From NCBI GenBank assembly GCA_903839855.1, contig CAIMEB010000082.1:1-41232 (forward strand): 41,232 nucleotides of DNA. Reading direction: 5' to 3'. The notes beneath the pieces were generated by a model. That model did no database searches. It was not told the origin of the DNA and saw nothing but the letters and a program-made list of their open reading frames with translations. Position 1 is the first letter of the stretch. Every line of letters begins with the position of its first letter. Source of the stretch: an uncultured Methylococcaceae bacterium (lineage in GTDB: Bacteria; Pseudomonadota; Gammaproteobacteria; Methylococcales; Methylomonadaceae). Positions 1-41,232 of the stretch are shown here, in pieces. The position numbers were made by a program, and so were the translations under genes.

Positions 1-64
1 GATTTTTATGCATCTCTTCTAAGGTGAGAATTTCTTGCGAGGTGAGCTGTTTTATATAGAGCAT
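1..64 (-). CDS. Possible IS630-type transposase, N-terminal fragment (runs off the window)
   Basis: Reading leftwards from the ATG at 62-64 gives an open frame of 21 codons that leaves the window, beginning MLYIKQLTSQEI and continuing LTLEEMHKN. The spacing of a short 'LT..E...LEEMH..H/N' motif at the N-terminus resembles the helix-turn-helix start of IS630-family transposases as I remember them. The fragment is too short for a firm call; an unrelated small gene is the alternative. It lies downstream of pqqE on the same strand, so it would mark an insertion or rearrangement boundary at the end of the PQQ operon. Confidence 0.35.
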   Translation of the reverse strand, partial: MLYIKQLTSQEILTLEEMHKN

Positions 65-212
65 TTATAATTTAAAAATGACTCTATCATACGCTAAACA
101 TGCCAGGCCTTAGTTAAATTAATTATTCATAAGTACTTAAATTATGATTAATAACTATCGTAATGTACACAAGTAAATAATGAAAGTAAAGCTGATGAAG
201 CAGGAAATGCAA

Positions 213-243
213 GGGCTTTAACTACAGTATTTAGTTAAAGCCC
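213..243 (-). terminator. Hairpin downstream of pqqE
   Basis: A perfect 12-bp stem (GGGCTTTAACTA at 213-224 pairing with 232-243, 7-nt loop) starts about 20 nt past the pqqE stop codon. No good U-tract follows on the minus strand, so it may be a weak or factor-assisted terminator or an RNA-stabilising 3' hairpin for the pqq transcript. A separate perfect 16-bp palindrome, ATTATCTTAAGATAAT at 257-272, overlaps the pqqE stop codon. Confidence 0.5.
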
Positions 244-262
244 CTCTGGCTATGACATTATC

Positions 263-1390
263 TTAAGATAATAGCTTTGAGTTTTTACTGTTGCGAAAGA
301 CTAGCGGTTTTTCATTTGCTGATAACGCACTTTGAGTGGCTGAATCAATGGCCTCTTGAATCACGCCATGATGAGGGGATTTGCTACACACCGGGTCTGC
401 GTTGTGCATATCACCCGTCAATAAGTAAGCTTGGCAATGGCAGCCGCCAAAATCTTTTTCTTTTTCGTCACAACTGCTACAGGGTTCCTTCATCCAGTCC
501 GTGCCTCTGAAGTAACTAAAGGCTTTGGAGTCGTTCCAGATGTCTTCTATGCTGTAATCTTTTACATTCGGACAGTCAAGCCCGGGCAGTTCTCGTGCTG
601 AATGACACGGTAACGCAACGCCATCAGGTGCGATGGTTAAAAAAGTGGTGCCCCAACCATTCATACAGGCTTTAGGGCGGTCTTCATAAAAATCGGGCAC
701 CACATAATAGATTTTCATTTTACCCGCGACCTTTTCTTTAAAGGCCTGGGCAATGGCTTCGGCTTTTTCAAACTGCTCTTGGGTAGGTAACAATAAGTCC
801 CGATTAATATGCGCCCAACCGTAATATTGCGTGTTGGCTAATTCCAGATAATCAGCCCCTAATTCTTCTGCCATAGCAAGTATCTCTGGCATTTGATAAA
901 TATTCTCACGGTGTAATACCACACATAACACCATCGGATAGCCATGCTTTTTAACAAGATGCGCGACTTCTTGCTTGTGAGTAAACGATGCTGTACCCGC
1001 AATATGATCATTTAATTCCTGGCTACTGGCCTGAATGCTCACTTGAATATGATCCAGTCCCGCTTCTTTTAGGGTGATGATTTTATCTTCCGTTAAGCCA
1101 TAGCCCGACGTAATTAAATTGGAATAATAACCTAGGTCTCGGGCATGTTTAACCAGTTCTGGCAGATCTTGTCGGGTTAGCGGTTCTCCACCCGAAAAGC
1201 CTAGTTGTACTGCGCCCATTTTGCGGGCTTGGCTAAGCACACGTTTCCAGCCGTCCGTGTCTAATTCATCTTGATATTTGCTGTAATCAAGTGGATTAGA
1301 ACAATACGGACATTGTAGTGGGCAGGCATAAGTGAGCTCTGCTAATAACCAACGCGGAGGCGTGGGTTTAGTTTTGGTTAATCCAGCCAT
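263..1390 (-). CDS. pqqE: PqqE, PqqA peptide cyclase (radical SAM)
   Basis: This radical SAM enzyme makes the Glu-Tyr carbon-carbon crosslink in the PqqA peptide, the first step of pyrroloquinoline quinone synthesis, working with the chaperone PqqD. The radical SAM motif CPLQCPYC (C23, C27, C30 from the chosen start) is intact. A C-terminal SPASM-type cysteine cluster for auxiliary iron-sulfur clusters is visible in the CSSCDEKEKDFGGCHC region. The length of 375 aa is normal. I chose the ATG at 1390 (MAGLTKTK...) over an in-frame TTG at 1402 because an AGAGG box sits 12 nt upstream. The start overlaps the 3' end of pqqD by 23 nt, which suggests translational coupling. It is the last gene of the operon. 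Confidence 0.96.
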   Translation of the reverse strand: MAGLTKTKPTPPRWLLAELTYACPLQCPYCSNPLDYSKYQDELDTDGWKRVLSQARKMGAVQLGFSGGEPLTRQDLPELVKHARDLGYYSNLITSGYGLTEDKIITLKEAGLDHIQVSIQASSQELNDHIAGTASFTHKQEVAHLVKKHGYPMVLCVVLHRENIYQMPEILAMAEELGADYLELANTQYYGWAHINRDLLLPTQEQFEKAEAIAQAFKEKVAGKMKIYYVVPDFYEDRPKACMNGWGTTFLTIAPDGVALPCHSARELPGLDCPNVKDYSIEDIWNDSKAFSYFRGTDWMKEPCSSCDEKEKDFGGCHCQAYLLTGDMHNADPVCSKSPHHGVIQEAIDSATQSALSANEKPLVFRNSKNSKLLS

Positions 1391-1640
1391 TTTGTAATGC
1401 AACCTCTAAAAAAGCGGTGATGTCGTTAGTGAGTCCTGAGGTACTGAAAGCAGTTTCTAAATCGCTGACGATTTGAGCGAGGGTGCGCGTGCCATCACAG
1501 AGTTTTAGAATCTCAGCCGAGCTTTGATTAAGTTCCACCATGCCTTCTGGGTAAAGAATGACGTTCTTTTGTTGGGCTTCTTCCCATTGTAAGCGGTGAG
1601 TGCGAGAAAACTGAATAGGTAGATCTGGATTTATACTCAT
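1368..1640 (-). CDS. pqqD: PqqD, PqqA-binding chaperone
   Basis: PqqD is a small peptide-binding protein that presents PqqA to PqqE. The 90-aa product has the family layout: an N-terminal strand (P..F.R.HRLQWEEAQ), the 'VILYPEGMVELNQSSAEIL.LCDG' core, and a helical tail. The ATG at 1640 has no obvious Shine-Dalgarno sequence. In uninterrupted pqq operons pqqD usually follows pqqC directly, but here about 2.3 kb of foreign-looking genes lie between them. Expression may therefore depend on read-through or on a promoter in 1641-1749; I saw no convincing promoter there, only a weak TTGATT-like hexamer. Confidence 0.93.
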   Translation of the reverse strand: MSINPDLPIQFSRTHRLQWEEAQQKNVILYPEGMVELNQSSAEILKLCDGTRTLAQIVSDLETAFSTSGLTNDITAFLEVALQNGWINQN

Positions 1641-1749
1641 TATTTATGTTTTGTATTAAGTTAAGAAGAAGTCTCAATATTTCGATAGTTGTTTTTAATG
1701 AATTTTAGATATGCTCCAATCAAGTTACTATTATGGATTGATATCTTTA

Positions 1750-2379
1750 CTATTTGCAGCATTTGAAAATATTTTCGCCAAGTTTAAAAATAAATTCGAC
1801 AGCTTCTTTTACATCGGTTTCATCGATACTATTACGTAAATTTGTTTGTAAATCAATATCAGCTTCATGAACGATTAAATTTCTTCGACTAACGATACTT
1901 TTTAATTTCTTTTTTATATCGTCGTCACTACTATTAAACAGCCTAGCTATTTCTTGCCATTTTTGCTTTTCTTCCCAAATAAAACTTAACGCATCCGCGA
2001 TTTTATCGGGTTCTTGAAAAGCTAAATATTTATGTTTGACAATAATTTCCTGTTCAAAAAAGTATTCTGGGGGTTCTAATTGAAAGATATTCGGTTGTTG
2101 GCTGGTTTGTTGAATTTTATTGTAAGTTTCTAAAGAAATAGAAAAACAATTGAATTTTTTTGTTTTTGTACGTTGATTTATAAAAGCCTGTAACATGCCA
2201 ATTTTAACCAATTCATGTATTAATTTATCTAAGGCACTAATTGCGTAAACTAATTGTGATCTTAAAATATCAGATAAATCATTAGGCAGTTTCAAATCGC
2301 TTATCAAGTGATGATAGAGGGTATCCATTTCATTAACGGCTTTAATATTGCTCTTAAATTGCTCAAACGCCTTTAGCAT
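1750..2379 (-). CDS. HEPN-domain protein, putative RNase (RxxxxH motif)
   Basis: The protein has 209 aa from the ATG at 2379; an in-frame TTG at 2394 would add 5 aa. It is mostly helical. Near the C-terminus it carries SRRNLIVHEAD, in which R166 and H171 fit the R-x4-H catalytic signature of HEPN ribonucleases, in the sequence style of the RiboL-PSP/MAE_28990-like group. HEPN proteins are commonly toxins or effectors that cleave RNA in toxin-antitoxin, abortive-infection and CRISPR systems. The start overlaps the end of the upstream ParA-like gene by 17 nt, so the two are almost certainly co-translated. The family is assigned by motif only; a non-catalytic HEPN role is possible. It is AT-rich compared with the pqq genes on either side. 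Confidence 0.68.
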   Translation of the reverse strand: MLKAFEQFKSNIKAVNEMDTLYHHLISDLKLPNDLSDILRSQLVYAISALDKLIHELVKIGMLQAFINQRTKTKKFNCFSISLETYNKIQQTSQQPNIFQLEPPEYFFEQEIIVKHKYLAFQEPDKIADALSFIWEEKQKWQEIARLFNSSDDDIKKKLKSIVSRRNLIVHEADIDLQTNLRNSIDETDVKEAVEFIFKLGENIFKCCK

Positions 2380-3406
2380 ATTTTTCCAAGCCAATGATTT
2401 TATAAGCTAACGCCTTAAAATCCTCATGAAATCTATCTCTATTGGTTTCTAAACCTTGTAATACAGACCCTGTTTCTGCTATTTGTGCGCTTGTTAATGC
2501 AAATACGGGCACACCTGCTTCATAAGACTTTGGCAACAATCCTTGAAAATCCTTTAATTCTAATACACAGAAATCATCTGAAATACCAACTTCATCATAA
2601 ACTGCTTGTGGGAAAAGCATGTGATGTTTAGCGATTTCTGGGGCAAATTTTTCGCGTACAATATTTTTTATTTCGCTAATATTATCTCGGTAAGGTCTTG
2701 CAGCTTTGCCTTTTCTTATATTAAACCTCTGAATTAATTCACCGATAAATTTAGGTTGTGCGTTTGCCAACGGATAGGTTGCATCTGCAAACAATGGGCG
2801 CATTCTCTCTGCCCAATCAACCCATCTGGGCAAAACAACAGAAAGAGTATTGAGCGCCATGATTGAGAAAGGGTCAGGATTAGTTGGGATAATGAAAGCA
2901 TCACTGGAGATAAAAAGATTTTGATTAATAGCACTTAGTCCAGGATTAAGATCAATCAAAACAAAATCAATATTATATCTTGCCGCTGTTTTTCCAATTA
3001 ACTCATTGAATGCACCTGGTAAGTTTTCAAGTGCAGTAATGGCGTTGTTTGAGTTTTGGGCAAAACTCAATGATGCGTCATATTCACTTAAATCAGCATG
3101 TCCCGCCAATAAAAACAAATTACCATTGACCGCAGGGCTGAAACAAGAAACGGCTTCTATGGGTTTGGGTTTTCCTTGAAAAGCAACTTTTACGCCGTCT
3201 TTTATATTTTGAAATTGAGTTGTAGGCTCAAAATAATATTTTTCGAAATCTTCGCCTAAAATTAAACTTGAGAGATTACATTGAGGATCTGCATCTACAA
3301 GCAATACTTTTTTCCCAAGAGAAGCCAGCATCCATCCTAGATTGTAGGTGGTTGTCGTTTTGCTTACCCCACCTTTGTGATTAAAAAGTACAATTTTTGT
3401 AGTCAT
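2363..3406 (-). CDS. ParA/Soj-family P-loop ATPase
   Basis: The 347-aa product starts with a deviant Walker A motif, KGGVSKTT (residues 11-18), followed by VLLVDADPQCNLSS and, later, the Walker B-like segment IDFVLIDLNPGLSAINQN. These are hallmarks of the ParA/MinD/Soj family, which forms ATP-dependent dimers that often bind DNA. No parB-like gene is adjacent; the translationally coupled partner is the HEPN protein. The protein is longer than chromosomal Soj (about 255 aa), with an extra C-terminal region (about residues 250-347) of unknown role. This arrangement points to an accessory module, perhaps defence or addiction, rather than chromosome partitioning. A 14-bp palindrome overlaps the ribosome-binding region upstream of the start. 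Confidence 0.85.
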   Translation of the reverse strand: MTTKIVLFNHKGGVSKTTTTYNLGWMLASLGKKVLLVDADPQCNLSSLILGEDFEKYYFEPTTQFQNIKDGVKVAFQGKPKPIEAVSCFSPAVNGNLFLLAGHADLSEYDASLSFAQNSNNAITALENLPGAFNELIGKTAARYNIDFVLIDLNPGLSAINQNLFISSDAFIIPTNPDPFSIMALNTLSVVLPRWVDWAERMRPLFADATYPLANAQPKFIGELIQRFNIRKGKAARPYRDNISEIKNIVREKFAPEIAKHHMLFPQAVYDEVGISDDFCVLELKDFQGLLPKSYEAGVPVFALTSAQIAETGSVLQGLETNRDRFHEDFKALAYKIIGLEKYAKGV

Positions 3407-3411
3407 AATGT

Positions 3412-3425
3412 ATTCGCTGGCGAAT
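3412..3425. promoter_or_regulatory. Palindrome at the parA-like gene start (candidate operator)
   Basis: ATTCGC-TG-GCGAAT is an inverted repeat with 6-bp arms and a 2-nt centre. It ends 5 nt upstream of the ATG of the ParA-like gene and takes the place of a recognisable Shine-Dalgarno sequence. Autoregulated toxin-antitoxin and partition operons often carry such an operator here, but binding by the encoded proteins is only inference. Confidence 0.35.
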
Positions 3426-3479
3426 GTGATTGGTTGTGATGCCCTGCGGTTTAGCGCGGTAGGCGTAAAGAGTCCTATT

Positions 3480-3947
3480 TTACTTAATGGTTAACTTGAT
3501 GCCGTAAGTTGATTGTTCTAATTCCCCTGTTTTGCCATAATAATCAACAACGCCATTTTCCCAGACAATCCAAACTTCCTCTGCGCCTGCCTGCAAATAG
3601 AGCTGCACTTTGTTGGTCATTTCTTCTTTAGAGTTGGAAGGAGACACAATTTCAACGCACAGTTCAGGCGCGTATGAATAGGGCGTTTGATAACCATATT
3701 GTTTAATAAATGCCTTGGAACACCAAGCGACATCGGCGACTTTTACCCCATCGGTGGTTTGTACTGAGCATTCGGTGAGTGCCTCGCCTTTCTTGAGTTT
3801 GCGTTCAAGCAATGTGCCGATTTGTGACTGTAAACGACCGTGTTTATTGGAAGCCGGGGTCATTTCAACTTTTCCATAGCGGTTTAACTCAATCTTAAAA
3901 GGCAAGTTTTTAAAATACGGATTATCAATTACTTCTGACCATTGCAT
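3480..3947 (-). CDS. Uma2-family (DUF820) putative endonuclease
   Basis: The 155-aa product has the Uma2/DUF820 layout of a PD-(D/E)XK-like restriction fold: an N-terminal 'E..RYGKVEMTPAS..HG..QS.I' segment, a central acidic residue in VKVADVAWCS, and PELCVEIVSPSNS followed by K..LYLQAGAEEVWIV. These small proteins are abundant in cyanobacteria and methanotrophs, where their biological role is unsettled; some lie next to mobile or defence genes. The ATG at 3947 has a good AGGAAAG box 8 nt upstream. The gene sits just downstream of pqqC (34 nt gap) and upstream of the ParA-like gene, so it belongs to the block that splits the pqq operon. Confidence 0.85.
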   Translation of the reverse strand: MQWSEVIDNPYFKNLPFKIELNRYGKVEMTPASNKHGRLQSQIGTLLERKLKKGEALTECSVQTTDGVKVADVAWCSKAFIKQYGYQTPYSYAPELCVEIVSPSNSKEEMTNKVQLYLQAGAEEVWIVWENGVVDYYGKTGELEQSTYGIKLTIK

Positions 3948-3981
3948 CGCATCTTTCCTGTTATATCAACACTAAAGCAAG

Positions 3982-4713
3982 CTAAGCTTCAATATTATAA
4001 TACGGAGGCATGTCATTGATATAAGCCATATACATGGCATCAGCCATTGTCCATAGCACATCTAGTTTAAATTTTAATATCTCTATCATCCGGTCTTGTT
4101 GTTCACGGGTGTTATACCAGTCCAAGGTAATCGCTAGACCGTGTTCAACATCCCGACGCGCTTCGGTTAGACGCTTACGGAAATAATTGTAGCCTTCGAT
4201 ATCAACCCAAGGGTAGTGCTCAGGCCAGTTATCCAAACGTTGTTGATGAATTTTGGGTGCAAACAGTTCAGTAAGGGATGAACTGGCCGCTTCATGCCAT
4301 TCAGCTCTACGGGCAAAGTTAACATAAGCATCCACTGCAAAACGCACGCCTGGCAATACGTGTTTTAAAGAGGTAATATCTTCGCGTGTCAAACCTACCG
4401 CTATACCTAATTGAATCCAGGCTTCAATGCCGCCTGGATCGCCGGGGTGTCCATCGTGATCTAAAATACGTTGTATCCATTTCGCACGGGTTTCCCGGTC
4501 AGGACAGTTAGCTAAAATATTAGCATCTTTAATAGGAATACTAACTTGATAATAGAAGCGGTTAGCGACCCAGCCCTGTAATTGTTCACGGGTGAGTTTT
4601 CCGTCATTCATCAGGGTGTGGTAAGGGTGATGAATATGGTAATACTTTTCCATACCGCGCAGGGCGGCTTCAAATTCGGTTGTTGTCCATGCTTTATTAT
4701 CGTTATTGCTCAT
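3982..4713 (-). CDS. pqqC: PqqC, pyrroloquinoline-quinone synthase
   Basis: PqqC catalyses the final ring closure and eight-electron oxidation that yields PQQ, without a metal cofactor. The 243-aa product is all-helical with the family's conserved segments: [16 protein letters not shown] near the N-terminus, [16 protein letters not shown], the [10 protein letters not shown] region and [18 protein letters not shown]. The start is the ATG at 4713 (MSNNDNKAW); the in-frame TTG at 4725 is less likely. It follows pqqB after about 60 nt. After it the standard gene order breaks: pqqD is 2.3 kb further on. Confidence 0.96.
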
Positions 4714-4775
4714 GGTGATTTCCAATGTGTGTGAGTCAGAAGTAGGCTTCTGTTAAATACTATCGATCGTAACTA

Positions 4776-5687
4776 CTATAAATCGATTTCCATACCATCG
4801 TAAGATACTTCAATGCCAGCGGCATCCAAGATTTTACGCGGTTCGGAATCTTCGTCTAAAATAGGGTTGGTGTTATTGATGTGGATCAAAATCTTCCGTG
4901 ATTTTGCAACGCCATTCAGTACCTCTATCATACCGCCTGGGCCTGATTGGGGTAAATGCCCGATTTCACGCGCTTTCTTAGGACTAATGCCTTGAGTACA
5001 CATTTCATCTTCAGTCCAGAATGTACCGTCTACCAATAGACAATCAACGGCTTGCAGGGCATCCATTACATGCGGTTCAATTTCGCCGAGACCGGGTGAA
5101 TAAAATACTTTTTTGCCGGTTGATATTTGTTCAATGATAACACCGATGTTATCCCCTTCGTGCGGATCATGGCGGTGCGGTGAGTAAGGTGGTGCTTTGC
5201 TTTTTAAGGCTTGAGTATAAAAGCGTAAGTCGGCTATCGCCGGAATTGTAAAGCCGCTACCATCCACCGGCACGGGATGATGATTGACCGTGCAATAATG
5301 TTCCAGCATGTTAAATAAAGGAAAACCGGTGGTCAGGTCTTGCTTAACCATGTCAGTACAGTACACCTCCAATGGCTTGCCTTCTCTAAGCATTAACAAG
5401 CCGGTAGTATGATCAATCTGGCTATCTATTAACATGATCGCTTTGATACCGGTGTCGCGTATGCCTTCTTTGGGCTGGATAGCGGGGAAGGCTTCCAGTT
5501 GCGCACGAATATCCGGTGAGGTGTTAAAAACCAGCCAGTTTTTATTGTCAGTACTGACCGCAATAGACGACTGAGTGCGGGATTTACCTTGCATGGTGTG
5601 GTTACGTATACGGTGACAATTATGGCAGTTGCAATTCCATTGAGGAAAGCCACCACCCGCACCTGAACCAAGAACTCTAATTTTCAT
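4776..5687 (-). CDS. pqqB: PqqB, metallo-beta-lactamase-fold PQQ biosynthesis protein
   Basis: The 303-aa product has the metallo-beta-lactamase fold of PqqB, thought to hydroxylate the tyrosine of the crosslinked PqqA-derived intermediate. Visible features are the N-terminal [15 protein letters not shown] start, a CNCHNC cysteine cluster (potential metal site), the [14 protein letters not shown] strand-loop, [23 protein letters not shown] and a C-terminal [13 protein letters not shown] motif. Length matches the family. It is read after the hairpin that follows pqqA, so its level is probably below that of pqqA. Confidence 0.96.
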
Positions 5688-5741
5688 ATTGAAAGCCTAA
5701 GAAGAAATGTTTAAATGATACGGGAATAACGATTTTCAGGC

Positions 5742-5770
5742 AAAAAAAAGGGGCTCTTATGAACCCCTTT
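5742..5770 (-). terminator. Intrinsic terminator/attenuator between pqqA and pqqB
   Basis: On the minus strand AAAGGGGTTC-ATAA-GAGCCCCTTT is followed by a run of eight T residues: a textbook Rho-independent hairpin with one G-T pair. It lies about 50 nt past the pqqA stop and about 55 nt before pqqB. Partial termination here would give an abundant short pqqA transcript and less pqqB-E mRNA. This suits a peptide substrate needed in excess over its enzymes, and short pqqA-rich transcripts are known in other PQQ producers. Confidence 0.8.
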
Positions 5771-5818
5771 CTTTATACCGACCATTGTAGCTCCCGACAA
5801 TTAAGTCAGGAAAAGTGC

Positions 5819-5893
5819 TTAACGGTTGTAGATGTACATTGTAACTTCAAAGCCGAAACGTAAGTCAGTAAAGCTTGGTGTTTCCCATTTCAT
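5819..5893 (-). CDS. pqqA: PqqA, PQQ precursor peptide
   Basis: A 24-codon gene encodes a peptide beginning MKWETPSFTDLRFGFEVT and ending MYIYNR. The invariant Glu and Tyr of the ExxxY motif (E16 and Y20) are present; PqqE crosslinks these two side chains to build PQQ. A strong GGAGG Shine-Dalgarno lies 7 nt before the ATG. It is the first gene of the operon, is preceded by a near-consensus promoter and is followed by an attenuator hairpin. Confidence 0.95.
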   Translation of the reverse strand: MKWETPSFTDLRFGFEVTMYIYNR

Positions 5894-5953
5894 AGTGAAC
5901 CTCCGGTAATTATTAGAATAGAGTTGCTAGCTTGATCAAGTAAGCCAGTTAAA

Positions 5954-5982
5954 ATTATACGATGAACTATTTTTTTAAGCAA
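5954..5982 (-). promoter_or_regulatory. Sigma-70-type promoter of pqqA
   Basis: On the minus strand TTGCTT (5977-5982) and TATAAT (5954-5959) are separated by exactly 17 bp containing an A-tract. Transcription would start near 5947, leaving a leader of roughly 50 nt before pqqA. The -10 box is perfect and the -35 box matches 4 of 6 consensus bases (TTGACA). Confidence 0.65.
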
Positions 5983-6021
5983 CAACTGTACGATTTACAG
6001 GGAACTCATATAAAATACCAA

Positions 6022-6070
6022 ACAGTCAGTAACCTCGGTGACATTTTACGCCATCGAGACGACTGGCTGT
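6022..6070. promoter_or_regulatory. Dyad-symmetric element upstream of the pqqA promoter
   Basis: Outer arms ACAGTCAGT (6022-6030) and ACTGGCTGT (6062-6070) pair at 8 of 9 positions. Inner arms CTCG (6034-6037) and CGAG (6055-6058) keep the same 3-nt offset on both sides. The dyad is centred about 65 bp upstream of the -35 box, a typical place for an activator site, or it could be a transcribed hairpin. No known regulator motif was recognised. The rest of 5983-6172 shows nothing else. Confidence 0.35.
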
Positions 6071-6172
6071 AGTATTCTTATCATAACTACGTCATAATAA
6101 CCCTCTATCTAGTTGACTTTTAAATTAAAAGCCATGGGATATTCCTATCAAAACTATGCTATTTAATTGTTT

Positions 6173-6295
6173 ATGCGGCCTAAAAATAAATCGGCACGAG
6201 AGAGGCTGAATGCTACTTTTATTGGCTCAGGTAATGCTGATTGGCCGCTACTGGTTGAAAAATTAGTGAGTCTTCTTGGTATGTATGGCACCTAA
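6173..6295 (+). pseudogene. Short ORF fragment, unidentified
   Basis: A 40-codon open frame starts MRPKNKSARERLNATF and ends at a TAA just before the HipA-like remnant. Its composition looks like real coding sequence (a basic N-terminus, then DWPLLVEKLVSLLG), but it is too short to name. It lies in line with two other broken gene pieces, so it is most simply read as debris of a larger lost locus. An independent small gene is possible, although no clear Shine-Dalgarno precedes it. Confidence 0.3.
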
Positions 6296-6443
6296 AACTT
6301 TAGTGCAAGAAGTGCTGATTTTATGGTGGTTCGGTCGATTAATAGGCAATACCGATATGCATCTGGGCAATCTTTTTACCACCAAAGCAAACGAAACTTC
6401 TTTGATAATAAACGTAACGATCACTATTCATTACGTAACGTAG
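6270..6443 (+). pseudogene. HipA-type kinase remnant
   Basis: In the frame open from 6270 to the TAG at 6441-6443, the sequence WWFGRLIGNTDMHLGNLF carries the HipA/YjjJ-family catalytic-loop signature N-x-D-x-H-x-x-N. HipA-type proteins are Ser/Thr kinases acting as toxins in type II toxin-antitoxin modules. Only about 30 codons are recognisable; the C-terminal part dissolves into the 42-bp repeat array and no intact N-terminus is nearby. It is a dead fragment. Confidence 0.6.
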
Positions 6444-6622
6444 ACAGTTTGAAACGTAACGTTCGCTATTGATTACGTAACGTAAGTAGTTAAAATCGTA
6501 ACGTTCATAATTGATTACGTAACGAAAGTAGTTTGAAACATAACGTTTATTATTGACTACGTAACGAACGTAGTTAGAAACGTAACGTTTATTATTAATT
6601 ACGTAACGAACGTAGTTAGAAA
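6405..6622. repeat. 42-bp tandem repeat array with 21-bp-phased ACGTAACG boxes
   Basis: About five diverged 42-bp units follow one another. Each splits into two 21-bp halves that both contain (A)CGTAACG, so the box recurs every 20-22 bp, or about two helical turns. The units closest to 6620 are most alike (for example gaaacgtaacgtttattatta then attacgtaacgaacgtagtta); the left units are more degenerate. The minus strand is open across it and would encode a heptad-like RYV.N.. repeat, probably an accident of the period being a multiple of three. The array separates the HipA remnant from the DUF2442 remnant. It could be a protein-binding (iteron-like) array, a recombination product or simple expansion. 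Confidence 0.85.
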
Positions 6623-6764
6623 AGAACTCCAATCAGCAACATTTAGACAGTTAACTAATTACCAGTTTATTTGCCAAGGATCAGGCATAGAATGGATAGA
6701 ATTAGATTATCATTTAAACATTGAAAGCATGCTACTTTCACAGATAAAAGAGCAGGCAGCGTAA
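6618..6764 (+). pseudogene. DUF2442-family C-terminal remnant
   Basis: The frame ending at the TAA 6762-6764 reads KELQSATFRQLTNYQF then ICQGSGIEWIELDYHLNIES and MLLSQIKEQ. It matches the ending pattern of DUF2442 proteins (L..AT..Q...Y...G.G.GI.W..LD.DL....LL). The N-terminal half is missing, replaced by the repeat array. DUF2442 proteins often accompany small DUF4160-type partners in toxin-antitoxin-like pairs, so this is consistent with an eroded accessory locus. Confidence 0.6.
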
Positions 6765-6998
6765 TAACGTGTAAATATTTTTGATAATCGATAAGGTCAG
6801 AGTAAAGTTATTGAAACTCATTGTAAAAAAGTATAATTTAGACAACTTATTGGACACAGGATACTAGTTCTTTTTTGATTTTTAATCCCTCCGTCTAATA
6901 CTACTTAAATCAATCAAATTAAGTGAAGCCCTTATGTTTAATGAGATAATATACCGAATACTCAACCAGAAACAGGTAATGTTGATGGATCTATCAGC
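6765..6998. other. AT-rich spacer
   Basis: No gene was seen. At 6934 an ATG opens a short frame (MFNEIIYRIL...), out of phase with the downstream 291-aa ORF but possibly its original start before a one-base change (see that entry). Confidence 0.5.
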
Positions 6999-7874
6999 TT
7001 GGTTGGGGTTTACAACCCGTCAACTATTCAGGGTTCATTAGACTCATCGTCCATCGATTGTTTGTCAAAATATTCTGCTATAGATAACCCACCGAGTGAA
7101 ACAACTTTCGATTGTTCCTCTTGGGTGTTCGAGCCATTAATAGCAATTTGTGATATTTTACCGTTATTAATAGGGGAAATACAAATTCTACCTGTTGATA
7201 CTACTATAACTGATCCTGCTATTACCGATTCATATACAGAACCTTATGTCTATACAGATTATATTGACCCAGTAGTCGACACCGGAATCGTTAGTACAGA
7301 TACACCAATCGATTTAACTGATGATACAAATCTTTCAGCAGATCCAACAGTAATCGATCCTATAGTGGTTGAGAACACTGATATTTTTTATTTAACAACA
7401 GACCCAATTCTGGCTATTGATCCGATCTATATAAGTGATCCAATAGTTGATACTGGAACAATCGAAACAGATACCCGAATTGAATCATCTGACGTTACAA
7501 ATGAATCTACAGACCCTTCAACAATAGGATATTTAACAAATAATAATGAATCTGATCAACCCATTGAAAAGTCTATTTCAACTGATATTATCTTTACTAT
7601 TGATCCATTTGTGGTAACTGATCCAATTTCAGACTCTGGTATTATTACTGATTCACCTAAAGTTATTTACGATCTAACAGATTCTAATATAGATACGTCA
7701 ACAGACCCTGCTATTACAAAAACACCAGTTTATAAAGATGATTCCATAAATTCTATATTGTTAATCCCTACTGCGTCTGATTCATCGACAGCCACACCTT
7801 TAAATGATCTCTCTTTAGTGCTTAGTCCAATTACAGACAGCAGTATTTTTACAACAGCTAAAGCTAAAAAATAA
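6999..7874 (+). CDS. Ser/Thr/Asp-rich repeat protein, unknown function
   Basis: The frame encodes 291 aa from the TTG at 6999 and is open in phase from 6945. The product is acidic, rich in T, D, S, I and P, and nearly free of Arg. It contains about three imperfect repeats of roughly 60 aa beginning IDPVVDTG (residue 89), SDPIVDTG (146) and TDPISDSG (207), each followed by T/D-rich segments ending '.DPT/S.I'. It has no signal peptide, membrane segment or cell-wall anchor; the tail is KAKK. It resembles low-complexity surface or linker sequence, but no family was recognised. There is no good start: the upstream in-phase codons (DNIPNTQPETGNVDG) look coding, and an ATG at 6934 would join them if one base were added near 6944. 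A frameshifted, decaying gene is therefore possible. Confidence 0.5.
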   Translation: MVGVYNPSTIQGSLDSSSIDCLSKYSAIDNPPSETTFDCSSWVFEPLIAICDILPLLIGEIQILPVDTTITDPAITDSYTEPYVYTDYIDPVVDTGIVSTDTPIDLTDDTNLSADPTVIDPIVVENTDIFYLTTDPILAIDPIYISDPIVDTGTIETDTRIESSDVTNESTDPSTIGYLTNNNESDQPIEKSISTDIIFTIDPFVVTDPISDSGIITDSPKVIYDLTDSNIDTSTDPAITKTPVYKDDSINSILLIPTASDSSTATPLNDLSLVLSPITDSSIFTTAKAKK

Positions 7875-7888
7875 TCAAACATTACTTC

Positions 7889-7910
7889 GAGCCGAAAATG
7901 GCTCAATTTT
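7889..7910 (+). terminator. Putative terminator after the repeat protein gene
   Basis: GAGCC (7889-7893) pairs with GGCTC (7900-7904) around a 6-nt loop and is followed by AATTTT. It lies 15 nt past the stop codon. The stem is short, so strength is uncertain. Confidence 0.5.
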
Positions 7911-8397
7911 ATATAAAGTTTACCGTTTTTAGTTTCGTTATCAAAATTTTGGGGTTACTAAAGTGTTTATCGAGCGACTCTTGGACAGCATTTGTGTAAG
8001 TCATCTTCATTCTTGCGGTTTTCGCTAATAGCGCTTGGATGATCACTTTTATCAGGCGCTATTCGCGAAAAGCGCGCGGTATACGTGAAGCTCCTTATAA
8101 TAAATATAACCGCCGTACCCGCCATCATTTTTAGGTTTATCACTTCAATTCACCCACTGTATAAAAATAAATTTAGAGTCACACCATGCACTGGTTATTT
8201 CCAACCAGAAAATAATTAGTGTTATTTAATAACAGCTTAGCTGTGTATCTTATTTGTAAAATCGAATTAGCCAGGATGTTTTAGCTTTTTCACGCATTGA
8301 AATATCAATAAACTCAGATAACTGTCTGAAAATAAAATATAAAAATTATGAAATAGGACTACACTGGATTTCCCCATAAACCTTAAGAGGTATTAAC
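7911..8397. other. Intergenic region with no gene
   Basis: This stretch of about 490 bp is AT-rich and contains the inverted repeat listed separately at 8015-8075. An AAGAGGT ribosome-binding site lies just before the next gene (8385-8391). No other RNA gene, promoter or coding sequence stood out. Confidence 0.5.
8015..8075. repeat. REP-like imperfect inverted repeat
   Basis: The arms gcggttttcgctaatagcgc (8015-8034) and gcgctattcgcgaaaagcgc (8056-8075) pair at 18 of 20 positions around a 21-nt loop. It is GC-richer than its surroundings. The shape is that of a repetitive extragenic palindrome or a small non-autonomous element; copy number in the genome cannot be judged here. Confidence 0.55.
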
Positions 8398-9033
8398 GTG
8401 AGAAAGATAGTCGTGTTATACGATTTCATCAAACTCAATACTGCGATAAAAATCATTTTTTATCGCAGTATTATCGATTCATTTACAAATAGTACTGTTT
8501 ATACAATTCCCGACGTTCCCTTAGCGGATTCTATCGCAGCTGTGGATGCGCTTGAAGCGGCTTATCTGGGTTCACGTAACGGTGATCGAGTCGCGACATC
8601 AACCATACATGAGTGTGAACATGTGGCTGATGATATATTTCGCTTACATGCAGCTTATGTCGATCGAATAGCCAATGGTAATGAAACTTTAATTTTATCC
8701 AGTGGCTTTAATAAAACTAATGTTCCTTTAGCTCATCAAAAATCGGATTTTGAAGTCAAAGACGATCCTCATTCAGGTGATGTCATCTTAGTGAAAAAAG
8801 CGGTTGATCGTGCTAAATCTTACTTTTGGAAGTTTTCTAAAGGACCATTACCTGTTAATGCAGCCGATTGGAAAGAATTAGGTCACAGTACCCGTTCAAC
8901 ATTTCCAGTATCCGGTCTTGAAATAGGTGTTAATTATAATTTCATTGGTGCAGGAGTAACGCCGGAAGGTCTGACTGATTTTTCTGCTCCAGTGTCCAGA
9001 TTATCACTTAAAACATTTAACGTTACATTTTAA
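8398..9033 (+). CDS. Uncharacterised protein with a possible C-terminal Fn3-like region
   Basis: The product is 211 aa from a GTG start backed by AAGAGGT 6 nt upstream. Residues about 40-90 look helical (SIAAVDALEAAYLGSRNGDR, then HVADDIFRLHAAYVDRIANG). Residues about 140-205 (KSYFWKFSKGPLP, then WKELGHSTRSTFPVSGLEIG, then GLTDFSAPVSRLSL) have the spacing of a fibronectin type III-like beta domain. There is no signal peptide or membrane segment. Some bacterial proteins combine a helical N-terminal bundle with an Fn3 domain, so this may be one, but the assignment is weak. A perfect 16-bp hairpin falls in codons 14-25. The next gene, on the same strand, starts 70 nt downstream. Confidence 0.7.
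   Translation: MRKIVVLYDFIKLNTAIKIIFYRSIIDSFTNSTVYTIPDVPLADSIAAVDALEAAYLGSRNGDRVATSTIHECEHVADDIFRLHAAYVDRIANGNETLILSSGFNKTNVPLAHQKSDFEVKDDPHSGDVILVKKAVDRAKSYFWKFSKGPLPVNAADWKELGHSTRSTFPVSGLEIGVNYNFIGAGVTPEGLTDFSAPVSRLSLKTFNVTF
8437..8472. repeat. Perfect 16-bp inverted repeat inside the start of the 211-aa gene
   Basis: The arms aatactgcgataaaaa (8437-8452) and tttttatcgcagtatt (8457-8472) are exactly complementary, with a 4-nt TCAT loop. In the mRNA it would form a very stable hairpin 40 nt after the start codon. It could affect translation or mRNA stability, or be the scar of a small palindromic insertion. Confidence 0.8.
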
Positions 9034-9060
9034 AACTCACAAACCAGCGATTTGTGAGTT
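9034..9060 (+). terminator. Hairpin directly after the 211-aa gene
   Basis: AACTCACAAA (9034-9043) pairs perfectly with TTTGTGAGTT (9051-9060), starting at the base after the stop codon. AAAATC follows rather than a T-run, so it is a doubtful Rho-independent terminator and may instead be a 3' stabilising structure between two co-transcribed genes. Confidence 0.5.
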
Positions 9061-9103
9061 AAAATCAAATTTCCTCCTTCGATATTCTGAACAGGTTTTC
9101 AAT

Positions 9104-9772
9104 ATGACTAACATTACTTTTTCATCAGCCGACTACCCTGAGATTCGTCGTCGAGGCATTATACTGAATACCAAAATTTACAACAATCTCAGTTCCGAAG
9201 ATATCAAAACCTGTGGTTGTGATCTTGAGGTGTGGGGGAAAAAAGCGTTAACGATTCATAGCGAAACAGATATGAATTTATTTGCTGATTACGCTATATA
9301 CGCTTATTGTCCTAATGGTTTTAATATGGCCGAGAAGTTCCTGCGCTTTTCCCATCAGGAGGCTGATGAATATGAACTTGAATTGCTTCGGTATATGCGG
9401 TCTGCTCACTATGCAATGTATCAAGTAGAAGAAACGAACGGTATTGATACTTTTAATGCAGTGGATTTATTTAGTCAGGTTAAGTACACGATCATAGATC
9501 ACATACTGGCTAAAAGCACTCATCAGGGACAAATACTGGCCAGTTATCTGATTGACTTTGAAGGCTTCTCCATTCAAACGGGTAGGAGCATAATAATGGC
9601 GCCGGAGCTTCTAGAGTCTGGTGCATTGAAGCAAGTGATTGACTTTATGAAAGTCACTTATCCAGGTGGATTTTTGAGTAACCCAGACATTGGTGCTCTG
9701 CTTGCAAAACAGATGGTTTCTTCGGCCTTAAAGCTAGGAAAGCCCTCAAATGTAGCGCGAGTGAAGTTTTAA
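9104..9772 (+). CDS. Uncharacterised 222-aa protein
   Basis: The ATG at 9104 opens a clean frame of 222 codons, MTNITFSSADYPEIRRR onwards. It is soluble-looking, mixed alpha/beta, with two cysteines in KTCGCDLEVWG and an aromatic-rich stretch (DYAIYAYCPNGFNMAEKFL). No catalytic motif, signal peptide or membrane helix was recognised. It follows the 211-aa gene by 70 nt in the same direction and may be co-transcribed with it. Normal codon use suggests a real gene rather than debris. Confidence 0.7.
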   Translation: MTNITFSSADYPEIRRRGIILNTKIYNNLSSEDIKTCGCDLEVWGKKALTIHSETDMNLFADYAIYAYCPNGFNMAEKFLRFSHQEADEYELELLRYMRSAHYAMYQVEETNGIDTFNAVDLFSQVKYTIIDHILAKSTHQGQILASYLIDFEGFSIQTGRSIIMAPELLESGALKQVIDFMKVTYPGGFLSNPDIGALLAKQMVSSALKLGKPSNVARVKF

Positions 9773-9836
9773 CAGATCCTGATTATCCGCTGTTGTTAAC
9801 AGTCTACTTTTTCTCCACGGTTACTAAGGAACGAGC

Positions 9837-9965
9837 ATGAGGATCTCTTCTCGCGACATAACCAAACGAAACTCCATAAAAAGTTGGATCTTGAAGTTGA
9901 TGTTGATGTTGATGTTGATGTTATTGGATTTATCATTCAAAACAGAGTCTTTACTGCTGGGCTAA
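9837..9965 (+). other. Possible micro-ORF (42 aa) over a hexamer microsatellite
   Basis: An ATG at 9837 with AAGGA 5 nt upstream opens 42 codons: MRISSRDITKRN..., a basic start followed by a hydrophobic LMLMLMLMLL run produced by the GTTGAT repeat, then a stop at 9963-9965. Its 3' end is antisense to the end of fabV. It looks like a small membrane peptide on paper, but repeat-derived ORFs often arise by chance. Confidence 0.2.
9896..9922. repeat. (GTTGAT)n microsatellite
   Basis: Four perfect hexamer copies (9896-9919) plus a partial GTT lie 14 bp outside the 3' end of fabV. The length may vary between strains because six is a multiple of three and slippage would keep any reading frame. Confidence 0.9.
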
Positions 9966-11130
9966 TATCTTCATCGTAATCGATACCGTCAATGCCAAAA
10001 CCAAACAGTTTTAAGAAGTCATCGGTGTAGGCTTTATAATCAGTCAGTTCTAACAGGTTTTCTTCAGTCACTTCAGCCCAAATCGCTTCAACACGGGCTT
10101 GTACACGGGTTTCCAGTTCTTTCTCATCAACGCGATAACGGTTGGCACTGTCTATTCGTGGCTCATCCGTATACAAACATTCGGTAAATAAGCGCTGAAT
10201 TTGCTCAATACAATGTTCGTTAGTGCCTTCTTCTTTCATGATTTTAAATAAAATCGATAAATACAAGGGCATTAAGGGAATAGCCGAACTGGCTTGAGTC
10301 ACTAACGCTTTTAAGACCGCTACATTAGCACTGCCGTTTACGCTTTGTAGTTTTAAATTAATCGCCTTAGCTGCACGATCTAGGTCTTCTTTTGCTTTGC
10401 CAATAGTGGCTTGACCATAAATAGGCCAGGTTAATTTATCACCCAAATAAGTGTAAGCAACCGTTTTTGCATTCTCGGCTAACAAATCAGCTTCTTGTAG
10501 AGCATCAATCCATAATTCCCAGTCTTCTCCACCCATTACTTTCACGGTATTAGCAATTTCTTCTTCAGTAGCCGGTAATAACGTAAGTTCGTTGATTTTT
10601 AGTTTATCTGTATTTAGATTTTTTGAAGTATGAGCGGCACCAATAGGCTTAAGAACCGACGTATAAACCTGTCCCGTGACCGGGTCAGTCCGACGTGGAG
10701 AGGCTAAGCTATAGATAATTAAATCAATTTTGCCCAAGTCCGCTTTAATTTTTGCCAGAGCCTGCTCTTTTATCGCCGTTGAAAAAGCATCGCCGTTAAT
10801 AGTATAGGCATATAAACCCGCCTCAGCAGCAGCATCATGAAAAGCCGAGGTATTATAGTATCCAGCAGACGCTGTTTTTTCTGAAGGCGCCTGTTCATAG
10901 CAAACACCTAAGGTTTTTGCACCTGCGCCAAAGGCCGCCGTAATGCGAGAGGCTAAACCATAGCCGGTAGAACAGCCAACAACCAGCACATTTTTAGGAC
11001 TATTGTTTGTTTGCTTGGCTAGCTGTCCATTTGCTTTGATATAAGCAATTTGTTCTTCTACATTTGCCTTGCATCCTTGTGGATGTGCGTTAGTGCAAAT
11101 AAAACCTCTAACCTTGGGTTTAATAATCAT
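9937..11130 (-). CDS. fabV: FabV, enoyl-ACP reductase (NADH)
   Basis: FabV reduces trans-2-enoyl-ACP in the last step of each fatty-acid elongation cycle and is a triclosan-tolerant alternative to FabI. The 397-aa length is typical. Visible are the N-terminal MIIKPKVRGFICTNAHPQGC, the dinucleotide-binding GCSTGYGLASRITAAFGAG, YSLASPRRTDPVTG, and the catalytic Tyr-x8-Lys motif (Y238 and K247 in IYGQATIGKAK). The start has an AAGGTCG box. It lies 83 nt downstream of the peptide transporter gene on the same strand and may be co-transcribed. Confidence 0.97.
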   Translation of the reverse strand: MIIKPKVRGFICTNAHPQGCKANVEEQIAYIKANGQLAKQTNNSPKNVLVVGCSTGYGLASRITAAFGAGAKTLGVCYEQAPSEKTASAGYYNTSAFHDAAAEAGLYAYTINGDAFSTAIKEQALAKIKADLGKIDLIIYSLASPRRTDPVTGQVYTSVLKPIGAAHTSKNLNTDKLKINELTLLPATEEEIANTVKVMGGEDWELWIDALQEADLLAENAKTVAYTYLGDKLTWPIYGQATIGKAKEDLDRAAKAINLKLQSVNGSANVAVLKALVTQASSAIPLMPLYLSILFKIMKEEGTNEHCIEQIQRLFTECLYTDEPRIDSANRYRVDEKELETRVQARVEAIWAEVTEENLLELTDYKAYTDDFLKLFGFGIDGIDYDEDISPAVKTLF

Positions 11131-11213
11131 AAATCGACCTTACTAAAAATAAATGAGTTTCTATTGAAATTATCAGAAAAATAGAGTGGCTGAATTATAC
11201 ACTAATGACCTTA

Positions 11214-12539
11214 TCATGTATTAACTTGAACATCTTCTTGATAACGACGACTGACGAATATAAATAACACGGCGGTTAGTAACATTAAACCCGTAAAAAA
11301 CCAGAAATAACGAGCACCTGGCAATTGACTGGTTCCATCTGGATTGTGTATAAAGAAGTTAACCCCGCTGGTAAACAGATTACCCACCGCCACAGATAGA
11401 TAATAAAAAGCCATTATAAAAGACTTCATGGTTTTGGGCGCTTGAGTATAAGAAAACTCTAGGCAAGTAATTGAAACCATTACTTCCGCAGAGGTTAATA
11501 AAGTATACGCTAATAATTGCCAAACAATAGAAGGTGTTAACCCCTCATCCAACTGCATTTGTAAAATACTCGGTATAGCAAAAGCTATCACCGTTATGAA
11601 TAAACCGATCTGCATTTTTATCAACGGTGTTAAGATCAAAATTCGACTCAACAAGGGATAGATCACATAAGAAAACAACGGCACTAAAAGCATAATGAAT
11701 AAAGGGTTAGCCGCTTGAATTTGTGAAGGCAGTAATTCAATACCCAACACCATACGATCCATTTTTTGAGCCTGTAGAATCCAAGAAGATCCTGTTTGAT
11801 CAAACAGTGCCCAAAACACGGCAATAAAAGTATAAATTACAGTTAACTTAGCAAAGCACGTTAAGCCGACCTGACTGCACATCTCCTTGATAAAACCAAG
11901 CCCCGCCGGAGGAACATGCACAAAACGATAACGCCCAAACCAAAAAATGAGCGTTGCCAATAACATCAACACCCCAGGTACACCAAAAGCAACACTTGCC
12001 CCATACTGTTGCAGTAACCAGGGTATAATCAACATAGCACTAAAGGCACCCAGGTTAATCGAAAAATAAAACCAGCTATAGACTTTAGACATCAAATACT
12101 GATTGCCAACACCGAATTGATCACCAATATGTGCAGACACACACGCTTTAATCCCACCGGCTCCAATAGCAATCAGTGCTTGTCCCAATAATAAGCCCAT
12201 CCGGGTGTTATCAATCGCTAACGCAAAATGACCTAAACAATACAGCGATGATAACAAAATAATCGTTTTATATTTTCCTAATAGGCCATCTGCCAATAAA
12301 GCCCCTAACAACGGCATAAAATAAACGCTCGATACAAACAAATGAAAATACCCTTGGGCTTCATTATCTGACATCACATCCCGTTGACCGGATGCGTTCA
12401 ATAAATACTGTGTCATAAAAACCAATAATATGGCTCTCATCCCGTAATAACTAAAGCGTTCAGCCGCTTCATTAGAAATAATATAAGCAATACCTGTTGG
12501 CAAAGACGTTAATGATGGGTCTGGTTTCGTTTTATACAT
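11214..12539 (-). CDS. POT-family proton-dependent oligopeptide transporter
   Basis: An inner-membrane MFS transporter of the POT/PTR group imports di- and tripeptides with protons. The signature ExxERFxYYG is present in SNEAAERFSYYGMRAILLVF, followed by about 12 hydrophobic helices. At 441 aa it is somewhat shorter than E. coli DtpA-D (about 490 aa) but no motif seems missing. The C-terminus has the usual FFIHNPDGTSQ loop and a final helix. Substrate is inferred from family membership. Confidence 0.88.
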   Translation of the reverse strand: MYKTKPDPSLTSLPTGIAYIISNEAAERFSYYGMRAILLVFMTQYLLNASGQRDVMSDNEAQGYFHLFVSSVYFMPLLGALLADGLLGKYKTIILLSSLYCLGHFALAIDNTRMGLLLGQALIAIGAGGIKACVSAHIGDQFGVGNQYLMSKVYSWFYFSINLGAFSAMLIIPWLLQQYGASVAFGVPGVLMLLATLIFWFGRYRFVHVPPAGLGFIKEMCSQVGLTCFAKLTVIYTFIAVFWALFDQTGSSWILQAQKMDRMVLGIELLPSQIQAANPLFIMLLVPLFSYVIYPLLSRILILTPLIKMQIGLFITVIAFAIPSILQMQLDEGLTPSIVWQLLAYTLLTSAEVMVSITCLEFSYTQAPKTMKSFIMAFYYLSVAVGNLFTSGVNFFIHNPDGTSQLPGARYFWFFTGLMLLTAVLFIFVSRRYQEDVQVNT

Positions 12540-13026
12540 AAGATTAAGTTATTGGCGCCTCTCATTTTCCAGTTGACAGTTTACCAAAATCCTCCAATGT
12601 ATGTGACATGCATTTAACGCACTTACACCTAAGAAGAAGATTATTAAATTTACCCGCCGCCCCGATGCAATTAATGAGAAGTTACGTTTTTCAGCTTTAT
12701 CTTATTGGTTTTCACAATAGTTTTGTATAGACTTCTTAAATTGGCTTGATGCAGAGATCTGAGTGTCTGACCTTATAATCAATGCTCAAGCAAGTAAGTT
12801 TTTTATGAGAAAGCAGTGCGGTGTTAAATGCCTCAAGAGCAGTTGTTCCATCTAGAACTCTTTCGAATTATCTAAAGAATTGAACTTTGATATTGCCGAC
12901 CTAATCATATTATTTCATTTGTAGGATATAAAAACCAAAATACCAAAATAATTTCGTTAATAAAATAACACGTTACGTATTATAATTACTCCACTATAAC
13001 CTTTTTCTGTCAGTAACAAGCGAAGC
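12540..13026. other. Intergenic region between divergent genes
   Basis: A 487-bp AT-rich stretch between the transporter (minus) and the lipoprotein gene (plus). A TATAAT box at 12981-12986, 40 bp upstream of the lipoprotein start, is a plausible -10 element without a clear -35. No RNA gene or coding remnant was recognised. Confidence 0.5.
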
Positions 13027-13647
13027 ATGAACGCCCAATTAAAACTCTTACCTTACTTATTATTCGTTACCTTGGCAGCTTGTTCGACTCAAGAAGTCAA
13101 ACAAACAGAAGTGAGATATACTGCTATCCCAGAAAAAAATAATTCAAACGCAGCCAATTCACAGTCAGGTCAAGTAATTGGGCTAACCCCACCAATGACG
13201 CTCATGAAAGAAGGTCGACAATTACAACTGGTCAAAATCATGGATGGGGGCATCTGTAAAAATGAGTATCAAGGCGCTAAAGGTGCATTTCTTCTTTATG
13301 CGGACACTGATGATATTGAACGAATAAAGCGTGAAAAAGGCACCGCTATATTCCGTGCATTTGAATCTAAAATACAAGACCTATCGGGCAATGTACTTCA
13401 GGCAGCAATCGATGAAACCAACCTGGCTGAAGACCCCTTCTCATTAGGTGAAGATGAGACTCAACAAAAATTAGCCTCTAAACTTGTTGCTAACTTCCGT
13501 CATGCTGCCACTTCCGTAGTCAGTGAGTTTCAAAAAGAAACATCGCTAACTATTGATATCACAGCCTTCCAACCTTCTCTGGTTTTTTATCAAAAAGGCT
13601 GTGATGAATCCCGACTTGATCAAGACGAGACTAAACAAAAAAGCTAA
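13027..13647 (+). CDS. Putative lipoprotein, unknown function
   Basis: The 206-aa product begins with a short basic/hydrophobic signal and a lipobox, LAAC with C19 as the lipidated cysteine (MNAQLKLLPYLLFVTLAACS). The mature protein is soluble and mixed, with two further cysteines (in GGICKNEYQG and YQKGCDESR) that could form a disulfide, and a lysine-rich tail. No domain was recognised. The Asp-free, Ser/Thr start after the cysteine suggests outer-membrane rather than inner-membrane retention. It converges with the Usp gene, 9 nt between the stops. Confidence 0.75.
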   Translation: MNAQLKLLPYLLFVTLAACSTQEVKQTEVRYTAIPEKNNSNAANSQSGQVIGLTPPMTLMKEGRQLQLVKIMDGGICKNEYQGAKGAFLLYADTDDIERIKREKGTAIFRAFESKIQDLSGNVLQAAIDETNLAEDPFSLGEDETQQKLASKLVANFRHAATSVVSEFQKETSLTIDITAFQPSLVFYQKGCDESRLDQDETKQKS

Positions 13648-13656
13648 CAAAGCAGA

Positions 13657-14100
13657 TTAGTTATCACGTAACCGAACCGCCAATACATCGCATTTTGCAT
13701 AATGTAGAACACTGTTGGCTGTAGACCCCAACAACAGAGCTAAACCATGTCGCCCGTGTGAACCGACCACAATCAGATCAACCTTCTCTTGTTCGGCAAT
13801 ATGGATGATCTCCTGTTTTGGAATCCCCCACAGTAACCAGCGATTCGAAAAATCAACGTTGAGCTGATCACCTTGGCTCATCAACTTGGCTTTTTCTACT
13901 TCCAACAATTTATCTTGTGAATCCTGATCCAGCGGAATAACTGTCCCATAGCTTGTATCAGGCATTGGAATATTATCCAACACATGCACAATACTCAATT
14001 TAGCCTGATATTGATTAGCCAGTGATCTGGCCTTTTCTGCAACATAATGAGCTTGTTCAGAAAAGTCAACCGCCAGTAAAATATGTTGATAGTCTGTCAT
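13657..14100 (-). CDS. Universal stress protein (UspA family)
   Basis: A single Usp domain of 147 aa: the N-terminal strand ILLAVDFSEQAHYVAEKA, a central VDLIVVGSHG strand and the ATP-binding G-2x-G-9x-G-(S/T) motif in GSHGRHGLALLLGSTANSVL. The last suggests an ATP-binding rather than a UspA-like non-binding member. Family members are cytosolic proteins involved in stress survival; the exact role is unknown. It is transcribed divergently from dnaE. Confidence 0.92.
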   Translation of the reverse strand: MTDYQHILLAVDFSEQAHYVAEKARSLANQYQAKLSIVHVLDNIPMPDTSYGTVIPLDQDSQDKLLEVEKAKLMSQGDQLNVDFSNRWLLWGIPKQEIIHIAEQEKVDLIVVGSHGRHGLALLLGSTANSVLHYAKCDVLAVRLRDN

Positions 14101-14208
14101 TGTTTTTTACCTTGAATGTTAAAAGTTGCGGAGGTTAGCTCAGCGCAGTTGAAAAGTATAACCGTTCAGTGTGTTAAAATGTAACTCTGAATTTATTGAG
14201 TCCAACAC

Positions 14209-17200
14209 ATGCAACCAGCCTTTATTCATTTAAGAGTTCATACCGAATTCTCTTTGGTCGACGGTATCGTTAAAATAAAACCGCTGGTCAAGCGACTAAC
14301 AGAACTCAATATACCCGCAGTTGCGGTCACCGACCATGCCAATCTCTTTTCTTTGGTTAAGTTTTATAAAGCGTCGCAAGGACTGGGTATTAAACCGATT
14401 GCCGGTGCCGATGTATTAATTTTTAATCCCGAAGACCCGTCCACACCCTATCGCTTAACGCTACTGGTAAATAACCACACCGGCTATATTACGCTGACTG
14501 AATTAATTTCAAAAGCCTATCAAGAAGGTCAGCATCAGGGCATACCAATGCTTAAACATGAATGGATAGAGGCGAATCATGACGGCTTAATTGCCTTGTC
14601 CGGCGCTATGCAAGGTGAGATAGGCAAAGCCTTATTAGCCGATAACCTTGAAGAAGCAAAACGCTTGGCAGAACACTGGGGAAGCCTGTTTAAGAACAGT
14701 TTTTACCTAGAATTACAGCGCGTCGGTCGCCCCGATGAAGAACGTTATATTGCACACGCTATTGACCTAGCTCTGGCTACTGATTTACCGATTGTAGCTA
14801 CGAATGATGTTCGCTTTATTTATCAAAAGGATTTTGCGGCTCATGAGGTACGGGTTTGTATTAATCAAGGGCGCGTTCTGGATGATACTCGCCGCCCTAA
14901 AGATTACACTGAACAGCAGTATTTACGAAGCACAGCAGAAATGCTGACGTTATTTGCTGATATTCCTGAAGCTTTAGAAAATACAGTGCATATTGCTCAA
15001 CGTTGTAATTTAAAACTCACCCTGGGTAAAAACTTCCTGCCTGACTTTCCGGTACCGGCAGGCATGACCTTAGGTGAGTTGATGGCGAATGAGTCTCTAA
15101 AAGGCCTGGAAGAGCGCTTGTTGCATTATCCAGCCGTCGGAAAAGGCACAGACGAAGAGAATCGCCAAGTCTACCTTGATCGTTTAGAAACCGAACTTAA
15201 AGTGATCACTGAAATGGGCTTCCCCGGTTATTTCATGATTGTTGCGGACTTTATTCAATGGGCTAAAAACGAACATATTCCCGTTGGCCCTGGTCGGGGG
15301 TCAGGAGCAGGTTCTTTAGTGGCGTATGCTCTTAAGATTACGGACTTAGACCCTATCGAGTTCGATTTACTGTTTGAACGCTTCTTAAACCCTGAACGGG
15401 TTTCGATGCCGGACTTTGATATCGATTTTTGCATGGACAGGCGAGATGAGGTGATTGATTATGTCGCACGTCATTACGGTCGTGACCACGTAGCTCAAAT
15501 TATTACGTATGGTTCTATGGCCGCTAAAGCGGTTATTCGGGATGTTGGTCGGGTGTTGGGATTTGCTTATGGCTTTGTCGATCGACTAGCAAAGCTCATT
15601 CCCTTTGAAATTGGCATGACGCTAAACAAAGCCCTGCAAGACAGTCCCGATCTTAAACACTTGTATGACACCGAAGAGGAGGTAAAAACCCTCATTGATA
15701 TGGCCTTAACACTCGAAGGTACGGTCAGAAATGCCGGTAAACATGCCGGTGGGGTAGTGATATCACCGACCAAGTTAACTAATTTTACACCGCTCTATTG
15801 TGAAGAAGGGGGTGGCAATCTGGTCACCCAGTTTGACAAAGATGACGTTGAAGCGGTCGGACTGGTTAAGTTTGACTTTTTAGGCTTGCGTACGCTGACT
15901 ATTATTGATTGGGCTCTACAAACGATTAATTATAAAAAACAGCAAGGCGGTGAAGCACTGGTTGATATTACAACGATTCCTAGAGATGATCTACCCTCTT
16001 ATCAGTTATTAAAAAACGGCCAAACCACGGCGGTATTTCAGCTTGAATCCAGAGGTATGAAAGAGCTGATTAAAAAACTAAAGCCCGATTGCTTTGACGA
16101 TATTATCGCGTTAGTGGCTCTGTTCCGACCAGGGCCTTTAGAATCTGGAATGGTTGATGACTACATCAATGTAAAACACGGAGCAAAAGCGGAATATGCG
16201 CACCCTTTGCTAGAACCCATCCTTAAGCCCACCAATGGGGTTATCTTGTATCAAGAACAAGTGATGCAAATCGCCCGAGAACTCGCTCACTACACGCTGG
16301 GTGGCGCGGATATGTTACGGCGGGCTATGGGTAAGAAAAAGGCTGAGGAAATGGCTAAAGAACGGGTGAAATTTACCACGGGCGCCGTTGCCAATCAGGT
16401 CGATGAATCGATAGCCACGTATGTCTTCGACTTAATGGAAAAGTTTGCAGGCTATGGTTTTAACAAATCCCATTCAGCCGCCTATGCTTTGGTTGCTTAT
16501 CAAACGGCCTGGTTAAAAACGCATTATCCCGCTGAATTTATGGCGGCAGTACTCTCTTCTGATATGGACAACACCGATAAAGTGGTCATATTAATTGAAG
16601 AATGTCGACAAATGAAATTGGCTATTCTGCCTCCCAACATCAATGTATCCGATTATCGTTTTACTGCCAATAATAACAATCATATCGTCTATGGCTTAGG
16701 GGCTATTAAAGGTGTCGGACAAGCCGCAATAGAAGATATGATAATAGAACGTAAGCAACACGGCGCTTTTTTAGGTCTCTATGACTTATGTAAACGTGTT
16801 GATTTACGCAAATTTAATCGTCGAGTACTGGATGCCTTGGTTCGTGCCGGTGCTTTTGATGAATTTGATCCGAATCGTGCGGCTCATTTGGCAGAGTTGC
16901 CAACGGCCCTAAGGGTAGCTGAACAACATAGCAAAGCCGCCGAAACAGGTCAGAATGACCTATTCTCTCTCATCGGTGACGAAACCAAAGCCTTAGAAGA
17001 CACTAAAGAGAGTGATGCCTACACGCTTACGGTTGAACCTTGGTCTGATAAAGAACGCTTAGAGGCAGAGAAAGTAACTTTAGGGCTATTTTTAACTGGA
17101 CACCCAATTGATCAGTATGAACCCGAGTTAATGTATTTTACCCATGGAAAAATAAGTTCACTACAGGTGTCCCGAGGAAAAATGGAGGCTCGTGTTGCAG

Positions 17201-17700
17201 GAATGGTGATAGAAATTCGAACTCGCCAAAACAAAAATGGCAAAACCATGGGCTTTGCCACACTGGATGATAAGTCTGGTCGACTTGAATGTGCTGTGTT
17301 TGGGGATGTTTATGATCAATATCGAGATATTTTCACTCGTGATAATCTGTTGATTGCCGAAGGTGGGTTGGCTATCGATAACTTTTCAGGCGCTTTACGC
17401 CTCACCGTTGAAAAGCTCTATACTATTGATCAAGCCAGAGAAAGCTTTGCCAGAGGCTTGCACATTAACTGGAATGTAACCAACAGCAGCGAAGAACCCC
17501 AGCGTTTTATTGAAAAGTTAAGTGAGACCCTCAGTCCCTTTAAAGGCGGTGCTTGCCCAGTGAATATCAGCTATACCTCAGCACAAGCCAAGGCTAAAGT
17601 TCAATTAGGTGATGCTTGGAGAATACAGCCGACAGATGAATTACTTGCGAAACTGAAGTGGCTATTTGGGGCGAAAGCCGTAGACGTCCGCTACAAATAA
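14209..17700 (+). CDS. dnaE: DNA polymerase III alpha subunit
   Basis: DnaE is the replicative polymerase catalytic subunit (1163 aa; E. coli 1160). Domains in order: PHP (about 1-280, FIHLRVHTEFSLVDG and AVTDHANLFS), palm with the metal-binding aspartates D402 and D404 in MPDFDIDF and D556 in VKFDFLG, fingers, the beta-binding region, an (HhH)2 segment near 830-880, and an OB domain (about 990-1070, ARVAGMVIEIRTRQNKNGKTMGF). No truncation or missing residue was seen. In many gammaproteobacteria dnaE is followed by accA; here it converges on rne instead. Confidence 0.98.
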   Translation: MQPAFIHLRVHTEFSLVDGIVKIKPLVKRLTELNIPAVAVTDHANLFSLVKFYKASQGLGIKPIAGADVLIFNPEDPSTPYRLTLLVNNHTGYITLTELISKAYQEGQHQGIPMLKHEWIEANHDGLIALSGAMQGEIGKALLADNLEEAKRLAEHWGSLFKNSFYLELQRVGRPDEERYIAHAIDLALATDLPIVATNDVRFIYQKDFAAHEVRVCINQGRVLDDTRRPKDYTEQQYLRSTAEMLTLFADIPEALENTVHIAQRCNLKLTLGKNFLPDFPVPAGMTLGELMANESLKGLEERLLHYPAVGKGTDEENRQVYLDRLETELKVITEMGFPGYFMIVADFIQWAKNEHIPVGPGRGSGAGSLVAYALKITDLDPIEFDLLFERFLNPERVSMPDFDIDFCMDRRDEVIDYVARHYGRDHVAQIITYGSMAAKAVIRDVGRVLGFAYGFVDRLAKLIPFEIGMTLNKALQDSPDLKHLYDTEEEVKTLIDMALTLEGTVRNAGKHAGGVVISPTKLTNFTPLYCEEGGGNLVTQFDKDDVEAVGLVKFDFLGLRTLTIIDWALQTINYKKQQGGEALVDITTIPRDDLPSYQLLKNGQTTAVFQLESRGMKELIKKLKPDCFDDIIALVALFRPGPLESGMVDDYINVKHGAKAEYAHPLLEPILKPTNGVILYQEQVMQIARELAHYTLGGADMLRRAMGKKKAEEMAKERVKFTTGAVANQVDESIATYVFDLMEKFAGYGFNKSHSAAYALVAYQTAWLKTHYPAEFMAAVLSSDMDNTDKVVILIEECRQMKLAILPPNINVSDYRFTANNNNHIVYGLGAIKGVGQAAIEDMIIERKQHGAFLGLYDLCKRVDLRKFNRRVLDALVRAGAFDEFDPNRAAHLAELPTALRVAEQHSKAAETGQNDLFSLIGDETKALEDTKESDAYTLTVEPWSDKERLEAEKVTLGLFLTGHPIDQYEPELMYFTHGKISSLQVSRGKMEARVAGMVIEIRTRQNKNGKTMGFATLDDKSGRLECAVFGDVYDQYRDIFTRDNLLIAEGGLAIDNFSGALRLTVEKLYTIDQARESFARGLHINWNVTNSSEEPQRFIEKLSETLSPFKGGACPVNISYTSAQAKAKVQLGDAWRIQPTDELLAKLKWLFGAKAVDVRYK

Positions 17701-17710
17701 GGCGGAGTAA

Positions 17711-17733
17711 CTGGGGGATATTAACCCCCCCAG
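17711..17733. terminator. Hairpin between convergent dnaE and rne
   Basis: CTGGGGG (17711-17717) pairs with CCCCCAG (17727-17733) around a 9-nt loop, between the dnaE stop and the rne stop. No T-run follows on either strand, so it is a possible shared 3' structure rather than a classic terminator. Confidence 0.4.
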
Positions 17734-17744
17734 GACTTAATTGA

Positions 17745-20273
17745 CTACTCGTTATCGACGTCTTGTTTGAATGATTCTACGACTTTTGGAGCAGACACCG
17801 GGGCTGGAGCAGGCGTCGACTCAACAACTGACCGTGGCTCTGGTACAACAGCAGGAGCCATCACAGGTGCGACAACAATAACCGGCGCAGGCTCAGAGAC
17901 GTATGCGGGGGTGACGCCTTGAACAGATGCTTGAGCTTCAGCACGTTCTCGTCTTTCTACTCGCTGAGCGAAATCATTATCATAAGACCGAATGGGTTCC
18001 GCTTTAGTCTCACCTGAAAAGACTTCACTCCCTTCATGGCTCGCAGCATTCGTCTCCCCCCCTTCATGATCAACACGCTTGTAATTAGGGTTACGGGGCC
18101 TCCTACGATTAGGCCCTCTTCGACTATTCTTTCTTTCTAATGACTTCGCTGGGACATCGGTCGAAACAACAGATGCTTCATTACCATCACTAACCAACAC
18201 CGTCCCAGTGTTGACCACTTCGCTAACAGCTATTATATCGCTTTTAACAACTTCGATCGCCGCATCTTCTGACTGACTGACAGGCGCAAGATTTCGTCGT
18301 ACATTGCGTCCCCGACCTCTCATATTCCGGTTAGCACGAGGTTCTCTGCTTTCACTACTCTCCTTATTTTCCCTATTATCCCTAACTTCTTTATTTTCCT
18401 TAGGTTCTTTGCTTAATTCGGGCGTTACATTTCGCTCTTGTTGAGGTGGACGATTAGGACGGGTGTCATGAGATTTTGACCCTTGATTCCTGCCACGTCT
18501 ATTGTTATTGCGATTTCTGTTAGATGAAGTATCGTCGTTCGTATTCAGTCTTTCAACAACCGGGGCTGATGCTACTTTCGTTTCAGGCTCAGAACTAGAA
18601 CACCCCACCAGCTTTTCCCAGAAACGCTTAATCAGGCTAGCTGCTTCATTTTTAGTTTGTATTGGAACAGGGGTCTCATGTGAGAATTCTTTAACTGCAG
18701 CTTTTTCAATTTTAGGCTTAACTTGTTGCGCAAATTCTGGAATAGAGATTTCCTCTGCTTTTATTTGTAGATAACTAGGTTTATCGTCAACAAATTCTTT
18801 TTCTTTAATGCGTTCAATATCGTAAGCGGGTGTTTCAAGGTGCTTGCTGGGTAAGATAATAATGCCGACCTTCAAGCGTGTTTCAATTTGCTCAATGGCA
18901 TGTCGTTTTTCATTTAACAAAAAAGTCGCACATTCAATAGGTAAATGCGCAATCACTTTTTCGGTACCTTTTTTCATGGCTTCTTCTTCAAGAACCCTCA
19001 ATACCGACAGAGCAACCGACTCCACATTACGAATAGTTCCTTGGCCTTTACAACGCGGACAGGGTAACTGAGTTGCATCACCTAAAGAAGGACGCATTCT
19101 TTGTCTGGACATCTCCAACAAACCAAAGCGGGAAATCCGACTGGTTTGAATACGGGCTCTATCTATTTTTAAGGCATCACGCAGATGATTTTCAACTGTC
19201 CGTTGATTCTTGTTAGATAACATATCGATAAAATCGATAACAAACAAGCCACCTAAATCACGCAGTCTAAGTTGACGGGCAATTTCATCGGCTGCTTCAA
19301 GATTGGTATTTAAAGCCGTTTCTTCAATATCACTGCCCTTGGTCGCACGAGCAGAGTTAATATCAATAGAGGTTAGCGCTTCAGTATGGTCAATCACCAA
19401 AGAACCACCTGAAGGCAACGAGACTTCCCGGCAATAAGCCACCTCAATTTGAGACTCAATCTGATAACGGCTAAATAAAGGTACTGCATCTTGATACAGT
19501 TTAGCTTTGGGCAAGAAATGCGGCATGACTTCTTTTAAGAAGTCCTGAACCAATTTGAAGGAGTCTTCATTATCAATCAGAATTTCATCTATGTTGCCTC
19601 GTAAATGATCACGTAATGCTCTGATAATGACGTTACTTTCTTGAAACACCAAAAAAGGTGCCCGTTGCTCAGTGGATGAGCGCTCAATTGCTTCCCAGAG
19701 TTGTAATAAATAATTTAAATCCCACTGCAACTCTTCAGCATTTTTGCCACACCCTGCGGTTCTGACGATCAACCCCATGGACTCAGGAATATCAAGAGTC
19801 GCCATCACCTCGCGTAGATCACTACGGGTTTCACCTTCGATACGCCTGGAGATCCCCCCTGCCTTTGGATTATTGGGCATTAAAACCAAATAAGTTCCCG
19901 CTAAGCTGATGTAGGTGGTTAACGCAGCGCCTTTATTACCCCGTTCTTCTTTTTCAATCTGAACAATGATTTCCTGACCTTCCTTGATCATATCCTTAAT
20001 CGCAGGACGACGACCGTCTTCTGTCCCATTCTGAGCTTGTCTATAAAGCGGAGATATTTCTTTAAACGGCAAGAAACCATGCTTTTCAGCGCCGTAATTG
20101 ATAAATGCCGCTTCCAGGCTAGGCTCTACACGGGTGATGATGCCTTTGTATATATTCGACTTCTTTTGTTCTTTTGAAGGGATTTCGATGTCAAAATCAT
20201 AAAGTTTTTGACCGTCTACCAAAGCGACTCGCAGTTCTTCAGCCTGCGTAGCGTTGATAAGCATTCTTTTCAT
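17745..20273 (-). CDS. rne: Ribonuclease E
   Basis: RNase E is the endonuclease that starts mRNA decay and processes rRNA and tRNA, and it scaffolds the degradosome at the inner membrane. The 842-aa product has an S1 domain (about 38-120), the DNase I-like catalytic core with magnesium-binding D304 (TSIDINSARA) and D347 (FVIDFIDM), and the zinc-link cysteines C405 and C408 in CPRCKGQG. The C-terminal half (about 520-842) is disordered, first Arg/Asn/Glu-rich with RG-type RNA-binding stretches, then Pro/Val/Ala-rich. The tail is shorter than in E. coli (1061 aa). A long leader precedes it. Confidence 0.97.
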   Translation of the reverse strand: MKRMLINATQAEELRVALVDGQKLYDFDIEIPSKEQKKSNIYKGIITRVEPSLEAAFINYGAEKHGFLPFKEISPLYRQAQNGTEDGRRPAIKDMIKEGQEIIVQIEKEERGNKGAALTTYISLAGTYLVLMPNNPKAGGISRRIEGETRSDLREVMATLDIPESMGLIVRTAGCGKNAEELQWDLNYLLQLWEAIERSSTEQRAPFLVFQESNVIIRALRDHLRGNIDEILIDNEDSFKLVQDFLKEVMPHFLPKAKLYQDAVPLFSRYQIESQIEVAYCREVSLPSGGSLVIDHTEALTSIDINSARATKGSDIEETALNTNLEAADEIARQLRLRDLGGLFVIDFIDMLSNKNQRTVENHLRDALKIDRARIQTSRISRFGLLEMSRQRMRPSLGDATQLPCPRCKGQGTIRNVESVALSVLRVLEEEAMKKGTEKVIAHLPIECATFLLNEKRHAIEQIETRLKVGIIILPSKHLETPAYDIERIKEKEFVDDKPSYLQIKAEEISIPEFAQQVKPKIEKAAVKEFSHETPVPIQTKNEAASLIKRFWEKLVGCSSSEPETKVASAPVVERLNTNDDTSSNRNRNNNRRGRNQGSKSHDTRPNRPPQQERNVTPELSKEPKENKEVRDNRENKESSESREPRANRNMRGRGRNVRRNLAPVSQSEDAAIEVVKSDIIAVSEVVNTGTVLVSDGNEASVVSTDVPAKSLERKNSRRGPNRRRPRNPNYKRVDHEGGETNAASHEGSEVFSGETKAEPIRSYDNDFAQRVERRERAEAQASVQGVTPAYVSEPAPVIVVAPVMAPAVVPEPRSVVESTPAPAPVSAPKVVESFKQDVDNE

Positions 20274-20767
20274 TTTATATCCTTGTAGTTCCCTGCTCCA
20301 TTTTCAGATTTTACTGAACTAGACTTTTTGTTTATTGCATCAAATTATATGTCAATACAAACATGAAGTGATAGATCTAAGAGAAGCTATCCACTTAGTT
20401 TTACGGTCTTATGTTCCATCATCTGCGTTATTTGTCGTCATTTTTGGCTTCAAATTAGATGAAGTCAGACCGCGGTAACAGATGCTAATTTAATTTTTTT
20501 TAGTCTTAACTAGTAAATTCTGTTTTAAACAGGTTTTAAATAATCGTGCGTCTAGGGTCGAACGATGAACCCGAAAATCGTATAATGAAGCATTAACCAC
20601 GCAATAGTGTTATTTTAATCTTCATAAGTAGCTCATAGTCAGTTTCTTTGATGAAATCCGCTGAGCATTAAGTCTGTTTTATAAAAACTTGTCTAATATA
20701 GCAACCTTATTGCCTTTCATCAATTTTAAAGAATCAATTTTTACAAGATACTGGTATTATTTACACC
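20274..20767. other. Long leader region of rne / upstream region of rluC
   Basis: This 494-bp gap separates the divergent rne and rluC genes. In enterics this gap holds the roughly 360-nt rne 5' UTR through which RNase E autoregulates its mRNA; a similar role here is inferred from synteny and size only. A TATAAT at 20581-20586 (plus strand) and its mirror ATTATA at 20344-20349 (a minus-strand -10 for rne) are candidate promoter pieces without good -35 boxes. No coding sequence was seen. Confidence 0.4.
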
Positions 20768-21724
20768 ATGAGTATAGAAGAACCCCTACAACCGCAAGTC
20801 ACCTACGTTGAAATTACTGAAGATAATAATGATCAGCGTCTCGACAATTTTTTAATTGCCCGCTTAAAAGGTGTGCCTAAAAGTAGAATCTATAGAATCG
20901 TCAGAAAAGGGGAAGTTCGCGTCAACAAGGGACGTGTCGACGTAAAATATCGATTGATGGCGGGTGATGTCATCAGAATCCCCCCTATCAGAGTTGCTGA
21001 ACGCACTGAAGAATCTTATGTGCCGCAAGGTTTACAAGCCGCCTTGGAAGACGGTATTTTATATGAAGATGATGGTTTCATTATTCTAAATAAACCCGCT
21101 GGCTTTGCTGTACACGGAGGCAGTGGCGTCAGTTCGGGCATTATTGAAGGACTACGCTTAATAAGACCCGAAGCCCGCTTTTTAGAACTCGTCCATCGAC
21201 TCGATAAAGATACCTCAGGCTGCCTGCTGATTGCAAAAAAACGCAGTGCTTTACGACTGTTGCAGGCATTATTTCGCAATAGCCAGATTCAAAAAACCTA
21301 TCAGGCTTTATTGGTAGGTCGATGGGAAAGAAAAAAACTTATCGTAACCGCACCTTTATTAAAAAATATCAGCAAAGGAGGAGAACGCATAGTTGTCATT
21401 AGCCAAGCGGGTAAAGCGGCAGAAACCTTATTCAAACGCTTACAACTCTTTCAAAATGCAACCTTGGTGGAAGCCTCACCCAAAACGGGACGTACCCATC
21501 AAATACGGGTTCATGCTGCCAGCTTGGGTCACCCTATTGTGGGCGATGAACGCTATGGTGTTGATGAAGTCAATAAGCTATTTAAAAATAAAGGCTATAA
21601 ACGCATGTTTCTTCATGCCGAAACTTTAACCTTTTTACACCCTGTCACCGAGGCGCCGATGCGGATTACCGCGCCTTTACCAAATCATTTAATCCAGCTA
21701 CTTAACAATGAAAAATCAATTTGA
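20768..21724 (+). CDS. rluC: 23S rRNA pseudouridine synthase RluC
   Basis: RluC modifies U955, U2504 and U2580 of 23S rRNA in E. coli. The 318-aa product has an N-terminal S4 RNA-binding domain (about 20-80, QRLDNFLIARLKGVPKSRIYRIVRKGEVRVN in pieces) and the RluA-type catalytic domain with the HRLDKDTSG motif, in which D146 is the nucleophile. The conserved gene pair rne/rluC supports RluC over RluA or RluD. The next gene starts inside its last codons (17-nt overlap), so the two are coupled. Confidence 0.93.
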   Translation: MSIEEPLQPQVTYVEITEDNNDQRLDNFLIARLKGVPKSRIYRIVRKGEVRVNKGRVDVKYRLMAGDVIRIPPIRVAERTEESYVPQGLQAALEDGILYEDDGFIILNKPAGFAVHGGSGVSSGIIEGLRLIRPEARFLELVHRLDKDTSGCLLIAKKRSALRLLQALFRNSQIQKTYQALLVGRWERKKLIVTAPLLKNISKGGERIVVISQAGKAAETLFKRLQLFQNATLVEASPKTGRTHQIRVHAASLGHPIVGDERYGVDEVNKLFKNKGYKRMFLHAETLTFLHPVTEAPMRITAPLPNHLIQLLNNEKSI

Positions 21725-22355
21725 TTTAATTATTTTCGATTGGGATGGAACACTCATTAACTCCATAGACTGGATTACGCAAAGCCTACAGCAAGCGGCT
21801 TCAGCTTATGGATTTCCTGTACCCGAGAATCAAGCGGCAAAGGATGTCATCGGCTTAAGCATTGAAAACGCAGTACTCACTCTGTTTCCAGAGGCCGATG
21901 AACTAACCCAGATACACCTGGCTAACAGTTACCGAGATCATTATTCATCAAAACAACTCGGACGAGATGATTTATTTCCCGGTGTTTATGATATGTTGGT
22001 ACACTTAAAACAATCGGGTTATCAATTAGCGGTTGCAACCGGTAAAACCCGGTCGGGTTTACAAGCTGCGCTATCGGGTACTGGTACAGAAGACTTGTTT
22101 TGCATGACCCGTTGTGCCGATGAAACCGCGTCTAAACCCAACCCAAAAATGCTTCTGGAAATCATCGAACAAACCCAAATACCCAAAGAACGTTGCGTTA
22201 TGGTCGGTGACTCTGTGTTTGACTTGCAAATGGCACAAAACACCCCTATATCGTCTATTGCCGTTTCTTGTGGCGCACAACCCCCTGAATTATTGCAACA
22301 ATATCAGCCCTTATTGTGCTTGCAACAACCTACTGAATTACTGAACCATATTTAA
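21708..22355 (+). CDS. HAD-family phosphatase, Gph-like
   Basis: A 215-aa haloacid-dehalogenase hydrolase. Motif I is DWDGTLINS, motif II VATGKTRSG, motif III KPNPKML and motif IV MVGDSVFDLQMAQN, with a helical cap between I and II. This pattern fits phosphoglycolate/pyrophosphatase-type members; in Pseudomonas and relatives a similar gene sits between rluC and sppA. The substrate cannot be read from sequence. The ATG overlaps the end of rluC. Confidence 0.87.
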   Translation: MKNQFDLIIFDWDGTLINSIDWITQSLQQAASAYGFPVPENQAAKDVIGLSIENAVLTLFPEADELTQIHLANSYRDHYSSKQLGRDDLFPGVYDMLVHLKQSGYQLAVATGKTRSGLQAALSGTGTEDLFCMTRCADETASKPNPKMLLEIIEQTQIPKERCVMVGDSVFDLQMAQNTPISSIAVSCGAQPPELLQQYQPLLCLQQPTELLNHI

Positions 22356-22367
22356 GGTTAAAAAATC

Positions 22368-23345
22368 ATGCAAAACCAACAAGACCCTTATATCAAATCA
22401 GAACCCAGCAGAACATCCGACTGGGAACGTGAAATAATAGAGAAATTAGCCTTAGCCGCAGTAAAGGAACAAACCCGATCAAGACGCTGGAATGTATTTT
22501 TTAAATCGTTATTCTTTGTTTATCTGTTCGCCATCTTTGGCATAAGCATTTACCCGAAAGTTAAGAAGAATTTCGATGGGGACAGTAGTCATCATACCGC
22601 CGTTATTGATGTTACAGGCGTTATTGCTGAAGATAAAGACGCTAACGCTGCCGATATCATCAAAAGCTTAAGAGAAGCTGTTAAAGACAGTCAGACTAAA
22701 GGCATTATTCTACACTCAAACTCGCCCGGTGGCAGTCCTGTTCAATCCAATTATGTCTATGAAGAAATTAGAAACATAAAAAAAGAACATCCATCTCTAC
22801 CTATTTATGCGGTAGTCAGTGATATTTGCGCGTCGGGTTGTTATTACATTGCATCTGCCAGCGATAAAATATTTGTTAATCCCTCCAGTTTAATTGGCTC
22901 AATTGGCGTTATTATGGATGGCTTTGGTTTTGTGGATATTATGCAAAAAGTAGGTGTAGAACGTAGGTTATTAACAGCGGGAACACATAAAGCCATGCTA
23001 GACCCTTTCTCTCCTCCTAAAAGTGATGAAACTCAATTTATGCAGGATTTGTTGAATCAGGTTCATCAGCAATTTATAAACGCCGTTAAAACAGGCCGTG
23101 GCGATCGTTTAAAAGAAACGCCTGAAATGTTCTCTGGTTTAGTTTGGACAGGTGAAGCGGGGGTTAAACTGGGTGTGGCAGATGCGTATGGCAATGATGA
23201 TTACGTAGCTAAAAATATCATTGGTGCTGAAAAACTGGTTATTTACGCACAGGAAACTAGCCTTCTAGATAAAATGGCTGGCAAACTAGGTACCTCTTTT
23301 GGCAATGCACTAGGCAACTTAATAACCAGTCCTTCTTTACGGTAA
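22368..23345 (+). CDS. sppA: S49-family signal peptide peptidase (SppA/SohB-like)
   Basis: A membrane-anchored serine-lysine peptidase that degrades cleaved signal peptides. It is the short form (325 aa, one catalytic domain). A single N-terminal membrane helix lies at about 43-62 (FFKSLFFVYLFAIFGISIY) with the catalytic domain periplasmic. The likely nucleophile is S156 in CASGCYYIAS and the general base K208 in AGTHKAMLDPF. The usual second Gly of ASGGYY is Cys here, a minor change. It follows the HAD gene by 12 nt in the rluC operon. Confidence 0.88.
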   Translation: MQNQQDPYIKSEPSRTSDWEREIIEKLALAAVKEQTRSRRWNVFFKSLFFVYLFAIFGISIYPKVKKNFDGDSSHHTAVIDVTGVIAEDKDANAADIIKSLREAVKDSQTKGIILHSNSPGGSPVQSNYVYEEIRNIKKEHPSLPIYAVVSDICASGCYYIASASDKIFVNPSSLIGSIGVIMDGFGFVDIMQKVGVERRLLTAGTHKAMLDPFSPPKSDETQFMQDLLNQVHQQFINAVKTGRGDRLKETPEMFSGLVWTGEAGVKLGVADAYGNDDYVAKNIIGAEKLVIYAQETSLLDKMAGKLGTSFGNALGNLITSPSLR

Positions 23346-23563
23346 CCGTCATGAGTTCACTAACCCTTACGAGATCATGATTTCCTGCTGTTTTTATTAA
23401 CTTCTTTGACAACTAAGCTTCGTTACGATAATATCATAGACGTTATTGATAGATTTAACAATCTGGCTCTTTGCTCTTAATTGAATCATTAACACTCTTT
23501 AGACTTAACACCAATCTGAACTTCATCTTTGATTTAAAAAATATTGCTTTAGGAGAATAAATT

Positions 23564-23737
23564 ATGAGTAAATCCGCCAAAATCATGCTTTTCACTGTAT
23601 TAGCTACTTTTAGCTTTTTTGTCCACGCTGATCCGGCACCAGTATGTGTACCTGAGATTGATGGTAGCTTGGCTATTTTAGGTATAGCGTTGGTATCTTG
23701 TTTAACGGCTATTGTCGCAGAGCGTCGCAGTAAATAA
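23564..23737 (+). CDS. Small secreted protein with VPEID-type C-terminal sorting signal
   Basis: A 57-aa gene with TTTAGGAG 6-7 nt before the ATG. It has an N-terminal signal peptide (MSKSAKIMLFTVLATFSFFV then HADPAP), almost no mature domain, then VPEID-G-SLAILGIALVSCLTAIVAERRSK in pieces: a five-residue motif, a membrane helix and an Arg cluster. This tripartite C-terminus is the layout of PEP-CTERM/exosortase-like sorting tags, and short VPEID-type examples are a known variant. The mature peptide may be only about 10 residues, so the gene may be a minimal substrate or membrane microprotein. It stands alone between sppA and aat. Confidence 0.75.
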   Translation: MSKSAKIMLFTVLATFSFFVHADPAPVCVPEIDGSLAILGIALVSCLTAIVAERRSK

Positions 23738-23762
23738 TACACCGTTCCTTACATGCCTTATA

Positions 23763-23789
23763 AATGATCCCGCTTAAGGCGGGATCATT
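23763..23789 (+). terminator. Hairpin after the VPEID small-protein gene
   Basis: AATGATCCCGC (23763-23773) pairs perfectly with GCGGGATCATT (23779-23789) around TTAAG. It starts 26 nt past the stop codon. CAAGTTAT follows, not a real T-run. Because it lies where a longer aat frame would begin, it also argues against the far-upstream aat start. Confidence 0.55.
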
Positions 23790-23889
23790 CAAGTTATCCT
23801 GCTCATTGAAGAAAATCCATTCGAACCAAGCGCATTTGATTGTGCATACTTTGACAGAAGCTGAGCGAACAACTAAGAAACATATAAGT

Positions 23890-24585
23890 ATGCAAATAAT
23901 AGCTCTTGACCCTCGCCAGCCAGAGCAAGACTTCCCTCATGTGGATAGCGCTTTGCGGGATCCCAATGGATTACTCGCAATCGGTGGCTGCCTATCTCGA
24001 AGGCGCTTGTTAAATGCCTATCGACAAGGTATCTTTCCTTGGTATAACCCTGATGAACCTATCCTTTGGTGGTCACCTAATCCTAGATTGATATTATTCC
24101 CAGATCAACTTATCATTTCACGCAGCTTAAAAAAAACACTCCGGCGAAATGCCTTTGTCGTCACTTTCGATCAGGCTTTTCAGGAGGTTATTACGGCCTG
24201 CGCAGATCTCCGTAAAGAAAGTACAGGGACTTGGATAACACCAGACATAAATCAGGCTTATACCGACCTACATAAAGCAGGTTATGCACACTCAGCAGAG
24301 GCGTGGCTGAATGGTCAATTAGTCGGTGGACTGTATGGCGTTGCTCTAGGACAGGTTTTTTTTGGTGAATCCATGTTTCACATCACAACGGATGCATCGA
24401 AAGTTGTTTTCGCACAGTTGGCTGAACAGCTTAAACGCTGGGGCTACCAATTGATTGACTGTCAGGTTCACACAACCCATTTAGCAAGCTTTGGTGCAAT
24501 CAATTGCCCTCGAACTGAATTCAGGCATTTACTCGATAAATATTGTGATCTGGCACCCAGTCCTTCGGCCTGGCATTCTAAATGA
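23890..24585 (+). CDS. aat: Leucyl/phenylalanyl-tRNA-protein transferase
   Basis: Aat adds Leu or Phe to proteins with N-terminal Arg or Lys, creating N-degrons for ClpS/ClpAP. I chose the ATG at 23890 (MQIIALDP..., 231 aa) because conserved sequence begins there, although the frame is open back to 23764. Conserved blocks: FPHVDSALRDPNGLLAIGG, YRQGIFPWYN, ILWWSPNPR, GTWITPDINQAYTDLH, GLYGVALGQVFFGESMFH and LIDCQVHTTHLASFGA. It overlaps the next gene by 4 nt (ATGA). Confidence 0.96.
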   Translation: MQIIALDPRQPEQDFPHVDSALRDPNGLLAIGGCLSRRRLLNAYRQGIFPWYNPDEPILWWSPNPRLILFPDQLIISRSLKKTLRRNAFVVTFDQAFQEVITACADLRKESTGTWITPDINQAYTDLHKAGYAHSAEAWLNGQLVGGLYGVALGQVFFGESMFHITTDASKVVFAQLAEQLKRWGYQLIDCQVHTTHLASFGAINCPRTEFRHLLDKYCDLAPSPSAWHSK

Positions 24586-25286
24586 AGTCCATTCCTTTAA
24601 TATTAAGCCAGAAACACCCGTGTAGTTATCTGGATAATCATCAAGCTCAATCCCTTTTTGTTCATCCGGCTTATCAATTAACCCCATTCGTGTACGCCCG
24701 ATTAATGACACAAGGTTTCCGTCGCAGTGGAGATCACGTTTATAGCCCACATTGCCAGCATTGTTCTGCCTGCATACCCATCAGACTAGCGGTTACTAAC
24801 TTTAAACACACCAGAAATCAAAAGCGCTGTTTAGGTAAAAATATCAATACAAAAGCGATTATCAAACAGCCTGTTTTTGAGCAGGCTCATTACGACATGT
24901 ATCTGCGATATCAAACAGCTAGACACAATGATGGAGAAATGGCTAATGCAAGCCCTGAGAATTACCTCAAGTTTCTTGGCAGTTCATGGTGCAATACTGT
25001 TTTTGTAGAGTTTTCTATCAATAATGAACTAGCGGGTATCGCTATCATTGATCAATTTGATCAAGCCTGGTCTGCAGTCTACACTTTTTTTGAACCTAGG
25101 TTCTCAAACTACAGCTTAGGTGTTTATGCCGTCTTATGGCAAATTGAAGAAGTAAAGCAACAACAAAAAGAATTTTTATACCTGGGTTTCTGGATCAAAG
25201 ACTGCCAAAAAATGGCCTACAAAAGTAATTATCAACCTTTCCAATTACTGATTGATGCCGAATGGGTTGAAATAACAACGGTATAA
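24582..25286 (+). CDS. bpt: Bpt, aspartate/glutamate leucyltransferase
   Basis: Bpt (bacterial arginyltransferase-like, formerly ate) transfers Leu to N-terminal Asp or Glu. At 234 aa it has the N-terminal cysteine-rich block (HPCSYLDN; HCQHCSACIPIRL) and the GNAT-like C-terminal region (VYTFFEPRFSNYSLGVYAVL and YLGFWIKDCQKMAYK). The ATGA overlap with aat makes a two-gene N-degron-tagging operon, beside infA and opposite clpA-clpS. E. coli lacks this enzyme, while Vibrio and many others have it. Confidence 0.94.
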   Translation: MKSIPLILSQKHPCSYLDNHQAQSLFVHPAYQLTPFVYARLMTQGFRRSGDHVYSPHCQHCSACIPIRLAVTNFKHTRNQKRCLGKNINTKAIIKQPVFEQAHYDMYLRYQTARHNDGEMANASPENYLKFLGSSWCNTVFVEFSINNELAGIAIIDQFDQAWSAVYTFFEPRFSNYSLGVYAVLWQIEEVKQQQKEFLYLGFWIKDCQKMAYKSNYQPFQLLIDAEWVEITTV

Positions 25287-25328
25287 AAACAAATACCAGC
25301 TGTTGTTCTATTGTTAAAAACCAGATTA

Positions 25329-25337
25329 TGCTATAAT
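25329..25337 (+). promoter_or_regulatory. Extended -10 promoter of infA
   Basis: TGCTATAAT contains a perfect TATAAT (25332-25337) with the TGn extension. A TTGTTA at 25311-25316 could serve as a short-spaced (15 bp) -35. Transcription would start about 25 nt before the infA start codon. Confidence 0.5.
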
Positions 25338-25368
25338 CAGCGGCTTTAATAACTGAGATTTAATAAAA

Positions 25369-25587
25369 ATGGCAAAAGAAGATCAAATTGAAATGGAAGG
25401 TAAAGTAATCGATACGCTTCCGAATACTATGTTTCGCGTCGAACTTGAAAACGGACACGTTGTAACTGCTCATATTTCAGGCAAAATGCGCAAACATTAC
25501 ATCCGGATTTTGACCGGTGACAGCGTTAAAGTTGAAATGACTCCCTATGATTTAACCAAAGGCCGCATCACTTTCCGTATGCGCTAA
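25369..25587 (+). CDS. infA: Translation initiation factor IF-1
   Basis: The 72-aa S1/OB-fold factor binds the ribosomal A site during initiation. The sequence [19 protein letters not shown] through GRITFRMR is essentially the standard bacterial IF-1. It is typically a neighbour of aat and clpA in gammaproteobacteria. It has its own promoter and terminator. Confidence 0.98.
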
Positions 25588-25625
25588 TACTCATTACAAC
25601 AACGAGTATCAGCGCATACTTTTTT
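25581..25625 (+). terminator. infA terminator
   Basis: GCGCTAATACTC (25581-25592) pairs with GAGTATCAGCGC (25604-25615), with one G-T pair, and is followed by ATAC and TTTTTT (25620-25625). The stem includes the infA stop codon. Confidence 0.7.
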
Positions 25626-25645
25626 GTCTAGGCAAACGTCTTTAT

Positions 25646-27916
25646 TTAAGAGTTAGCTTCAGAAACAGCCCAGTCACTACTTTCGATAGCAAAAGCTATA
25701 TCCCCCTTATCCACATAAATTCTGACATGCCCCCCATGCGCGAGCTTGCCGAATAGCAAGTCATTAGCCAGAGGCTTCTTGATTTTTTCCTGAATTAATC
25801 GCGCCATTGGCCTCGCACCCATTTTTGGATCGCAACCCTGTTCGGCTAACCACAAACGGGCGTCTGTATCTAACGCTAACGTAACCTGCTTTTCGGTCAG
25901 TAACGCTTCCAGCTCAAAAATAAATTTATCAACTACATGCCCAACGATTGAAATATCCAAGGGTTTAAACTGAATAATAGCATCTAAACGATTACGAAAT
26001 TCAGGTGAAAAACCTTTTTCTATCGTTTTAATGCTATCGGTTGCGTGATCTTGCTGAGTAAATCCTATGGAAGCACGGCTCCCCTCCTCTGCACCCGCAT
26101 TAGTCGTCATGACTAGAATAATATTCCGGAAATCCGCTTTACGACCATTATTATCAGTTAATGAACCGTGATCCATTACCTGTAGTAACAAATTAAAAAC
26201 ATCGGGATGCGCTTTTTCTAATTCATCCAACAATAAAACAGCATGGGGATGCTTAGTCACTTGCTCCGTTAATAATCCCCCCTGATCAAAACCCACGTAA
26301 CCAGGAGGCGCACCAATTAATCTAGAAACGGTATGACGCTCCATATACTCAGACATATCAAAACGGATCAACTCTATCCCAAGCACTTTAGCCAATTGAC
26401 GTGTTACCTCTGTTTTACCCACACCGGTAGGTCCAGCAAATATAAAGGAGCCGATTGTTTTCTGAGAATCACGAAGACCAGCACGTGACAATTTTATTGC
26501 TGAAGCTAACGCGGAAATAGCTTCATCCTGACCAAACACCAACATCTTGAGATTCTTTTCAAGATTGGCCAACTTATCTATATCATTAGAAGATACCGAT
26601 TTTGCCGGTACACGAGCAATTTTTGAAACAATATCTTCTATTTCAGCAACATCAATGGTTTCTTTTCTATCGGCTTCAGTCGTCATTCTCTGCTTGGCAC
26701 CCGCTTCATCAATAACATCAATGGCCTTATCTGGCAAATGTCTATCAGTAATATAACGGTCTGATAACTCGGCAGCAACACGCAATGCATCAGCCGAATA
26801 TTTAACATTGTGATGTTCTTCAAAACGGGACTTAAGACCTTTTAAAATTAAAATAGTATCTTCAACTGAAGGTTCAACAACATCTACCTTTTGGAATCGA
26901 CGCGCCAACGCATGATCTTTCTCAAAAACACCTCGATATTCTTGATAAGTGGTTGAACCAATACAACGTAATTGTCCAGAAGCCAGTACGGGTTTAATCA
27001 GATTTGAGGCATCCATAACACCTCCAGAAGCCGATCCTGCACCAATAATCGTATGAATCTCATCAATAAATAAAATAGAATTCGGTTCTTTCTTGAGCTG
27101 ATTCATTAAAGACTTGAGGCGTTTTTCAAAATCTCCACGGTATTTGGTCCCCGCGACCAACGACCCTAAATCTAAAGAATAAATAATACTCTTCTTTAAA
27201 ATTTCAGGCACGTCACCCTCGACTATCCTTTTAGCCAATCCTTCGGCAATAGCCGTCTTGCCAACACCCGCCTCACCAACCAATAAAGGATTATTTTTGC
27301 GTCGTCGGCATAAGGTCTGAATAGTACGCTCAAGTTCAAGCTCCCTTCCGATCAATGGATCTATTCGACCTTGTAATGCTTCGTTATTAAGGTTAGTCGT
27401 ATATTTATCCAAGGGACTACCTGACTCACTGTCAGCCTGATTTGTTTCAGAAGCCTGTTCATTGGAGTCTTCGTGACCCTGATCAGTTTTCGAAATGCCA
27501 TGTGCCAAATAATTGACCACATCAAGTCGAGATATATCTTGCTTGTTTAATAGATACACAGCGTGTGAGTCCTGCTCGCTAAACAGTGCAACAAATAAAT
27601 TAGCGCCTGTTACCTCTTTTTTATCAGAGGCCTGCACATGAAAAACAGCTCGCTGCAAGACTCGTTGAAAACCAAGTGTTGGCTGAGTATCCTTCTTCAC
27701 TCCTAACGGAATTAAAGATATTGTCTCATCAATAAACTGTGTCAATTGGTCATGCAAGGTTTTCATATCACATCCACAGGCCTTCATTATCACTTCTGCA
27801 GCACTGTTATGGAGTAATGCAAGCAATAAATGCTCAACCGTAATAAATTCATGTCGCTTATCATGTGCATTTTTAAAAGCAGTATTTAACGTAACTTCAA
27901 GTTCTTTACTTAACAT
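25646..27916 (-). CDS. clpA: ClpA, ATPase subunit of the ClpAP protease
   Basis: ClpA is the AAA+ unfoldase that feeds N-degron substrates, delivered by ClpS, to ClpP. The 756 aa (E. coli 758) comprise an N-domain (1-145), an acidic linker, AAA-1 with Walker [10 protein letters not shown] and Walker [10 protein letters not shown], and AAA-2 with GPTGVGKTE, Walker [13 protein letters not shown] and sensor-2 GARPMAR. It lacks the long middle domain of ClpB. clpS is 13 nt upstream. Confidence 0.97.
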
Positions 27917-27929
27917 AAGCTCTCCAAAT

Positions 27930-28253
27930 TTATACTTCTTCCATTGAACACATCAATGGATGTTGATTTTCTCGTGAATAATCATTAACGATATAGACTT
28001 TTGTTTCTGCAACGTCTTTAGAATAGATACCACACACACCCACTCCCTGAGTGTGAACCTGTAACATGACTTGAATTGCCTTTTCTTCAGGCATAGAAAA
28101 GAAATCCATCAAAATTTCGATGACAAAATCCATCGGTGTAAAATCGTCATTTAATAAAATGACTTTGTAGAGAGGCGGTTTTTTTAGTTGCGGCCTCGCT
28201 TCTTGAACAGCCAAGTCATCGTCATTAAATTTAAGCGGATCAAAATCAGACAT
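27930..28253 (-). CDS. clpS: ClpS, N-degron adaptor
   Basis: ClpS (107 aa) binds N-terminal Leu, Phe, Tyr or Trp and docks on the ClpA N-domain. The binding motif is intact: [18 protein letters not shown] includes the Asn-Asp pair that holds the alpha-amino group, and [20 protein letters not shown] includes the conserved His. It is the first gene of the clpS-clpA operon and diverges from nudJ. Confidence 0.97.
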
Positions 28254-28467
28254 ATTATCTAAATTAAAATACAGTGAACTTTCGTAATGGTGCCAATATT
28301 AGTGTATTTCAAGCCTACATATATAACAAATTAAATTACAAAAAAACATAAATGACTCCAGTATTATTTAACACTACGCTCTTAACTTTACTCTTTTTAA
28401 CTTTTTTATCAACATAACTTCATAATATCTAGTAACATACCCACCTTTTTAAAGCTGGAAATTACTA

Positions 28468-28921
28468 ATGGTTTGGAAACCACATGTTACTGTTGCTGCA
28501 ATTATAGAACGAAATAATCGTTTCTTACTGGTTGAAGAGGAAACCCCCCGTGGCTTACAAATTAATCAGCCTGCTGGACATTTTGAACAGAACGAAGATC
28601 TGATTGCCGCCGTCAAACGCGAGGTTAATGAAGAAACAGCTTGGCACTTCGAACCTGTTGATATTGTTTCCATACAACTCTGGCGTAGAAATCCGGAATC
28701 TTCAACTTTTATTAGAGTTTGTTTCTCAGGTAACTGCTACAGTTATAATCCCGATCAACCTTTAGATGACGGTATAATAAAAACACACTGGCTGACCCGT
28801 GATGAAGTTGCCCAACAACAGCATCGTTTACGGAGTCCCTTAGTGCTTATCGGTATAGATGAATACTTAAGTGGTCATCGCTATCCCTTATCGCTATTGA
28901 AATCGTTTTTAGACCTTGACC

Positions 28922-28929
<8 letters not shown>
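28468..28929 (+). CDS. nudJ: NudJ-like Nudix hydrolase
   Basis: A 153-aa Nudix protein. The Nudix box G-x5-E-x7-REVxEExxx is seen in [20 protein letters not shown] with Ala in place of the usual Gly near its end. In E. coli NudJ is the HMP-PP/thiamine-PP phosphatase encoded upstream of mnmA, and the same position here supports the name. The start is the ATG at 28468; its stop overlaps mnmA. Confidence 0.9.
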
Positions 28930-31424
<2,495 letters not shown>

Positions 31425-31441
31425 TATTAGATATCCCCTAT

Positions 31442-31464
31442 CCCCCTCTTTTTCAAAGAGGGGG
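31442..31464. terminator. Strong hairpin between convergent purB and parC
   Basis: CCCCCTCTTT (31442-31451) pairs perfectly with AAAGAGGGGG (31455-31464) around a 3-nt loop. No T-run follows on either strand. It sits symmetrically between two gene ends, so it may end or stabilise both transcripts, or be a dispersed palindromic repeat. Confidence 0.55.
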
Positions 31465-31487
31465 ACTGAGTACATAGGATGCAACGA

Positions 31488-33728
31488 CTATCCACCATTC
31501 CCAATCTCTAAACCTTCAACACGTTGAAAGCCTCTAGGCAAAGCAGTACCTCGTTTCGCACGACTATTGGTGTAATGGACTATGTCGGCTGCTTTTAGAA
31601 GTAAAAAGCGCTTTCCCGAAAGCACTTTTAACGTAGCACCCTCTGGGATTGATAAGACTGAAACAACATAATCTGTTTCCGACTGCAAATCTACTGGCGG
31701 GATTTGTATCAGTTTATTACCTTTACCGCGTCCCAAGGCGGGCAAATCAGCCACCGGAAAAATCAACAAGCGACCTTGCAGGGTAACAACCGCCAATAAT
31801 TCAGACTCGTTCTGAAAAGGCACAGGCTTAAGAACTTTAGCACCCTCCGGCAAAGTGATTAATAGCTTGCCCGCTTTATTCTTACTGGCTAAGTCTTTTA
31901 ATTGAACCCTAAAACCATACCCATAATGACTGGCTAACACATACCAATCCTCAGGGTTACCCGTTAATAAATGCGTAAATAAGGCGCCTGCGGGAGGATT
32001 TAACCGTCCGGTTAACGGCTCGCCTTGAGTACGTGCTGAGGGCAAATCATGAGATGAAGTACTATAAGCCCGCCCGGTTGAATCCAATAAATAAATAGAC
32101 TGTGTTGAGCGACCTTTTACCGCATCCAGATAACTATCACCTGACCTATAGTTTAAGCTTTCTACCTCAATATCATGGCCTTTAGCGGCTCTTATCCAAC
32201 CTTTCCGAGATAAAATAATAGTTAATACTTCATTACTAATTAAAGCAGTGGTTTCTAAAGCAACAGCAGCCTCTCTTGAAACAAGAGGCGAACGACGCTC
32301 ATCACCATATTGCTCGGCGTCTCGCTCAATTTCTTTTCTAATTAAACGATTTAATAAAAGCTTTGAAGCCAAGGTCTTTTCCAATGAAGCCCGTTCTTTT
32401 TCCAGCGCATCCTGTTCACCCCGAATTTTCATCTCTTCAAGTTTGGCAAGATGTCGCAACTTTAGCTCTAATATCGCTTCTGCCTGGATATCAGTCAACC
32501 CGAAACGCTGCATTAAAACGGGCTTGGGATAGTCTTCATTACGAATAATGGCAATGACTTCATCAATATTCAGATAGGCTATTAATAAGCCATCCAGAAT
32601 GTGTAACCTCGCTAATACCTTATCCAAGCGATATTGTAGACGTCTACGTACGGTTTCAGTTCTAAAACTTAGCCATTCAACCAGTATATCTCTCAGACCT
32701 TTCACTTTAGGTCGACCGTCCAAGCCTATCATGTTCATATTAACACGGTAGCTTTTTTCTAAATCTGTCGTAGTAAATAAATGCGACATAACCGCATCAA
32801 CATCAATACGTTTAGATTTAGGAATGATCAATAAGCGGGTAGGATTTTCATGATCAGATTCATCCCTAAGATCTTCAATCATTGGCAATTTTTTTGCTAG
32901 CATCTGCGCCGCTATTTGTTCCATCAACTTCGCGCCAGACACTTGATGAGGCAAAGCAGTTATAACAATAACGCCTTCTTCCTGCTCATAAATGGCACGC
33001 ATTTTTATAGAACCACCACCACTCAGATACATCTTTTGTATCTCTTCGACAGGGGTAATAATTTCTGCCTCAGTCGGATAATCCGGCCCCTTGATATGTC
33101 TAAACAACGCTTCCGAAGGACTATCAGGATCATCTAATAACTGAATACAAGCAGCGGCTACTTCACGCAGATTATGCGGGGGTATATCCGTTGCCATCCC
33201 TACTGCAATCCCCATCGTGCCATTGAGCAGAATATTTGGCAATCTGGCTGGAAGCAATATTGGTTCTTTTAAAGTCGCATCAAAATTATCCGACCATTCA
33301 ACAGTACCCTGTCCCAACTCGCTTAACAGCGAGTTGGCATAGCCTGTTAACCGAGATTCCGTATAACGCATCGCCGCGAAAGACTTTGGATCGTCAGGCG
33401 AACCCCAGTTACCCTGACCATCTACTAAGGGATATCGATAGGAAAAGTTTTGCGCCATCAGCACCATGGCTTCGTAACAGGCCGAATCACCGTGCGGATG
33501 ATATTTGCCCAATACATCCCCTACGGTACGTGCTGATTTTTTATACTTTGCAGTAGCCGTTAAACCCAGTTCTGACATCGCATACACAATGCGCCGTTGC
33601 ACAGGCTTTAAACCGTCTGCTATATGGGGCAAAGCGCGATCAAGGATAACGTACATGGAATAATCCAGATACGCTTTCTCTGCAAAATCCTTTAAAGGCA
33701 ATTGTTCAAAATTATCTTGTAGTACCAC
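31488..33728 (-). CDS. parC: DNA topoisomerase IV subunit A
   Basis: ParC cuts and passes DNA to unlink replicated chromosomes, together with ParE (not in the window). At 746 aa (E. coli 752) it has the winged-helix domain with the active-site Tyr Y122 in [10 protein letters not shown], the tower domain, a coiled coil (about 400-470) and a C-terminal beta-pinwheel. It starts with GTG at 33728, directly after the stop codon of the thioesterase gene, with AGGA 9 nt upstream, so it is translationally coupled. Confidence 0.97.
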
Positions 33729-34226
33729 TTAAAACTCATCCTCAGATATTTCATCGTAAAGTGCACGACTTTTTTCTAAGCTTTCCTGACGCATGGCTCT
33801 ACGCATTTCAGCCGCCTCATAATGCTTTTTTTCTGCCTCAGTTTCCAATAGTAAGCGGGGAACTTCAAACGATTTACCCTGCTCATCAATGGCTACCATG
33901 GTAAAGAAACACGAAGTCGTATGTCTCTTTTCATGCGTCCTTAAATGTTCTGCAACCACTTTAACCTCAACTTCCATTGAGGAGCGACCAACATGATTAA
34001 CCCGGGCAAAAAATGTCACCAGCTCACCCACATTAACATGCTGCTTAAAGAAAACCTGATCCAATGCCGCAGTAACGACATAACTTTTGCAATATTTTGC
34101 GGCACAAGCATAAGCCACTTGATCCAATAATTTTAATAAAGAACCCCCATGAACGTTACCCGAAAAATTTGCCATATCCGGTGTCATCAGGACTGTCATT
34201 GTTAAAGACTTTTCTTGTTTAGTCAT
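33729..34226 (-). CDS. Hotdog-fold acyl-CoA thioesterase
   Basis: A 165-aa single-hotdog protein of the acyl-CoA thioesterase (YciA/BFIT) group. The hotdog helix and catalytic region NFSGNVHGGSLLKLLDQVAY and the DQVFFKQHVNVGELVTFFARV strand pattern are clear. Such enzymes hydrolyse acyl-CoAs of varied chain length. A charged C-terminal extension (about 130-165) is helical. The stop abuts the parC start. Confidence 0.9.
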   Translation of the reverse strand: MTKQEKSLTMTVLMTPDMANFSGNVHGGSLLKLLDQVAYACAAKYCKSYVVTAALDQVFFKQHVNVGELVTFFARVNHVGRSSMEVEVKVVAEHLRTHEKRHTTSCFFTMVAIDEQGKSFEVPRLLLETEAEKKHYEAAEMRRAMRQESLEKSRALYDEISEDEF

Positions 34227-34307
34227 TTTTAATGGATAAATAAAATTATATTTTTATAAAAAACTAATACACAACTTGTATTCTGCTCAAAAAGACAGCG
34301 TCAAGCA

Positions 34308-34338
34308 TAAAAAAAGGCAGCTATAAGCTGCCTTTTTT
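34308..34338 (-). terminator. Bidirectional-type terminator of the rpsP operon
   Basis: GGCAGCT (34316-34322) and AGCTGCC (34326-34332) form a 7-bp stem with a 3-nt loop, flanked by seven A residues on one side and six T residues on the other, so it has a T-run in either direction. It lies 22-52 nt past the rplS stop. Confidence 0.88.
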
Positions 34339-34359
34339 CGACCGTATAACAAAAACGAC

Positions 34360-34701
34360 CTAAAGTTTTTCTTTAATACGAGCCGCTTTACCGGTTAAAT
34401 CACGTAAATAATACAATTTAGCACGACGGACATCACCACGACGTTTGACAGTAATCTCACTGATCAAAGGGCTGTGAGTCTGGAAAACACGTTCAACGCC
34501 TGTACCATGTGAAATCTTTCTGACGGTGAAAGCAGAATTTAATCCACGATTACGTTTAGCAATCACGATACCTTCAAAAGCCTGGATTCTCTCACGCTCG
34601 CCTTCTTTTACTTTAACTTGAACAACAACAGTGTCACCTGGATTAAATTCAGGAATCTGTCTTAGTTGCTCTCTTTCCAATACTTCAATAATATTGCTCA
34701 T
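34360..34701 (-). CDS. rplS: 50S ribosomal protein L19
   Basis: L19 (113 aa) sits at the 30S-50S interface. [19 protein letters not shown] and the [28 protein letters not shown] and [21 protein letters not shown] blocks are standard. I take the ATG at 34701 over two GTG codons immediately upstream. It is the last gene of rpsP-rimM-trmD-rplS. Confidence 0.98.
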
Positions 34702-34710
34702 CACCACACC

Positions 34711-35451
34711 CTATTCAACTTCACTTTTAAATTGTTGCAGCAGATAATTCTGTTCTGCACTTAAATTCTTATTCTTTAATAAATCAGGTCGTCTTTGCCA
34801 AGTCCTACCTAAGGCCTGCTTCATTCGCCAATTATCAATATCAGCATGATTACCGCTCAATAACACTTGAGGTACTGAATAGTCTTCAATTTGCTCAGGC
34901 CTGGTAAAATGAGGATAATCCAAGAGCCCATTAATATGAGAATCTTGTTGTGCAGATTGCTCATGCCCCAAAACACCGGGCAATAAACGCGTAATAGCGT
35001 CAATCACGACTAAAGCTGCCAGCTCGCCGCCACTAATCACATAATCACCAACAGACCACTCCTCATCACAATCCCTGTTAACAAAACGCTCATCAACACC
35101 TTCATAACGCCCCGCAACTAAAATCAACTGGGAAATCTGACAGGCTTCTGATAATAAACGCTGTGTAATGGGCTTACCTTGAGGGCTTAAGTACACTACT
35201 TTCTTAGTATCCTTGCTACCTGCCAACTTTGCCTGATTCACAGCATCATGCAGAGGCTGATACTTCATAACCATCCCGGGGCCACCGCCATAAGGACGAT
35301 CATCAACCGTTTTATGCTTGTCGCCAGTATAATCTCTGGGATTCCATACGGACAAACTAACTATTTCACGCTCAATGGCTCTGCCTGTTACACCGTAACT
35401 GGCTGCAGCTGTTATCATTTCGGGAAACAATGTAACTACATCAAAACGCAT
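34711..35451 (-). CDS. trmD: TrmD, tRNA (guanine-37-N1)-methyltransferase
   Basis: TrmD methylates G37 of tRNAs with a SPOUT-class trefoil knot, using S-adenosylmethionine. At 246 aa it has [12 protein letters not shown] at the start (ATG at 35451), the YLSPQGKPI strand, [13 protein letters not shown] and [14 protein letters not shown], which form the knot and AdoMet site, and the C-terminal [16 protein letters not shown] region with the catalytic Asp. It starts 8 nt after rimM ends. Confidence 0.98.
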
Positions 35452-35459
35452 CAAAGTAA

Positions 35460-35966
35460 TTAAAAGTCAGGATCCCAATCCGCAACCATTATTCCTGAAT
35501 CCAAATCAATACTAATTATCGTCTGTCCTTGCAGAAACGGAATCGCCCGCTCACGCTCACCTTTAACAACAACAACATCGTTTGCACCGGTTTCTAATAA
35601 GCTTTCAATAACGCCTAACTGAACACCTAAAGTTGTCTCAACACGCAAGCCAATCAAGTCAGACCAATAATATTCATCTTTTGCTGTTTTGGGTAATTGA
35701 CCGGGCGATATAAAAATATCCCAACCCATTAAACTAGCAGCTTGATCCCTATCATTAATACTTTCAAGCTGAGCAACAACGGCTTTACCCTGAAGATGAC
35801 CATCAATAACATTAAACGACTTGGTTTCGCTGTCTTTCTTTAATAACCAGGGAGAATAATGTATGATATTTTCTCTATCATAGGTAAAAGAAAATACTTT
35901 TACCCAGCCTTTGACACCAAAAACGCCAGAGATCTTCCCAACGTTTATGTGTTGTGGCCTAAACAA
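35460..35966 (-). CDS. rimM: RimM, 16S rRNA processing factor
   Basis: RimM (168 aa) binds S19 and aids maturation of the 30S head. The N-terminal beta-barrel starts [20 protein letters not shown] and a PRC-barrel domain follows ([16 protein letters not shown] to [14 protein letters not shown]). No ATG is available; the likely start is TTG at 35966, four bases after the rpsP stop, so translation probably depends on coupling to rpsP. Confidence 0.95.
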
Positions 35967-35970
35967 AATA

Positions 35971-36222
35971 TTAGGCCGCTGCTTTAACGGTGTCTTTAAT
36001 TAATTTTGCAACACGATCAGAAGCTTGCGCACCATTGGATTTCCAATATTCAACACGCTCACTATCTAAACGTAATCTTTCTTCATTACCACGTGCTAAT
36101 GGATTAAAAAAGCCAACACGTTCAATATAACGGCCATCACGACCACTTCTGCTATCAGTTACTACAACGTGATAAAAAGGGCGATTTTTAGCGCCGCCTC
36201 TTGAAAGACGAATGGTTACCAT
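35971..36222 (-). CDS. rpsP: 30S ribosomal protein S16
   Basis: S16 (83 aa) stabilises the 5' domain of 16S r[23 protein letters not shown] and the [12 protein letters not shown] block are standard. The ATG at 36222 has GAGGA 7 nt upstream. It is first in the four-gene operon; ffh ends only 137 nt away and is upstream on the same strand. Confidence 0.98.
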
Positions 36223-36359
36223 CTAATATCCTCAAATACATTTGATCATTGTTAATCTGCACATTTTACGCGATTTTTGCTATAAGTGAAGAATAAATTG
36301 GAAATATTCAGCACCTACTTCGTAATTTTCGCATAACTATCTGTTAAATATGTAAAAAA

Positions 36360-37715
36360 CTATCTTCTCATGCCACGCATATTACTTTTTATACCGCGTG
36401 CCATATTCGCTATATTCCCTGATTTAAACTTCTTCATCATTTTTTGCATCATCAGGAACTGCTTTAAAATACGATTAACATCTTGCAACTGTTGACCACA
36501 ACCAGCAGCAATACGTTTTTTTCTATTCCCTTTAATTAAATCAGGGTCACGCCTTTCTTGAAAGGTCATTGAATTAATCACCGCAATTTGACGCGCCAAG
36601 GCCTTATCATTCACTTTATCTTTCATTTCCTGAGGGATACTATTCATCCCAGGCAACTTATCCAACATGGAACTGACTCCGCCCATGGTCTGCATCTGCT
36701 GTAATTGTTCACGAAAATCTTCTAAATCAAAACCCTTGCCTTTCTGGATTTTACGGGCAAGCTTTTCGGCTTTTTCCTTGTCAACTTTTTGCTCAATCTC
36801 TTCAATAAGACCCAGCACATCCCCCATACCTAATATACGGGAGGCCAGCCGATCAGGATAAAAAGGCTCTAACGCATTCGTTTTTTCACCAACACCAATA
36901 AACTTGATGGGCTTACCGGTAATATGACGTATGGATAATGCCGCACCACCCCGTGCATCACCATCCGCTTTAGTCAAAATAACACCGGTCAAGGGTAACG
37001 CATCATTAAAAGCTTTTGCTGTGATAGCCGCATCTTGTCCAGTCATACTATCGACAACAAATAATGTTTCGACCGGGTTAATCGCTGCATGAAGGGCTTT
37101 AATTTCACCCATCATTTCATCATCAATATGCAAGCGACCGGCGGTATCGATAATAATGACATCCAGGAATTTTTTCCTGGCGGCATCAATAGCATTTCTA
37201 GCAATATCAACGGGCTGTTGCGATAAATCACTTTCAAAAAAATCCAGATCCAGCTCATTAGCCAACATCTGCAACTGTTTAATCGCTGCGGGTCGATAAA
37301 CGTCAGCACTGACCACACCGACCTTCTTGTTTTGGTTTTCTTTCAGCCAACGACCTAATTTAGCGACTGTCGTCGTTTTACCTGCTCCCTGTAAACCCGC
37401 CATTAAAATAACTGCGGGCGGCACGGCATTTAAATTAAGACCTTCATTAGCTGCCCCCATGACTTTAACCAATTCAGACTGAACCAGCTTAATCATCGCT
37501 TGACCGGGACTCAGGCTAGCCTGTACTTCCTGACCTAAAGCCCCTTCTTTAACACGTGCTATAAAATCAGTAACCACTGGCAACGATACATCAGCCTCAA
37601 GTAAAGCCATACGCACTTCACGCAAAGCATCTTTAATGTTACCTTCAGTCAGACGCCCCTGACCCTTAAGTTTTTTAAGTGTACTACTTAATCTATCGGT
37701 TAAATTATCAAACAT
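36360..37715 (-). CDS. ffh: Signal recognition particle protein Ffh (SRP54)
   Basis: Ffh targets nascent inner-membrane proteins to the Sec translocon with 4.5S RNA and FtsY. At 451 aa it has the N-domain helical bundle (1-85), the G-domain with P-loop GLQGAGKTTT, DTAGRL and TKADGDARGG, and the methionine-rich M-domain (about 320-451) ending in RNA-binding and MMKKFKSG segments. The ffh/ypjD divergence is conserved in gammaproteobacteria. Confidence 0.98.
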   Translation of the reverse strand: MFDNLTDRLSSTLKKLKGQGRLTEGNIKDALREVRMALLEADVSLPVVTDFIARVKEGALGQEVQASLSPGQAMIKLVQSELVKVMGAANEGLNLNAVPPAVILMAGLQGAGKTTTVAKLGRWLKENQNKKVGVVSADVYRPAAIKQLQMLANELDLDFFESDLSQQPVDIARNAIDAARKKFLDVIIIDTAGRLHIDDEMMGEIKALHAAINPVETLFVVDSMTGQDAAITAKAFNDALPLTGVILTKADGDARGGAALSIRHITGKPIKFIGVGEKTNALEPFYPDRLASRILGMGDVLGLIEEIEQKVDKEKAEKLARKIQKGKGFDLEDFREQLQQMQTMGGVSSMLDKLPGMNSIPQEMKDKVNDKALARQIAVINSMTFQERRDPDLIKGNRKKRIAAGCGQQLQDVNRILKQFLMMQKMMKKFKSGNIANMARGIKSNMRGMRR

Positions 37716-37902
37716 ATCGAGGTCTTTGTGGTTTAAACTAAGAAAACTACCCGCTGGTACAAATGCGCTAGGACTATTTAATCTGATATATTACCATATC
37801 CAGGAAGCGCTTTGCACCCGTTGCAATAACAGAACCTTTTAAACATTGTAGACTGTGTAAACTTAGCAACCCCCCGTTTCTACGAAAATTAATCATAAGC
37901 CC

Positions 37903-38715
37903 ATGAACGCCACTGCAATAGCCATTCTATCTATTTGTGCTTACCTCATCAGTACTTTGCTAATAATCAAAGATTTTGATCAACATCGATTGCAACGCAG
38001 TGCCCTTTATCTGGGATGGACAGCGGCCACGACACACCTTTTATATACTGGGCTCTTATTTCAGCAAAATAACGGCTTTAACTTTAGTTTTTTTAGCACA
38101 GGTTCATTAATTGCCATGATTGTTGTCTGGCTTCTATTAATAGCCAGTCTCAATAAACCCGTTGAAATGCTTGGGTCTGCTATCTTTCCAATTGCCGCTG
38201 GCATGTTAGCTCTGGAACTTAATTTTTCCCATCAGATGCAATCCCTATCTCACTATAACTGGGAAATGAGCATGCATATTTTAAGCTCCATTATTGCTTT
38301 TAGTCTGTTGAATATTGCGGCACTGCAAGCTATTTTACTGGCACTTCAAGAACAACAGTTAAAAAGACATCCACCCAAGCGCTTTATTCAATCATTACCG
38401 CCCTTACAAACCATGGAGTCTTTGTTATTTCAAATGGTGGGCGCAGGTATTTTGTTTCTGACTCTTTCTCTGGCAAGTGGCTTTTTGTTTATTGAGGATT
38501 TATTTGCTCAGCATCTCGTACACAAAACAGTGTTATCAATACTCGCGTGGATTATCTTTACTGGACTTTTAACAGGCCGATGCCTTTATGGGTGGCGTGG
38601 ACAAACAGCCGTAAAATGGACTTTGATTGGTTTTATACTGCTGTTATTGGCTTACTTTGGCAGTAAGTTAGTCTTGGAACTTATCTTACCGACATTCCGC
38701 ACCCACCTGAGGTAA
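37903..38715 (+). CDS. ypjD: YpjD/HemX-like cytochrome c assembly-family membrane protein
   Basis: A 270-aa inner-membrane protein with about 8 hydrophobic helices. The segment YNWEMSMHILSSIIAFSLLNIAALQAILLALQEQQLKR (in parts) and LHIxLSxxAF-like pattern place it in the CcsA/CcmC-related 'cytochrome c assembly protein' family, without the heme-binding WWD motif, as in YpjD. Function is not established; the position divergent from ffh is typical for ypjD. Confidence 0.85.
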   Translation: MNATAIAILSICAYLISTLLIIKDFDQHRLQRSALYLGWTAATTHLLYTGLLFQQNNGFNFSFFSTGSLIAMIVVWLLLIASLNKPVEMLGSAIFPIAAGMLALELNFSHQMQSLSHYNWEMSMHILSSIIAFSLLNIAALQAILLALQEQQLKRHPPKRFIQSLPPLQTMESLLFQMVGAGILFLTLSLASGFLFIEDLFAQHLVHKTVLSILAWIIFTGLLTGRCLYGWRGQTAVKWTLIGFILLLLAYFGSKLVLELILPTFRTHLR

Positions 38716-38787
38716 GGTAACTCGCAATAAATAAAATAGTTAAATAAAACACTAGTTGTTAAAAAAACAGGAGCGCAATAGCTTTTT

Positions 38788-41100
38788 ATGGGGGGTATAT
38801 TGCAAAAATTCTCAAAATCTGCTATCAGCACTTGGTTAACCGCAGCTATTGGCACGCTTTTCATTGTTGCTTTCGGTATCTATATCACTGCCGAAGAGCG
38901 CGTTAATCGAGCAAACGAACAGCGAATAACTTCCGTTGAACTGAGTGATGAACTGAGGCAATCGTCAGATGATTTGACCTGGATGGTGCGTGCTTACGTT
39001 GCTACGGGGAACTCGATATACAAACCGCGCTACCTGGAAATTCTGGCGATACGTGATGGCAAATCGCCGCGTCTGCCGTATGACGATGCATATCACCAAG
39101 CCAAGCTCAACATCATGCGACCGATTGGTGAATTCATGGACTGGGTCGATCAGCGTACACTCGCTACGGTTGAGGATGCCAAGCTCAATCTTGGGCTCAC
39201 ACGGTTGGTTTTTATCGTCCTCGGGGTTGCGTTGGTTTTCATGCTGGCACGAACACTGTATCTGATCAAAGCCGAAGCAAAGGAGAAAGAACAAGGCGAA
39301 ACCTTGTTGAAGAGTACCGAGGTCGCCCTGTGCAAGAGTGAACAGAGCTTTCGCCAAATGTTCGAGAACATCGTGGCAGTTATGCTGCTGATCGAGCCTG
39401 ATTCCGGCGTCATCGTCGACGCCAACCCGGCAGCTGCTAGCTTCTATGGCTACAGCGTCGAGCAACTGCGAGCCATGCGCATTGACCAGATCAATACATT
39501 GACGCCATCGGAAATCGAAGCGGAGATGGGACGCGCTGTGCGGCAGGAACGCGATTACTTCATCTTTGAGCACCGCCATGCCAACGGCGAGATTCGGACT
39601 GTCGAAGTGCGTTCAACGCCCATCATTGTTGACGCTCGGATCCTGCTTTTTTCCATTATCTTGGACGTCACCGAGCACCAAAGGGCACAACAAACACTCA
39701 AGAGAAACGAAAAGCTGCTACGCGAATCGCAGAAGGTCGCCCGGATCGGAAGCTACATCAATACGCTTGAAGCAGCGACGTTTGAGAGCACAAGCGTCCT
39801 TGATGAAATCTTCGGGATCACCGAGCACTATCCGCACACCAATGAAGGCTGGGTGAAGTTAATGCACCCGGATTTTGTGCAAGCGATGCACGATGTGCTT
39901 CAGGACTCAATCAACAACAAGAAACCTTTTGATGCCGAATACAAGATCATTCGGCCGAGCGATGGTGCAGAGCGCTGGATGCATGGTCTCGGACATATTA
40001 CCTATGACGACAAGGGCAAGGCGATCAGCCTGATCGGCACAGTGCAGGATATCACCGAGCGCAAGCGCAGCGAAGAAAAAATCGAGGAGCAGCGCCGCTT
40101 CCTGGATACAGTGATCGACAATGTCGACACCTATATCTACATCAAGAGCCATGATGGCCGCTACCTCTACGTCAACCAGGCAGTCGCCCATCAATTCGGT
40201 CGCCCGGTTTCCGACATCCTTGGCAAATCGGACCTTGAAATCCTGCCGCCTGACACAGCCCGGCAAGTCATGGAATTAGATAGCAAAGTGTACCTGAGCG
40301 GAGTCAAGCAGGCGTCTGAAGAAATGTTGACCGACAACAGCGGCAATAACCGCTATTTCTGGTCCGTCAAGATGCCCATCGAAATGCGTAATCATCCGCA
40401 GGCGCTGATCGGCTTTTCCTCTGACATTACCGATCGGCATGAAGCAGAAGAACGTCTGCGCCAGAGCGATGAGCGTTTTCGTAAATTGTTCTACGAATCC
40501 AAGCTGCCCTTGATGCTGGTTGAAAATGGGCTGTTTATTGATGCCAACCACGCTTCGTTGCAAATACTAGGTATGGACTCCATGGAAGAAATCATAGGGC
40601 TTAGCCCAGTGCAAATATCACCCGAATATCAACCGGATGGTCAATTATCTTCAACAAAAGCGATAGCGCTGCATCAGAAAGTCTTGTCCGAAGGCACTAA
40701 CCGCTTTGAGTGGGAACATATAAAGAAAAACGGCGAACATTTCTTTACTGACGTCATACACACGTCTATCAAATTTGACGATAGAAACCTCATCCATGCC
40801 GTGTGGAATGACATCACCGAGAAAAAGCGTACCGAAAAGGAACTTGAGAATTACCAATTACATCTCGAAAAACTTGTTGAAACCCGCACTGCCGAGATTG
40901 AGAAAGCCAAGCTGGATGCAGAGATCGCCAACCAGTCCAAGAGCATGTTCCTCGCCAACATGAGCCATGAAATCCGCACCCCAATGAATGCCATCATCGG
41001 TTTTGCCCATCTTTTGCAAGCTCAAATCAAGCAGCCGTCCCAGCAAGACAAACTGGACAAGATCATCTCATCGAGTGAACACTTGCTAGGCATTAGGTGA
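38788..41100 (+). pseudogene. Multi-PAS sensor histidine kinase, 3'-truncated
   Basis: The 770 codons encode TM1 (about 15-33), a short sensor region, TM2 (137-160), four PAS domains (about 185-300, 310-430, 433-555, 560-685; 'VTEHQRAQ', 'DITERKRS', 'DITDRHEA' and 'DITEKKRT' end them), a coiled coil, and a HisKA dimerisation domain with the phospho-acceptor H727 in NMSHEIRTP. The frame stops after SSSEHLLGIR, where intact homologues continue with the HATPase domain, so the ATP-binding half is missing. Transposase-like sequence begins at once. The sensor region also looks shortened (see findings). Much of 39.0-40.55 kb is GC-richer than its neighbours, which suggests transfer. Confidence 0.85.
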
Positions 41101-41122
41101 TTTCCGGAAATTAATTTACCCA

Positions 41123-41232
41123 TTAGATGGGTCGAATCAAGATGTCCCATTTGGGTAGGATTGGGTTACGTTCCAGTCTGGCTTCAATCGTCCGCATCGC
41201 TACTTTGGACAGTGAAATCCCTTTCTGGTAAA
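41123..41232 (-). CDS. Probable transposase C-terminus (runs off the window)
   Basis: The minus-strand frame open from the right edge to the TAA at 41123-41125 reads ...GISLSKVAMRTIEARLERN then PILPKWDILIRPI. I could not assign the IS family. The inference of a mobile element rests on its place, exactly where the kinase gene is interrupted, and on a short palindrome ATTTCCGGAAAT at 41100-41111 at the presumed element end. An unrelated gene is possible. Confidence 0.45.
   Translation of the reverse strand, partial: YQKGISLSKVAMRTIEARLERNPILPKWDILIRPI

Follow-up and report, generated by a model that had tools for sequence, protein, structure and literature searches.

Hotspots for defence and addiction genes are usually seen as integrase-bearing islands beside tRNAs or core genes. 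They have been described in phages, satellites and genomic islands (PMC9122126; PMC12629846). The dyad of a ParA/Soj-type ATPase and a HEPN protein was predicted to be a toxin-antitoxin system, with the ATPase as antitoxin and the HEPN protein as RNase toxin, and active HEPN families are described as keeping an Rx4-6H motif (Anantharaman et al., 2013; PMC3710099). Uma2 proteins (COG4636), predicted to be PD-(D/E)XK endonucleases, were listed as likely solo toxins occurring mostly in paralogue cassettes (Makarova et al., 2009; PMC2701414). In the HEPN-MNT (HepT-MntA) systems, a HEPN RNase toxin is accompanied by a nucleotide-using partner.

The locus discussed here consists of parts of these known kinds; what is new is its site, which is internal to an operon and free of integrases. 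It resembles the defence hotspots of PMC9122126 and PMC12629846 in that one locus holds many alternative cargoes in close relatives, but differs from them in lying inside a core biosynthetic operon, in having no integrase and in the strict co-orientation of its cargo. Like the 2013 dyad, it pairs the gene of a ParA/Soj ATPase with that of an adjoining HEPN protein, which has an R-x4-H motif. However, the passages of PMC3710099 on the dyad name the MAE_18760 HEPN family, whereas Pfam assigns the present protein to PF18735 (RiboL-PSP-HEPN), and they discuss no genomic site. Adjoining Uma2 genes, found in three genomes (G111, G177 and G013), recall the paralogue cassettes, although the part of PMC2701414 dealing with Uma2 gives the family as cyanobacteria-specific and it is found here in methanotroph pqq operons. 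Unlike HepT-MntA, in which the partner is a nucleotidyltransferase, the HEPN protein is accompanied by a ParA-type ATPase. In the open-licence PMC literature, we found no description of cargo at the pqqC-pqqD junction (including pqqC with Uma2), of an operon-internal hotspot of such a kind or, since 2019, of a HEPN protein with a ParA-like ATPase as an anti-phage system; the pertinent passages of a Pf-phage paper (PMC7549136) and of PMC5920175 hold nothing decisive on the pair or the junction.

Organization of the interrupted pqq operon

The window, meaning the whole stretch of 41,232 nucleotides analysed (contig CAIMEB010000082.1 of an uncultured Methylococcaceae bacterium, genome G000), carries pqqA to pqqE on its minus strand. 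The gene pqqA (5822..5893) is a 24-codon ORF with its stop at 5819-5821, and the peptide read from the window was used for tblastn. The genes pqqB (4776..5687; TIGR02108, 2.4e-123), pqqC (3982..4713; TIGR02111, 4.9e-110), pqqD (1368..1640; TIGR03859 and NF002535) and pqqE (263..1402, overlapping pqqD; TIGR02109, 1.1e-161) are intact, each scoring above its own NCBIfam equivalog cut-off. ORF calls, Pfam/NCBIfam profiles and tblastn thus agree with the original prediction that pqqA-E are intact on one strand with three genes separating pqqC from pqqD, and the spacing, given there as about 2.3 kb, measures 2341 bp from the pqqC stop to the pqqD start.

All three intervening genes are co-directional with the pqq genes. 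The first, 34 nt from pqqC, encodes a Uma2-family protein of subtype 1 (3480..3947; PF05685, 3e-17, 63.1 bits against a gathering score of 27). After 73 nt it is followed by the gene of a ParA/Soj-like ATPase (2363..3406; PF13614, 1.9e-28), which overlaps that of a HEPN protein and predicted RNase toxin (1750..2379; PF18735 HEPN_RiboL-PSP, 4.5e-12). The latter begins with an ATG at 2379, or with a TTG that extends the ORF to 2394, and ends 109 nt before pqqD. Because their GC3 is 0.26 (ParA) and 0.25 (HEPN) vs 0.40-0.45 for pqqB, C, D, E and Uma2, the ParA-HEPN pair, unlike Uma2, looks foreign by composition.

The pqqC-pqqD junction as a hotspot

In this methanotroph family, inserts recur at the pqqC-pqqD junction, a hotspot internal to the operon, of which the G000 allele is one recent example. 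Within the genus of G000, pqqD is present in 31/35 genomes. Of the 24 in which a single contig holds both pqqC and pqqD, 13 have 553-2663 bp between them and 11 have 14-70 bp; these gaps, like those of the cargo map below, were counted from where the pqqC match ends, which makes them 3-6 nt too long. The other junctions of the operon are uninterrupted, with 108-140 bp for A-B (21 measured), 3-171 bp for B-C (22 measured) and a 32-nt overlap of the D and E matches in all 30 genus genomes measured. In seven genus genomes (G008, G009, G024, G026, G029, G032 and G033), pqqC and pqqD are on separate contigs. An 861-aa gene, presumably ClpB-like, faces pqqD in five of the seven, and in these the operon is therefore split at the pqqC-pqqD junction itself. 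The atp operon, the sole other operon used as a control, gave 194 junction cells, none with a gap above 137 bp (ten junctions including neighbours, 20 genus genomes). The mxa operon was dropped as a second control, with PF02315 in only 6/35 genomes.

Typing of the family covered genomes at least 85% complete and their strongest matches, and assumed a single pqqC length. Among the matches listed, 80 of the 98 typed genomes carry pqqC and pqqD on the same strand and no more than 20 kb apart, with a gap of more than 400 bp in 53 and of less than 100 bp in 21; adding the tight genomes G018, G025 and G031 gives 53/83 and 24, respectively. G206, with the two genes on different contigs, was left out of this count, as were the seven split genus genomes. 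The outgroup sample comprised 52 of the 81 genomes listed, two of them without a match and one (G250) without a pqqD among the matches listed. Here, the distance is -4 to 158 bp in 41/42 pairs that share contig and strand, and 2.5 Mb in the remaining pair; in 5 further genomes the genes are adjacent via a single read-through match, and in 2 they are on different contigs. Thus, 46/47 same-contig cases outside the family are within 158 bp, and there were no inserts at pqqC-pqqD among the genomes typed there. As the outgroup genomes are tight without an insert, the uninterrupted pqqC-pqqD form is probably ancestral. The block had been proposed to be an insertion, and comparison within the genus, the family and the outgroups supports this: an uninterrupted, ancestral-looking form exists in 11/24 genus genomes and in outgroup families, and the junction varies among relatives, so that they do not all share one arrangement. 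The view of a single event did not stand, since many different cargoes alternate at this hotspot.

What occupies the junction was mapped in 53 gaps of more than 120 bp read from DNA, 49 of them larger than 400 bp (outside the genus, DNA was read for 36 of the 45 genomes with gaps above 400 bp). Uma2 of any of four subtypes is found in 36/49 large gaps and is missing from 13/49; subtype 1, that of the window, is the commonest resident (29/49). The other cargo consists of YgiT-like zinc fingers (12), DUF4258 (11), DUF29 (8), DUF2442 (7) and DUF4160 (6), and more rarely of PIN with a small partner (3), HicB (3), HicA (1), ParA-HEPN (2) and GmrSD_N-HEPN (1). Families were assigned by Pfam, the YgiT label coming from sub-threshold matches; HicB and the PIN partner, with no Pfam match, carry presumptive names based on position. 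All 49 gaps match a class, partly by construction because the classes were derived from the same gaps. The families found support the addiction- or defence-like nature that had been suggested for the inserted genes. In gaps holding several of these, the usual order is DUF29, Uma2, Uma2 subtype 2, PIN or DUF4160-DUF2442-Hic, and DUF4258-YgiT adjoining pqqD. Every matched cargo segment (111/111, not independent events) lies on the pqq strand, a co-orientation that fits selection against polarity.

The junction also changes between close relatives. Among 18 close pairs with a mean flank identity of at least 90%, 8 differ in cargo and 10 have the same cargo or none. Truncated or split cargo copies in eight genomes (G006, G022, G039, G047, G070, G086, G181 and G203), along with the start of a DUF29 gene inside the 146-bp gap of G078, suggest that cargo is lost by decay. 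Genes of another kind occur in genus g13, where the junction holds a glutaredoxin (Pfam) and an ORF that we take to be NlpE-like. Cargo is also found after pqqC where pqqD lies elsewhere (20 genomes looked at), namely a pair named by inspection as DUF262-like and AAA-like in G035 and Uma2 in G168.

The ParA-HEPN pair

The pairing of ParA and HEPN is conserved, and the two genes form a travelling unit that is also found on phage Pf1 and Burkholderia plasmids. A ParA scan of named genomes gave 15 loci, 13 of them with a full ParA, and a HEPN gene came next in 13/13. In 12 of these, the start of the HEPN ORF ranges from 40 nt before the ParA stop to immediately behind it (0 nt); in the other (L120), the called ORF starts 179 nt after it. 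The loci include Methylovulum, Thiomargarita, Chitinophaga, Hymenobacter, Emticicia, Chloroflexota, cyanobacterial and Clostridia-type records, which we take to represent several phyla. The deviant Walker A of ParA/Soj ATPases, KGGVSKTT, is present in the window and invariant in the 13 rows of the ParA alignment. The R-x4-H motif (RNLIVH in the window) is found in all 11 other HEPN alignment rows that reach it, L116 ending first at a contig end, and in the HEPN proteins of Pf1, phage WX-TY and one plasmid copy.

HEPN relatives are found in 9/237 family genomes: G000 itself, four close ones (73-92%) and four distant ones (33-38%), with ParA adjoining in 3/4 of the distant matches. At the pqq site, the pair is present only in G000 and G020; it lies elsewhere in G172, G175 and G227. 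Beyond the family, it is carried by 13 Burkholderia plasmid records (9/13 predicted to be conjugative), by the filamentous phage Pf1, whose annotation lists ParA as Soj-like and omits the HEPN ORF, and by phage WX-TY. Six other phage records have ParA alone, at 31-32% identity, and in IMG/VR eight contigs encode a HEPN relative.

The AF2 models of both proteins are confident (pLDDT 93.3 for HEPN and 87.5 for ParA). A PDB fold search with the HEPN model gave nothing below an E of 0.001; HEPN-MNT toxins (7bxo, 6m6w) were among its weak matches, at E 1.5 and above and with a best probability of 0.60. A PDB sequence search with HEPN returned one chain only, at E 0.19, and in Pfam only PF18735 matched at E<=1. 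PADLOC reported no known anti-phage system, its best matches being to the candidate systems PDC-S03 for Uma2 (4.5e-12) and PDC-M28B for ParA (3.6e-09), with none for HEPN. By analogy with the published dyad, the two genes would be a predicted toxin-antitoxin pair, with HEPN as the toxin and ParA as antitoxin or regulator.

History of the G000 allele

Of the genomes compared, G007 is nearest to G000, with 97.7% identity over 5.5 kb of atp. Identity between the two in pqqABC is 93-100%, and 99-100% over most of it, as far as about position 3900. What sets G000 apart is a tract of about 2.8 kb, placed by sliding identity at approximately 1100..3880 and itself a mosaic. Identity falls to about 90% in Uma2, ParA-HEPN is absent from G007 at pqqC-pqqD, and pqqD with the start of pqqE is only 73-91% identical to G007 vs 96-99% to the best of G021/G018. 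Near 1050, identity is back at 99-100%. In the same pqqD stretch, G007 is 80-98% identical to G017. As the DNA on either side of the tract is 97-100% identical, it points to homologous replacement, and we infer from this pattern that recombination between the conserved flanks was probably its cause. Further down pqqE (750-375), the identity between G000 and G007 drops again, to 88-94%, and therefore other exchanges are likely. No direct or inverted repeats were found bracketing the three-gene block.

The closest copy of the pair at the same site leads to a similar picture. Between G000 and G020, ParA is 94% and HEPN 92% identical, with only 82-83% in pqqC, D and E. Three unrelated cargoes are found in G020 and in two genomes close to it, G016 and G022 (91-95% mean flank identity to G020, up to 99% in windows); G016 and G022 carry GmrSD_N-HEPN and PIN cargo.

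Whether the three genes of the window arrived as one block can be approached through Uma2, whose subtype 1 resides at the junction in many genera. Among 25 genomes, its distances are correlated with those of pqqD (Mantel r 0.62) and pqqC (0.42), the value for pqqC-pqqD being 0.64. Since Uma2 distances track pqqD across genera, Uma2 alone is probably an old resident of the junction within the family. In G172 and G175, however, Uma2, ParA and HEPN stand together as a trio, with no pqq gene within the 3.6 kb examined; in the matching Methylovulum records, the trio comes after a gene that is presumably PurM-like. Thus, ParA-HEPN may have been added to a Uma2 already in place, or all three genes may have moved together.

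Expression of pqqDE

The original prediction pointed to a pqqD without a Shine-Dalgarno sequence and asked how pqqDE are still expressed. Duplex energies confirm the former. Over 31 copies of pqqD, interrupted or not, the mean is +1.05 kcal/mol (range -2.1 to +2.2) vs means of -3.9 for pqqC, -4.8 for Uma2 and -9.9 for pqqA. As the Shine-Dalgarno is weak in all 31 copies, its absence is a genus trait; it is equally absent before uninterrupted pqqD copies, which rules it out as a consequence or scar of the insertion.

A new transcription start in 1641-1749 had also been considered. The scan of positions 1-6300 against shuffles found no minus-strand promoter-like site there and was at shuffle level as a whole, with 20 promoter-like sites (shuffle mean 17.7, sd 3.8) and 6 terminator-like sites (mean 5.1). 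HEPN contains two overlapping minus-strand promoter-like sites (2307-2266). A single minus-strand terminator-like site, weak and located within Uma2 (3727-3714), was found between pqqC and pqqD. Three observations make read-through from the pqqA side, as far as sequence can tell, the most likely way in which pqqDE are expressed: the cargo is co-directional, the lone terminator-like site is weak and no more than expected by chance, and pqqD in the genus does without a Shine-Dalgarno. ParA and pqqD of the window both have a weak Shine-Dalgarno, so that polarity could reduce pqqDE, and with 109 nt between HEPN and pqqD coupled translation is unlikely. In Methylomonas DH-1, the expression of pqqABCDE is called high in a passage that gives no detail per junction (PMC6373157).

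Possible explanations

One explanation takes up the observed hotspot, cargo polarity, mosaic tract and ParA-HEPN pairing together, and we give it a probability of about 0.78. Small autonomous modules of toxin or defence type would settle at pqqC-pqqD in the direction of pqq transcription, homologous recombination, with the conserved pqqC(-Uma2) and pqqD-pqqE as anchors, would swap their alleles between lineages, and they would be lost through piecemeal deletion. The G000 allele would then be Uma2 plus the ParA-HEPN pair. As in the published prediction for the dyad, HEPN would act as effector or RNase toxin, with the ParA/Soj-like ATPase, encoded by the overlapping gene, as its antitoxin or regulator. 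The expression of pqqDE would be kept up via read-through.

The block could also be an old fixed gene order, ancestral to the operon and lost by most relatives. The spread of Uma2 subtype 1 over 29/49 large gaps in many genera and the correlation of its distances with pqqD would agree with this, and for Uma2 alone it probably holds within the family. For ParA-HEPN, the present data speak against it, given the restriction of the pair at pqq to G000 and G020, its occurrence elsewhere in three genomes, its low GC3, its absence from the site in G007 and the tight form in the outgroup families; as an account of the block, it is unlikely. That Uma2 recurs in 36/49 large gaps, with different subtypes in the same place, might alternatively mean that the inserted genes, Uma2 above all, serve PQQ biosynthesis or its regulation. 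Yet pqqC-pqqD is insert-free in 11/24 genomes of the genus and in 46 from the outgroups, 13/49 large gaps lack Uma2, the cargo families are mutually unrelated and the Uma2 matches over all sites range from 0 to 13 per genus genome, which makes such a role very unlikely.

The discrete cargo, the ParA-HEPN pairs on phages and plasmids and the Uma2-ParA-HEPN trio away from pqq in G172 and G175 are what might be expected from a transposon- or integrase-type element inserted at the junction. However, Pfam found no such enzyme family in the three inserts of the window or in 20 proteins of other gaps, no repeat brackets the block, and the tract edges, near the Uma2 start and inside pqqE, are away from the edge of the cassette. 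An integrase-borne island or transposon was rejected on the lack of both enzyme family and bracketing repeats, and we hold an element of this type to be highly improbable. An artefact of binning or assembly might be suspected with G000 in 294 contigs and many of its metagenome-assembled relatives fragmented, but the same hotspot is found in genomes of few contigs (one each in G011 and G115, two in G102 and four in G005), and the 49 large gaps were read from DNA; this source of error is scarcely credible.

A homing-like cycle without an integrase can also be imagined, in which Uma2 would cut a cassette-free or foreign pqqC-pqqD and repair would copy in the resident cassette with its passengers. 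The four Uma2 subtypes at the junction, in 36/49 large gaps, and the tract from Uma2 to pqqE, which is like that of gene conversion, are in its favour; the 13/49 gaps without Uma2 and the Uma2 copies at other places are not. We consider such a cycle improbable.

Significance

In this family, a hotspot lies within a single cofactor operon, between two of its genes, and its alleles show signs of having been exchanged by ordinary homologous recombination. Stable expression or protection of a cassette inside the pqq operon, as the original prediction envisaged, is plausible, and sitting in an indispensable operon may be an advantage. Whether addiction modules lodged in indispensable operons gain stability, and why this junction tolerates them, becomes a testable question, and the many natural alleles of a single site lend themselves to comparing polarity and expression in methanotrophs.

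The ParA-HEPN pair in other records

The predicted toxin-antitoxin pair ParA-HEPN is also encountered in phage Pf1 (L166, AY324828), where a HEPN ORF at 4001-4528, left without annotation in the record, carries RRNSIVH and adjoins a Soj-like gene. In a Synechococcales record (L119, 6694-10122), the protein encoded next after ParA-HEPN has 1142 aa and resembles a type I-D CRISPR protein.

Surroundings of the pqq genes

Upstream of pqqA, the window contains a tandem repeat with a 42-bp unit in 5.1 copies (6410-6622) and, on the strand opposite pqqA, a DUF2442-like remnant (QLTNYQFICQGSGIEWIELDYHL...; 6630-6763, +), recognized by eye as similar to the DUF2442 cargo of pqqC-pqqD gaps. Short ORF pieces at 6164-6443 (+; LIGNTDMHLGNL) have a HipA-like appearance and probably represent a decayed gene.

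At five loci (L052-L056, from G033, G008, G029, G032 and G009), pqqABC and pqqD lie apart. There pqqD adjoins a ClpB-like gene of 861 aa on the opposite strand, and pqqE stays with pqqD wherever the contig extends far enough. A second pqqD-like match, 65% identical, includes a long open frame in genome G016 (L061, contig C671). At the pqqC start of L051 (G006), two overlapping pqqC matches (61% and 95%) suggest that the 5' part of this gene has been rearranged.
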